A stretch of 64,000 nt of DNA from Zophobihabitans entericus (GTDB lineage Bacteria > Pseudomonadota > Gammaproteobacteria > Enterobacterales > Orbaceae), in assembly GCF_011745665.1 (NCBI RefSeq), contig NZ_CP050253.1:99418-163417 (forward strand). Reading direction: 5' to 3'. This document shows, piece after piece, positions 1-64,000 of the stretch; positions within the stretch are counted from its first letter, which is position 1, and every line of letters begins with the position of its first letter. Position numbers and translations under genes: made by a program. Below the pieces are notes generated by a model. It worked only from the letters and a program-made list of their open reading frames with translations. It had not been told where the DNA came from and ran no database searches.

Positions 1-1
1 T

Positions 2-397
2 ACACCTGCTGCCGATATGGAAGATAACGTCACAGAAGAAGAGAAAAAACAGCGTTTGTATATTTTACAAGATCGCATCAACCAACAAGCATTACAGTTT
101 AGCCGTCAAATGCTGGGTACGGTACAACGTATTCTGGTAGAAGGGACATCAAAGAAAGACTTGATGGAACTGACCGGACGTACTGAAAGTAACCGGGTTG
201 TCAACTTTGCCGGTACGCCAGATATGATCGGTAAATTTGTCGATCTGGAAATTACTGACGTCTACACTAACTCTTTACGCGGTAAAGTGATTAGAACGGA
301 AGATGAAATGGGATTACGCCTGCATGAATCCCCGGAATCGGTCATCGCCAGAACACGTAAAGAAAATGAGTTAGGCGTAGGTATCTACCGCCCTTAA
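2..397 (+). CDS. miaB: MiaB C-terminal part (tRNA-2-methylthio-N6-dimethylallyladenosine synthase), cut by window start
   Basis: MiaB is the radical-SAM enzyme that adds the 2-methylthio group to i6A37 of tRNAs. Only the last ~130 residues are present and the frame is open from base 2, so the gene begins upstream. Visible are the end of the radical-SAM part (a [12 protein letters not shown] stretch) and the C-terminal TRAM domain, with [16 protein letters not shown] followed by [17 protein letters not shown]. The radical-SAM cysteine motif lies outside the window. The next gene is phoH, 124 bp downstream on the same strand, the usual miaB-ybeZ order of enteric bacteria. Confidence 0.93.
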
Positions 398-521
398 TCA
401 CAACAACATTGCTTCCTGATTTTTTTACATAAAAAGTCAGGAAAAGTTGAACAAATAAGGTAATGTGATTGTCTAACAAAGATTGGATGAAAATAGACAA
501 AATAACACTTAGAGGCTTGAT

Positions 522-1565
522 TTGAATATTATTACTCATGATACTTTTTTAGAACCTGCTGATAATGCAAGGCTTAACAGTTTATGTGGTCCTTTTAACG
601 AAAATATTAAACAACTGGAACGTAAACTAGGCCTTGAAATCAATCATCGTAGTAACCAGTTTTCAATCACCGGTCAGGAAGAGCTCGTACAGGCTGTTGC
701 CCGTATGTTGCAGGAGCTGTACCGTCAAACACTGGTCAGTGGCCAGGTACGTGAAATCGAGCCAGAACAGATTCATTTAGCCATTAAAGAGAGCGGCGCA
801 ATTGCTAAGGCAGAAAGCCATATCCCTGAATATGGTAAAGCAACGATCATCAAAACTAAGCGTGGTCTTATCAAACCCCGCACTCCAAATCAGGCCCAGT
901 ACATCGCCAATATTTTAGATAATGATATCGCTTTTGGCATTGGCCCTGCCGGTACCGGTAAAACCTATCTGGCAGTGGCTGCTGCAGTTGATGCGCTGGA
1001 GAAACAAAACGTTCGTCGCATTCTGTTAACCAGACCCGCGGTTGAAGCCGGAGAAAAACTCGGTTTTTTACCGGGAGACCTGAGCCAGAAGGTCGATCCT
1101 TACCTGCGTCCTTTATATGATGCACTATTTGAAATGCTGGGTTTTGAAAAAGTCGAAAAACTAATCGAGAAAAGTGTAATTGAGATTGCGCCACTGGCTT
1201 ATATGCGCGGACGGACACTCAATGACGCTTTTATTATTCTGGATGAAAGCCAAAACACGACCATCGAACAGATGAAAATGTTTTTAACTCGTATTGGTTT
1301 TAACTCTAAAGCCGTTATTACGGGTGATATCACTCAGGTCGATCTGCCTCGTAATCAGAAATCAGGCTTACGTCATGCCATTGAAGTTCTAACTAACGTT
1401 GAAGATATCAGTTTTAACTTTTTCCATAGTGAAGACGTGGTAAGACATCCTGTCGTTGCCCGCATTGTCAATGCTTATGAGAAATGGGAACAAGAAGATC
1501 AAAAACGTAAACAAGAGCAACAAGCTGAACGTAAACGTTTGGCTGAACAGCAAAAAGCCTTGTAA
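522..1565 (+). CDS. ybeZ: PhoH-like ATPase YbeZ
   Basis: Cytoplasmic PhoH-family P-loop ATPase, linked in E. coli to ribosome and RNA maturation together with YbeY. It has 347 residues, the normal size for YbeZ. Walker A GPAGTGKT lies at residues 141-148 and the Walker B region AFIILDESQN near residue 240. The C-terminus is a charged Lys/Glu/Gln-rich helix. The start is TTG at 522; this frame has no better start before the conserved N-terminal region. The family's usual next gene, ybeY, is absent: mrdA starts 16 bp downstream, so phoH is probably co-transcribed with the elongation genes. Confidence 0.95.
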   Translation: MNIITHDTFLEPADNARLNSLCGPFNENIKQLERKLGLEINHRSNQFSITGQEELVQAVARMLQELYRQTLVSGQVREIEPEQIHLAIKESGAIAKAESHIPEYGKATIIKTKRGLIKPRTPNQAQYIANILDNDIAFGIGPAGTGKTYLAVAAAVDALEKQNVRRILLTRPAVEAGEKLGFLPGDLSQKVDPYLRPLYDALFEMLGFEKVEKLIEKSVIEIAPLAYMRGRTLNDAFIILDESQNTTIEQMKMFLTRIGFNSKAVITGDITQVDLPRNQKSGLRHAIEVLTNVEDISFNFFHSEDVVRHPVVARIVNAYEKWEQEDQKRKQEQQAERKRLAEQQKAL

Positions 1566-1581
1566 GGACTTCTGAAGGAGA

Positions 1582-3534
1582 GTGGATATCTGGTCTAAAT
1601 TACCTGGTCAGGAAAGTGCGAGGCAACGTAGCAAAATCCGTGACCATTCAGCGGAAGCCAATCTGTTTTTACGCCGTGCTGTGGTTGCCTTTGTAGGTAT
1701 TCTGGTGCTGGTGGTTATTCTATTGGCTACGCTGGGACATCTTCAGATCAGTCGCTTTGGCTATTATAGTACCCGCTCCAACGAAAATCGTATCAACGTG
1801 ATTCCTATTCCGCCAAACCGGGGAATCATCTATGACAGAAATCATATCCCACTGGCGATTAATAACACGATTTATAAATTAGAGATCATTCCGGATAAAA
1901 TTAAAAACCTGAATGAACAGCTGGAAGAACTCAAAACTATCGTTGATCTGACAGACGAAGAGATCGATATCTTCCAGAAAGAGCGTCGTAACTATCGTTC
2001 TTATAGCCCGGTCCCACTGAAAGCAAAATTGACAGAGCAGCAAATCGCTCAATTTGTAGTTAACCAGCACCGTTTCCCGTTTGTCAGTATTTCTGGTGAG
2101 CAGCATCGTTATTATCCTTATGGTGCAACACTGACCCATATTCTGGGTTATGTCTCTAAGATTAACGATCAGGATAAAGCACGACTTATTGCAGATCAGC
2201 GTTTAAACGAATATGTCGGTACCAGTAATATTGGTAAATTAGGTATCGAACGCTTTTATGAAAGTACTCTGCATGGTATGCCGGGTTATGAAGAAGTTGA
2301 AGTCGATAGCCGTGGTCGCATTGTGCGTCAGCTCGATCAGTATCCGCCACAAGTCGGGCAGGATATTTATCTCTCTATCGATTTGAAATTACAGCAGTAT
2401 ATTGAGAAGCTACTCAACGGACGCCGTGCTGCGGTTGTTGCTCTTGATCCTAATAATGGTGAAGTGTTAGCACTGGTATCTAGTCCTAGTTACGATCCTA
2501 ACTTATTTGTCGGAGGTATCTCCGGTACAGATTATAATGCTTTGTTAACTAATCCAAACAAACCTTTATTTAACCGTGCAATGCAAGGTACTTATCCTCC
2601 TGCTTCAACCGTAAAACCCTTTATTGCCGCAGCTGCATTGACCGAAGGCGTGATTACTCGCAATACGGTGATTCATGACGTTGGCTGGTGGCAACTCCCT
2701 AATACAGATAAACGTTATCGTGACTGGAAACGCTGGGGACATGGACGAGTCGATGTCATTCGTTCTATCGAATCATCTGTTGATACATTCTACTATCAGA
2801 TTGCTTATGACATGGGTATTGATCGTCTCTCTAAATGGATGACTGAATTTGGTTTTGGTGACAGAACAGGAATCGATATATCCCAAAGTGAAGAAAGCCG
2901 CGCTATCATGCCAAACCGTGAGTGGAAGTTCCAGCGCTATGAGCAATCATGGCTACAGGGTGATACGATTCCGGTTGGTATCGGACAAGGTTACTGGACT
3001 GCCACACCACTACAAATGGCAAATGCCTTAACTATACTCATTAACAATGGTAAATCCTATACACCACACATCTTACTCAATACCAAAAGCTCGGTAATTG
3101 GTCCTGAAGTTCCGGAGATTTCAGTCCCTATGGAGAGTACTCTACTCAATACAGTTGATGCTAAATCATGGCAAGCGGCTAAAGAGGGAATGTATAAAGT
3201 ACTCTATGGATCACTGGGCACGGCCAGACACGTATTTGCCAAAACACCTTATCAGGCAGCGGGTAAATCCGGCACTGCACAAGTTTATGGCCTAAAAGCA
3301 GATGAAGTTTATGATGCCAATAATATCCCTGAACATTTGCGCGATCATGCGTTATTTATTGCCTATGCGCCGTATGACAAACCTAAGATTGCAATAGCTA
3401 TCGTGCTGGAAAATGGTGGTAGTGGTAGTACTAATGGTGGTGCTGTGGCGCGTCGTATTTTAGATTACTATCTACTTGGTGATGAAAGTGTTACAACAGA
3501 TGCATCAATATTAAAAATGAGGCTTGGTGACTAA
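1582..3534 (+). CDS. mrdA: Penicillin-binding protein 2 (elongasome transpeptidase)
   Basis: PBP2 crosslinks lateral-wall peptidoglycan with RodA in rod-shaped cells. It is a bitopic inner-membrane protein of 650 residues (E. coli 633). The single membrane segment lies at about residues 34-52, followed by the dimerisation domain and the transpeptidase domain. The catalytic motifs are visible: STVK at 342-345, SVD at 399-401 and KSGT at 562-565. The start is GTG at 1582; a TGA lies three codons upstream in frame, so no earlier start is possible. The GAAGGAG element ends only one base before the GTG, an unusually short spacing. The stop overlaps the mrdB start by one base (TAATG). Confidence 0.96.
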
Positions 3535-4643
3535 TGATTGATAAAAGTAAAACACCAATCTGGATGCGAGCTCATATCGATCCAATATTTTTATTATTAA
3601 CTTTGATCTTACTCGCTTACAGCGCGTTTATTATGTGGAGTGCCAGCGGTCAAAGTATTCCAATGATGGAAAATAAATCTATTCAGATCGTACTGGGGTT
3701 AGCGGTTATGTTGGCTGCTTCTCAGTTTTCTCCGCGTTTTTATGAAAAATGGTCACCCTATCTGTATGTTATCTGTATTATCTTACTCGTCTTGGTTGAT
3801 GTGTTTGGTCACACTAGTAAAGGTGCTCAGCGTTGGTTAAACTTAGGTTTTATACGCTTTCAACCATCAGAAATTGCCAAAATAGCGGTACCACTAATGG
3901 TAGCCCGGTTTATCAACCGTGAAGGATGCCCGCCGTCGCTCAAAAACACATTAATTACACTGGGAATTATCGCTGTTCCAACCTTACTAGTTGCGATGCA
4001 GCCCGATCTTGGAACATCTATTTTAGTTGCGGCTTCCGGGATTTTTATTATCTTTTTGGCTGGTATTGGCTGGCGTTTTATTACCTTCTGCTGTATTGCA
4101 ATTGCCACGTTTATCCCGATCATGTGGTACTTTTTAATGCATGATTACCAGCGTGAACGTGTTCTGACGCTGTTTAATCCGGAACGAGATCCGCTTGGTA
4201 AAGGCTATCATATTATCCAATCCAAAACGGCTATTGGTTCTGGTGGTATGTGGGGCAAAGGCTGGCTGGAAGGTACACAATCACAATTAGAGTTTTTACC
4301 AGAGCGCCACACAGATTTTATCTTTTCCGTTATTGCCGAAGAGTTTGGCTTTATTGGCGCGCTACTATTACTTGGGCTCTATTTATGCTTAATCTCTCGT
4401 GGGCTGATGATCGCTGCTCAGGCGCAAACTACCTTTGGCAGAATTTTAGCCGGCGGTTTGACACTCATATTTTTTATTTACGTATTTATTAATATTGGTA
4501 TGGTCAGTGGCATATTGCCGGTGGTTGGTGTACCATTACCTTTAATTAGTTATGGTGGCTCCTCACTGGTCGTATTGATGGCAAGCTTTGGCATTATCAT
4601 GTCAATCCACACTCACCGTCGTTTATTATCAAAGAATATTTAA
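3534..4643 (+). CDS. mrdB: RodA peptidoglycan glycosyltransferase
   Basis: SEDS-family polytopic inner-membrane protein that polymerises lipid II during cell elongation, the partner of PBP2. Its 369 residues match E. coli RodA (370). About ten hydrophobic segments are seen, with family-typical stretches [38 protein letters not shown] and [10 protein letters not shown]. Translation is coupled to mrdA through the shared base of TAATG. rlpA, which follows mrdB in E. coli, is absent and dacA comes next. Confidence 0.96.
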
Positions 4644-4677
4644 CCACTTTCATTCACAATAAGTATTGGACACTGTT

Positions 4678-5910
4678 ATGAAGAAAAAATTATCGATCTC
4701 AGTAATGAATCAAAATGTTTTTAAAGGACTTTTTATTAAAAGCGTTTCAATTGCCCTGATTGGCTTAGCCATGCAATCAACAGTTGTAAGTGCAGCCTTA
4801 CCATTTCCAATTCCGGAAGCGCCAAAGCTGGATGCTGAAGCGTATATCTTGATTGATGCCAATTCCGGTGAAGTGATCACAGAATTTAATGCTGATGTGC
4901 GCCGTGACCCGGCCAGTTTAACCAAAATGATGACCAGCTATGTCGTTGGTGAAGCGATTAAGTCGAACCGCATCGCAGATACCGATATGGTCACAGTCAG
5001 TAAAGCTGCCTGGGCACCAGGGAATCCTATTCTCAAGGGCTCTTCTTTAATGTTTTTAAAGGTGAATGATCAGGTTTCTGTTGCCGATCTTAACCGAGGT
5101 ATCATTATTCAGTCAGGTAATGACGCCTGTATTGCAATGGCAGAACACGTTGCCGGTAGTCAGGATTCATTCGTTAATTTAATGAATAATTATGGTCAAC
5201 AACTTGGCCTAACCAATACTCACTTTGATACAGTACATGGTTTAGATGCAGCAGGTCAGTTTACTACTGCGCGTGATATGGCAACACTTGGCAGAGCGTT
5301 AATCCTGAATCTACCTGAAGAATATGCCATCTATAAAGAGAAAGAGCTGACTTATAATAATATCCGCCAGCCAAACCGTAACGGTTTATTATGGGATACA
5401 ACATTGAATGTTGATGGTATCAAAACAGGCCACACTAATGCTGCCGGTTATAACCTTGTTGCTTCAGCAGTTGAAGGAAACACTCGTTTAATCTCTGTAG
5501 TACTTGGCGGCAGAACGTTTAAAGGCCGTGAAGAAGAGAGTAAAAAATTATTAACTTGGGGCTTCCGTTTCTTTGAAACAGCAATCCCTGTCAAAGCAGG
5601 TACCGAAGTTAAATCAGAGCGTTTATGGTATGGTGAACAAAATTCTGTTCGTTTAGGTTCACTTCAAGACATTTCACTCACAGTTCCACGCGGTCAGGCG
5701 GCTAATGTTCAGACTCGTACAGTACTGTCACAAGATTATTTAACAGCACCAATTGAAGCCGGTACTCAGGTTGGTTCAATTCAGTTTGTACTGGATGATC
5801 AGGTTATTTCTGAACAACCATTAGTAACACTTGATAAAGTGGATGAAGCTGGATTCTTTAGCCGTATCTGGGATTATATCAAGCTAAAATTCAACCAATG
5901 GTTTAACTAA
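4678..5910 (+). CDS. dacA: D-alanyl-D-alanine carboxypeptidase (PBP5 type)
   Basis: Periplasmic DD-carboxypeptidase that trims pentapeptide side chains of peptidoglycan, anchored by a C-terminal amphipathic helix. From ATG 4678 it has 410 residues (E. coli PBP5 403). A signal peptide covers about residues 1-39, with likely cleavage after VVSA. The active-site motifs are SLTK at 80-83, SGN at 146-148 and KTG in [13 protein letters not shown]. The last residues, [18 protein letters not shown], form the expected amphipathic anchor. A TTG at 4666 is in frame, but ATG 4678 gives the more typical MKKK signal start. Confidence 0.95.
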
Positions 5911-5983
5911 CCGCTGGTTTAGCTAATTGATATTTTAAAAACCATCCCCATATATAGTTAAACACAATGAGGAAGACAACATT

Positions 5984-6250
5984 ATGATGAAGACAAAACT
6001 GAATGAACTGCTTGAGTTTCCTTGTTCTTTTACCTATAAAGTAATGGGCGAGGCTAAACCGGAGTTGGTAGACGAAGTCATTACCGTGATTCAACGTCAT
6101 GCACCGGGTGATTACACGCCATCGGTAAAACCGAGTAGTAAAGGAAACTATCATTCTGTTTCAATAACGATCAACGCAACACATATTGATCAGATTGAGA
6201 GCTTATATAAAGAACTTGGTGATATTGAAAGCGTCCGTATGGTGCTGTAA
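5984..6250 (+). CDS. ybeD: YbeD, DUF493 family protein
   Basis: Small cytoplasmic DUF493 protein of 88 residues with an ACT-like fold in the family. Its role is not well established; it sits between dacA and lipB in E. coli. Family features seen here are [14 protein letters not shown] near the N-terminus and [14 protein letters not shown] at the end. A GAGGAAG element at 5969-5975 precedes two consecutive ATG codons (5984 and 5987), either of which could be used. lipB does not follow; a terminator lies 28 bp past the stop and ends the miaB/mrdA/dacA run. Confidence 0.93.
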
Positions 6251-6277
6251 ATAGCAGTTTAGTTAGATGTAAGAAAG

Positions 6278-6299
6278 ACCGCCTTTTGGGCGGTTTTTT
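6278..6299 (+). terminator. Rho-independent terminator after ybeD
   Basis: Stem ACCGCC/GGCGGT (6278-6283 with 6289-6294), a five-base loop, then six T. It closes the plus-strand gene run. Confidence 0.85.
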
Positions 6300-6325
6300 A
6301 TTGGGAATTTTTAAGTTCTGCTCAG

Positions 6326-6517
6326 GAGTGGTAATTAGCAGGGTGTGTGGCGGAGAGCACGCCCCGCGATCGTGTTTTTTGGTAATGAGTTTTATTATGA
6401 GCATTGTGTGAGGGGTGGACTACGCCGCTCCAAACCCAGTCCTAATAACAGACATCGACACAAGGAAACACGCCAGCGGGGCGTGCTCCCCGCCACACAC
6501 CCTGCTAATCACCACAC
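6326..6517. repeat. GC-rich long inverted repeat, possible MITE-like element
   Basis: Arms at 6326-6367 and 6476-6517 are inverted copies, 39 of 42 bases identical, enclosing 108 bp. The right arm also contains two alternative local hairpins: CACGCC/GGCGTG (6469-6474 with 6480-6485) and GCGGGG/CCCCGC (6476-6481 with 6488-6493). The arms are far more GC-rich than their surroundings. No convincing coding frame spans it. Together with the flanking terminators it fills the 351-bp gap between the convergent genes ybeD and asnB. Its identity as a mobile or dispersed repeat is inference. Confidence 0.7.
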
Positions 6518-6552
6518 TAGTCCAGCCCTTGACAACTTCCCCCCAAAATCCT

Positions 6553-6582
6553 AAACAAAAAAACCGCCTAAGAAGACGGTTT
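6553..6582 (-). terminator. Rho-independent terminator of asnB
   Basis: Read on the minus strand, AAACCG pairs with CGGTTT (6577-6582 with 6561-6566), followed by a run of T. It lies 20 bp past the asnB stop. Confidence 0.8.
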
Positions 6583-6601
6583 GATCATAACTCTGAAAAT
6601 C

Positions 6602-8275
6602 TTACGATTTCTTATAGGCATCCTGATGCACACCAATTGCAGCACGACCTGACGGATCATTAAGGTTTTTAAATTGTTCATCCCACTCAATGGCTTTCGC
6701 AGTTGAACACGCAACAGATGGTCCACCCGGTACACATTCAGCGGCACTTGGTAACGGGAATAACTCATCAAACATCTCACGGTACATATACGCTTCTTTA
6801 GACGTTGGCGTATTATAAGGGAAACGGAATTTTGCGGTTTCCAGCTGCTGATCAGAAACCTTCTCTGCTGCGATCTCTTTTAATGTATCGATCCAGCTAT
6901 AACCAACACCATCAGAAAACTGCTCTTTTTGACGCCACACAATACTTGCCGGCAGATAGGATTCAAAAGCTTCACGGACGATATGTTTCTCAATTTTACC
7001 ATGACCACACATCTTATCTTTTGGATTAAGTCGCATAGCAACATCTAAGAAACTCTTATCCAAGAACGGGACACGTGCTTCAACCCCCCACGCGGCCATC
7101 GCTTTATTAGCACGAGCACAATCATACATATGCAACGCTTCAAGCTTACGCACGGTTTCTTCATGAAACTCCTGCGCATTTGGCGCTTTATGGAAATACA
7201 AATAACCACCAAATACTTCATCAGCGCCTTCACCGGAAAGCACCATTTTGATCCCCATCGCTTTAATCTTGCGGGCCATTAAATACATTGGCGTTGATGC
7301 ACGAATCGTTGTGACATCATAAGTTTCAATGGCATAGATAACATTACGAATGGCATCAATACCTTCCTGCACCGTAAAGTTAATTTCATGATGTACTGTA
7401 CCCAAATGATTTGCCACTTGCTGAGCCGCTTTTAAATCCGGAGAATCCTTTAAACCCACCGCAAATGAATGTAGCTGTGGCCACCAGGCTTCGGTCTTTT
7501 CCTGCTCTTCAATACGTCTTGCCGCATACTTCTTAGTGATAGCAGAAATAACTGAAGAATCAAGCCCGCCCGAAAGCAGAACACCATAAGGAACATCCGA
7601 CATCAGGTGACTTTTTACTGATTCCTCAAGGGCGACACGTAACGTATTGATGTCCGTCTTATTATCTTTGACGTTTTCATAGTTCATCCAGTCACGGTGA
7701 TAGTAACGAGTGATTTGGCCGGTGGTGCTTGATAAATAACTCCCCGCTGGGAATTCCTGTAAAGTTTTACAAACCGGTGTTAGCGCCTTCATCTCTGACG
7801 CGACGTAGAAGTTACCGCTAGCATCATGCCCCATGTAAAGAGGAATAATCCCGATATGGTCACGTCCCACTAAGTAAGTATTTTTGACGGTATCATATAA
7901 AATAAACGCAAACATTCCCTGTAATTCATCTAAGAAATGAATACCTTTTTCCTGATAAAGGGCCAGAATAACTTCACAGTCAGAACCAGTTTGAAACTCG
8001 TAACGATCTTTATACTGATCCCGTAGCGTCTGATGATTATAAATCTCACCATTAACAGCAAGAACTAAGGTTTTATCTTTATTATAAAGTGGTTGTGCAC
8101 CAGTATTAACATCAACAATTGATAAGCGTTCATGAGCTAAAATTGCATTACTCGTTGCAAAAATACCAGACCAGTCTGGTCCACGGTGACGCATTAAGCT
8201 GGACAGTTCGAGCGCTTTAGTTCTAAGCGCAGCAGGATCTGTTTTCAGATCTAAAATACCAAGGATTGAGCACAT
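6602..8275 (-). CDS. asnB: Asparagine synthase B (glutamine-hydrolysing)
   Basis: Makes asparagine from aspartate, ATP and glutamine. It has 557 residues (E. coli AsnB 554). The start is set at 8275 so that the nucleophile Cys2 follows the initiator Met (MCSILGILD); an in-frame ATG four codons upstream would bury that cysteine. A GGAG element lies just upstream of this start. The N-terminal glutaminase domain shows RHRGPD and VNGEIYNH, and the synthetase domain has the ATP-binding SGGLDSS at 235-241. It is downstream of gltX but separated from it by a terminator. An NtrC-like dyad at 8314-8330 suggests nitrogen control. Confidence 0.96.
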   Translation of the reverse strand: MCSILGILDLKTDPAALRTKALELSSLMRHRGPDWSGIFATSNAILAHERLSIVDVNTGAQPLYNKDKTLVLAVNGEIYNHQTLRDQYKDRYEFQTGSDCEVILALYQEKGIHFLDELQGMFAFILYDTVKNTYLVGRDHIGIIPLYMGHDASGNFYVASEMKALTPVCKTLQEFPAGSYLSSTTGQITRYYHRDWMNYENVKDNKTDINTLRVALEESVKSHLMSDVPYGVLLSGGLDSSVISAITKKYAARRIEEQEKTEAWWPQLHSFAVGLKDSPDLKAAQQVANHLGTVHHEINFTVQEGIDAIRNVIYAIETYDVTTIRASTPMYLMARKIKAMGIKMVLSGEGADEVFGGYLYFHKAPNAQEFHEETVRKLEALHMYDCARANKAMAAWGVEARVPFLDKSFLDVAMRLNPKDKMCGHGKIEKHIVREAFESYLPASIVWRQKEQFSDGVGYSWIDTLKEIAAEKVSDQQLETAKFRFPYNTPTSKEAYMYREMFDELFPLPSAAECVPGGPSVACSTAKAIEWDEQFKNLNDPSGRAAIGVHQDAYKKS

Positions 8276-8313
8276 ATATTTCTCCACTAAATAAAACCGA
8301 CACTTTATTAGTT

Positions 8314-8330
8314 TGCACCAAAATAGTGTA
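8314..8330. promoter_or_regulatory. NtrC-like dyad upstream of asnB
   Basis: TGCACCA-AAA-TAGTGTA. The left half matches the NtrC half-site TGCACCA exactly and the right half matches TGGTGCA at 5 of 7. It resembles the site before glnA at 35779. Its edge is about 40 bp from the asnB start. No GG-N10-GC sigma-54 element lies between, so it might act on a sigma-70 promoter (TTTACA overlaps its far end) or belong to another regulator. Confidence 0.4.
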
Positions 8331-8365
8331 AAAAAAACATCATAAGATTAATATACGAAAATATG

Positions 8366-8395
8366 CAAAAAATAAGCCAGAATGTTCTGGCTTAT
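8366..8395 (-). terminator. Rho-independent terminator of gltX
   Basis: Perfect 11-bp stem ATAAGCCAGAA/TTCTGGCTTAT (8372-8382 with 8385-8395). On the minus strand it is followed by a run of six T. Confidence 0.85.
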
Positions 8396-8421
8396 GAAAT
8401 TATTAGATTTTAAGAAGGGAA

Positions 8422-9852
8422 TTAACCGACAGCTTGTTCTCTTGCTTTGATATAAGCCAGCGCTTTATCAATTCTTGCCAGGGTACGTTTTTGCCCAATT
8501 GCATGTACAGTTGCATCAACAGAAGGAGACTGACCAATACCTGTCACAGCAACACGCAACGGCATACCAATTTTACCCATACCGATTTCCAGCTCATCAG
8601 CTGTTGACTGAATAGCGTGATGAATAGTCTCAACATCCCAGCTGACATCACTAATTGCAGCAATTTTTGCTTTCACAGCTTCAAGCGGCTGACTTGCCAC
8701 AGGACGTAAATGCTTTTTAGCAGCGTCTTCATCAAACTCAGCGAAATCTTCATAGCAATAACGTGCGGATTCCGCCATTTCTTTCAGAGTTTTACAGCGC
8801 TCCGCAAACAATTTAACAATCGTGATTAAATCAGGACCATTATCCAAGTTATACCCATGCTGATTCATGTGCCACATTAAATGTTGCGCCACGTAATCGG
8901 CATCTAAATGGTTAATATAGTGGTGATTTAGCCAGAGTAATTTATCGGTATTAAAGGCACTGGCAGAACGACTTACGGCTTCCAGAGTGAACAGGTTTTC
9001 CATCTCTTCAATTGAGAAAATTTCCTGATCGCCATGCGACCAGCCAAGTCGTACTAAATAATTAAGCAGCGCTTCTGGCAGGTAACCATCATCACGATAT
9101 TGCATCACACCAACAGCACCATGACGCTTAGACAATTTCTGACCATCATCACCTAAAATCATCGATACGTGGGCATAAGCGGGCACTGGAGCCCCAAGTG
9201 CTTTTAAGATATTGATTTGACGCGGAGTATTATTGATATGATCTTCACCACGAATTACGTGAGTAATTTCCATATCCCAGTCATCAACCACGACACAGAA
9301 GTTATAGGTTGGTGAGCCATCAGTTCGACGAATAATTAAATCATCCAGCTCTTTATTACCAATCTCGATTGGACCACGGATTAAGTCATTAAAAATTACC
9401 GCACCATCAATTGGATTAGCAAAGCGCACTACATGCGGTTCAGTGTGGCTATGCTGTTTTTGCACACTATCACAACGGCAATGACCATCATAACGCGCTT
9501 TCTCGCCACGCGCCATCTGTGCTTCACGCATCTCATCCAGACGCTCTTTAGAGCAGTAACAACGATATGCTGTTCCTTTTTCCAGCATCGTATCAATCAC
9601 CTGATTATAACGGTCAAAACGTTTAGTCTGGAAGAATGGGCCTTCGTCCCATGAAAGATCTAACCAGTTCATCCCATCCATAATGGCTTCGATCGCTTCC
9701 GGCGTTGAACGCTCAAGATCAGTATCTTCGATACGTAACACAAACGTGCCTTTAGCATGACGAGCATATAACCATGAATAGAGAGCAGTACGTGCACCAC
9801 CAACGTGCAAGAAACCAGTCGGACTTGGTGCAAAACGAGTTTTAACTTTCAT
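8422..9852 (-). CDS. gltX: Glutamyl-tRNA synthetase
   Basis: Class I aminoacyl-tRNA synthetase charging tRNA-Glu; 476 residues (E. coli 471). The HIGH-type signature is in [14 protein letters not shown] near residue 8 and the KMSKS-type signature is KLSKRHGA. A zinc-ribbon insertion is recognised by CYC and CRC, matching the C-x-C...C-x-H arrangement of the E. coli enzyme with Cys in place of the last His. AGGATC lies before the ATG. Confidence 0.97.
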
Positions 9853-9952
9853 GAATGTAGATCCTAATAGCTGAATTAATTGCGCAACATTTTATCATGC
9901 GCCGAGGATTGAGCAATATAATCCCTAAGATAAATTGCCCATTGTAATTGCT

Positions 9953-10783
9953 TTACTCTACCTGAGACTGAAACTTTACCTGTTTTCTGTCACGAACAAC
10001 GGGTAGTGACTGACGAACCTGAGCAACCTCAGATAAATTCAGTGTTGCTATCACAACACCTTCACCTTCCGGCAAACAACCTAAAATATTTGCCCATGGA
10101 TCTACAATCATGCTATGCCCCCAGGTTTGGCGGCCTGATTGATGAAGACCACCCTGTGCGGAAGCGACTACAAAACATTGATTATCAATCGCTCTGGCAC
10201 GTAATAGTAATTCCCAGTGGGATCTACCTGTTTGATAAGTAAAGGCTGCCGGCAAGAGTAGAATATCAATATCCCCCATCGCTGCTAAAAACTGTGGGAA
10301 ACGAATATCATAACAAATTGCCAGTCCGACACGCCCAAAAGGTAAATCTACCGTAACCACCTGATTACCGGCGACCATCGTTTGACCTTCATCATGCACC
10401 ATTTGCTCAGTATGAATACTAAACAGATGCACTTTATCGTAGCGGCTATACAGAGTGCCATCAGGTGCATATAGCATCAGAGAATTAGTGACTTTATCAG
10501 TAATACCAATATCCAAAGGAATAGAACCACCAGCCAACCAGATTTGATATTTTTTAGCAATTTGACTAAGAGTATCCTGAATTAAGCCCGAACCCACTGA
10601 TTCTTTAATTGCCAGTTTAGCCTTTGGATCAGCACTGATTAGACAGAAATATTCAGGCAGAACCACAAACGCAGCCCCTTGCTCGGCAGCACGTGCAATC
10701 AATTGTTCTGCTTTTAACAGATTCTGCTTTACGCACTCCCCTGACACCATTTGAATGCTGGCAACAGTAACCGCTCTTTTCAT
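9953..10783 (-). CDS. Carbon-nitrogen hydrolase, probable deaminated-glutathione amidase (Nit1/YbeM type)
   Basis: Nitrilase-superfamily amidase of 276 residues. The Glu-Lys-Cys triad is visible: Glu44 in VLPEYF, Lys117 in YDKVHLF and Cys157 in AICYDIRFP. Similarity to Nit1/YbeM (for example HTEQMVHDEGQ, FTYQTGRSHWELLLRARAIDNQ) points to hydrolysis of deaminated glutathione, a metabolite-repair role. The exact substrate is inferred from the family. It lies 100 bp after the gltX start on the same strand and 58 bp past the GNAT gene; no terminator separates it from the latter. Confidence 0.85.
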   Translation of the reverse strand: MKRAVTVASIQMVSGECVKQNLLKAEQLIARAAEQGAAFVVLPEYFCLISADPKAKLAIKESVGSGLIQDTLSQIAKKYQIWLAGGSIPLDIGITDKVTNSLMLYAPDGTLYSRYDKVHLFSIHTEQMVHDEGQTMVAGNQVVTVDLPFGRVGLAICYDIRFPQFLAAMGDIDILLLPAAFTYQTGRSHWELLLRARAIDNQCFVVASAQGGLHQSGRQTWGHSMIVDPWANILGCLPEGEGVVIATLNLSEVAQVRQSLPVVRDRKQVKFQSQVE

Positions 10784-10841
10784 TTTAAAAACTCTAATAA
10801 AATCAAAGGGTTAATAAATTAACTCTTTGATTAATTTAATG

Positions 10842-11129
10842 TTATTCTTTTACCAGCAAGTGCTGTAAATGGGTTTTACGTTCAAATTGTACTTTAGCAT
10901 AAGAACAGACCGGTATGATTTTACGCCCTTCCTGTTTGAGTTTTTCGACCGCCAGTTCAAACAAGTGTTCCGCAATTCCTTGTCCACGGTAATTAGGGTT
11001 AACATAGATATGATCAATAATCCCGATATTATCCCCTTCACGCTGGAAAGTCACTTCTGCCACATCTGGCTCACCTGCTAAACCCGGGACATAAAAACGA
11101 TGTTTACCTTCAAGATACTGAATAGTCAT
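10842..11129 (-). CDS. Small GNAT N-acetyltransferase, YjdJ-like
   Basis: A 95-residue protein with the compact GNAT fold of the YjdJ/NATD1 group. The acetyl-CoA-binding signature YVNPNYRGQGIAEHLFELA is at about residues 42-60, and IIPVCSYAKVQFER near the C-terminus is typical of this group. Substrate unknown. AAGGAG stands before the ATG. It is upstream of the nitrilase-fold gene on the same strand and probably co-transcribed with it. Confidence 0.85.
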   Translation of the reverse strand: MTIQYLEGKHRFYVPGLAGEPDVAEVTFQREGDNIGIIDHIYVNPNYRGQGIAEHLFELAVEKLKQEGRKIIPVCSYAKVQFERKTHLQHLLVKE

Positions 11130-11234
11130 TTGGTCGCTCCTTTACGTTTTATACACTGCTTATAATCAGTAAGATAAGCCTATCTCACCTTAGAATCAAT
11201 CATGTTTCAAATTTCTGAGCTATTTTTTCCTGGA

Positions 11235-11265
11235 ATAAAAAAGCCGGCTAATATAACCGGCTTTT
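11235..11265 (-). terminator. Rho-independent terminator of pfkA
   Basis: AAAAGCCGG/CCGGCTTTT stem (11239-11247 with 11257-11265). T-rich flanks on both strands mean it could work in either direction, but only pfkA (minus) ends here. Confidence 0.85.
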
Positions 11266-11285
11266 ATGCAGAATATAAAAGATAC

Positions 11286-12248
11286 TTAGAACAGGTGTTT
11301 AGCAGTATCAAATAGTTCCTGATTAAATGGACGTTTCATGTTTTCGATCGCATCGATAATATCATGATGAACCATCTTCTCATTTTGAATACCTACACAA
11401 CGACCACCAAAACCTTGTAGTAATAGTTGTACTGCATATTCACCCATACGAGAAGCTAAAATTCTGTCGTAAGGTACTGGTGAACCACCACGTTGAATGT
11501 GGCCTAAAATTGTTGCACGAGTTTCATGTTTAACTGCCGCTTCAATTTCTGCCGCCAGTTCATTCACATCACACATATGCTCAGTCACTGCAACGATAGC
11601 GTGTTTTTTGCCTTTCGCAAAGCCTTGTTTAATTTCATTAATTAAGTCTTCACGTTTAAATTCAACTTCTGGGATCACGATAAATTCACAACCACCAGCA
11701 ATAGCCGCTGACAATGTTAAATCACCACAATGACGCCCCATCACTTCAATAACAGAAATACGTTGATGAGATGAAGAAGTATCACGTAAGCGGTCAATTG
11801 CCTCAACCACAGTACTTAATGCCGTAAAATAACCAATTGTATAGTCAGTACCGGCAACATCGTTATCGATTGTGCCCGGAATACCTACACATGGGAAACC
11901 TTCTTCGGTTAAGCGCATCGCACCCATATAAGAACCATCTCCGCCGATAACCACTAATGCGTCAATTTCATTCTTTCTCAAATTACCAATTGCAGTTAAA
12001 CGTGTTGCTTCTTCTTTGAATTGCGGGAAACGAGCTGAGCCCAGAAATGTACCACCACGGTTAATCATATCTGAAACGCTGTAGCGATTTAATCGCTCAA
12101 TACGATTCTCATATAATCCTTGGTAACCATCACGAATGCCGAATACTTCGAGTCCCTCTCCAAGTGCCGTTCTTACTACACCACGAATGGCTGCATTCAT
12201 GCCCGGTGCATCCCCACCGCTTGTTAATATACCAATCTTCTTAATCAT
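11286..12248 (-). CDS. pfkA: ATP-dependent 6-phosphofructokinase I
   Basis: Phosphorylates fructose 6-phosphate with ATP, the committed step of glycolysis. Its 320 residues equal E. coli PfkA. The ATP site shows [15 protein letters not shown] and [12 protein letters not shown]. The catalytic region PGTIDND contains the catalytic Asp, and MGRHCGDL and [13 protein letters not shown] are family typical. It follows fieF by 69 bp, as in the enteric fieF-pfkA order. Its presence indicates a working Embden-Meyerhof pathway. Confidence 0.97.
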
Positions 12249-12317
12249 GTTAACCTCGAAAATGAATTATTTGTCTGGAACCATTATAAATACTTAATTA
12301 AACACTAACAATAGGTA

Positions 12318-13217
12318 CTAAAACAACTCTCTTTCACGCTCGTACTCAATGCTAGAAATTGGATCCTGATGAATGATAATTTCAGAATCGGGAAACTCCT
12401 TTAGTAATGCGTGCTCAACCTTATCAGCAATACTGTGTGCATCAACTAATCGCATATTGTCATCCAGTTCAAGGTGCAGCTGGATGAATTTTGTTTTACC
12501 TGACTGGCGCGTGCGAATTTCATGCACACCATTAACCGGAGTAAAAGACTCGGCAATCTCTCTGATACGCTTATTCTCTTCTTCCGGCAGCGCACAATCC
12601 AGTAGTAATTGTATGGCTGAAAATGCAATCTTAAAAGCACTAAACAGGATATAACAGCCAATAATTATTGCTAAAATAGCATCCGCGTAAAGAAAACCAT
12701 TCCAGCTAAGTACCAGTGCAATAATTACGCCAATATTCATAAATAAGTCGGACTGATAGTGTAATCTATCTGCTTTAATTGCCTGACTACCTGTCTTTTT
12801 AATCACATAAGATTGATAGCTCACCAGGCAGATAGTAAAAACCAGTGAAATACTTGTCACGATAATCCCAAATACCGGGAAATTTAGCGGCACAGGATTC
12901 ATCAGATGCTTGGCACTACTGAGCAGTAAAAAGGCCGCAGAACCAACAATAAAAGCACTTTGTGCCAGTGCTGCCAAAGATTCTGCCTTACCATGACCAA
13001 AGGTATGTCCTTTATCTGCTGGCTGCAGGGCATAGCGTATAATTAATAAATTCAGTCCAGAAGCCAGTAAGTCAATACTGGAATCAAGTAATGAGGCAAG
13101 TAAGCTAATTGCACCAGTGTACCACCAGGCAATTAACTTAATGAATAACAATATTGATGCGAGCACAATCGCACTTGTTGCCGCTCGTTTGACTAATTTT
13201 TCGTATGAAGTATCCAT
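12318..13217 (-). CDS. fieF: Ferrous-iron/zinc efflux pump FieF (cation diffusion facilitator)
   Basis: Inner-membrane proton-coupled exporter of Fe2+ and Zn2+. From ATG 13217 it has 299 residues (E. coli FieF 300) and begins MDTSYEKLVKRAA, aligning with the known N-terminus; an in-frame ATG 57 bp upstream would add an atypical extension. There are six hydrophobic segments, metal-site motifs LLDSSIDL and HYQSDLFMN (the DxxxD and HxxxD pairs), the CDF hallmark FGHGKAESLAALAQS, and a cytoplasmic C-terminal domain. cpxP, which separates fieF from cpxR in E. coli, is absent. Confidence 0.93.
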   Translation of the reverse strand: MDTSYEKLVKRAATSAIVLASILLFIKLIAWWYTGAISLLASLLDSSIDLLASGLNLLIIRYALQPADKGHTFGHGKAESLAALAQSAFIVGSAAFLLLSSAKHLMNPVPLNFPVFGIIVTSISLVFTICLVSYQSYVIKKTGSQAIKADRLHYQSDLFMNIGVIIALVLSWNGFLYADAILAIIIGCYILFSAFKIAFSAIQLLLDCALPEEENKRIREIAESFTPVNGVHEIRTRQSGKTKFIQLHLELDDNMRLVDAHSIADKVEHALLKEFPDSEIIIHQDPISSIEYERERELF

Positions 13218-13418
13218 GCTTATACTGATTCTTTTCAAATATCTGGAAAAATAGGGTGTTAATAGAAAAAACAATTATCCAATAATTAATGGACTAAATG
13301 AGCCCTTCTATTTTCTAAAAGAGCATTTGTCTATATAATAACACAAATGTAAGCAGGATTTAGTATCCAAGTCCTATTAAATGCGAAATATCCTACGAAA
13401 ATGACACAGGAAGCTGAC

Positions 13419-14129
13419 ATGAATAAATTATTACTTATAGATGATGATAAAGATATCACTTCACTATTAAAGGAATTACTGGTAATAGAAGGTTTTGAGG
13501 TAGAAGTCGCAAATGATGGGCAAGAAGCATTAAAAGTATTTGATGATACTTTTGACTTAGTTTTGCTTGATGTCATGATGCCGGGTATGAATGGTTTAAG
13601 CGTATTAACACAGCTTAGACAACGTCATACCGTACCAGTTATTTTCCTGACAGCCAAAGATAGCGAACTTGATCGCGTAGTAGGCCTTGAGCTGGGTGCT
13701 GATGATTATATTATTAAGCCATTTAACGACCGTGAACTCATTGCTCGTATTCGTGCACTTTTACGCCGTCATCAATGGGATAGTTCAGTTAAAGAAAATC
13801 AGGACGATCCTTCTGAATATACCATCGATAAATTAAGAGTGAATATCAAGCAACAGGTCGCCTCTTTTGATAATCAATATCTTGATCTAACCGGTACTGA
13901 ATTCTTAGTTCTGCAAAAACTGTTAGAACACAAAGGGCAAATCATTTCCCGTAATACGTTAAGTGAATCAGTACTTGGTAAGGCCTTTTCGCCACTTGAT
14001 CGCTCTGTCGATGTACACGTCTCTAATTTACGTAAAAAACTGCCTCCGCGTTCTGATGGCTTGCCATGGATCAAAACATTGCGTGCCAAGGGCTATCTGT
14101 TTGTCTTTGATAAAGATGTACACGACTAA
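13419..14129 (+). CDS. cpxR: CpxR envelope-stress response regulator
   Basis: OmpR-family DNA-binding response regulator phosphorylated by CpxA. ATG 13419, preceded by CAGGAAG, gives MNKLLLIDDD and 236 residues; an upstream in-frame ATG at 13401 lacks this fit. The phospho-acceptor is Asp51 in LLLDVMMPG, with conserved Lys in YIIKPFNDRE. A winged-helix output domain occupies the C-terminal half (LTGTEFLVLQKLLEHKGQ). The receiver sequence is close to E. coli CpxR, including SELDRVVGLELGADDY. cpxA starts 27 bp downstream. Confidence 0.96.
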   Translation: MNKLLLIDDDKDITSLLKELLVIEGFEVEVANDGQEALKVFDDTFDLVLLDVMMPGMNGLSVLTQLRQRHTVPVIFLTAKDSELDRVVGLELGADDYIIKPFNDRELIARIRALLRRHQWDSSVKENQDDPSEYTIDKLRVNIKQQVASFDNQYLDLTGTEFLVLQKLLEHKGQIISRNTLSESVLGKAFSPLDRSVDVHVSNLRKKLPPRSDGLPWIKTLRAKGYLFVFDKDVHD

Positions 14130-14156
14130 ATAAATTTGAGTGATTGAGAGTCATCT

Positions 14157-15536
14157 ATGTGGATATTTAATAGGTTAACAGTTCGTATTTTTATTGTTTT
14201 CCTGTTTACTGTGGCATTCTTTTTAATGCTGGCAATTACTTTACCTAAACTGGACTCTCGTAACCTGACTTATATTTCTAATCAGGAAAAAGAAGTTGGT
14301 ATTGAACTGGCACAGTCACTTGAAACTGAACTACTGAAAATCCCGCAAAATGGTTTCCGCTGGTGGATGCGATTTATTGTGGTCATGGATAAAGCGGCTA
14401 TGCCTGGACAATCTTTATTCATTGTTACACCAACAGAACAGATTCTGACTGCCAATGCAACCTACAGAGATATTGTACAGAACTTCTCGGAGCTCTCCAA
14501 TAATGTCTCAGAGCCCGCTAAAAAAGTCTATGGTAGTGAAGAAGTGCTTGGTCCTTTCCAGATAGCTTACGGGCAGGAGGAATATCTGCTCTATGTGGTT
14601 CAGCCGGTCACGGCACTACAATCTCAATTTGCTAATATTTTATTCGACCATCCGTTATTACTCTTATCCTTAACGATGCTCCTGAGCTCTCCTTTACTAC
14701 TTTGGCTTTCGTGGAGTTTGGCAAAACCAGCGCGCCGCCTGAAAAAAGTGGCAGATGAGGTTGCCCGTGGTAACTTACAAGAGTGGCCAGATCTGGAGTC
14801 CGGTTCTTATGAGTTTCAGGCAACCGGCGCCAGCTTTAACCACATGTTACGTGAGCTAAAACATACTCAGGAATCTCAGCAGCGTTTAATCTCTGATATC
14901 TCCCATGAACTACGTACACCGTTGACCCGCTTACGATTAGCCAGCGCGATACTTCGTCGCAAACAGGGGGAAAGTAGCGAGCTGCAACGTATTGAAGACG
15001 AATCAGGTAAGCTGGACGCTATGATTAGTGAATTACTGTCACTTGCACGTAACCAATATACAGAACAAGATATGCGCGACCTGATGACAGTTGAAGAGCT
15101 GTGGGAACTGGTTCTGGAAGATGCTGAATTTGAGGCTGAACAGCTAGGTAAATCATTTAAAGTCACAACAGATATTCCCAATGTTCGTATTTTTGGCTTT
15201 AGTCAGGCACTCAGTAGTGCGCTGGAAAACGTCATACGCAACGCGTTTCGCTATAGTGATAAGCGCATTGAAATCGGCTTTCATGTACATGATGAACAAC
15301 TTATGGTTATCATTGATGATGATGGCCCGGGTGTGTCAGAAAAAGAGTATGAGCAAATATTTATGCCGTTTTACCGCACTAGTGAAGCCAGAGACCGTAC
15401 ATCCGGCGGTACCGGACTGGGTCTGGCAATCGTACGTAAAGCGATCAATCAGGATAAAGGTACCGTTTATGCTACAAAGAGTCCGTTACAAGGGCTCCGT
15501 GTTGTCATTACCCTTCCTCTTGCCACCAACAAATAG
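14157..15536 (+). CDS. cpxA: CpxA sensor histidine kinase
   Basis: Inner-membrane kinase/phosphatase sensing misfolded envelope proteins; 459 residues (E. coli 457). Membrane segments lie at about residues 8-29 and 165-187 with a periplasmic domain between, then HAMP, then the H-box SDISHELRTPLTRLRL with His250. The N box is NVIRNAFRYS and the ATP-lid glycines are in DDDGPGV and GGTGLGLAI. Forms an operon with cpxR, and trmL follows after 21 bp. E. coli CpxA is held inactive by CpxP, which is not encoded here. Confidence 0.96.
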   Translation: MWIFNRLTVRIFIVFLFTVAFFLMLAITLPKLDSRNLTYISNQEKEVGIELAQSLETELLKIPQNGFRWWMRFIVVMDKAAMPGQSLFIVTPTEQILTANATYRDIVQNFSELSNNVSEPAKKVYGSEEVLGPFQIAYGQEEYLLYVVQPVTALQSQFANILFDHPLLLLSLTMLLSSPLLLWLSWSLAKPARRLKKVADEVARGNLQEWPDLESGSYEFQATGASFNHMLRELKHTQESQQRLISDISHELRTPLTRLRLASAILRRKQGESSELQRIEDESGKLDAMISELLSLARNQYTEQDMRDLMTVEELWELVLEDAEFEAEQLGKSFKVTTDIPNVRIFGFSQALSSALENVIRNAFRYSDKRIEIGFHVHDEQLMVIIDDDGPGVSEKEYEQIFMPFYRTSEARDRTSGGTGLGLAIVRKAINQDKGTVYATKSPLQGLRVVITLPLATNK

Positions 15537-15557
15537 AAGTAAAATAAGGTTAATATC

Positions 15558-16058
15558 GTGTTAAATATTGTGCTGTTTGAGCCAGAAATCCCCCCTAATA
15601 CTGGCAATATCATTCGTCTGTGTGCCAATACAGGCTTTGCGCTACATATCATCGAACCGATGGGATTTGATCTGGATGATAAACGTTTACGCCGAGCAGG
15701 CCTTGATTACCATGAGTTTTCGAATGTAAAACGTTACCGTAATTTTGAACAGTTTTTAACACAAAATGTGTTGAGCCTGACACCACCTGCATCAGATAAA
15801 CCAGCTATATACGCGTTAACCACTAAAGGTAAATTACCACACAGTTCTGTTACTTATAAAGCCAATGATTATCTGTTATTTGGCCCTGAAACACGCGGTT
15901 TGCCACCCGTTATTTTAGATAATCTGCCACAGGAACAAAAAATTCGTATTCCGATGCTGGCTGACAGCCGTAGTATGAATCTGTCTAACGCTGTATCTGT
16001 AGTAGTTTATGAATCATGGCGTCAGTTAGGTTATCAAAACGCACTGCTCCCAAAATAA
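15558..16058 (+). CDS. trmL: tRNA (cytidine/uridine-34 2'-O)-methyltransferase TrmL
   Basis: SPOUT-class methyltransferase modifying the wobble base of tRNA-Leu isoacceptors; 166 residues. The N-terminal signature is [21 protein letters not shown] and the knot region includes [10 protein letters not shown] and [18 protein letters not shown]. The start is GTG at 15558, with AAGG ten bases before. In E. coli trmL lies beside cysE; here it is joined to cpxA, while gpsA-cysE are more than 20 kb away. Confidence 0.95.
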
Positions 16059-16115
16059 AATACACATAATAGTTATATTGATTAATTTAACTGAGGTTTA
16101 TATAGCGTTAGTTCT

Positions 16116-17309
16116 TTACCAACGACCCGACGCTCCACCTCCGCCGCTGCGACCGCCACCGCCACTTCGGCTACTGCTACTGCGGGAACTTCCTCCACCT
16201 CCAGATCTTGAACTACCACCTGAGCGGGAAGAACCAGAACCTGTGGTTGGTTTAATAAACCCTTTATAGATACCAATAATAATAAAAAGTGTAATAACTG
16301 TCGTTATCGATACAGCAGCACCCAATGAGCCCGTTGAGAAATAAGAAAAAAGATAAACAATAGAACCAAAAATAATCCCGGGGAAAAGAGCCTTCTTAAG
16401 TTTTTCTGATTTAATCCACCTATCTAAAATCATAAGGACTCCGGCAAAAAAGCCTAGAATATAGAAGACAGAGACAACAAAACAGGTAAATATCATGACA
16501 ACACTAAACCAGGCAGGGAATATCTGTAAAAACAGTAACTGTACCCAACGAGGCAAATCATTACGCAAAAAATCTTCACCAAAGGTCAGCCCATTCCATG
16601 TGGTGAGATCAAACCCACCAAAATAAGCAGTTAAGGCGATAATTCCTCCCCAAAATAGCCCCGCTCTCAAAGGAAAACGTTTTAATGTCTTCACAATAAT
16701 ACTTAGCCATAACAGAAGACTACCACCAATAACCAACCCTGCAACAATATCAAGAAGTCCAATGGATTCAGTTTGTTTAGTTACAATCAAAGACATCTGA
16801 TCAATGGGGGGTAACTCTTCCTGTTTGACTTTAGCAATAAGTGCATCAACAGCCAACTCAATACCTTTAGCGTACTGCTCAGCTCTAAAATAGGGAATCA
16901 GATAATTTTGGATAACCTGACTGGTGAAAAGGTCAGTAATTTGCCCTTCCAGTCCATAGCCAACTTCAATCCGCATAGTGCGGTCATTCAATGCAACAAT
17001 CAGTAGAACACCGTCATCAATCCCCTTGCGCCCCAGTTGCCACTGTGCAAAAATCTGACTGGCAAATTGTTCAATACTTTCGCGACCTGTGGTTGGAACA
17101 ATCAGCACTGCGATTTGTGCTCCTGTTTCATGTTCCAGATCCATAATTTTGTCATTAATCAGGTTATATTCACCCGGTGATAATAGCGATATAGTGTCAG
17201 TGACACCCTCATCCATTACCGGATAATTTGATGGATTAGCCTGCACTGACAGACTTAAGCACCAACTCATTATCATAATGAAAAAACGCTTTCTGATTAA
17301 TTGATTCAT
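16116..17309 (-). CDS. TPM-domain membrane protein (YgcG family)
   Basis: A 397-residue exported membrane protein of unknown cellular role. A signal peptide is seen at residues 1-24 (cleavage after SVQA), then a TPM domain at about 30-165, typified by YVLL-like GVLLIVALNDRTMRIEVGYGLEG. Several hydrophobic segments follow between about 180 and 350. The last ~45 residues are almost only Gly, Ser and Arg and end GASGRW, a tail typical of YgcG-like proteins. It is convergent with trmL. Antisense open frames over the tail are artefacts of its biased codons. Confidence 0.85.
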   Translation of the reverse strand: MNQLIRKRFFIMIMSWCLSLSVQANPSNYPVMDEGVTDTISLLSPGEYNLINDKIMDLEHETGAQIAVLIVPTTGRESIEQFASQIFAQWQLGRKGIDDGVLLIVALNDRTMRIEVGYGLEGQITDLFTSQVIQNYLIPYFRAEQYAKGIELAVDALIAKVKQEELPPIDQMSLIVTKQTESIGLLDIVAGLVIGGSLLLWLSIIVKTLKRFPLRAGLFWGGIIALTAYFGGFDLTTWNGLTFGEDFLRNDLPRWVQLLFLQIFPAWFSVVMIFTCFVVSVFYILGFFAGVLMILDRWIKSEKLKKALFPGIIFGSIVYLFSYFSTGSLGAAVSITTVITLFIIIGIYKGFIKPTTGSGSSRSGGSSRSGGGGSSRSSSSRSGGGGRSGGGGASGRW

Positions 17310-17546
17310 CCGCTCTCAGTCCTGACCACAATATTCTTACCTTATAGTTATTGTCAGTATTTTATAATGAATTGAGCATTTATCCATGCTGATAAGGAAA
17401 ATTAAAAGGAAATATGTTCAATTGGTCACTAAACTTGCTACAGATCTTGTAATTCATTAAAAATAAATCATTGTTAATCAAATAAATATAAATTATTAGT
17501 AATAATCGGTTTACGTTTTGGAAGAAATTTCTTTAGCTGATAATTA

Positions 17547-17580
17547 TAAGAGCAATTCTCTGACAGAAAATTGCTCTTAT
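17547..17580 (-). terminator. Hairpin after sohB, probable terminator
   Basis: Perfect 12-bp stem ATAAGAGCAATT/AATTGCTCTTAT (17547-17558 with 17569-17580), 29 bp past the sohB stop. The run following it on the minus strand is only AT-rich, not a clean T tract. The rest of the 299-bp gap to the TPM gene shows nothing recognisable. Confidence 0.5.
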
Positions 17581-17608
17581 ATGCAGAAGGAATTAATGAC
17601 TTGAGGAC

Positions 17609-18676
17609 TTAGAATTGTCTTCTAAATAGAACACGTTCAACACCTTTGGTCACCTGATTTGCTACTCTTTCAGAGAGTTTCTTATTACGACGATATTTGA
17701 CCGACAAAATCTTATAATTCTCTAAATGAGATAAGATGTAATCGTCACTGGTGCCAATCTCATCAACCAGTCCTTTATCTTTGGCTTGCGTGGCAAACCA
17801 GTGCTCACCAGTTGCAACAGCATCAATATCTACATTTGGTCGATTCTCACGTACAAAGTCTTTAAACAGTAGATGAGTTTCGTTCAGCTCTTCCTGAAAC
17901 TTTTTACGCCCTTCATCAGTATTTTCACCAAATAGCGTCAAAGTACGTTTATATTCGCCAGCTGTTTGCAGCTCTACATCAATATCATTTTTCTTAAGCA
18001 AACGATGGAAGTTAGGAATCTGCGCAACTACACCAATAGAGCCAATGATTGCAAACGGTGCAGCAATGATTTTACTGGCAGTACACGCCATCATATAACC
18101 ACCACTTGCTGCGACTTTATCAACCAGCGCAATCAGCTCCACATTATGCTGTTTAAAGCGCATCAGCTGCGAAGCGGCCAGACCATAACCATGTACCACA
18201 CCACCCGGACTTTCCAGTTTTAGTGCTACTTTATCTTCCGGTTTTATCACAGAAAGAACAGCTGTCACTTCCTGACGTAAATCTTCAACCTCTTTCGCAT
18301 CCATACTGCCATTAAACGAGAGGACATAGAGTTTAGACTTTTCCTGAGTACTCTTTTTCGCTTCAGCTGAGTCTGTAGTTGACTCACTCACCTCTTCTTT
18401 AGACGCTTTTTTAGCCTCTAATTTTTCCTGTTTTTTCTCTAACTTACGTTGTTTCTTTTGCTGCTTTTCCCATACTTTTGCTTCAGCATCATTCATACTT
18501 GAATACTGCATCATCTCTTTTAGCTCAGTATAGTTTTCACTAATATCTTTCACTTCTAAGCTACCAGCTGGTGCTCTTTTACGCAGACTGACGATGAACA
18601 GTAATACACCAGCAATCGCAGCAACGATAGTAATGCTTTTAGCTAAAAATAATAGGTATTCAAATATCCAGCTCAT
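17609..18676 (-). CDS. sohB: SohB inner-membrane serine protease (S49 family)
   Basis: SppA/SohB-type peptidase with its catalytic domain in the periplasm; 355 residues (E. coli 349). One or two N-terminal membrane segments lie at about 5-30. A highly charged Lys/Glu-rich, probably coiled segment follows at about 65-115. The S49 domain has Ser191 in VAASGGYMMA and Lys243 in AGEYKRTLTLFGENT, the Ser-Lys dyad. Its function in vivo (quality control of membrane proteins) is known only in outline for the family. It is divergent from fhs. Confidence 0.95.
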   Translation of the reverse strand: MSWIFEYLLFLAKSITIVAAIAGVLLFIVSLRKRAPAGSLEVKDISENYTELKEMMQYSSMNDAEAKVWEKQQKKQRKLEKKQEKLEAKKASKEEVSESTTDSAEAKKSTQEKSKLYVLSFNGSMDAKEVEDLRQEVTAVLSVIKPEDKVALKLESPGGVVHGYGLAASQLMRFKQHNVELIALVDKVAASGGYMMACTASKIIAAPFAIIGSIGVVAQIPNFHRLLKKNDIDVELQTAGEYKRTLTLFGENTDEGRKKFQEELNETHLLFKDFVRENRPNVDIDAVATGEHWFATQAKDKGLVDEIGTSDDYILSHLENYKILSVKYRRNKKLSERVANQVTKGVERVLFRRQF

Positions 18677-18846
18677 AATAATCCTTATTTATCCAGTAAA
18701 TGCTCTGCTCGCTATCATAGCAGATTTTTACTATAGGTTTTAGTTATCGTTACACGCAAAGATTTACAGATTGTCGCTTTATTCAGCTCCCAGTTTTCTT
18801 TATACTATTTACTTATACCAACGATCTGAATAAGAGACCTTGCCTA

Positions 18847-20556
18847 ATGAACGATACCAAACCAACTTTACGTCCAATTACAGAAATCGCAAAGCAGTGT
18901 GGAATTGATGATAAGTTCGTCATGAGTTATGGCCAGTATGTTGCCAAAATTGATCCGGCTGTTACTAAACAAAATGCACCTAAAGGTAAAATGATTTTAG
19001 TTTCTGCTATCACTCCAACTCCTCTTGGTGAGGGAAAAACTGTCACCACTATCGGACTTAGTCAGGGTTTAAATTATATTGGTAAAAAAGCTATAGCATG
19101 TATTCGTCAGCCAAGCCTTGGACCTGTATTTGGTGTTAAAGGTGGTGCCGCAGGCGGTGGTAAGGCCGAAGTTCTGCCAATGGAAAAACTGAATTTACAT
19201 CTGACTGGTGATATTCACGCGATTACGGCAGCACATGATTTAGCTTCTGCGGCTTTAGACGCACGCCTGTTCCATGAAGAGCGTTTGGGTGAAGAGTTTA
19301 CTAAACAGACTAACCTGCCACTTCTCAATATCGATAAAAATCGTGTCGTCTGGAAACGTGTTATTGATCATAATGATCGAGCTTTGCGTAATATCACTGT
19401 TGGTGTTGGTGGTGGTAACAATGGCGTTGAACGTAATGACGGTTTTGAAATTTCTGCTGCGTCAGAGCTAATGGCTATTTTAGCCTTAGCTACGGACTTA
19501 AAAGATATGCGTCAGCGTATTGGTCGTATCATCCTTGCCTATGATAAATCGGGTAATCCTATTACGACAGAAGCGCTGGAAGTCGCTGGCGCTATGACAG
19601 TGCTACTGAAAGATGCAATCAATCCAAATCTGATGCAAACGGCAGAAAATACACCGGCACTTATTCATGCTGGACCATTTGCCAATATCGCGCACGGTAA
19701 CTCGTCTGTCATTGCTGATATCGTTGGTCTGCAACTGGCAGATTATGTAGTGACCGAAGCAGGCTTTGGTTCTGATATGGGAATGGAAAAATTCTTTAAT
19801 ATTAAATATCGTCAGGCCGGGATTGCGCCTTCTTGTATCGTGATTGTGGCAACTATTCGTAGCTTAAAATCTAATAGCGGTAAATTTAATATTAAACCGG
19901 GTCAGCCTTTACCAAAAGAAGTCACCGAATCAAATGTTGAGTTACTTTCTATTGGTTGTGCTAACTTAGGCTGGCATATCAATAATGCGAAGGGTTATGG
20001 TTTACCAGTGATTGTTGCGATCAATCGTTTCCCTTATGACAATCAGGAAGAGTTAGACTTTCTACAACAATATGCCTTAAAACAAGGAGCATTCGCTTGT
20101 GAAGTTAGTGAAGCCTTCGCTAAAGGTGGTGAAGGTACGGCTAAATTGTCACAACATATCGTTAAAGCCTGTGAACAACAACATACTGTGACGCTACCAT
20201 ATAGTGATGATATGCCGCTGTTTGATAAGATTCAGACTATGGCTAAAAAATATGGAGCGAATCAGGCTAAACTTGCCCCTAAAGCTTTACAAGATATTGA
20301 AGAGATTAAAAAACTTAATCTTGCTCATTTACCGCTGTGTATGGTTAAAACACCAATGTCAATTAGTGCCGATCCTAATCTGAAAAATGTACCAACTAAC
20401 TTTGATATTGATGTGACACATTTGCAGGTTTCTGCCGGTGCCGGATTCATTCGTGTCTATGCCGGTGATGTAATGACTATGCCAGGTCTTGGTACTCTAC
20501 CAGCTTATCGTAAGATCGATCTGGATGATGCTGGAAATATCGTTGGACTCAGTTAA
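18847..20556 (+). CDS. fhs: Formate-tetrahydrofolate ligase
   Basis: Makes 10-formyl-tetrahydrofolate from formate, THF and ATP, feeding purine and initiator-tRNA formylation. The 569 residues fit the family. The P-loop region [16 protein letters not shown] lies at about 57-72, and family-typical stretches include [19 protein letters not shown] and [14 protein letters not shown]. Many enteric bacteria lack fhs, so its presence suggests capture of formate made during anaerobic growth. The stop overlaps the start of a ferredoxin gene by one base (TAATG), implying coupled translation. Confidence 0.96.
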
Positions 20557-20969
20557 TGACAATAGTCTTAAAAGCGTATATTGATGAGGCAAACTGTATC
20601 GGCTGTGCAAAGTGCAGCCGAAGTTGCCCAACTGATGCAATTGTAGGCAGTAAACATACTCTGCATACAATTCTACCTCAGCTCTGTACCAGCTGTAGTA
20701 AATGTATCGATGTTTGTCCAACCAACTGTATTACACTGCATACCCCAGGCGAAGAGATGAACCCGGCTGAAGAGTTACGTCTGACTGAAAGAAAACAATC
20801 ACGTTTAGTGCAACAGTCCACCTTTCCTTCATCAACTGTTGCCACTATCTTTACTCCAATAGTTCACACGCCACAGCCTGTTATTTCACTTGAACAACGT
20901 AAACAGACGGTTGCTGATGCCATAGCACGAGCCAGAGCCAAGAAACTGGCTCAACAAAAGCCGGAATAG
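20556..20969 (+). CDS. Two-cluster ferredoxin related to the RnfB iron-sulfur domain
   Basis: A 137-residue soluble protein. Two CxxCxxCxxxC motifs (Cys14/17/20/24 and Cys44/47/50/54) should bind two [4Fe-4S] clusters. The segment [13 protein letters not shown]...TDAIVG...LHT resembles the RnfB ferredoxin domain, but the RnfB membrane segment and flavodoxin-like region are missing and no rnf genes are nearby. The Ala/Lys/Arg-rich end [16 protein letters not shown] recalls the tail of RnfC. It is translationally coupled to fhs. Its function is unknown; an electron carrier linked to formate or one-carbon metabolism is inference. Confidence 0.8.
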
Positions 20970-21104
20970 AACGTAACAAAGATATCCATTCATTATAAAT
21001 TAGACACAATACGCAAAATCTAAATTATCAGTAGATTTGGATGCATATTCTATTTATGCTGCTAATCAGGGAAAAGTAGCCCAATAAGTCAGATTACAGG
21101 CAAC

Positions 21105-21128
21105 AAAAAGCCCCGCATTAAGCGAGGC
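21105..21128 (-). terminator. Rho-independent terminator of hupA
   Basis: GCCTCGC/GCGGGGC stem on the minus strand (21128-21122 with 21116-21110, one G-T pair), followed by TTTTTG. Confidence 0.85.
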
Positions 21129-21172
21129 ATTAAAGAAAGTAAGAACTTCCTAACTGCGATTAACGTCAGTTA

Positions 21173-21445
21173 TTACTTAACAGTCTCTTTTAAACCTTTA
21201 CCAGCAACGAATGCAGGAACTTTAGTTGCTGCAATTTTGATTTCTTTACCAGTTTTTGGGTTACGGCCAGTACGTGCTTTACGGTTGTTTACTTTGAAAG
21301 TACCAAAACCAACTAATTGCACTGGTTCACCTTTTTTAAGTGAAGCAGAGATTGCAGCTAGAGTTGCTTCTAATGCAGTTTTTGCAGCTACTTTAGTGAT
21401 GTCAGCTTTGCTAGCAATAGCGTCTACAAGTTCTGTCTTATTCAT
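21173..21445 (-). CDS. hupA: DNA-binding protein HU-alpha
   Basis: Histone-like nucleoid protein of 90 residues. It begins [11 protein letters not shown], and the DNA-binding arm shows the family signature [18 protein letters not shown]. It is assigned to HU-alpha rather than HU-beta because it follows hemE-yjaG, as in E. coli. A 167-bp gap separates it from yjaG, so it probably has its own promoter. Confidence 0.95.
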
Positions 21446-21612
21446 GAATATGTCCTTACATTAAGTATTTAATTGTTTATAAAATAAAGCCTGCCCGATA
21501 AAAACCAAGCTCAGCCCTCCTGAAATCTTGATTGGTTATAAATGTAGTCTATATTTGTTTAAGATTAAAGCTAAATTTAATCAAAAACCTAAAATAAATC
21601 ACACTTTTTGGT

Positions 21613-22203
21613 TTAATTGCTCAAAAAAACACCAATATTACTGATATTTGCCTCTCTGAGATCCTCTTTCAAGCCTTTAATTAACTCAATATTACGTTCT
21701 TCTTCTTCTTTCAATAATCGGAAAATTTCCCATTGAATATCTAATTCATCGATAATTGCAGGTAATATTTTGAGTTCTTCATCGGTCATTTCACGCTCAG
21801 CCTGAGTCATTTCATAGCCTGCCACAGTATTTAATGAGATTTCACTCACCGCGATCGCATGTTCAGCACTTTCACCACTCAGATAAGCATGCATTAGTTC
21901 ACTGAGTGCCTGACAGGCGTCTATCGCCGGGTATACGCTATAAACATCAAAGTCACTCACTGCCGGAATAAGATCTTCAAATTTTTCCAACTGTGAATCA
22001 AAGTTTATTTTAGCCCCTTTGACGATTAAAGATTCCCAGACTAAGTCTAAGACTTTTCTGTATTGTGCAGGGTTAGCAAAATCTGTTTGCTGACAAAACA
22101 GTGCATAATTTGGATACATCCGCTCGCACAAACAGACCATAAATGTCCGGTGTTGCCACTCACTAAACTTTTCTAAACGAAGATGAATTGGATTTTTGAT
22201 CAT
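21613..22203 (-). CDS. yjaG: YjaG, DUF416 family protein
   Basis: Cytoplasmic DUF416 protein of 196 residues without an established function. Family features include [21 protein letters not shown] near the N-terminus and [20 protein letters not shown] in the middle. The start overlaps the hemE stop by four bases (ATGA), so the two are translationally coupled. The order hemE-yjaG-hupA is that of E. coli without nfi. Confidence 0.92.
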
Positions 22204-23282
22204 TGATGAAACCTCTTTGAACGACTATGTACAGAGGCAATTAATTGTTCGACATGCTCAACCGGAATATCCTGGTGAATACCATGACCTAAATTAAAGA
22301 CATGGCCATTACCCGCACCATATTCTGTCAGAACTTGTTCAACCTGCTGGTCAATAATATTTTTTGGGGCATATAGTACAGAAGGGTCCAGATTACCTTG
22401 TAGCGCAATAGGTTTGCCATTAGTGATTGTGCGAGCGTCACTTAGGTTCATTGTCCAGTCGATACCGATTGCATCACTACCTATTCCGGTAATTTTATCC
22501 AGCCAGATACCCCCACCTTTAGTAAATACTGTGACCGGCACATAGCCTTGCGTCCCTGATTCTGGTCTTATTCCTCTGTCTAAATTAGCAATGATCTCTT
22601 GCATATAGCGCAAAGAGAAATCCTGATAACTTTGATGACTGAGCATTCCACCCCAGGTATCAAAGATCATAACAGATTGAGCTCCAGCCTTTATTTGCGC
22701 ATTTAAATAAAGGGCAACGCTTTGTGCCAGCTTACTTAACAGTAAGTGTAAAGCTTCTGGTTCGGCATACATCATTTGCTTAATTTTAGTAAACGATTTA
22801 CTGCTGCCCCCTTCAATCATATAAGTTGCCAGCGTCCATGGACTACCGGAGAACCCAATCAGGGGAACTTTGCCATTTAACGCTTTGCGTGTAGTACGCA
22901 GAGCATCCATCACGTAGCGCAGCTCCTGCTCCGGATCGGGAACAGGTAAATTTTTAATCTGGTCCAGTTGAGTAATAGGGCGCTCAAATTTAGGTCCTTC
23001 ACCAGTTTCAAAATGTAAACCAAGTCCCATTGCATCGGGGATTGTTAAAATATCAGAAAAAATAATAGCCGCATCCAGATCAAATCGTTCAATTGGTTGC
23101 AAAGTCACTTCACAGGCTAGCTCCGGATTCTGGCAGAGATTCATAAAGCTACCGGCTTTAGCTCTTAATTCACGATATTCAGGTAAATAACGCCCTGCTT
23201 GCCTCATCATCCAGATAGGTGTGTAATCAACAGGCTGACAAAGTAATGCACGTAAATAGCGATCATTTTTTAATGCTGGCAT
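22200..23282 (-). CDS. hemE: Uroporphyrinogen decarboxylase
   Basis: Decarboxylates uroporphyrinogen III to coproporphyrinogen III in heme synthesis; 360 residues (E. coli 354). Signatures include [16 protein letters not shown], with the Arg residues of the substrate pocket, [14 protein letters not shown], with the catalytic-site Asp, and [13 protein letters not shown] at the C-terminus. AAGGAT precedes the ATG. It is the first gene of a hemE-yjaG unit. Confidence 0.97.
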
Positions 23283-23560
23283 ATCTATTTCTATCCTTAT
23301 AATTAACTTACCGCGTCATCATATCATTGAATCGTTGATAATAGATAATTGAAGTCAGTTTTTATTTATTCTGTTAGTCCTCTTTTTGTAATTATTCATT
23401 ATATTAGAAAAGTAATTCAGACTATTTAAAATTTATACCTTGCTGCGATTCGCTTTTTTCGATACAAAAATTAATAAAATCATAGTGATTGTTCATTGTT
23501 TAACACGTTATCTTTTATTATAGTAATGAGCAATTTCCTAATCAGATTCGAGTTGCTCCT

Positions 23561-24925
23561 ATGTCAAAACTAAGCGCTATTATCCTTGCCGCCGGTAAAG
23601 GAACCCGTATGTACTCCGACACACCAAAGGTGTTACATAAAATCGGTGGTAAATCATTGATACAACATGTTATTGATACCGTTTTAAAATTACATGCTGA
23701 TCATGTTTATGTTGTTTATGGTTATGGCAAAGAACAGCTACAGGCAGAGCTCTCCTCACAGCCAGTCACATTAGTGTTACAGGAGCAGCAACTAGGTACC
23801 GGACATGCGGTACAACAAGCGATTCCACATATTAAAGACGATGAAGATATTCTAATTCTATACGGTGATGGTCCACTTATTTCAGTAGAAACACTGGAAA
23901 TGCTGATCAAAAATAAACCGAAACAGGGGATCTCTTTATTAACAGTCAAGCTGGATGACCCAACAGGTTATGGTCGTATTATTCGCCACAACGACAATAT
24001 TACTGGTATTATTGAGCAAAAAGATGCCACTGATGAACAGCGAAAAATTCAGGAAATCAATACTGGTATTATGCTGGTCACCGGTAAACTGTTAAAATCC
24101 TGGTTATCTAAACTGACCAATAATAATTCACAAAACGAGTTCTATCTGACAGATATTATTGCCATGTGTTACGCTGAAGGGTATGACATTACATCAACTC
24201 ATCCAATCGACCTGCATGAAGTAGATGGTGTCAATAATCGCTTGCAACTAATTAATCTGGAGCGCGTTTATCAGCAGAAGAAAGCGAAAGAGCTACTGCT
24301 GGCTGGTGTCACCATTATGGATCCAAATCGTTTTGATCTACGCGGTGAATTGTATTGTGGCAAAGATGTCATCATCGACACAAATGTCATTATCGAAGGA
24401 ACTGTGCGTTTAGGCGATCGTGTATATATTGGTTCTGGCTGTATCCTTAAAAACTGTACCATCGAAAACGATAGTGAGATCAGCCCTTATACTGTAATTG
24501 AAGATTCACAACTTGCTGCAAAATGTACAGTCGGGCCATTTGCCCGCCTACGCCCGGGTTCTCAACTGGCAGAAAAAGCACATGTTGGTAACTTCGTTGA
24601 AATGAAAAAAGCCACACTTGGTTATGGCAGTAAAGCAGGTCACCTGACCTATTTAGGTGACACTGAGGTAGGAAGTAACGTCAATATTGGTGCAGGTACC
24701 ATTACCTGTAATTACGACGGTGCTAACAAATTCAAAACCATCATTGAAGATGATGTCTTTGTCGGTTCTGACACTCAATTAATTGCCCCTGTTACTGTGA
24801 AAAAAGGAGCCACCATTGGAGCCGGTACCACTGTAACTAATGATATTGGTGAAAATGAACTGGTGATCAGTCGGGTCAAACAACAGCATATTACAGGCTG
24901 GCAGCGACCAACTAAGAAAAAATAA
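23561..24925 (+). CDS. glmU: Bifunctional GlcN-1-P acetyltransferase / GlcNAc-1-P uridyltransferase
   Basis: Makes UDP-GlcNAc for peptidoglycan and LPS; 454 residues (E. coli 456). The N-terminal uridyltransferase has [20 protein letters not shown] at about 7-26 and GDGPL. The C-terminal half is a left-handed beta-helix of hexapeptide repeats with the acetyltransferase region [19 protein letters not shown] and [13 protein letters not shown]. glmS follows 44 bp downstream, so the two steps of the pathway are co-transcribed. The 278 bp before the start hold no obvious regulatory motif. Confidence 0.97.
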
Positions 24926-24969
24926 TTCATTTATTTACATTAATCTCTAAATATTAAGGAATCTATACA

Positions 24970-26799
24970 ATGTGTGGAATAGTGGGAGCCGTTGCGCAGC
25001 GTGATGTAGCAGAAATATTACTGGAAGGACTCCGCCGTTTAGAATATAGAGGATATGATTCCGCAGGACTTGCGATTATTTCACCTGCAGGAGAATTACA
25101 ACGCGTTCGTCGTTTGGGTAAAGTAAAAGCGCTAAGAGATGCTATTGATAGCAATCCTTTAAAAGGCTCTTCTGGTATTGCTCATACACGCTGGGCAACA
25201 CATGGCGAGCCATCAGAAAAAAATGCTCATCCACACGTTTCAGATTATATTGCCATTGTCCATAACGGTATTATTGAAAATTTTGAACCCCTCAAAGAGA
25301 AGCTGATCGCTAAAGGTTATCAATTCAGTTCCGATACAGATACCGAAGTTATTGCACACATGATCCATGATGAGTTACGTCAAGGCGGTACATTATTTGA
25401 TGCAGTAAGACGTGTGATTCCTCAGTTACGTGGTGCTTACGGTACTGTGATTATCGATCGCCGTAATCCAGATATTATGGTTGCAGCCCGTTCTGGTAGC
25501 CCGCTAGTAGTAGGCCTTGGTGTCGGTGAAAACTTCATCGCCTCAGATCAATTAGCCCTGCTTCCGGTTACTCGCCGTTTTATCTTTTTAGATGAAGGTG
25601 ATATCGCTGAGATTTCTCATCGTACGGTAAAAGTGGTTGATCGTACTGGTCAGACTGTTGTTCGACCTGAAATTGAATCAAATGCAAAATATGATGCAGG
25701 TGATAAAGGTGAATTCCGTCACTATATGCAAAAAGAGATTTTTGAACAACCAATTGCAATTAAAAACACACTGGAAGGTCGTTTAAAACACGGTAAAATC
25801 GATTTATCTGAACTCGGCGAGCAAGGTGAACAGATCTTAAAACAAGTTGAGCATATTCAAATTGTGGCTTGTGGTACCGCTTATAATGCAGGTATGGTCG
25901 CCCGCTACTGGTTTGAGGCAATGGCAGGTATTCCGTGTGATGTTGAGATCGCTTCAGAGTTCCGTTACCGTAAACCGGCTTCACGTAAAAACAGCTTATT
26001 TATCACTCTTTCACAATCTGGTGAAACTGCTGATACACTGGCAGCACTCCGTCTGTCAAAAGAGATTGGTTACATCAGTTCACTGGCTGTTTGTAACGTG
26101 GCTGCTTCAACACTGGTACGTGAAGCAGATATGGTACTACTAACCAAAGCAGGTGCTGAGATCGGTGTTGCTTCAACTAAAGCTTTTACTACGCAATTAA
26201 CGGTGCTGCTAATGCTGGTAGCTAAACTGAGTCAACTTAATAATGTACCTGTTGCTACAGAACAAGCGATAGCACACGCACTGCAAGTTCTGCCAAGTCG
26301 AATTGAACAAGTACTGACCTTTGATAAAGCGATTGAAACATTAGCCGAGAGCTTCTCTGATAAACATCATGCACTATTCCTTGGTCGTGGGGATGAATAT
26401 CCAATTGCGATGGAAGCAGCGTTAAAGTTAAAAGAGATCTCTTATATTCATGCTGAAGCTTATGCTGCAGGTGAACTAAAACATGGCCCACTTGCGCTTA
26501 TAGACGCCGATATGCCAGTTATTGTTATGGCTCCTAACAATGAGCTACTTGAGAAATTAAAATCAAATATCGAAGAAGTACGCGCTCGTGGCGGTATTTT
26601 ATATGTGTTTGCAGAACAGGATGCTGGCTTTGTCAGCGATGATACGATGAAGATCATTGCTCTACCACATATTGAAGAGATCACCGCACCTATTTATTAC
26701 ACCGTCCCAACTCAGCTACTGGCCTATCATGTTGCCTTAATCAAAGGAACAGATGTGGATCAACCACGTAACTTAGCTAAATCAGTAACGGTTGAGTAA
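24970..26799 (+). CDS. glmS: Glutamine-fructose-6-phosphate aminotransferase
   Basis: Makes glucosamine-6-phosphate from fructose-6-phosphate and glutamine, the first committed step to UDP-GlcNAc; 609 residues as in E. coli. It starts MCGIVGAV with the glutaminase nucleophile Cys2, followed by [12 protein letters not shown]. Two SIS isomerase domains are seen ([26 protein letters not shown]), and the end is [16 protein letters not shown] precedes the ATG. A strong terminator follows. Confidence 0.97.
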
Positions 26800-26808
26800 C
26801 CCCCCTTT

Positions 26809-26848
26809 TGTTCACTACTGTGTACGCAGTAGTGAACACTCTTTATTT
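26809..26848 (+). terminator. Terminator of glmUS
   Basis: Perfect 11-bp stem GTTCACTACTG/CAGTAGTGAAC (26810-26820 with 26827-26837) followed by a T-rich stretch. Confidence 0.8.
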
Positions 26849-26983
26849 TATTGCTCTCTGCAAAATTGATTCTTCACTCCTCTGGCAATAAATCTGCTTT
26901 ATTTTCTGATATCAAAACCATCTAATTTTGACTATCTATTTCATTGAATAAAAATCATATTATTTACTTGCTTATTTTCTTAA

Positions 26984-27022
26984 AATAAATAAAAATACAA
27001 TTATATTGCATAATTATTCAAA
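26984..27022. promoter_or_regulatory. Pair of ARG boxes (ArgR operator) before argA
   Basis: Two 18-bp boxes fit the pattern TGAAT-WWWW-ATTCA: TAAAT-AAAA-ATACA (core 26986-26999) and TGCAT-AATT-ATTCA (core 27007-27020). They match 8 and 9 of the 10 half-site bases. The gap between the 18-bp boxes is exactly 3 bp, the spacing used by ArgR hexamers. The promoter-distal end lies 11 bp from the argA ATG. TACAAT at 26996-27001 could be the -10 covered by the repressor. Confidence 0.75.
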
Positions 27023-27032
27023 AGAGAAAATT

Positions 27033-28364
27033 ATGAAAGAGAGAACAACTGAACTTGTCGATGGCCTAAGACACTCTGTACCTTATATTAATACCCATCA
27101 GGGGAAGACCTTTGTCATCCTGCTTACCGGCGCTACCATCAAAAGTCATAACTATGCAAATATCATTAGTGATATTGGGCTCCTGCATAGCCTGGGCATT
27201 AAACTCGTCATCGTATATGGTGCCCGTAATCAGATCGATCATGAACTGAGCTCACGTAACATCAAGCCTTTACATCATAAATATACCCGTATTACTGATA
27301 GTGTGTCTCTGGATATTGTGAAGCAGGTTGCCGGACTTCTGCAATTAGATATCACTGCTCGCCTGTCAATGAGTTTAAATAACACGCCACTACAAGGTGC
27401 TCATCTTAATGTCGTCAGCGGTAACTTTGTGATTGCCCAGCCACTTGGTGTGGATGATGGGATCGATTATTGCCACACCGGTAAAATACGTCGAATTAAT
27501 AGTGAGGCGATCAACGAACAATTGGATAGTCGGGCTATTGTTCTGCTTGGGCCAGTAGGTGCTTCTGTCACAGGTGAAAGTTTTAATTTAGCCTCTGAAG
27601 ATATTGCTGCTGAAGTGGCAATAAAACTAAAGGCAGACAAGCTGATCAGCTATTGTGCTGAGCAGGGTGTTTTAGACAAAAATGATAATGTGATTACCGA
27701 TATCTTCCCTGTTGATGCCGATAACTACGTCAAAGAGAAAGAGGAACAAGGTAAGCATCTCTCCAGCGAGTGTCGCTTTCTACGTGCAGCTTCTAAAGCG
27801 TGTAAAAATGGTGTACGCAGAAGTCACCTCGTCAGTTATTTAATTGATGGTTCAATCCTGCAGGAACTGTTTTCTCGTGATGGTATTGGTACTCAGGTTG
27901 CGATGGCACATTCAGAACAGATTCGTAGTGCAACCATCAATAATATTGGTGGCATTTTAGAATTGATCCGACCGATGGAAGAACAAGGTATTTTAGTTCG
28001 TCGTTCCCGTGAACAACTGGAGATAGAAATCGATAAATTTACGATTATTGAAAGAGATAGTATGACAATTGGTTGTGCGGCACTCTATCCATTTATCGAG
28101 GAAAGAATGGGAGAAATGGCTTGTGTTGCTATTCATCCGGATTATCGTAGTTCCTCACGCGGTGATTTATTACTAAGAAAAGTGATTGAGCGAGCCAAAC
28201 AGCTTAATCTAAAAAAACTGTTTGTCCTGACGACTAGAAGTATTCACTGGTTTCAGGAGAGAGGATTTATCCCGGCTGGTGTTGATGACTTACCTATGCA
28301 GAAAAAAGCTCTGTATAATTATCGTCGTAACTCTAAGATATTAATGCTGGACATTGAAGACTAG
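27033..28364 (+). CDS. argA: N-acetylglutamate synthase
   Basis: First enzyme of arginine synthesis, acetylating glutamate with acetyl-CoA; 443 residues as in E. coli. The start is ATG 27033 ([20 protein letters not shown]), which matches the family; an in-frame ATG 27 bp upstream lies inside the operator. The N-terminal amino-acid-kinase-like domain carries the arginine-feedback site, and the C-terminal GNAT domain shows [20 protein letters not shown]. Expected to be repressed by ArgR through the boxes just upstream. Confidence 0.96.
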
Positions 28365-28374
28365 CTCTTGAATA

Positions 28375-29064
28375 CTAAGAGCCAGATGAAGTCATTTTAC
28401 TTCTGACATAATTATGTAAAATATCGGCAGTAAATTGTTTACGTAAGTAGAAGCCTCTTGGTCTTGTAAGAATAATATTTCCATCTTCACCAATGGCTTC
28501 TGTCAGCGCCTGACCATTAGCTGCTTTAGGACGTATTTGTAGTACTTCACCTTGTCTGGCCGTGACCTTTTCAATCTGACCAAGTACAATCATATCCATC
28601 AGTTCTTGCCAATCTTGCTTCAAGATATTTTCTTGTTCAGAATCAGGCGACCATAAAATTGCAGAACCAACCCGACGCTCTGCCACTCTAATCGTTCTTT
28701 CACCTTCTACCGGAATCCAGAGCACTTTCTGCAGTTTATATTTAACATGACTACTATCCCAGGTCACACCATGATTGGCCATCAAAGGAGCAACACAGAT
28801 AAATGTAGTTTCTAGAGGGTGTCCTTTAGCATCAACCGGGATCGTTTTAAGCTCAATTCCTAAATGCGCAAAATCCTGCTCAGGCTTACTTCCTGCTTTA
28901 GCACCTAAGTAAGTTTCTAGCAGATTACCTACCCAGCCTTTATCACGTTTTAGATCAGCAGGAACAGTGATATTTAGATAACTAGCAACCTCTCCAAGCG
29001 TATAACCAGCAATTAAATTTGCCCGGGCAAGAAGCTCTTGTTCGTTTACTGGTGGAGATATCAT
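28375..29064 (-). CDS. mutH: DNA mismatch-repair endonuclease MutH
   Basis: Nicks the unmethylated strand at hemimethylated GATC sites when activated by MutS-MutL; 229 residues as in E. coli. Catalytic residues are Asp64, Glu71 and Lys73 in [11 protein letters not shown]. The presence of MutH predicts Dam-directed repair, hence a dam gene elsewhere. It is convergent with argA (10-bp gap) and divergent from ygdQ. Confidence 0.96.
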
Positions 29065-29181
29065 GATTTTTACTCACTATTTTGATAAGAATATAAAATA
29101 ATTTATTAAGCGCATGTAGTAAAGTGGAATACAGAGTATAATCACTCTCTTAAACAAATTTATTCAGGTGTAGTCTTAAAT

Positions 29182-30018
29182 ATGTTTGAATGGCTTTCAG
29201 ACCCCAGTGCATGGTTATCATTAGCAACCTTAACATTATTAGAAATTATCCTTGGTATTGATAATATCATTTTCTTATCACTTGTTGTGGCTAAATTACC
29301 AGAACGTAAGCAAAACTTTGCCCGCCGGCTAGGTTTGGGTGGCGCAATGTTGATGCGTATTAGTTTACTTGCATCTCTGGCCTGGGTAGTCAAATTACAA
29401 AATCCCTTATTCTATATCTATCAATACTACTTCTCGTTTACTTCACCAGAAACCTTAGCACAACATGGTGATTTGACTCCTCTTTTATTAGCTGTTTCAG
29501 CCAGAGACTTAGTCTTATTTTTAGGTGGCTTATTCTTAATCTGGAAAGGTACGCTAGAAATAAAAGAAATGTTCAATCCACCCGAATCTCATACTGAGTC
29601 AAGTACGCATATGACACTCACCAAAGCCATTATTCAAATCATGGTACTGGATATTGTTTTTAGTCTTGACTCAGTGATTACTGCTGTAGGCCTGTCAGAA
29701 CATTTAATGATTATGATCTTAGCTGTTGTGATTGCAGTGGGGATCATGATGTTTGCAGCTAAACCAATTGGTGATTTTGTTAATACTTATCCAACCGTCA
29801 AAATGCTGGCTCTCGCCTTCTTGATTTTAGTTGGCTGGGTACTGATGATTGAAAGTTTCCACGCTCATGTGCCAAAAGGATATATCTATTTTGCCTTGTT
29901 CTTCTCACTGGGTGTGGAAATATTAAATCTGCTACGTAACCGTAGAGTGGTGAGCTTCGATTTAGGTCCAACCTCCGTTGAAGATGAGGAAGAAAATCAG
30001 GATGACAAAAAAGAGTAA
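29182..30018 (+). CDS. ygdQ: TerC-family membrane protein YgdQ
   Basis: Polytopic inner-membrane protein of 278 residues, longer than E. coli YgdQ (237). Typical TerC motifs with membrane acidic residues are LEIILGIDNIIFLS at about 14-27 and MVLDIVFSLDSVITAVG. About seven hydrophobic segments are seen, with a charged cytoplasmic tail (EDEEENQDDKKE). The family is tied to manganese or other metal handling in the exoenzyme pathway; the role of YgdQ itself is unproven. It neighbours mutH as in E. coli but is divergent from it. Confidence 0.9.
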   Translation: MFEWLSDPSAWLSLATLTLLEIILGIDNIIFLSLVVAKLPERKQNFARRLGLGGAMLMRISLLASLAWVVKLQNPLFYIYQYYFSFTSPETLAQHGDLTPLLLAVSARDLVLFLGGLFLIWKGTLEIKEMFNPPESHTESSTHMTLTKAIIQIMVLDIVFSLDSVITAVGLSEHLMIMILAVVIAVGIMMFAAKPIGDFVNTYPTVKMLALAFLILVGWVLMIESFHAHVPKGYIYFALFFSLGVEILNLLRNRRVVSFDLGPTSVEDEEENQDDKKE

Positions 30019-30037
30019 TCATCTGATTACTAAAGAC

Positions 30038-30066
30038 AAAAAAGCCAGTGAACCTGGCTTTTTTAT
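30038..30066. terminator. Bidirectional terminator between ygdQ and the FMN reductase gene
   Basis: AAAAGCCAG/CTGGCTTTT stem (30040-30048 with 30054-30062) flanked by A and T runs, suitable for both converging genes. Confidence 0.85.
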
Positions 30067-30081
30067 TATTTGAAAAACAAC

Positions 30082-30627
30082 TTAGAATTTAGCTGCCCAA
30101 TCCGCATATGCGTTAATAAAGCTTCCTAAGAATTGTTTGCTTTTCTCGTTGATTTGACCTTGTTCATCAAATGCTTGTGCTACGTTACCAAAATAAGCTT
30201 CTGGTTGTTGTAGGATTGGCATATCAAGGAATACAAGTGGTTGACGCAGATGATGATTTGCACCAAAACCGCCAATAGCACCCGGTGAAACAGAAATAAT
30301 TGCCGCCGGTTTTTTAGCCCAGACACTTTTACCATATGGACGTGAACCAACATCAAGTGCGTTTTTGATCGCAGCAGGATAAGAACGGTTATACTCAGGT
30401 GTTACAAAAATAACGCCAGCTGATGCTGCAATTTCCTGACGGAAACGTGTATAAGCTGCTGGTGGATTTGCACCATCAATATCTTCGTTATAAAGAGGTA
30501 GATCACCAATTTCAACGATGTTTAATTTTAATGATGCTGGGGCTATTTGTTGTAATACCTTCGCAACTTTACGATTGTATGAATCTTTACGCAGACTACC
30601 GACAACTACAGCAATTGATTTACTCAT
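30082..30627 (-). CDS. NAD(P)H-dependent FMN reductase, ChrR/YieF-like
   Basis: Flavodoxin-like quinone/azo reductase of 181 residues. The FMN-binding loop GSLRKDSYNRKVAKVL is at about 10-25, with TPEYNRSYPAAIKNALDVGSRPYG at about 74-98, typical of the ChrR/YieF group. These enzymes reduce quinones by two electrons and, incidentally, chromate. The substrate is inferred only. AAGGAG lies before the ATG. It stands downstream of dps behind a terminator, two genes of oxidative-stress character side by side. Confidence 0.88.
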   Translation of the reverse strand: MSKSIAVVVGSLRKDSYNRKVAKVLQQIAPASLKLNIVEIGDLPLYNEDIDGANPPAAYTRFRQEIAASAGVIFVTPEYNRSYPAAIKNALDVGSRPYGKSVWAKKPAAIISVSPGAIGGFGANHHLRQPLVFLDMPILQQPEAYFGNVAQAFDEQGQINEKSKQFLGSFINAYADWAAKF

Positions 30628-30649
30628 ATAACAACTCCTTTTTGTTATT

Positions 30650-30686
30650 CTAAATAAATAAAGGTAGCCGGGACTCAGCTACCTTT
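30650..30686 (-). terminator. Terminator of dps
   Basis: AAAGGTAGC/GCTACCTTT stem (30660-30668 with 30678-30686); the minus-strand 3' side continues ATTTATTTAG. Confidence 0.7.
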
Positions 30687-30709
30687 GATTGATAAATCCT
30701 GATAAGAAA

Positions 30710-31375
30710 TTAGTGACCAGATGAATCCGGTTTACGGCCTGCTTCAAATAAGAACCATGCACGACGCTCTGCTTCATCTAACCAGCCATCAATAAGACCT
30801 GATGTACCTGTGTCATTATATTGATCACACACATTATGTGCTTCACGTAGACGAGAAACTAATGCAATGTTGTCCTGGCAAAGTTCAGCAAGCATATCTG
30901 AGGGCTCTACATAGTTTGCATCATTGTCATCAATACGTTGTAATTTAGCGATGTGACCAATTGAACGTAAAGTCATACCACCTAATTTACGTACACGTTC
31001 AGCAATAGCATCAGTCATAGCAAATAGCTCTGCACCTTGTTCATCAAACATTAAATGGAAATCACGGAAATGAGGGCCACTTACATGCCAATGGAAGTTT
31101 TTAGTTTTTAGGTATAACGCAAACACGTCTGCAAGGATAGCATTCATTGCCGCAGAAATATCACGAGATGCTTCTTTACCTAAATCAGTAGGGATAACTA
31201 GTGATGCTCTTTGTAAACCTTGAACTTTAGCTTTATCGATTACTTTTTTAGCTGCTGCTGGTGCTGCTTTTGCCGGTGCTGCTTTTGCTTTTACTGGCGC
31301 TGCTTTTTTTGGAGCTGCTGCTTTCTTAGCAGTAGTCTTAGCTGCACTTTTCACTGTAGTTGCACTTTTAGCCAT
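30710..31375 (-). CDS. dps: Dps ferritin-like DNA-protection protein with Lys/Ala-rich N-terminal tail
   Basis: Dodecameric mini-ferritin that oxidises Fe2+ with peroxide and can coat DNA; 221 residues against 167 in E. coli. Ferroxidase residues are His95, His107, Asp111, Asp122 and Glu126, with the same spacing as E. coli His51, His63, Asp67, Asp78 and Glu82. The extra ~44 residues are all N-terminal: residues 1-50 are mainly Ala, Lys and Pro, resembling a histone H1 tail. This should strengthen DNA binding (inference). AAGGAG precedes the ATG. Confidence 0.93.
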   Translation of the reverse strand: MAKSATTVKSAAKTTAKKAAAPKKAAPVKAKAAPAKAAPAAAKKVIDKAKVQGLQRASLVIPTDLGKEASRDISAAMNAILADVFALYLKTKNFHWHVSGPHFRDFHLMFDEQGAELFAMTDAIAERVRKLGGMTLRSIGHIAKLQRIDDNDANYVEPSDMLAELCQDNIALVSRLREAHNVCDQYNDTGTSGLIDGWLDEAERRAWFLFEAGRKPDSSGH

Positions 31376-31556
31376 AGTAAATCTCCTTAATATAACTTAG
31401 TGGCATTAGTATAAATTCATAAGTAATGTTAAATAACTATATACAAAATTACATCTAATTAGATCTAGTGTCCAGTAATATAAAACAATTTATGTCTATC
31501 AATGCTATATCCATAAACTATAAGCTTTATCTACTGATTTCAGTGCTTAGAAAAAC

Positions 31557-33044
31557 TTATTTGACATCCTTTAATTCTTTAAGTTTGCGCGTGAGAGTAT
31601 TACGCCCCCAGCCCAGTATCTGAGCCGCATCCTGCTTGTGTCCATGGGTATATTGTAGGGTAGCTTCCAGCATAATTTTTTCAACCTGATTTACGACTTC
31701 CGGTAGAATATTCTGTTTACCATCAGTCAGGGCCTGTTTTGTCCATGTATGTAGCAGGGTCTGCCAGGTTGCAATATCTAAATTATCAGTGATGACCGAT
31801 GGTTCAGTTTTGGTTATCATACCTTCTGTAGGTCTGGTCAAAGTTTTATCCTGATAGATCTCTGGTGGTAAATCCTGTACCAAAACCTCCTGACTGGATG
31901 ACATCACCGTGATCCAGCGACAAATATTTTCCAGCTGACGTACATTCCCCGGCCAGTTGAACTGACATAGCATTTCAATTGCTTCCGGACTTAATATTTT
32001 AGTTTCAACACCGAGTTCTTGTGCCGTTGTTTGTAAAAAATGCATAGCCAGTCTTGGAATATCTTCAGCACGTTCACGTAACGGTGGCAACAAGATGCGA
32101 ATGACATTTAAACGATGAAATAGATCTTCCCGAAATAATCCCTCTTTAACTCTGGCTTCCAGATTTTGATGCGTTGCAGCGATAATACGTACATCAACTT
32201 TGATCGGCGCATAACCACCAATTCGATAAAATTGACCATCAGCCAGCACACGTAGCAATCTTGTCTGTACATCTAGCGGCATATCACCAATTTCATCTAA
32301 AAACAACGTGCCCCCATTTGCCTGTTCAAAGCGCCCCTGACGAATCTGGCTGGCACCGGTAAAGGCGCCTTTTTCATGACCAAAAAGCTCAGATTCAATT
32401 AAATCTTTAGGGATAGCTGCCATATTAATAGCAATAAAAGGTGCTTTAGCCCTTGGACTATGTTGATGCAACGCCTGAGCTACCAGCTCTTTACCTGTTC
32501 CTGATTCACCATTAATTAAGACACTAATTGATGACTTAGACAAACGGCCAATAATTCTAAATACATCCTGCATCGCCGGCGCTTCACCAATAATACCGGC
32601 GCTGGCTTTCGTGAACTCTGTTTGCGCGATCTTCTGCTCCTGAGAATGCAAAATTGAACGCTCAACCAGCGAGATAACTTCATCCACATCAAATGGTTTA
32701 GGAATATAATCAAACGCACCTTTTTGATAAGCACTCACTGCCGCATCTAAATCAGAATGGGCGGTCATAATGATCACAGGAATAGCAGGAAAGCTCTCTT
32801 TAACTTGTTGTAGTAAAGTTAATCCATCAATACCCGGCATACGGATATCAGAAATAATTACCGCCGGCTTGGTGCTATTATGCAATAGCACATCCAGAAC
32901 CGCCTGACCGGTTTCAAAACAGACACATTGAAAACCTGCGTGAGTGAGTGCGCGATCAAGCACCCAACGAATAGAACTATCGTCATCAACGATCCAGACT
33001 GTTTGTGGGTTTGATAAAGTTGTGGACTCTATATTACGTTCCAT
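31557..33044 (-). CDS. glnG: Nitrogen regulator NtrC (sigma-54 activator)
   Basis: Response regulator that activates sigma-54 promoters under nitrogen limitation; 495 residues from ATG 33044, preceded by GAGGTG (an upstream in-frame ATG is not supported). Receiver with Asp66 in SDIRMPG, AAA+ domain with Walker A GESGTGKE, the sigma-54 contact loop GAFTGA and [11 protein letters not shown] Fis-type helix-turn-helix ([17 protein letters not shown]) forms the C-terminus. ntrB ends 8 bp upstream of its start. Confidence 0.97.
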
Positions 33045-33052
33045 AGTACACC

Positions 33053-34102
33053 TCACTGACGAATTGGCAGGTAAATAGAAAATTCTGTATGACCTGGCCA
33101 ACTATTAAATTCGATTTTACCCTGATGTTGATCAATCAGATTACGAGCAATAGATAAGCCCAGACCCGAGCCACCTTCATGCCCACTCACCATAGGGTAG
33201 AACATAGTATCTTGCAGATGAACCGGAATACCCGGACCATTATCTTCAATATCAATCCGGGCACACAGACGATAACGCTGTCCATGTAATGTCACCTGAA
33301 ATGCCGTTCGGGTACGCAAAATTAGCGTACCGCCATCAGGCGTTAGTGCCTGCAGGGCATTTCTGCTGATATTGAGAATAACTTGTTCCAGCTGTTCAGC
33401 ATCATGTACCAGTTCTGGCAAACTAGGATCATAATCCCGAATAAGTTGTACATTAGCTGGTTTTTCTATTTTCAGTAATGCATAGATATGCTCGATAGAT
33501 CTATGAATATTCTGAATTTTCTTTTCAGGTAAATGCTGTGGTCCAAGCAGACGATCGACCAGATTTCTTAACCTGTCCGCCTGAGCAATAATAATTTGTG
33601 TATATTCTTGCAACTCTTTTTGCGGTAGCTCACGTTCCAGTAACTGGGCAGCACCGCGCAGTCCACCAAGAGGGTTTTTGATCTCGTGTGCGAGACCACG
33701 AATCAGCTCTCTGGCTGCAGTTTGCTGAGCTTGTTGCAATTGTTCCTGACTGAGTCTTTTTTGGTTATTTAACTGCGACATTTCCATTAGAATTTGGCCA
33801 TCACGAAGTGGCTGAGCAGTGAGAGTCAAACTATAAAACTGACCGTTTACCACCAAATTAACTTCATTATCAGTAAAACCCTGACCTTGTGCTAAAGTAC
33901 TTTGTAACAGAGAAACATCTAATGATAAATAACTGAAAATATCAGGGAAATAGCTCCCTTGTAATTTTCGGGAGCTTTGCGATAAGAGTTGTTGTGCTGC
34001 CGGATTAACATATTGAATCTCTAAATGTTCATCCAGTAAAAGAATATTGGTTAACATAGAGTTAAGAATGATTTCAGCATCTGACACAGCGTCTAATGTC
34101 AT
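33053..34102 (-). CDS. glnL: Nitrogen sensor kinase NtrB
   Basis: Soluble histidine kinase/phosphatase that controls NtrC and receives the PII signal; 349 residues as in E. coli. A PAS domain occupies about residues 10-110, the H-box is [20 protein letters not shown] with His139, and the ATP-binding domain shows [20 protein letters not shown] and [10 protein letters not shown]. It follows glnA by 68 bp without a clear terminator, so glnA-ntrB-ntrC is probably one operon with an internal promoter. Confidence 0.97.
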
Positions 34103-34132
34103 CGTTCCTCCTTAACTCTGTCATCCATTTAC

Positions 34133-34160
34133 ATTATCATAAAATATTCAATAAAATCAA
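34133..34160 (-). promoter_or_regulatory. Possible sigma-70 promoter of ntrBC
   Basis: Minus strand TTGATT (34160-34155), 16-bp spacer, GATAAT (34138-34133), located about 30 bp before the ntrB start in the glnA-ntrB gap. Judged on sequence match only. Confidence 0.35.
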
Positions 34161-34170
34161 TAAGTTACAA

Positions 34171-35580
34171 TTAACAACTATAATACATTTCAAACTCAAC
34201 CGGATGTGGAGTCATATTCACACGAGCAACATCGGCCTTTTTCATCTTAATATAAGCATCGATGGCGTCAGACGTAAATACATTACCACGCGTTAAGAAT
34301 TCTCGATCCTGATCAAGTTCGTGTAGCGCTTCTTCCAGTGAGCCTGCAACAGTTGGAATTAATTTAGACTCTTCCGGCGGTAAATCATAAAGGTTTTTAT
34401 CCATCGCATCACCCGGGTGAATCTTATTCATAATCCCATCAAGACCAGCCATTAATTGTGCTGCAAATGCTAAATATGGATTCGCTACTGGATCTGGGAA
34501 GCGCACTTCAATACGACGAGCTTTAGCGCTTGATACAACAGGAATACGAATTGAAGCAGAACGGTTACGTGCAGAATAAGCAAGCATAACTGGCGCTTCA
34601 TAACCAGGAACTAAACGTTTATATGAGTTAGTTGATGGGTTAGTAAATGCGTTCAGTGCTTTAGCATGCTTGATGATCCCACCGATATAAAACAGCGCCA
34701 TCTCAGACATACCAGCATATTTATCACCAGCAAACAGGTTCACACCATCTTTTGACAACGATTGATGGCAGTGCATACCTGAACCGTTATCACCAAACAT
34801 TGGTTTTGGCATAAAAGTCGCTGTTTTACCAAATTCGTGAGCAACATTGTGTACCACGTATTTATAGATTTGTACTTCATCGGCTTTTTTGGTCAGGGTA
34901 TTAAAACGACAAGCGATTTCGTTTTGACCTGCTGTTGCAACTTCATGGTGATGTGCTTCAACCACTAAACCAAGTTGTTCCATAATCAGACACATGGTGG
35001 AACGAATATCTTGTGAAGAATCGACTGGTGGAACTGGGAAGTAACCACCTTTCACACCAGGGCGATGGCCTTTATTACCTTCTTCATATTTAGTTCCTGA
35101 ATTCCAGGCAGCTTCGATATCATCGATATGGACATAGCAACCCGACATCGGCGAACCAAAACGAATGTCATCAAACAGGAAAAATTCTGGTTCAGGTCCA
35201 AAAATAACGGTATCGGCAATACCAGTTGAACGTAGATACTCTTCAGCACGGCGTGCGATTGAACGAGGATCGCGGTCATAACCCTGGAATGTACCCGGCT
35301 CTAAAATGTCGCAACGAATAGTCATCGTTGAATCTTCATAAAATGGGTCAATTGCTGCTGTTTCTGTATCAGGCATTAGCACCATGTCAGACTCATTGAT
35401 ACCTTTCCACCCTGGAAGAGAAGAGCCATCAAACATTTTGCCTTCTTCAAAAAAATCAGCATCAATTTGGTTAACAGGAATTGTTAAATGATGTTCCTTA
35501 CCTTTGGTATCTGTAAAACGCAGATCGACAAATTTAACATCATTCTCTTTAATCATTGCCAGAACTTTTTGTGTAGACAT
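34171..35580 (-). CDS. glnA: Glutamine synthetase type I
   Basis: Assimilates ammonia into glutamine; a dodecameric enzyme of 469 residues as in E. coli. Signatures include [19 protein letters not shown], the ATP region [17 protein letters not shown] and NRSASIRIP. The adenylylation-site Tyr is in NLYDLPPEE near residue 398, so regulation by GlnE adenylylation (GSI-beta type) is expected. It is transcribed first in the glnA-ntrB-ntrC set, with a sigma-54 promoter and NtrC dyad upstream. Confidence 0.98.
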
Positions 35581-35645
35581 AATGTACTCTCCAAATCAGG
35601 ATACTAAATAATTGTATGGGCATAATTCCGTAGTCATTGTAAATA

Positions 35646-35661
35646 TGCAAAAACAATGCCA
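35646..35661 (-). promoter_or_regulatory. Sigma-54 (-24/-12) promoter of glnA
   Basis: Minus strand TGGCATTGTTTTTGCA. GG (35660-35659) and GC (35648-35647) are separated by exactly 10 bases, the invariant sigma-54 spacing. It lies about 65 bp before the glnA ATG. Confidence 0.75.
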
Positions 35662-35778
35662 GCTTCATTTTTAGGCTGCGCTCTATTTGTTTTTTACCTT
35701 TTATCGTTAGCCGGAACCCTACTTTTTTTTATAAACATGCCAGTAAATATATTTTATCATGCACCAACAATATACGTA

Positions 35779-35795
35779 AGCACCAATTTAGTGCA
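35779..35795. promoter_or_regulatory. NtrC-binding dyad (enhancer) of glnA
   Basis: AGCACCA-ATT-TAGTGCA matches TGCACCA-N3-TGGTGCA at 12 of 14 half-site bases. It lies about 125-150 bp upstream of the -24/-12 element, the range seen for the E. coli glnA enhancer. A lone TGCACCA half-site is adjacent at 35760-35766. Confidence 0.65.
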
Positions 35796-35931
35796 ATCAC
35801 TTTACAAATAAGCTTAATAAATAACTTTACTGGTGGTTTTACTGCCTTTGATGTTAAAAACAAGGGTAAATAGACAAACAGAATATGAAAAGAAATACCG
35901 ACATATCAATGTGCAGGACTATATTTTGGGA

Positions 35932-35948
35932 TATAATACCGCTATAAT
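35932..35948 (+). promoter_or_regulatory. Tandem TATAAT elements before yibN
   Basis: Two perfect TATAAT hexamers (35932-35937 and 35943-35948) precede yibN by 50-67 bp. Neither has a good -35, so this is a weak assignment. With the glnA control sites it accounts for what is recognisable in the 418-bp glnA-yibN gap. Confidence 0.35.
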
Positions 35949-35998
35949 CACTCACTTTAATTGATATAACTAATATAATCGACAGGTAAAAGAATCTT

Positions 35999-36439
35999 AT
36001 GGACTTTGTTAATGAACTTCTTCCGTTTGTAAAAAATCATCCAATCCTATCACTAGGCTGGCTGGCAATATTCGTAGCAATTATTCATTTAACTATTAAA
36101 AGTAAATTTTCTAAAGTGACACAAATTACTAATGGCATAGCAGTTAATCTAATGAATAAAGAAGAAGCCGTGATTGTCGATATTCGTAATGCTGATAATT
36201 TTAAACGTGGTCACATTACAGGTTCACATAATATCCTGCCAGTCGATATTAAAAATAATAGTATCAAGCAGATTGAAAAATTCAAAACAAACCCAATTAT
36301 TGTTACATGTGATAATGGTATGAGCGCTGTGGCCTCTGGTGAAATTTTAGCAAAACTTGGTTTTGAAAAGGTCTATGCGCTAAAAGACGGTATCGCAGGC
36401 TGGAATGGTGAAAACTTACCACTAGTCAAAAGTAAATAA
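35999..36439 (+). CDS. yibN: Membrane-anchored rhodanese-domain protein YibN
   Basis: A 146-residue protein with one N-terminal membrane segment (about 17-32) and a single rhodanese domain facing the cytoplasm. The sulfur-carrying Cys is in [10 protein letters not shown] and the domain ends [13 protein letters not shown]. Precise function unknown. In E. coli yibN is followed by grxC, secB and gpsA; here grxC is missing and secB follows 23 bp downstream. Confidence 0.93.
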
Positions 36440-36462
36440 TAAAAAGGAATAAAGGATCAACC

Positions 36463-36951
36463 ATGACCGAACAAACTAATACTCAACCAGAAGCTAATTT
36501 TGCCATTCAACGTATCTACATCAAAGATGTGTCTTTTGAAACGCCAAATTCTCCGGCCATTTTCCAAAAAGAATGGAAACCTGCGATGAATATTGAGATG
36601 AATTCAGCTTCTCAACAACTGGCAGAGAACGTATTTGAAGTATCTCTACGCATTACCTTAACGACCAAATCTGGCGATGACACAGCTTATATCTGTGAAG
36701 TAACTCAGGCAGGTATCTTCTCTGTCGCAGGTATCGAAGGCAATCAATTAGCTCACTGTCTAGGTGCGTATTGCCCAAATATTTTATTCCCATATGCACG
36801 TGAAACCATTGCAACTTTAGTGAATAAAGGTACGTTCCAGGCGATCAATTTAGATCCAGTTAACTTTGATGCACTATTTATGAACTACTTACAACAACAG
36901 CAACAACAAGCTGAAGGTGTACCACCTGCAGGTAATGAAAGTATTCAATAA
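36463..36951 (+). CDS. secB: Protein-export chaperone SecB
   Basis: Tetrameric cytoplasmic chaperone that keeps preproteins unfolded and hands them to SecA; 162 residues (E. coli 155). Typical sequence: [17 protein letters not shown] at the N-terminus, then [21 protein letters not shown] and [15 protein letters not shown]. It ends in a Gln-rich tail. SD AAAGGA precedes the ATG, and gpsA begins 15 bp later. Confidence 0.97.
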
Positions 36952-36966
36952 ACAAAGGCCATTAAG

Positions 36967-37986
36967 ATGGAAAGACAAGCAACTGTAACAGTTTTAGGTT
37001 CTGGTTCTTATGGAACATCCTTAGCGATTTTACTTGCTCGTAATGGCCATCCGGTCATTCTCTGGGGACATGAACCAGAGAAAGTCGCTCAGTTAGCCGC
37101 TGAGCGCAAAAATCAACAATTTCTACCTGATATTACTTTCCCTGATCTTTTGCAAATGGAAAGTAGCCTGGAAAAAGCCGTTCAGGCCTCTTCTATTATA
37201 CTTATCGTCGTTCCAAGCCACGCTTTTGGCGATGTCTTAAGTAAGATGAAGCCTTTCCTGCGCCCTGATACCAAAATTGTCTGGGCAACTAAAGGACTTG
37301 AACCAGATACTGGCCGTTTGTTACAAGACGTGGCGAGAGATATTTTAGGTAATGCTATTCCTTTAGCGGTAATTTCTGGCCCTACTTTTGCTAAAGAAGT
37401 CGCTGCCGGCTTACCAACAGCCGTTACCATCGCTTCTACTGATGCTAATTTCTTAACTGAAGTACAAGAGCTATTCCATTGCAGTAAAAGTTTCCGGGTT
37501 TATAGCAGTGCTGATTTTATCGGTGTTCAGCTTGGCGGAGCGGTAAAAAATGTTATCGCCATTGGTGCAGGCCTTTCCGATGGAATGGGCTTTGGTGCCA
37601 ATTCAAGAACAGCATTAATTACCCGTGGACTGGCTGAACTCATGCGTTTAGGTACAGCACTTGGTGCAGATCCAGCAACGTTTATGGGAATGGCAGGTCT
37701 TGGTGATTTAGTCCTGACTTGTACTGATAATCAGTCACGTAATCGTCGTTTTGGTCTGTTGCTTGGTCAGAATAAATCCATTGAGGAAGCTCAGGAGATC
37801 ATTCAACAAGTGGTAGAAGGTTACCGGAACACCAAAGAAGTCTGGCTGTTAGCACAAAAATATCATGTTGATATGCCGATCACAGAACAAATTTATCAAG
37901 TTTTATATTGTGGTAAAGATCCGAAAAAAGCGGCTATGGATTTACTTGGTCGTAACCAGAAAAATGAATTAAAAACAGATAAATAG
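36967..37986 (+). CDS. gpsA: Glycerol-3-phosphate dehydrogenase [NAD(P)+]
   Basis: Reduces dihydroxyacetone phosphate to sn-glycerol-3-phosphate for phospholipid synthesis; 339 residues as in E. coli. Dinucleotide-binding loop [19 protein letters not shown] at about 9-27, the catalytic-lysine region [21 protein letters not shown], and [20 protein letters not shown]. Part of the yibN-secB-gpsA-cysE run. Confidence 0.97.
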
Positions 37987-38034
37987 TTTATCTCTACAAT
38001 ATACATACTAAGCATCGCTGCGGAGTGATCCTTT

Positions 38035-38829
38035 ATGAATTTAAAAAAAGCGTCTATCGCGCCTAAACAAATCTGGCAAAGTATTCGCAAAGAGGCTTTA
38101 GAGCTGGTTGAGAATGAACCAATGCTCGCCAGTTACTTCCATGCAACACTACTTAATCATGATAATTTTGGTAGTGCGCTGAGCTATATTCTGGCTAATA
38201 AATTAAGTACTGATGTCATGCCAGCAATTGATATTCGTGAAATGATCTCTCAGACTTATAAACAAAATCCAGATATTATTCAGGCTGCTATCAAAGATAT
38301 TTCAGCAGTTTATGTCAGAGACCCGGCAGTTCATTTCTATTCAACACCACTACTGTATTTTAAAGGTTATCTGGCTTTGCAGGCTTATCGCATCGCTCAC
38401 TGGCTCTGGAAACAAGAGCGTATTCCGTTGGCAATTTTCTTACAAAGTCAAATTGCAGTGGTGTTGGGTGTTGATATTCACCCTGCCGCCAGAATTGGCT
38501 GTGGTGTGATGTTTGACCATGCTACAGGTATTGTCATTGGTGAAACTGCAGTGGTTGAAGATGATGTTTCTATTCTGCAATCAGTAACACTGGGTGGTAC
38601 AGGTAAAGAGAGTGGTGATCGTCATCCAAAAATCCGTGAAGGTGTAATGATAGGTGCCAATGCAACCATTCTGGGTAATATCGAGATCGGTAAAGGCGCT
38701 AAAATCGGTGCCGGTTCCGTCGTACTTGAATCGATTCCACCTCATACAACTGCGGCGGGTGTTCCGGCTAAAGTTATCGGTTGCCCGGGTTGTGATAAGC
38801 CTGCTTTAGACATGAATCAGAATCTGTAA
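38035..38829 (+). CDS. cysE: Serine O-acetyltransferase
   Basis: First step of cysteine synthesis, making O-acetylserine; 264 residues (E. coli 273). An N-terminal alpha-helical domain precedes a left-handed beta-helix with DIHPAARIGCGVMFDHATGIVIGE; the catalytic His pair is in this region. The C-terminal tail, which binds CysK in the synthase complex, ends MNQNL rather than the usual Ile, so complex formation might differ (inference). It follows gpsA by 48 bp and ends at a terminator. Confidence 0.95.
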   Translation: MNLKKASIAPKQIWQSIRKEALELVENEPMLASYFHATLLNHDNFGSALSYILANKLSTDVMPAIDIREMISQTYKQNPDIIQAAIKDISAVYVRDPAVHFYSTPLLYFKGYLALQAYRIAHWLWKQERIPLAIFLQSQIAVVLGVDIHPAARIGCGVMFDHATGIVIGETAVVEDDVSILQSVTLGGTGKESGDRHPKIREGVMIGANATILGNIEIGKGAKIGAGSVVLESIPPHTTAAGVPAKVIGCPGCDKPALDMNQNL

Positions 38830-38848
38830 TATCTTACTCGTTAATGAA

Positions 38849-38876
38849 AAATGCACGTGTTCACGTGCATTTTTTT
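38849..38876. terminator. Terminator between cysE and mscS
   Basis: ATGCACGTG/CACGTGCAT stem (38851-38859 with 38862-38870), followed by six T on the plus strand and preceded by A residues, so it may also serve mscS. Confidence 0.85.
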
Positions 38877-38893
38877 ATGTCTGAAAATATAAA

Positions 38894-39790
38894 CTAATTA
38901 ATATTTGGATCTGCCGCAACTGTAGTTGGATTGCCTGACACGTGTTGCATATTACCATTATCCACAGAACTGAAGTTTAACTCCATTGTTGGGTAAGGGA
39001 TACCAATATTATGGTTATCCAATTCTGTCTTAATGTTTTCAAGCAGTTGAGCACGTACAGAACCGTAATTATCATTCAGCACCCAAACCTGCACGACAAA
39101 ATTGAGCGATGAGCTAGCCAGCTCATCCAAACGGATGGTCACCGCCCTGTCCATCTGAATATTGTCAGTCTTATGAATAGCTTTGAGCAGGACGTCTTTG
39201 ACCAGTTCAAGACTGGCGTTATATTCCACACCAATAATCAAATCAATACGACGATTAGGATCTCGACTATAGTTAATGATATTGCCAGCCACAACTTTAC
39301 TATTTGGAATCACCGCTATTTTACCGTCAGGAGTAGAAAGTGTGGTTGAGAAGATTTGGATAGTCTGAACGGTACCAATAATCCCAATATCAATCAATTC
39401 ACCTGATTTAAACGGACGGAAAATAATGAGTAATACACCAGCAGCAAAATTAGATAATGAACCTTGTAGAGCTAAACCAATAGCTAAACCAGCCGCACCT
39501 ACAACCGCAACAATCGAGGCTGTTTGTACGCCAAGCTGTCCCAGCACTGCAATAAGTGTAAAAGCGATAATTGCATAGCGGCTTAAAGTGACAGAAAAAG
39601 AGATTAAAGTTGGTTCTACCTGCCTTCTTAACAATAACCGTTTTAAGAAACGCGAAGCAAATCCGGCAACAAAACGACCGATAATAAAAATAATAATCGC
39701 AAAGAGAATATTGAGTGCATAGCTTACAATAATGTTGTCGTATTTATCTAAGAAAGCAATCGCCTGCTGTTCTATGTTTTCTGTTTCCAT
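38894..39790 (-). CDS. mscS: Small-conductance mechanosensitive channel MscS
   Basis: Heptameric inner-membrane channel that opens on osmotic downshock; 298 residues (E. coli 286). Three membrane segments; the pore-lining TM3 has the Gly/Ala-rich run VAVVGAAGLAIGLALQGSLSNFAAG at about 92-116. The cytoplasmic beta domain shows VIPNSKVVAGNIINYS. The C-terminal ~15 residues are variable. It lies 17 bp past the slmA stop and is probably in the same transcript. Confidence 0.93.
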   Translation of the reverse strand: METENIEQQAIAFLDKYDNIIVSYALNILFAIIIFIIGRFVAGFASRFLKRLLLRRQVEPTLISFSVTLSRYAIIAFTLIAVLGQLGVQTASIVAVVGAAGLAIGLALQGSLSNFAAGVLLIIFRPFKSGELIDIGIIGTVQTIQIFSTTLSTPDGKIAVIPNSKVVAGNIINYSRDPNRRIDLIIGVEYNASLELVKDVLLKAIHKTDNIQMDRAVTIRLDELASSSLNFVVQVWVLNDNYGSVRAQLLENIKTELDNHNIGIPYPTMELNFSSVDNGNMQHVSGNPTTVAADPNIN

Positions 39791-39807
39791 AAGTGATACC
39801 TCCTGAA

Positions 39808-40395
39808 CTAATTTAGCTGTTTGGCCAATAGTAACCAGCGAGTCTCAAACTCTTCTGTTGGCAGATGTTTAAAACCAGAACGAACATATCGAGAAATCAT
39901 TCCTTCACAAAATGCAAGTAATTGACTGGCAAGTAAACGTTCATCATAAGCAAAGCCAGTGCCTTCCCTGATTTTTCGTTCACGTAACACCTGCCGAATT
40001 TGAGTTTCAATTCTCTCAAATAGCTGACTAACCCGTTCTTGCAATAGATCTTGTTCAAACATCAAAGCATGGCCTGTGATAATACGAGCCAGACCTGGAT
40101 TCTTTTCTGAAAATCCTAAAATCAACGCTAAAATTAACCGGATACGATTAAAGGTATCTTTTTCATCCTGTAAAATTAAGTTGATACGGCTCAGTAAGAT
40201 GTCCTCAATATAAGCAATTAAACTTTCAAACATATGCGTTTTACTCGGAAAATGCCGATAAAGGGCTGCTTCAGATACACCAACCGCTGCTGCTAGTTTA
40301 GCGGTGGTAATACGGTGCGCTCCTTCGCTGGACTCTAGCATGGTAGCCAGTGCCTGTAGGATATCTTCCTTGCGATTTTTTCTTTTACCTGTCAC
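39808..40395 (-). CDS. slmA: Nucleoid-occlusion factor SlmA (TetR family)
   Basis: DNA-bound inhibitor of FtsZ ring assembly over the nucleoid; 195 residues (E. coli 198). TetR-type helix-turn-helix [25 protein letters not shown] at about 29-53, and FtsZ-interacting core sequence such as [16 protein letters not shown]. The start is GTG at 40395, inside a 17-bp tandem repeat, and overlaps the stop of a six-codon upstream frame by GTGA. It lies 48 bp past dut, keeping the enteric coaBC-dut-slmA order. Confidence 0.95.
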
Positions 40396-40432
40396 AATCT
40401 TTTACCTGTCACAACCTTTTATCTATCATAAA
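40382..40432. repeat. 17-bp tandem repeat at the slmA start
   Basis: Two copies (40382-40398 and 40399-40415), 16 of 17 bases identical, plus a third at 40416-40432 with 13 of 17. Each full copy contains a minus-strand GTGACAGGTAAAAG. Because 17 is not a multiple of 3, the upstream GTG (40412) reads six codons and stops at a TGA that overlaps the slmA GTG. The AGGT of the upstream copy sits where a ribosome binding site for slmA would be. Confidence 0.8.
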
Positions 40433-40443
40433 TAACCCTTAAA

Positions 40444-40902
40444 CTATTTACGTCCCGAATGGCCAAAGCCACCCGCTCCGCGTTCAGTTTCTGTAAACTC
40501 TTCAACGATGTTAAAGTTAGCCTGAACAACAGGTACAATAATAAGTTGTGCAATACGATCACCCGGTTCAACGGTAAAACTTTGCTGACTACGGTTCCAC
40601 AATGGCACAAAAAGCTGTCCCTGATAATCTGAGTCGATGAGTCCGACTAAATTACCAAGTACAATTCCATGCTTAGAACCAAGCCCGGAGCGTGGTAAAA
40701 CTAAAGCAGCTAAACCTGGATCTGCGATATACATTGATAGTCCTGTCGGAGTCAGAACAGTTTCATTAGGTTTAATTTCTGTTGTTTTATCAAACATAGC
40801 ACGCAAATCTATGCCAGCAGAACCTGATGTAGCGTAAGTTGGTAGCGGAAACTCTTTACCTAAACGATTATCTAAAATCTTAATATCAATGTCTTTTTTC
40901 AT
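40444..40902 (-). CDS. dut: Deoxyuridine triphosphatase
   Basis: Hydrolyses dUTP to dUMP, keeping uracil out of DNA and supplying thymidylate synthesis; a homotrimer, 152 residues. The five motifs are seen: [37 protein letters not shown] and the C-terminal [10 protein letters not shown]. Its start lies 17 bp inside the end of coaBC, suggesting translational coupling. Confidence 0.97.
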
Positions 40903-42094
40903 AGTGTTCTACAATCTCTTCGATTAATTGTTTAGCCAACTGTGCTTTGCTTGTCATTGGTAGTTCTTTTTTACCATCTTTCCAATATAGCGTCAGGGCA
41001 TTATTGTCTGAATTAAATCCACTGGTTGTGGATGACACGTCATTAGCACAAATTAAGTCTAAATTCTTTTTCTTTAATTTTGCTAAAGCATATTCTTCAA
41101 TGTGTTGAGTTTCTGCTGCAAAACCAACAACGTATGGTCGGTATTCTGACATGGCAGCAACACCAGCCACAATATCCGGGTTTTTAACGAGCGATAAAGT
41201 TAGTGTCTCCTCACTCTGCTTTTTAATTTTATCTCTGGCAATATTTTCTGCCCGGTAATCAGCAACTGCAGCACAGGCGATAAAAATATCTGCCTGGGTG
41301 GCGTGTTCCATTACTTTTTCCTGCATTTCTAAAGCACTTTCGACATTAATACGCATAACACGTGGAGGAGTCGGTAAATTGACAGGACCTGTAACTAAAG
41401 TGACTTTTGCTCCAAGGGCCGCTGCTGCCTGAGCAATCGCAAATCCCATTTTACCCGAGCTGTGGTTTGTAATATAACGGACAGGATCCAATGCTTCACG
41501 AGTAGGACCGGCAGTAATCACTATATCAAGATGAGACAGTTTGTTAGTACTGACTAACAAATCCTGAATATGTTGTACGATACAGGCTGGTTCAATCATT
41601 CTGCCTGGACCAACATCACCACAAGCCTGAAAACCAGCATCAGGCCCCAGAATATGAACATGACGCTCTACTAATACAGATAGATTTTTTTGTGTCGCAA
41701 GCGCCTGAAACATATTTTGATTCATCGCCGGAGCAATCGCAATTGGTGCAGTTGTTGCTAAACAAAGCGTAGATAGCAGATCATCTGCAATACCTGTTGC
41801 CAATTTTGCAATGATATTAGCAGTTGCTGGTGCAATTAAAACCAGATCGGCCCATTTTGCCAGTTCAATATGTCCCATAGATAATTCAGCCGCTGGGTCA
41901 AACAAACTATTTGATACCCGATTCCCAGAAACGGCTTGTAAAGCCAACGGTGAAACAAAATGCTCAGCAGAACTCGTCATAACAACATGTACTTCAGCAC
42001 CTTGTTTTTTTAACTGGCGTACAAGTTCCGGACATTTATAAGCGGCAATGCCACCAGAAACTCCCAGTACGATATGTTTACCTGTCAGACTCAT
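40886..42094 (-). CDS. coaBC: Bifunctional phosphopantothenoylcysteine decarboxylase/synthetase
   Basis: Joins cysteine to 4'-phosphopantothenate and decarboxylates the product in CoA synthesis; 402 residues (E. coli 406). The N-terminal flavin-dependent CoaC domain shows [22 protein letters not shown] with the active His, PAMNQNMF and a Cys in GFQACGDVG. The CoaB half has [25 protein letters not shown] and a conserved Lys region ARDKIKK. Divergent from radC, as in enteric bacteria. Confidence 0.97.
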
Positions 42095-42315
42095 AACAAA
42101 CTCACTAAATAGTAGGTGATACCTAATAATACCATAGAAAAATAGTGCGAAAAAACCATTTACAGAAATAAGTTAGTTTGCACTCACTTTTTGTACTGTT
42201 ACATTTGTTTCAAATAAACATTGGAAGAAAACTCGAAAAATATGATATTCACTATTTAATATCTCTTTCAATTAGCTAGGATAGCAACTTTATTAACTTA
42301 CTTATTGATTTACCA

Positions 42316-42978
42316 ATGAATCCACAATATTTGCAACCAAGGGAGAAGCTCTTATTATACGGAGTACAGTCTTTAAGTGATGCAGAGTTATTAGCAATCT
42401 TTCTGCGTACCGGCGTAAAAGGAACTAATGTACTTACTCTTTCTCAAAATCTACTTAATGAGTTTGGCTCGTTATATCACTTAATTAATGCCGATCATAA
42501 ATCTTTTTGTAGTGAGCCCGGCCTTGGAACAGTGAAATATACCCAACTCAAAGCGGTCGTTGAACTCTCTCATCGTTATTTAAAAGTGCAAATGACCAAA
42601 GAAAGTTCCCTGACCAATCCAAGTCTTACACACCATTATCTGGCCAGCAGACTTGCCGATAAAGAGAGAGAAGTGTTTTTAGTGATATTTCTGGATAACC
42701 AAAATAGAGTTATCTACGCAGAAGAAATGTTTGTAGGTACTTACAATTCTGTTGAAATACATCCGAGAGAAATTATTCGGGAAGCCTTAAAATGTAACGC
42801 TGCAGCACTGATACTCGCCCATAATCACCCATCCGGTATTGCTGAACCCAGTCAGGCAGATCGTAATATTACTTATCAAATAGAACAAGCCTGTGCCTTA
42901 ATTGATATCAGGGTTATTGATCACATTGTTATCGGTAAAGGAGAATATGTCTCTTTTGCTGAGCGAGGGTGGCTTTAA
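42316..42978 (+). CDS. radC: RadC family protein (JAB/MPN domain)
   Basis: A 220-residue protein. An N-terminal helix-hairpin-helix-like part ([14 protein letters not shown]) precedes the JAB/MPN metalloprotease-like domain with [14 protein letters not shown] and the zinc motif [17 protein letters not shown]. The original repair role of RadC has been disproved and the true function is unknown. The 221-bp gap to coaBC should hold two divergent promoters; none is clear. slyX starts about 65 bp downstream. Confidence 0.94.
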
Positions 42979-43045
42979 GCCTCCCTCTTTTACTCTTTTT
43001 TCAGGTATAATACATTACTTTACCAATTAAATGATGATAATTACT

Positions 43046-43264
43046 ATGACCAATGAACAACTAAATCAGCGTCTGGAGTTACTTGAAACCAAAGCTGCCT
43101 TTCAGGAAGTAACGATTGAACATTTAAACCAAACGGTGATTCAGTTACAACTGGAGTCGGCTAAGCTAAAAGAACAACTCAAATTATTATCAGACAAGTA
43201 CAAATCGTCTCAGGTATCGCATATTGCTAGCATGTCAGAAGAAACTCCACCACCACATTATTAA
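43046..43264 (+). CDS. slyX: SlyX family protein
   Basis: Small coiled-coil protein of about 72 residues from ATG 43046 (E. coli SlyX 72); function unknown. [19 protein letters not shown] matches the family core and the end EETPPPHY is identical to E. coli SlyX. In-frame ATGs at 43031 and 43034 exist but lengthen the protein without support; no good ribosome binding site distinguishes them. In E. coli it lies beside slyD, not radC. Confidence 0.88.
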
Positions 43265-43527
43265 ATACCTTAAGAATTATAAAAAAATACATCCCAGTAA
43301 CCTAAAAACACACTTTTTAAAATTAGAAAGGCCGCCTTCTCCTGATATTATTTTACATATCAAGAAATATCTTAAATATTCGAATTAAAACTTGATAAGC
43401 CTCAGTTTTTTAACTAAGATTCACACGAAAAAATAATAAAAACTTGATTAAATAAGACAAAAAACGGATAGGGATGCTAACTATCGCCTGATAATAAGCA
43501 TAACTAAAAACAATAAGAAAATTAATA

Positions 43528-44601
43528 ATGAAAAAAATCAATATAATAACTTCAGTAGTAATATTAGCTACCGGCATTTCATGCGCTTTCGCTGCACTTA
43601 ATGGTACTACCGTTAATGTAATCAGAGGTGATGCACCATACTTAACTCATATCGATACTGGCGATGTTAATGTGCCTGCTCACGTATACTTTTTTAGAAT
43701 GTTAACAGATGGTACTACAGTTGATATTTCAACCCTACCTCCACCAGAAAATAAAGTTCAAGTATACGATACCTTAGCTGTACGTTTTAGGATCTATGAT
43801 AACAATGGGGATCAACCTCCTAACAGCTACTTTGGTATTCAAGGTAAAAAATCACCAGATAATGAAGATATTGATACTTATTTTATATTAACGAATCCAG
43901 CTGGAGTTACCTCTACTGTTGGACCAAATGGATATAGTTTACCTGATATTTCAACAGTTAAACCATATTATACTGCAATGATGCAATATTCTATTGGCCC
44001 TGACTTACTGGGCTATAAATATGTCGGATTCAACTTAGCGGCAGTGACAAGTTACGGACTACCATATAACGGTACCATTTATAGTGGGCAAAATGCTTAT
44101 AACATACCAGGTATACCATCTACAGTACCGGACCCGGAAGATCCATGGCCAATCCAGCCTAATCCACAAATAACTGTAGGAATATTTAAAGCCAGTGACA
44201 TGCCAGCAGATGTTAATGGCGGACCTGCTGGAATAACGCCACTATCAGCAGCTTCATCAACAGAAACTCTAAAACTTGGTGAACGATATATTGCATTTAT
44301 ATGGCGAGATCGAAATGGTAATGGTTTATATGACACTGGTGAATCAATTTATCAAGACTATATGGGATCAGCACGGCTAAAATATACCTGGTCAGTTTAC
44401 GATGGTAATGCTGCAGCCGGAGGAAGCGTGGCAACCGGCAGTAAAATCATTCTTGAACAAAATACCAGCACAAAAATTATCACATTACCGCAAACCAATG
44501 CTGAAGTATTTACTAAATGGCCAAGTGCTTCTGGCAATGGTCTGCCTACTACAGAAGCAGGTATTCAGGGCTTCAAACTACAAGTTGATGTTGACTGGTA
44601 A
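43528..44601 (+). CDS. Exported protein of unknown function, possibly SinI-like autotransporter-associated
   Basis: A 357-residue protein with a clear signal peptide (residues 1-22, cleavage after CAFA). The rest is rich in Thr, Pro, Gly, Asp and Asn, without further membrane segments, suggesting beta-structure in the periplasm or outside. Near residue 265 is DRNGNGLYDTGES, a DxNxNxxxD loop like those that bind calcium. Overall character recalls SinI-type proteins encoded beside SinH intimin-like autotransporters, but no autotransporter is adjacent here. That link is a recollection with low certainty. It has a strong terminator; the 263 bp upstream show no identifiable motif. Confidence 0.7.
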   Translation: MKKINIITSVVILATGISCAFAALNGTTVNVIRGDAPYLTHIDTGDVNVPAHVYFFRMLTDGTTVDISTLPPPENKVQVYDTLAVRFRIYDNNGDQPPNSYFGIQGKKSPDNEDIDTYFILTNPAGVTSTVGPNGYSLPDISTVKPYYTAMMQYSIGPDLLGYKYVGFNLAAVTSYGLPYNGTIYSGQNAYNIPGIPSTVPDPEDPWPIQPNPQITVGIFKASDMPADVNGGPAGITPLSAASSTETLKLGERYIAFIWRDRNGNGLYDTGESIYQDYMGSARLKYTWSVYDGNAAAGGSVATGSKIILEQNTSTKIITLPQTNAEVFTKWPSASGNGLPTTEAGIQGFKLQVDVDW

Positions 44602-44617
44602 AATTAATCATAAACAG

Positions 44618-44640
44618 AGCCTGCAATGCAGGCTTTTTTT
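44618..44640 (+). terminator. Terminator after the exported-protein gene
   Basis: AGCCTGC/GCAGGCT stem (44618-44624 with 44628-44634) followed by seven T. Confidence 0.85.
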
Positions 44641-44641
44641 A

Positions 44642-45544
44642 TTAATAAATTTTACTTCTTCGCGTTCTTAAAAAGACATACCCGCGATAAATAACCAGTG
44701 CAACAAATATCAGGGTACAACCAACCCATTTCATCCATGGCATTGGCTCATCATAGAAGACTACACTAAATAGTAGTGTCCAGATTGGTTCAAGAATCAT
44801 AATGATTGCAGCATTACCAATATTTACATGTTTTTGTCCCACTGCCTGTAGTACATAACGCAAGCAGGTAGCAATAATCACACTGGCAAAGAACCAGGCC
44901 CAAATAGAAAGAGGAATTGCTTCTGGCCAGTCCTCAAATAGAAAAGAGAGCACTGAGCAGATAACAGCATTACAAAAAAATTGAATACAAGTAAGAGGAA
45001 AAATAGCAATTTTCTGTAATAGTCTGGCATTTAAAGTAAAATATAGTGCTAATGCAATCGCAGAACCTAAAAACCATAATTGTCCGATCGAGAATGTCCA
45101 GCCATTAGTTAAAGATAAAAATAACAGACCGCTAATAGCAATTGGCAAAGAGACCCAGAAAACAGACAATGGCTTCTCTTTAAATAATAACCAGACAACT
45201 AAAGGAACTAATAGGATAGACAAGCTGAGAATAAAAGCACCTTCACCTAAAGAGCTACTGGTACTCACTGCAATAACCCAAAATAGCATCTGTACGGTTT
45301 GCAAGGAACCAAGACCCACAGCTTTTGGAATGTTGGAGAAACTAATCTTTTGGTGAGTTGATATACATAAAGGAAAAATAATTACTGCAGCAAAGATGAA
45401 TCGTAACGCCATAAAGCCAATAATCGGCATTCCCTGAATGGCTTCTTTAGTGAAGATCCATCCGGCAGCGGCAATTAATGTAGTCACTACTAACATCCAT
45501 TCGCCATAGCGCTTCGCATCTAACAAGCTATATTCCTTATTCAA
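44642..45544 (-). CDS. EamA-family (DMT) transporter
   Basis: Polytopic inner-membrane protein of 300 residues with about ten hydrophobic segments in two EamA repeats. The repeat ends are recognisable (SLGEGAFILSLSILLVPLVVW in the first half, IGNAAIIMILEPIWTLLFSV in the second). The family exports small metabolites such as amino acids; no substrate can be assigned. It stands alone, convergent with the exported-protein gene. Confidence 0.88.
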   Translation of the reverse strand: MNKEYSLLDAKRYGEWMLVVTTLIAAAGWIFTKEAIQGMPIIGFMALRFIFAAVIIFPLCISTHQKISFSNIPKAVGLGSLQTVQMLFWVIAVSTSSSLGEGAFILSLSILLVPLVVWLLFKEKPLSVFWVSLPIAISGLLFLSLTNGWTFSIGQLWFLGSAIALALYFTLNARLLQKIAIFPLTCIQFFCNAVICSVLSFLFEDWPEAIPLSIWAWFFASVIIATCLRYVLQAVGQKHVNIGNAAIIMILEPIWTLLFSVVFYDEPMPWMKWVGCTLIFVALVIYRGYVFLRTRRSKIY

Positions 45545-45723
45545 TAATATATGTTCAATAAATAGATAAATTTAACCATTTGATTAATAAATACTTTTTC
45601 ATTTAAGATAACAGACAAATGGATGGACTAAAATATATCTTTAAGTTAGAGCTATCATATATGAAAATTTTAAAAAATACCTTTGTCCAACCACTGAATA
45701 AGCAAATATTTTTATTCACAGAT

Positions 45724-45750
45724 ATAAAAAAACCGTTCATAAGAACGGCT
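45724..45750 (-). terminator. Terminator of the alpha operon (after rplQ)
   Basis: CCGTTC/GAACGG stem (45733-45738 with 45743-45748) and a run of seven T on the minus strand, 26 bp past the rplQ stop. Confidence 0.85.
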
Positions 45751-45775
45751 TTTTCAATTCAATAATAATTACTTA

Positions 45776-46162
45776 TTATTCAGCAGCTGCAACTTCTTCA
45801 ACTACCGGGCGATCAACTAACTCAATGTAAGCCATTGGAGCATTGTCACCAGCACGGAAACCACATTTCATGATGCGAGTGTAACCACCAGCACGGTTAG
45901 CAAAACGTGGACCTAAATCCGTGAATAATTTTTTCACTGTATCGTTATCACGAGTACGAGCAAATGCCAAACGACGATTAGCTACGCTATCACTTTTGGC
46001 TAAAGTAATTAATGGTTCAACCACACGACGCAGTTCTTTAGCCTTAGGTAAAGTCGTCTTAATGATTTCGTGCTCGACAAGAGAACTTGCCATATTACGA
46101 AACATCGCTTGACGATGACTGCTATTACGATTCAGTTGACGACCACTTTTACGATGGCGCAT
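45776..46162 (-). CDS. rplQ: 50S ribosomal protein L17
   Basis: Last gene of the alpha operon; 128 residues (E. coli 127). Starts [20 protein letters not shown] and contains [29 protein letters not shown], both diagnostic of L17, which lies near the peptide exit tunnel. The C-terminus ends in an Ala/Glu-rich tail. It follows rpoA by 31 bp. Confidence 0.98.
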
Positions 46163-46193
46163 AACTTTATCCTTCTAATAAAACTTCAAGCTA

Positions 46194-47183
46194 TTAGTCT
46201 TCAACAATACTTGCAGGTGGCCAGTTCTCAAGGCGCATGCCTAAAGACAGACCACGTGAAGCGAGCACGTCCTTAATTTCAGTAAGAGATTTCTTACCAA
46301 GATTAGGCGTTTTTAATAACTCAACTTCAGTACGTTGTACTAAATCACCGATATAATGAACCGCTTCTGCTTTTAAGCAATTTGCAGACCGAACTGTTAA
46401 CTCTAAATCATCTACTGGACGTAGAAGAATTGGGTCAAATTCAGGTTTATCTTCTTTCACTTCTGGTTGACGTACATCACGTAAATCAACGAAAGCTTCA
46501 AGCTGTTCAGCCAAAATGGTTGACGCACGGCGAATTGATTCTTCCGGATCAATTGTACCGTTAGTTTCCATATCAATAACTAATTTATCTAAGTCCGTAC
46601 GTTGTTCAACACGAGCCGCTTCAACTGTATAAGCAATACGCTCAACAGGACTAAAACACGCATCAACGAGTAAACGACCAATTGGACGATCTTCGTCTTC
46701 AGACTGACTACGTGCAGAAGCTGGAACATAGCCACGACCACGTTGTACACGAATACGCATACTAATAGAGGCATTAGCATCTGTAAGATGACAAATAACA
46801 TGATCTGCATTGACAACTTCAACATCAGCGTCATGAATAATATCAGCGGCAGTAACTGCACCTACACCTGATTTATTCAATGTCAGCATCACATCATCTT
46901 TACCATGAACTCGAATCGCTAACTTTTTCAAGTTTAGCAGAATATCAAGTACATCTTCCTGAACACCTTCTTTAGTGCTGTACTCATGAAGAACACCATC
47001 AATTTCGACTTCAGTGACAGCACATCCCGGCATTGATGATAATAAAATACGGCGCAGTGCATTACCTAGAGTATGACCAAAACCACGTTCTAATGGTTCA
47101 AGGGTCACCTTAGCATGCGTCGAACTATATTGTTCGATATCAACTAGGTGAGGTTTTAAAAACTCTGTTACAGAACCCTGCAT
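46194..47183 (-). CDS. rpoA: RNA polymerase alpha subunit
   Basis: 329 residues, identical in length to E. coli. The N-terminal domain, which dimerises and seeds assembly with beta and beta', shows [26 protein letters not shown]. The C-terminal domain, which binds UP elements and activators such as NtrC or CpxR, shows [25 protein letters not shown]. Located between rpsD and rplQ. Confidence 0.98.
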
Positions 47184-47208
47184 TGTGTCCTCTCTTAAGT
47201 ACTAAACT

Positions 47209-47847
<639 letters not shown>

Positions 47848-47857
47848 CTAAAACGTC

Positions 47858-48250
<393 letters not shown>

Positions 48251-48263
48251 TTAATTTCCCCGA

Positions 48264-48620
48264 TTATTTCTTGATAGGCTTACGCGGTCCCTTACGGGTA
48301 CGAGCGTTAGTCTTAGTACGTTGGCCACGGACAGGAAGTCCACGACGATGACGTATACCACGATAACAACCAAGGTCCATTAAACGCTTGATACTCATAG
48401 TTACTTCACGACGTAAGTCACCTTCAACAGTGAATTTCGCAACTTGTTCACGTAACTTTTCAATCTGATCTTCAGATAGTTCTCTGATCTTAACATGCTC
48501 ATCAATACCAGCTGCTTGGCAAATAGCTTTAGCGCGAGTATTTCCGATACCATAAATTGCTTGTAACGCAATTACAGTATGTTGTTGATCAGGAATGTTA
48601 ATGCCTGCTATACGGGCCAC
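48264..48620 (-). CDS. rpsM: 30S ribosomal protein S13
   Basis: First gene of the alpha operon; 118 residues as in E. coli. Starts [20 protein letters not shown] from a GTG codon at 48620, as in E. coli, with AAGGAG eight bases before it. The tail [20 protein letters not shown] contacts tRNA in the P site. Translation is expected to be repressed by S4 through the leader pseudoknot. Confidence 0.98.
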
Positions 48621-48699
48621 TATGCACTCCTTTTAAGTAAAATGAAACAACCCCCATGCTGAAAAGCCCGTTTTCAGGATACTCATATAGAGGTTGTTT
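48612..48699 (-). ncRNA. Alpha-operon leader (S4-binding ribosome-binding-site pseudoknot)
   Basis: On the minus strand an outer stem AAACAACC/GGTTGTTT (48699-48692 with 48652-48645) encloses GAGTATCCTGAAAACGGGC, continuing TTTTCAGCATGG. This inner part is, as I recall it, the same as the E. coli alpha-operon leader. It ends in the ribosome binding site and GTG of rpsM. It is the known target by which S4 traps the ribosome and represses the operon. Confidence 0.85.
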
Positions 48700-48722
48700 G
48701 ATAAAAAAATATTAGGCTGGCT

Positions 48723-48752
48723 ATTCTAGCCAGCTATACCACACTTTTGCAA
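48723..48752 (-). promoter_or_regulatory. Alpha-operon promoter with overlapping hairpin
   Basis: Minus strand TTGCAA (48752-48747), 18-bp spacer, TAGAAT (48728-48723). The -10 sits within a perfect dyad GCTGGCTA/TAGCCAGC (48716-48734), an arrangement also remembered from the E. coli alpha promoter. The dyad with the T-run at 48701-48707 could also attenuate read-through from the spc operon. Confidence 0.6.
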
Positions 48753-48794
48753 GAAAAATATGTAAAACAGACAATATAAAAGTTAATTAAAAAA

Positions 48795-48908
48795 TTAACC
48801 CTGACGTTGTTTATGTTTTAAATCAACACAAATTACACGCACGGTACCGTGACGTTTAATAATTTTACAGTTGCGACACAATCTCTTGACTGAAGCACGA
48901 ACTTTCAT
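48795..48908 (-). CDS. rpmJ: 50S ribosomal protein L36
   Basis: A 37-residue gene found by reading the gap between secY and rpsM. It starts [20 protein letters not shown] and ends KHKQRQG. Cys11, Cys14, Cys27 and His32 form the zinc ribbon, so this is the zinc-binding (C+) form. It is the last gene of the spc operon. It lies 28 bp after secY. Confidence 0.97.
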
Positions 48909-48936
48909 TTTTGTCTCCGTAACTTCTCAAGCTTTC

Positions 48937-50280
48937 TTATCGGCCATAGCCTTTAAGGTTTGCTTTCTTTAAAACTGACTCATAACGATTTGGCATCATA
49001 AGAGTCTGAATTTGAGCCATAAAGTCCATTATAACAACAACAACGATAAGTAATGAAGTACCACCGAAGTAGAACGATACTTTCATTGCAGAAGTCATAA
49101 ACATAGGAACTAAACAGACGAACGTAATATATAAAGCACCAACTAGTGTTAAACGAGTCATTACTTTATCAACATACTTAGCAGTTTGTTCCCCTGGACG
49201 TATTCCAGGTATAAATGCACCAGATTTCTTAAGCTGATCTGCTGTTTCTCGCGGATTAAATACTAATGCAGTATAGAAGAAACAGAAGAATATAATTGCA
49301 GATGCATACAGTAAAATATATAGAGGTTGCTCTGGTGATAGATATTGTCTTAATAAAACAAAAGCATATCTCCAGCCTTGACCATCCCCTTGTAACCATG
49401 AAGCCATCATTGAAGGTAACATGATAATTGTTGAAGCAAAGATAGCAGGGATAACACCAGCCATATTTATTTTCAACGGTAAATGGGTGCTTTGAGCAGC
49501 ATATACACGGCGACCTTGTTGACGTTGTGCGTAGTTAACAACAATACGACGTTGACCACGTTCAACAAACACAACAAAATAGGTAATACCAATAACTAAT
49601 GCAGCAACAACTAGTAGCAGAAGTGGGTGTAGGACACCTGAACGAGCCTGTTCAATAGTTTCACCAATAGCCACAGGTAAACCTGCAACAATACCAGCAA
49701 AAATAATGATAGAGATGCCGTTACCAACACCTCTTTCTGTAATTTGCTCACCTAGCCACATTAGGAACATTGTTCCTGTAACTAGGCTCACTGTAGCGAT
49801 AAAGTAGAACGAAAATCCTGGGTTAATAACCACTTGGCCAAAACCCGGAATATTCGGTAAACCAGTCGCAATACCCACTGCCTGTACAATAGCAAGTGCT
49901 AAAGTACCGTAACGAGTATATTGACTGATTTTACGTCTACCTGACTCACCTTCTTTCTTTAACTCTGCTAAAGCCGGACTAATTGCTGTTAATAACTGCA
50001 CGATAATCGACGCAGAAATATAAGGCATAATCCCCAGAGCAAAGATAGAAGCACGACTAAGTGCACCACCAGAGAACATGTTAAACATGCTGATGATGCC
50101 ATTGTCGCTTGCAGCTTGTTTGAGCAATTCAGAAAGCTCGCCAGCATTAATACCAGGAACTGGAATAAAAGAGCCAATACGGAAGACGATAAGTGCTAAA
50201 AGAACGAAAATTAAACGTCTTTTTAGTTCACTTACGCCACCACGTGCGCTTTGATAATCTAATCCTGGTTGCTTTGCCAT
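48937..50280 (-). CDS. secY: Protein translocase subunit SecY
   Basis: Ten-segment inner-membrane channel of the Sec translocon; 447 residues (E. coli 443). Characteristic stretches are [16 protein letters not shown], the plug region [25 protein letters not shown] and the cytoplasmic loop [14 protein letters not shown]. It sits in the spc operon between rplO and rpmJ. SecB, the export chaperone that feeds this channel, is encoded 12 kb away. Confidence 0.98.
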
Positions 50281-50288
50281 CTTTCTAA

Positions 50289-50723
50289 CTATTCCTCGAT
50301 TTTTCCGCCAGCAGCTTCAATAGCAGCTTTAGCACCTTTAGTAACACGAATACCACGAACAGTTACAGGTTTAGAAATCTCACCCGCAAGCATAATTTTC
50401 GCATATTCAATTTGTGTACCAATTAGTTTTGCTGCTTTCAAGCTATTCAGATCAATTACATCGCCTTCAACTTTTGCAATGTCAGCAAGACGAACTTGCG
50501 CAGTAACCATTGCTTTACGTGAAGTAAAACCAAATTTTGGTAAACGACGATATAAAGGCATTTGACCACCTTCGAACCCACGACGAACACCGCCGCCTGA
50601 ACGAGAAGTCTGACCTTTAACACCACGTGTACCAGTTTTACCTAAGCCTGAGCCAATACCACGACCAAGACGCTTAGGAGCGTGTTTTGAACCTTCAGCA
50701 GGAGATAAAGTATTTAAACGCAT
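50289..50723 (-). CDS. rplO: 50S ribosomal protein L15
   Basis: 144 residues as in E. coli. Starts [20 protein letters not shown] and has the Gly/Arg-rich extension [19 protein letters not shown] that reaches into 23S rRNA. It is followed by secY after 8 bp and preceded by rpmD with a 3-bp gap. Confidence 0.98.
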
Positions 50724-50726
50724 TAC

Positions 50727-50906
50727 TTACTCCTCAACTTTAACCATGTATGAAACTCGGTTAACCATACCGCGAACTGCAGGTGTATCTTCGCGCTCAA
50801 CAGTATGACCAATGCGACGTAGTCCTAAACCAACTAATGTTGCTTTATGTTTTGGCAAACGGCCAATTGAACTACGAGTTTGTGTAATTTTGATAGTCTT
50901 TGCCAT
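50727..50906 (-). CDS. rpmD: 50S ribosomal protein L30
   Basis: A 59-residue gene read between rpsE and rplO. It starts [20 protein letters not shown], continues [19 protein letters not shown], and ends MVKVEE, the normal L30 layout and length (E. coli 59). It starts 6 bp after rpsE. Confidence 0.97.
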
Positions 50907-50912
50907 GGTTTC

Positions 50913-51422
<510 letters not shown>

Positions 51423-51427
51423 CTACC

Positions 51428-51781
51428 TTAGAACTGAAGGCCAGCTTCGCGAGCAGCATCTGCTAGCGCCTGGACTCGACCATGATATTGGAAACCAGAG
51501 CGGTCAAAAGAAACATCTTTGATGTCTTTTGCCAGTGCACGCTCAGCAATAGCTTTACCTACTGCAGCTGCGGCATCTTTGTTCCCAGTGTATTTAATGC
51601 TTTCGCTAATAGCTTTTTCTAAAGTAGAAGCAGCTACTAAAACCTCTGAACCGTTGGCAGCGATAATTTGCGCATAAATATGACGTGGAGTGCGGTGAAC
51701 AACCAAACGTGTTGCACGTAACTCTTTAATCTTATGGCGCGCTTTCGTTGCACGACGGATACGAGCTGATTTCTTATCCAT
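51428..51781 (-). CDS. rplR: 50S ribosomal protein L18
   Basis: 5S rRNA-binding protein; 117 residues as in E. coli. Starts [20 protein letters not shown] and ends [20 protein letters not shown], both diagnostic. Lies 9 bp after rplF. Confidence 0.98.
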
Positions 51782-51790
51782 AGTGTTACC

Positions 51791-52324
51791 CTACTTCTTC
51801 TTAGCTTCTTTAGTACGCACGACTTCGTCTGCGTAACGAACACCTTTACCTTTATAAGGTTCAGGACGACGATAAGAGCGAATATCTGCTGCAACTTGTC
51901 CAATTAACTGTTTATCAGCGCTTTTCAGGATGATTTCAGTTTGTGATGGACACTCAGCGGTAACGCCTGCTGGTAGTTTATGTTCAATTGGATGTGAAAA
52001 ACCAAGAGACAGACCTACAGCATTACCTTTTAATTGTGCACGATAACCGACACCAACTAATAAAAGTTTTTTAGTAAAGCCAGTAGTAACACCAACAACC
52101 ATTGAATTAATCAATGCGCGTGCTGTACCTGCATGAGCCCAAGCATCTGCATAACCATCGCGTGGAGCGAAAGTAACAGAACCAGCTTCATGCTTAACAA
52201 CAACAGCATTGTTAACTGTGCGAGATAACTCGCCGTTTTTACCTTTAATCGAAATTACCTGACCATCGAGTTTTACCTCTACGCCCGCAGGAATAACGAC
52301 AGGTGCTTTTGCAACACGAGACAT
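51791..52324 (-). CDS. rplF: 50S ribosomal protein L6
   Basis: 177 residues as in E. coli. Two L6 domains; the second carries the signature [20 protein letters not shown] near the C-terminus. Starts [19 protein letters not shown]. Confidence 0.98.
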
Positions 52325-52335
52325 TTTTTTCTCCC

Positions 52336-52728
<393 letters not shown>

Positions 52729-52748
52729 CTATAATACTCCCCGGATTA

Positions 52749-53060
<312 letters not shown>

Positions 53061-53065
53061 CTACC

Positions 53066-53605
53066 TTACTTACGAAATGGGAAGTTAAAGGCTGATAATA
53101 ATGCACGGCCTTCATCGTCAGATTGCGCAGTAGTTGTGATAGTAATATCTAAACCACGAACACGATCAACTTTGTCATAATCAATTTCAGGGAAAATGAT
53201 TTGCTCACGAACACCCATGCTATAGTTACCACGACCATCGAATGATTTCGCGCTTAAACCACGGAAATCTCGTGTACGAGGTAATGCAATATAAACTAGA
53301 CGCTCAAAAAACTCCCACATACGCTCGCCGCGTAGAGTGACTTTACATCCAATCGGATACCCTTGACGGATTTTAAAACCAGCAACTGATTTGCGTGCTT
53401 TAGTGATTAATGGTTTTTGACCACTAACTGCAGCTAGATCTGCAACAGCATTATCTAATAATTTCTTATCAGTAATCGCTTCACCAACACCCATATTCAA
53501 GGTGATCTTTTCGATCCGAGGGACTTGCATGACAGATTTGTAGCCAAACTGTTCTTGCAGTTTATTTACTACCTGTGCTTTGTAGTAATCATGCAGTTTC
53601 GCCAT
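53066..53605 (-). CDS. rplE: 50S ribosomal protein L5
   Basis: 5S rRNA-binding protein; 179 residues as in E. coli when started at ATG 53605 ([16 protein letters not shown]). An in-frame ATG four codons upstream is not needed. The signature is [19 protein letters not shown], and the end is [13 protein letters not shown]. Confidence 0.98.
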
Positions 53606-53622
53606 CGTATACTCCAAATTAC

Positions 53623-53934
53623 TTAAATGATTTCATTCGTAGACTTGTAGAAGCGGACTTTTTTGCCATCTTCAATACGGAAGCCTACACGGTCAGCTTT
53701 GCCTGTAGCATTGTTGTAAATTGCAACGTTAGAAACATTAATTGCTGCTTCTTTCTCTACAATTCCACCATCTTGATTTAAAGCCGGTACAGGTTTTTGG
53801 TGTTTTTTCACCAAGTTAATACCTTCTACAATCACTTTGCCAGTAGACAAAACACTTTTAACTTTACCGCGTTTACCTTTATCTTTACCAGTTAACACGA
53901 TAACTTCGTCATCACGACGGATTTTCGCTGCCAT
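53623..53934 (-). CDS. rplX: 50S ribosomal protein L24
   Basis: Assembly-initiating KOW-domain protein; 103 residues (E. coli 104). The KOW motif [20 protein letters not shown] lies near the N-terminus, and [19 protein letters not shown] follows. Confidence 0.98.
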
Positions 53935-53944
53935 TATCCGCTCC

Positions 53945-54328
<384 letters not shown>

Positions 54329-54422
54329 CTATAAAATTTATATTGCCTAATCTACCTTCATCTGCCTCAACTACCACAGATAAGAATAGACAACCAAAAA
54401 TCCCACTTACGTGAGGGCGCAT

Positions 54423-54431
54423 AGTATAACA
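54423..54431 (-). promoter_or_regulatory. Likely spc-operon promoter (extended -10)
   Basis: Minus strand TGTTATACT, an extended -10 (TGn plus TATACT), about 110 bp before rplN and just downstream of the S10-operon terminator. No good -35 is seen at 16-18 bp. Confidence 0.45.
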
Positions 54432-54452
54432 CCACTCAAATAAAATGGGTAG

Positions 54453-54483
54453 TATAAAATAAACGGCTAATGGATAGCCGTTT
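54453..54483 (-). terminator. Terminator at the end of the S10 operon
   Basis: Perfect 9-bp stem AAACGGCTA/TAGCCGTTT (54461-54469 with 54475-54483), followed by TTTATTTTAT on the minus strand, 33 bp past rpsQ. It separates the S10 and spc operons as in E. coli. Confidence 0.75.
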
Positions 54484-54515
54484 ATAATATTATGTACAAT
54501 TATTAATCGATTAGA

Positions 54516-54769
54516 TTAAATAACTGCTTTTTCAATAACTCGAACCAGAGTCCAAGACTTAGTCTTAGATAAAGGACGACACTCTTTAATTTCAACAGTA
54601 TCACCAATACCACACTCATTGTTCTCGTCATGTACATGCAATTTAGTCGTACGTGTTAGAAACTTACCATATAAAGGGTGTTTTACACGACGTTCAATAG
54701 CAACAACAATAGATTTATCCATTTTGTCACTAATGACGCGACCTTGCTGAGTACGAACAGTAGTAGTCA

Positions 54770-54770
<1 letters not shown>
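54516..54770 (-). CDS. rpsQ: 30S ribosomal protein S17
   Basis: 84 residues as in E. coli. OB-fold protein; [20 protein letters not shown] at the N-terminus and [18 protein letters not shown], the S17 signature. Overlaps rpmC by one base. Last gene of the S10 operon. Confidence 0.98.
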
Positions 54771-55383
<613 letters not shown>

Positions 55384-55387
55384 TTAA

Positions 55388-56445
<1,058 letters not shown>

Positions 56446-56449
56446 CTAC

Positions 56450-56731
<282 letters not shown>

Positions 56732-56745
56732 TTATCCTCTTGTTA

Positions 56746-57588
<843 letters not shown>

Positions 57589-57891
57589 TTACTCAGCGAC
57601 GCCAGCCAGGTCTAAATTTTGACCTTCAGCTAAAGTTACGTAAGCTTTTTTCCAGTCGCTACGACGACCGATTTGTTGACCACGACGTTTTACTTTGCCT
57701 TTCATGACTAAAGTATTAACATCTTTGACTTTAACTTCGAAAAGTTGTTCAACTGCGGCGTGAATCTCTTTCTTAGTAGCATCTTTAGCAACTTTTAAAA
57801 CTAAAGTATTAGTTTTTTCCATTGAAATAGACGCTTTTTCAGAAACATGCGGTGCACGCAGGACTTTCAGCAGACGCTCTTCACGAATCAT
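57589..57891 (-). CDS. rplW: 50S ribosomal protein L23
   Basis: 100 residues as in E. coli. Docking site of trigger factor and SRP at the tunnel exit. Starts [20 protein letters not shown]; the signature [20 protein letters not shown] is near the end. Overlaps the rplD stop by four bases (ATGA). Confidence 0.98.
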
Positions 57892-58490
57892 GCTAACATC
57901 TCCTCTACTTGCTTCACTGCATCAACAGTCATAACAACTTTATCAAATGCAATTAGGCTCACTGGGTCGATACCTGCTACGTCACGCACATCAACTTTAT
58001 ATAAGTTACGCGCAGCTAAGAATAGATTCTCTTCAAGTTCTGAAGTAATGATTAAAACGTCATTTAAATCCATATCTTTTAACTTTTGAACTAGCTCTTT
58101 AGTTTTAGGTGTATCAACTGTGAACTTTTCAACGATTACTAAACGCTCTTGACGCACTAGTTCAGAGAAAATACTCATCAGTGCACCACGATACATTTTA
58201 CGGTTAACTTTTTGGCTGTGATCTTGTGGACGAGCCGCAAATGTTACACCACCTGAACGCCAAATTGGGCTCTTAATAGAACCTGAACGAGCACGACCTG
58301 TACCCTTTTGACGCCATGGTTTTTTGCCTGAACCGGTTACTTCAGCACGAGTTTTTTGAGCACGAGTTCCTTGACGAGCACCTGATGCATAAGCAACAAC
58401 TACTTGGTGAACTAGAGCTTCATTAAAATCACGTCCGAAGGTAGTTTCGGAAACAGTCAACGCTTGCGCGTCTCTTACTACTAATTCCAT
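57888..58490 (-). CDS. rplD: 50S ribosomal protein L4
   Basis: 200 residues (E. coli 201) from ATG 58490 ([19 protein letters not shown]), preceded by GAGGAG; an in-frame ATG 42 bp upstream reads back into rplC and is rejected. The extended loop [19 protein letters not shown] reaches the tunnel. In E. coli L4 represses this operon through the rpsJ leader. Confidence 0.98.
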
Positions 58491-58506
58491 GCCTATCTCC
58501 TCGACG

Positions 58507-59133
58507 TTAAGCCTTAATAGCCGGTTTAACAATTACATCACTGTTGATTGCGCCTGGAACTGCACCTTTTACTAATAAAAGATTACGTTCTGCATCTACG
58601 CGAACAACGTCTAGGTTTTGAATCGTTACACGTTCATTACCTAAGTGACCTGCCATTTTACGACCTTTGAACACTTTACCCGGAGTTTGGTTTTGACCGA
58701 TAGAGCCATGACCACGGTGTGCCAAAGAGTTACCATGAGTAGCATCCTGAGTACGGAAGTTCCAACGTTTAGTAACGCCAGCAAATCCTTTACCTTTAGA
58801 TGTACCAGTAACATCAACTGTTTTAACGTCAGTAAAAATATCAACGTTAATGCTTTGACCTACAGTAAATTCGCCTTCTTCAAAACGGAATTCCCATAGA
58901 CCACGACCAGCTTCAACGCCAGCCTTAGCAAAGTGACCAGCTTCAGGCTTAGAAACATGGCTTGCTTTTTTGCTACCAGTTGTTACCTGAACTGCTTGAT
59001 AACCATCGTTCTCAGCTGATTTAACTTGAGTAACGCGGTTTTCTTGAATTTCAATTACGGTTACAGGAATTGATACGCCATCTTCAGTGAAGATACGAGT
59101 CATTCCGACTTTACGACCGACTAAACCAATCAT
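58507..59133 (-). CDS. rplC: 50S ribosomal protein L3
   Basis: 208 residues (E. coli 209). Starts [19 protein letters not shown]; the signature [13 protein letters not shown] is present, and the loop [19 protein letters not shown] contains the Gln methylated by PrmB in E. coli. Confidence 0.98.
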
Positions 59134-59165
59134 TGTTTCGACCTCTCAATCATTCAACTTAAGGA

Positions 59166-59672
<507 letters not shown>

Positions 59673-59678
59673 GCGACA

Positions 59679-59706
59679 ATTATACTGAAATAATTTAGGA
59701 AAACAA
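59679..59706 (-). promoter_or_regulatory. S10-operon promoter
   Basis: Minus strand TTGTTT (59706-59701), 16-bp spacer, perfect TATAAT (59684-59679). With the leader and a terminator it accounts for the 365-bp gap between rpsJ and the lipoprotein gene. Confidence 0.6.
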
Positions 59707-59790
59707 GGTGTAAATTACATTTGCGATCAATTTTTACAAACAAAACTGTCTTCTGAAATTAAAAATGCAGGATATAAAATGACATAAAAA

Positions 59791-59820
59791 ATAGCTCCTT
59801 GATAAAAAGGAGCCATTTTT
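59791..59820. terminator. Terminator after the NlpE-like gene
   Basis: GCTCCTT/AAGGAGC stem (59794-59800 with 59807-59813) with T runs on both strands. On the minus strand it follows the lipoprotein gene and precedes the S10 promoter. Confidence 0.8.
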
Positions 59821-59842
59821 TAAACTTGATAAGAGCTAAAAA

Positions 59843-60259
59843 TTAGTATTTTTTGAAAACATACATATTAGCAAAATCACCAGTAATTACTTTGCCTTCC
59901 ATATCTAGTTGAGTAAGTGTACCTTCACCCACTAAATATTTATTTGGCGCACCAGAGAAATTACTAAGTGTAATAGTATTGGTCGCTTTGTCCCAGGTAT
60001 AATCACCAGATTTCACGACATTACCCGCATCGATCAGCTTGCCATTGTCATAACTTGCTAAATAATTGTAATGGCCTTCAGCATCAAGTGTTAATGTGAC
60101 CTTAATACCACTGACATCAGCTGCTGGTAAATAACCTTTATAGACACCAACATAACCTAATTTATCAACACCATCCTGAACTTTTGCCACAGTATCTGAC
60201 TGGCCCTGGCAAGCCGCTAAAGTAAATACAGCCAGAAGTACTAATAGGTATTTTTTCAT
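59843..60259 (-). CDS. NlpE N-terminal-domain lipoprotein
   Basis: Small lipoprotein of 138 residues. Signal peptide with lipobox LAAC (lipidated Cys17), then one copper-resistance NlpE N-terminal domain, typified by GYVGVYKGYLPAADVSGIKV, with TLTLDAEGHYNY and WDKATNTITLSNFSGAPNKY. E. coli NlpE has a second OB-fold domain (236 residues in total) and is missing here. NlpE signals surface contact and lipoprotein-sorting defects to CpxA; CpxRA is encoded in this window, so a similar role is possible but unproven for a one-domain form. Confidence 0.82.
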   Translation of the reverse strand: MKKYLLVLLAVFTLAACQGQSDTVAKVQDGVDKLGYVGVYKGYLPAADVSGIKVTLTLDAEGHYNYLASYDNGKLIDAGNVVKSGDYTWDKATNTITLSNFSGAPNKYLVGEGTLTQLDMEGKVITGDFANMYVFKKY

Positions 60260-60474
60260 AAACCTCTCCTTGTTATTAGACCGAAAAAATAGATTTCATG
60301 CAGTTAAAATATCCTAATGACATCATAATATCAATCTATCATTATAATTAATGTTATATATTACAGTCTGTTTCATAAATTGTTTCTTCGTAAATAATTC
60401 AATATACGTTAATATAGATCCCCAATAGATATCGTGACTCATGACCACTTTCAATTTTTTCAAAAGAGCTTATC

Positions 60475-62379
60475 GTGGATAAATCCTCATTCTGGCAACA
60501 GCTGGGTAATAAGATAACAGGTTTACTTCCTGACTTTATGGTTACACATGGTCAGTTAATGATTGTCTGCCTGCTGCTTTTGATAGCCATCATTCTGTTT
60601 TCATTTAGTAAACTCCGCATGGATATCATCGCTCTGTTGATTATTGTTGCGATTACTATTACCGGAATTTTAACTCCGGCAGAAGCACTGGCCGGTTTTA
60701 GCGATCCCAATATTGTCCTGATTGCACTATTATTTGTTGTTGGAGAAGGACTGGTTCGAACAGGTATCTCTTACCAGATGAGCGACTATATTTTAAAAGT
60801 TGCTGGTAATAATGATATTCGCATCATCGTTTTAATTATGCTTGGTGTTGCGCTGCTAGGCTCGATTATGAGTTCTACTGGTGTTGTCGCTATCTTTATC
60901 CCGGTTGTGATTAGTATTGCTTCCCGTACTGGTCTGCATGTGAAAAAGTTAATGATGCCACTGTGTATTGCCGGGCTTATCAGCGGTATGATGACTTTGG
61001 TTGCAACAGCACCTAATTTGGTAGTAAATAGTGAATTAGAACGTGCCAGCCTCAAAGAATTTGGATTTTTCTCCATTACACCAATTGGCTTAAGTATTTT
61101 GGTGATCGGTATCATCTATTCTGTTATTTCCCGCAACTGGCTAATCCGATCTTTACCAACAAGTCCTGATAGTGATCATAAATCACGACGTAAGATGATT
61201 GATTTAATCCGGGATTATAAATTATCTGGCCGCGCACATCGTGCAGCAATTAAACCCGACTCTCCTTTTATTGGCCGAACTATCGATAGTCTGCATCTGA
61301 GAAGCCAGTTTGGCGCTAACGTCATTGGTATTGAGCGCTGGAGGAAATTCCGCAAAGTCATGATCCCAGTTACAGGAGCAACCGTTTTCCGGGAAAACGA
61401 TGTTCTGTTATTTGATATGCTTAACTCTGAAGAGAATCTACGCCAATTTTTAATCACCAATGCACTGGAACCAAAAGTACTGCGTGGTGAATACTTTTCT
61501 GAACAGGCAAAAGAAGTTGGTATGGCTGAAGTCGCGTTACTTCCTGATTCTGCGCTCCTGAACAAAACAGTCAAAGAGATTGAATTTCGTACCAAATACT
61601 TTCTAAGTGTTATCGGTATTCGTCGTAACCATGAAGCAATTGAAAGCAGTCTGGTCGATGAAAAACTAGAGATGGGAGATATCTTACTGGTTTGTGGTGA
61701 CTGGCGTTCTATTCAGCAAATGCAGTCACGAGCTAATGATTTTGTGTTACTGGATTTACCCACTGAAATAGACGATGTAGCCCCGGCAAGTAGTCAGGCA
61801 ATTCCGGCGTTACTCTGTCTGGCACTCATGATCATGTTAATGGTCAGTGGCATTGTACCCAATGTGATAGCAGCACTTATTGCTTGTTTATTGATGGGGG
61901 CTACCCGCTGCATAGATATGACAAGTGCTTACCGTTCAATTCACTGGCCAAGTTTAATTCTTATCATCGGGATGATGCCATTTGCTATCGCTTTAAATAA
62001 AACCGGTGGTATTGCTATCGTCTCTGACTGGCTAAAAACCCACTTAAGTATCTATGGACCGCACGTTGTGCTGATGTTTATCTTCTTACTTTGTTCAACG
62101 GTAGGATTATTTCTATCAAACACAGCTACAGCTATTTTAGTAGCGCCTATTGCGATTAATATCGCCTTAGATTTTGGCTATTCACCTTATCCATTTGCCA
62201 TGACGGTTGCGATTGCAACATCAGCATCATTTATTACCCCGGTTTCCTCACCAGTGAAAACCATGATAGTTGCTCCGGGCGGTTATACCTTTGGTGATTT
62301 TGTTAAAATAGGCATTCCACTGACCTTCCTGGTGATGGCTGCTGATATTTTACTGGTTCCGGTCTTTTTCCCGTTTTAA
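60475..62379 (+). CDS. SLC13/DASS-type transporter with TrkA-C domains (YfbS-like)
   Basis: A 634-residue inner-membrane protein (E. coli YfbS 610). Hydrophobic segments fill about residues 25-215 and 440-630, with two cytoplasmic RCK_C/TrkA-C domains between (about 245-420). Typical stretches: GFSDPNIVLIALLFVVGEGL, VATAPNLVVNSEL and SNTATAILVAPIAINIA. The family moves anions such as dicarboxylates or sulfate; the substrate is unknown. Starts at GTG 60475. fmt follows 73 bp downstream. Confidence 0.88.
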   Translation: MDKSSFWQQLGNKITGLLPDFMVTHGQLMIVCLLLLIAIILFSFSKLRMDIIALLIIVAITITGILTPAEALAGFSDPNIVLIALLFVVGEGLVRTGISYQMSDYILKVAGNNDIRIIVLIMLGVALLGSIMSSTGVVAIFIPVVISIASRTGLHVKKLMMPLCIAGLISGMMTLVATAPNLVVNSELERASLKEFGFFSITPIGLSILVIGIIYSVISRNWLIRSLPTSPDSDHKSRRKMIDLIRDYKLSGRAHRAAIKPDSPFIGRTIDSLHLRSQFGANVIGIERWRKFRKVMIPVTGATVFRENDVLLFDMLNSEENLRQFLITNALEPKVLRGEYFSEQAKEVGMAEVALLPDSALLNKTVKEIEFRTKYFLSVIGIRRNHEAIESSLVDEKLEMGDILLVCGDWRSIQQMQSRANDFVLLDLPTEIDDVAPASSQAIPALLCLALMIMLMVSGIVPNVIAALIACLLMGATRCIDMTSAYRSIHWPSLILIIGMMPFAIALNKTGGIAIVSDWLKTHLSIYGPHVVLMFIFLLCSTVGLFLSNTATAILVAPIAINIALDFGYSPYPFAMTVAIATSASFITPVSSPVKTMIVAPGGYTFGDFVKIGIPLTFLVMAADILLVPVFFPF

Positions 62380-62452
62380 TATGACGGGTCTTAATTAATA
62401 AGTTAAATAACGACGACTAAATAGCGACAATTGAATAACTACAGGAGTAATC

Positions 62453-63403
62453 ATGAATCAAGGCAAACTACGTATCATCTTTGCAGGTACACCAGATTTT
62501 GCGGCTAAGCACCTTGAAGCTTTATTGCAATCAAATCATGAAGTGATTGCTGTGTTTACTCAACCAGACAGACCTGCAGGGCGTGGTAATAAGCTAACAC
62601 CAAGTCCGGTTAAAATCTTAGCTGAACAGCATAATATACCAGTACTACAACCAGCAACGTTAAAAAAACCAGAAAACCAACAACTGGTCGCTGATTTAAA
62701 CGCAGATATTATGATCGTTGTCGCCTATGGGCTAATCTTGCCTCAGGCAGTACTGGACATGCCTAAAATGGGATGTTTAAATGTTCACGGCTCACTACTA
62801 CCAAAGTGGCGCGGTGCTGCACCAATTCAGCGTGCCTGCTGGGCAGGTGACACCCAAACAGGTATTACTATTATGCAGATGGATGCAGGACTGGATACCG
62901 GTGATATGTTATATAAACTGACTTGTGCCATTGAACCAACAGATACCAGCGCCAGTCTTTATGACAAGTTAGCGCGGCTTGGTCCCAAAGCGTTACTGGA
63001 CACTCTTACTCTTTTAATAGCTGGTAAAATTGCTCCTGAAAAACAAGATGATACTCTGGCTACTTATGCACAAAAGCTCTCAAAACAGGAAGCAAAACTG
63101 GACTGGTCTTTATCAGCAGAGCAGTTAGAGCGTTGTATCCGAGCGTTTAATCCATGGCCGGTCAGCTACTTTGAAATCGATGAACAGATGGTAAAAGTCT
63201 GGAACAGTAATGTGGTTAATACCGACACCAATCAAGCCCCCGGCACCATTATTAAGGCGGATAAAACCGGTATTCAAATTGCTACGGCAAAAGGGATTTT
63301 AAATATCACTCAGCTACAACCAGCTGGTAAAAAACCTATGTCTGCACAGGATTTATTAAATTCTAAAAAAGAATGGTTTATCATTGGAAATAAAATTATT
63401 TAA
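62453..63403 (+). CDS. fmt: Methionyl-tRNA formyltransferase
   Basis: Formylates initiator Met-tRNA using 10-formyl-tetrahydrofolate; 316 residues (E. coli 315). N-terminal transferase domain with [16 protein letters not shown], then [20 protein letters not shown] holding catalytic Asn110 and His112, and Asp in [12 protein letters not shown]-terminal tRNA-binding domain follows. ACAGGAG precedes the ATG. def, the usual partner upstream, is not here; rsmB follows as in E. coli. Confidence 0.97.
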
Positions 63404-63418
63404 ATAAATCAAATGATT

Positions 63419-64000
63419 ATGAAAAAAGAAAACTTACGTGCTATCTCTGCACAAGCCATTTATCAGGTACTGGAACAGGGGCAATCTTTGAGCTCTATCT
63501 TACCTGCATTACAAAAAAATTTAGATGGTAAAGATAGTGCCTTAGTGCAGGAGATCTGCTTTGGTATTATGCGAGTTCTTCCACAATTAGAGTTCTTTAT
63601 TCGTCAGTTAATGGATAAAGTCCTGACCGGTAAAAGTCGTGTTTTACATTATGTCATCATGGTCGGACTTTATCAGCTGCTTTATACTCGTATTCCGGCT
63701 CACGCAGCACTGTCAGAAACAGTTGATGCAGCTATGGTCCTTAAAAAACCTCAGCTTAAAGGCTTAATTAATGGTGTGTTAAGACAATTCCAAAGACAAC
63801 AACCAGAACTAATGATCCAATTCGAGCAAACTCAGGAATACTATTTTCACCCAAGCTGGCTACTTAAGCGTTTACAAAGTGCCTACCCAGAGCAGTGGCA
63901 AGATATCATCAATGCCAATAATCAGCGCCCACCGATGTGGCTGCGAATTAATCAACAGTACCACTCTGCTGAACAATATTTAACATTACTCACAGAACAT
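63419..64000 (+). CDS. rsmB: 16S rRNA (cytosine-967-C5)-methyltransferase RsmB, N-terminal part
   Basis: Methylates C967 of 16S rRNA. The first 194 codons are present and the frame is open to the window end. Only the N-terminal NusB-like RNA-binding domain is seen ([53 protein letters not shown]), with the start of the linker; the SAM-binding domain lies beyond. An ATG two codons earlier (63413) is also in frame. Starts about 15 bp after fmt. Confidence 0.95.

Follow-up and report, generated by a model that had tools for sequence, protein, structure and literature searches.

A fused RsxB/RsxC-type ferredoxin encoded next to fhs in Zophobihabitans entericus, a probable remnant of an Rsx operon

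A small ferredoxin encoded directly downstream of fhs in Zophobihabitans entericus was analyzed within its genomic context; the whole 64,000-nucleotide stretch of DNA analyzed is herein referred to as the window. This ferredoxin is probably a freed soluble carrier, the fused remnant of an Rsx (Rnf-type) operon that was once located downstream of fhs. Its position beside fhs is best read, from gene order and sequence comparison, as inherited from the fhs-rsx arrangement, and the coupling of the two genes would then be no evidence of a shared reaction. No description of an fhs-linked RsxB/RsxC fusion ferredoxin was found in the open-licence papers searched. The features of the locus are the following:

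17609..18676, minus strand: sohB, divergent, upstream of fhs and outside the unit (NF008745, 482 bits)
18847..20556, plus strand: fhs, formate--tetrahydrofolate ligase, 569 aa (NF010031, PF01268)
20554..20558, plus strand: TAATG, overlap of the fhs stop and the ferredoxin start (read from the sequence; alike in 29 of 36 family genomes)
20556..20969, plus strand: putative fused RsxB/RsxC-derived ferredoxin, 137 aa, no membrane segment (TIGR01944; 36 of 36 family genomes)
20574..20741, plus strand: RsxB-derived 2[4Fe-4S] domain, residues 7-62 (TIGR01944; eight ligand cysteines and C58 in 36 of 36)
20742..20876, plus strand: linker, residues 63-107 (median dN/dS 0.18)
20877..20948, plus strand: probable RsxC-derived tail repeat RKxxxxDAIARxxAKK, residues 108-131, predicted helix (tail profiles match RsxC tails)
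21173..21445, minus strand: HU-like gene, convergent, downstream of the ferredoxin and outside the unit (curated-family scan)

The Fhs of the window, the single one in its genome, scores 918 bits with NF010031 (cut-off 800) and 775 bits with PF01268. The fhs stop codon TAA occupies positions 20554-20556 and the ferredoxin ATG positions 20556-20558. Base 20556 is thus common to both, as the first-pass annotation of this DNA had claimed. This one-base overlap is the sequence sign that fhs and the ferredoxin gene may form a co-transcribed, translationally coupled operon. Promoter-like sites at the locus are no commoner than in shuffles, and an Rfam scan of window positions 16000-23500 gave no match. 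Upstream of fhs, sohB was also found in the other family loci whose fetched stretch extends that far; the HU-like gene lies downstream in some relatives only. Between the HU-like gene and hemE, a 196-aa protein (21613-22203, minus strand) matched nothing in NCBIfam at the threshold applied; by its position, we take it to be YjaG-like. In another genome, G008, a transposase-like pair of ORFs (L132:3094-4535, minus strand), by eye an interrupted IS element, lies directly downstream of the ferredoxin.

The ferredoxin passes the RnfB model TIGR01944 with 86.8 bits (cut-off 68.7), the only family passed among the best 25 of 66. Residues 7-73 align to positions 108-174 of the 190 positions of the model. 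Because the match begins at position 108, the RnfB N-terminal membrane helix and first Fe-S domain (CxxCGYPGC) are missing, and the protein begins 6 residues ahead of the dicluster domain. The two cluster motifs, C14-C17-C20-C24 and C44-C47-C50-C54, are intact four-cysteine motifs, which, together with the lack of a membrane part, agrees with the pattern of soluble 2[4Fe-4S] proteins. The earlier description of a 137-residue protein with two [4Fe-4S] motifs like those of the RnfB soluble domain, and with no membrane parts, was therefore accurate. In an AlphaFold model of the ferredoxin (9 rows), a helix was predicted at residues 112-133, with a block pLDDT of 94-97; over the Fe-S domain, the quality of the model is poor, with a mean pLDDT of 54.7.

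Conservation was analyzed in 60 relatives of the same order, including 36 genomes of the window's family (its own genome among them) and 24 others. The ferredoxin was found almost at full length in all 36 family genomes, the other 35 proteins being 53-61% identical to that of the window. Fhs was found in the same 36 genomes and is encoded directly upstream of the ferredoxin in every one. Thus, all family genomes that keep fhs also keep its neighbor, the point on which the first-pass annotation had staked a functional link between the two. The TAATG overlap is kept in 29 of the 36 genomes; in the remaining 7, the first ATG lies 14-51 bases further downstream. Outside the family, matches are essentially confined to the dicluster domain, 55-70 residues inside longer RsxB-type frames. 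In a wider search, 295 genomes of the order were examined, and a match was found in 281. Among the matches listed, from which all details per genome were taken, a long-tailed frame of RsxB type from G097 aligns up to ferredoxin residue 127 at 38%, and a match in G198 aligns up to residue 114, across two stops.

Strong purifying selection acts on the ferredoxin throughout the 36 family genomes. Its frame is open in every one, and the eight ligand cysteines plus a ninth, C58, were found in all of them. The median pairwise dN/dS across these genomes is 0.021 for the domain, 0.18 for the linker, 0.14 for the tail, and 0.028 for fhs; pairs with dS below 0.1, above 1.5, or undefined were left out, so that for the domain 410 pairs were omitted and 216 used. 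In the tail, residues R115, K116, D121, I123, A124, R125, and A128 are invariant in the family, giving the motif RKxxxxDxIARxxA.

The membrane part of the Rsx complex was not found in the family. No matches to RnfD/NqrB (PF03116) or to RnfA/RnfE/NqrD/NqrE (PF02508) were found in the whole genome of the window, in line with the earlier remark that the ferredoxin occurs there without other Rnf genes, or in any of the 36 family genomes. In contrast, genes of PF03116 or PF02508 were found in 23 of the 24 non-family genomes of the same sample. SoxR is the known client of Rsx in Escherichia coli. A SoxR over the TIGR01950 cut-off was found in none of the 36 family genomes and in 7 of the 24 others, which rules out SoxR reduction as the present role of the ferredoxin.

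For the tail, a likeness to RnfC had been noticed from the sequence alone, and it was borne out by the comparison with RsxC. The RsxC tails of the fhs-rsx loci described below consist of repeats, e.g., DERKAAVAEAIARVKARKAQQ. An HMM of the family tails scored 14.5-35.8 bits on 10 RsxC tails (one record, L032 and L046, being included twice), values reached by none of the 200 residue-shuffled versions made of each tail, and at most 0.5 bits on the C-terminal tails of RsxB itself. Specificity was examined by searching 26 whole genomes, 24 of them outside the family, in six frames with a 42-position profile built from 12 tails. A match at E<=1 was found in 18 of these 24 genomes; for 15 of those 18, the best match fell within RsxC. 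The best E value was <=0.1 in 13 genomes, all with RsxC; the three best matches outside RsxC were weak (0.18, 0.74, and 0.87). The RsxC position of the match, between rsxB and rsxD, was confirmed by script in 12 of the 15 genomes and by hand in G039, G043, and G048. Chance likeness of a charged tail was ruled out by the shuffles and by these RsxC-specific matches in whole genomes. As judged from these sequence comparisons, the similarity of the ferredoxin tail to the C-terminal repeats of RsxC holds as specific. For the linker, 3 to 285 of 500 shuffles scored equally well against the RsxC helix.

An NCBIfam scan of the 75-aa ferredoxin tail alone hit 0 families. In some family ferredoxins, the tail repeat is re-expanded, with four copies in L012 (1468-2217) and two each in L017 and L024, and this multiplied tail may be likened to the repeats in RsxC itself. 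A tblastn search of plasmids with the four-repeat tail of L012 gave no match, for which the BLAST low-complexity filter may be the cause.

The arrangement from which the fusion would have arisen was found outside the family. In G039, a genome of another family, rsxA, rsxB, and rsxC come after fhs in the same orientation, as far as the contig reaches. When named genomes were scanned with the Fhs of G039, the loci retrieved were L046 and seven of Enterobacterales: two of Budvicia, one each of Pragia, Leminorella, and Limnobaculum, and two labelled Enterobacteriaceae. In all seven full named loci, the order fhs-rsxA-rsxB-rsxC-rsxD-rsxG-rsxE-nth was found on one strand. Among the 246 genomes of the Enterobacteriaceae-like family f19, Fhs (E<=1e-50) was found in 25 genomes as 26 copies; one fragment at a contig end (G534) was left out of the count. 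For copies 67-73% identical to the Fhs of the window, rsxA lies downstream on the same strand in 17 of the 17 testable cases. For the 8 copies with 46-48% identity, no rsx gene was found within the fetched stretch. The Enterobacteriaceae-like genomes thus carry two distant Fhs types (L142-L148 and L167 versus L149-L165), only one of which is rsxA-linked. Seven of the eight named rsx-linked loci have an Fhs identical to that of 7 of the 17 f19 loci and are probably from the same species, and the eighth, L046, is G039 itself (an uncultured lineage); the number of distinct rsx-linked Fhs loci is therefore 18, not 25. In L150, a 150-aa membrane-type ORF without an NCBIfam match (3367-3819, plus strand), presumably ydgK, lies between fhs and rsxA, and several other fhs-rsx loci have a similar gap between these genes.

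In an Fhs tree of 56 rows, all rsx-linked and all ferredoxin-linked Fhs proteins form one clade (100/100), within which the ferredoxin-linked proteins (12 rows given) form a single clade (100/100). Support for the nesting of this latter clade among the rsx-linked rows is weak (81/85 and 83/90).

A fusion by deletion upon the loss of Rsx is proposed because an RsxB front and an RsxC tail are found in the place where relatives carry fhs-rsx. In the ancestor of the family, rsxA and rsxDGE would have been lost by deletion, along with most of rsxC and the portions of rsxB for the membrane part and the first Fe-S domain. What was left of RsxB, its soluble 2[4Fe-4S] domain, would thereby have been fused to the repeat helix at the C-terminus of RsxC, a composition to which comparison with the intact loci points directly. 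The new gene would have come to begin at the final base of the fhs stop.

Solo RsxB domains were also found in two genomes of only ~0.35 Mb, G059 and G081, belonging to another family. These domains of 69-71 aa score over the TIGR01944 cut-off and have no RsxC tail:

L126:2597-2806, minus strand: solo RsxB domain between tyrS and clpX (names by eye)
L127:2443-2658, minus strand: solo RsxB domain between tyrS and clpX (names by eye)

Profile and homology searches, made of G059 only, found no RnfD, no RnfA/E, and no Fhs in that genome. Retained in G059 are flavodoxin and the radical-SAM enzymes LipA, MiaB, RlmN, and HemW. The G059/G081 domain would represent an independent parallel, a freeing of the RsxB domain separate from the fusion in the window's family. 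That a solo domain survives in a tiny genome, and apart from fhs, speaks for an autonomous role of the domain and against survival that depends on fhs.

These data bear on other origins of the ferredoxin. It could be a stand-alone RnfB of the beta- or gammaproteobacterial type, horizontally acquired beside fhs, whose Lys/Arg/Ala tail is RnfB's own extension. Matches to RnfB-type sites of Acinetobacter, Neisseria, and Legionella indeed extend past the domain, to query residues 83-93, but no record from the search that gave these matches covers 80% of the query, and the tail profile matches RsxC, not RsxB extensions. No stand-alone RnfB with an RKxxxxDAIARxxAKK tail was seen outside the family among the matches listed in the 295-genome search. 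Gene order, like the Fhs tree, speaks for a resident fhs-rsx arrangement. Such an origin is improbable, and separate acquisition was rejected on the RsxC-specific tail profile together with the Fhs tree. A fragment of two subunits of an otherwise vanished complex might also be a functionless relic, decaying on its way to loss. Decay was ruled out by the open frames in all 36 genomes, the invariant ligand cysteines, and a domain dN/dS as low as that of fhs; with the invariant tail residues added, the relic reading is scarcely credible.

A joint function with Fhs deserves separate consideration, because the adjacency of the two genes is kept throughout the family. The ferredoxin would then serve a folate or formate step, such as methylene-THF reduction or formate oxidation, and coupling would match the production of the two proteins. 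A tie between one-carbon metabolism and Rsx may even predate the fusion, given the rsx-linkage of this Fhs type in the 17 testable f19 copies and in G039. However, the Fhs reaction itself uses no electrons, as established biochemistry has it, and other Fhs copies of the order have no ferredoxin neighbor (L033-L036 and the 8 more distant f19 copies). Moreover, the adjacency is explained by descent, and G059 retains its solo domain without an Fhs, so that conservation of the pair does not demonstrate a joint reaction. This explanation is thus unlikely. Of the two proposals in the first-pass annotation, that of a recycled fragment stood, in the form of an RsxB domain and RsxC tail fused at the fhs-rsx site; the conservation that would suggest a joint fhs-ferredoxin function has a simpler explanation in shared descent. 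One-carbon metabolism and Rsx may still be more loosely linked, since the rsx-linkage of this Fhs type in every testable copy leaves room for it.

As a freed remnant of Rsx, the ferredoxin is most likely a soluble low-potential electron carrier, as suggested by its fold family. It is not the sole possible carrier, since a long-chain flavodoxin over the cut-off was found in all 36 family genomes and the genome of the window encodes a second small 4Fe-4S ferredoxin-like protein of 85 aa (L168:608-865, plus strand), YfhL-like by eye. A NifJ-type pyruvate:flavodoxin oxidoreductase over the cut-off was found in 36 of 36 family genomes and in 5 of the 24 others; NifJ normally uses flavodoxin. Candidate donors, at the level of a guess, are this oxidoreductase or the flavodoxin/NADPH pool. 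Candidate acceptors, equally a guess, are Fe-S or radical-SAM enzymes; SoxR is not proposed because it is absent. The tail helix may serve as a docking element taken over from RsxC. In Rnf, according to a review, the C-terminal domain of RnfB takes electrons from cytoplasmic ferredoxins (PMC12174285).

What Rsx does in enteric bacteria is not settled, and the same review questions why SoxR should be reduced through Rsx if NADH could serve (PMC12174285). The window's family offers an evolutionary dissection of the complex: lacking SoxR and the membrane complex, it retains exactly the soluble RsxB domain and the RsxC tail. This retention, together with that of the domain alone in the two tiny genomes, points to a role independent of the pump. 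Tentatively, and with more doubt than confidence, we suggest that the RsxB dicluster domain is a self-sufficient donor freed at least twice, that support of Fe-S and radical-SAM enzymes is the core function of Rsx, and that the RsxC tail serves docking. If true, such support, not SoxR reduction or ion pumping, would be the conserved core function of Rsx. More generally, the locus is an example of a membrane complex reduced to a fused soluble remnant. Its retention by the whole family suggests that part of the Rsx machine is useful by itself, and the small soluble protein provides a means to look for the true Rsx client.

Among known systems, the ferredoxin shares the dicluster domain and the cysteine spacing with RsxB/RnfB (TIGR01944), which belongs to the Rsx/Rnf ferredoxin:NAD+ oxidoreductase, and differs by the absent membrane helix and first Fe-S domain and by the lack of accompanying RnfA/E or RnfD genes. 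With bacterial 2[4Fe-4S] ferredoxins (1blu and the YfhL family), it has two CxxCxxCxxxCP motifs in common, the match to 1blu being 2e-6; unlike them, it is nearer to RnfB and polyferredoxins and bears an RsxC-type tail. The repeat motif RKxxVAxAIARxKARK is common to RsxC and the ferredoxin, and the barrel and Fe-S domain of RsxC/RnfC are absent from the latter. In Azotobacter vinelandii, RnfC has a C-terminal helix of >50 residues that touches RnfB and RnfH and whose function, according to the review, is not understood (PMC12174285). The ferredoxin repeat may correspond to this helix. The closest arrangement is fhs-rsxABCDGE-nth of Budviciaceae and relatives, with an Fhs of the same clade and in the same place as in the window; unlike in the window's family, the whole Rsx complex is retained there.
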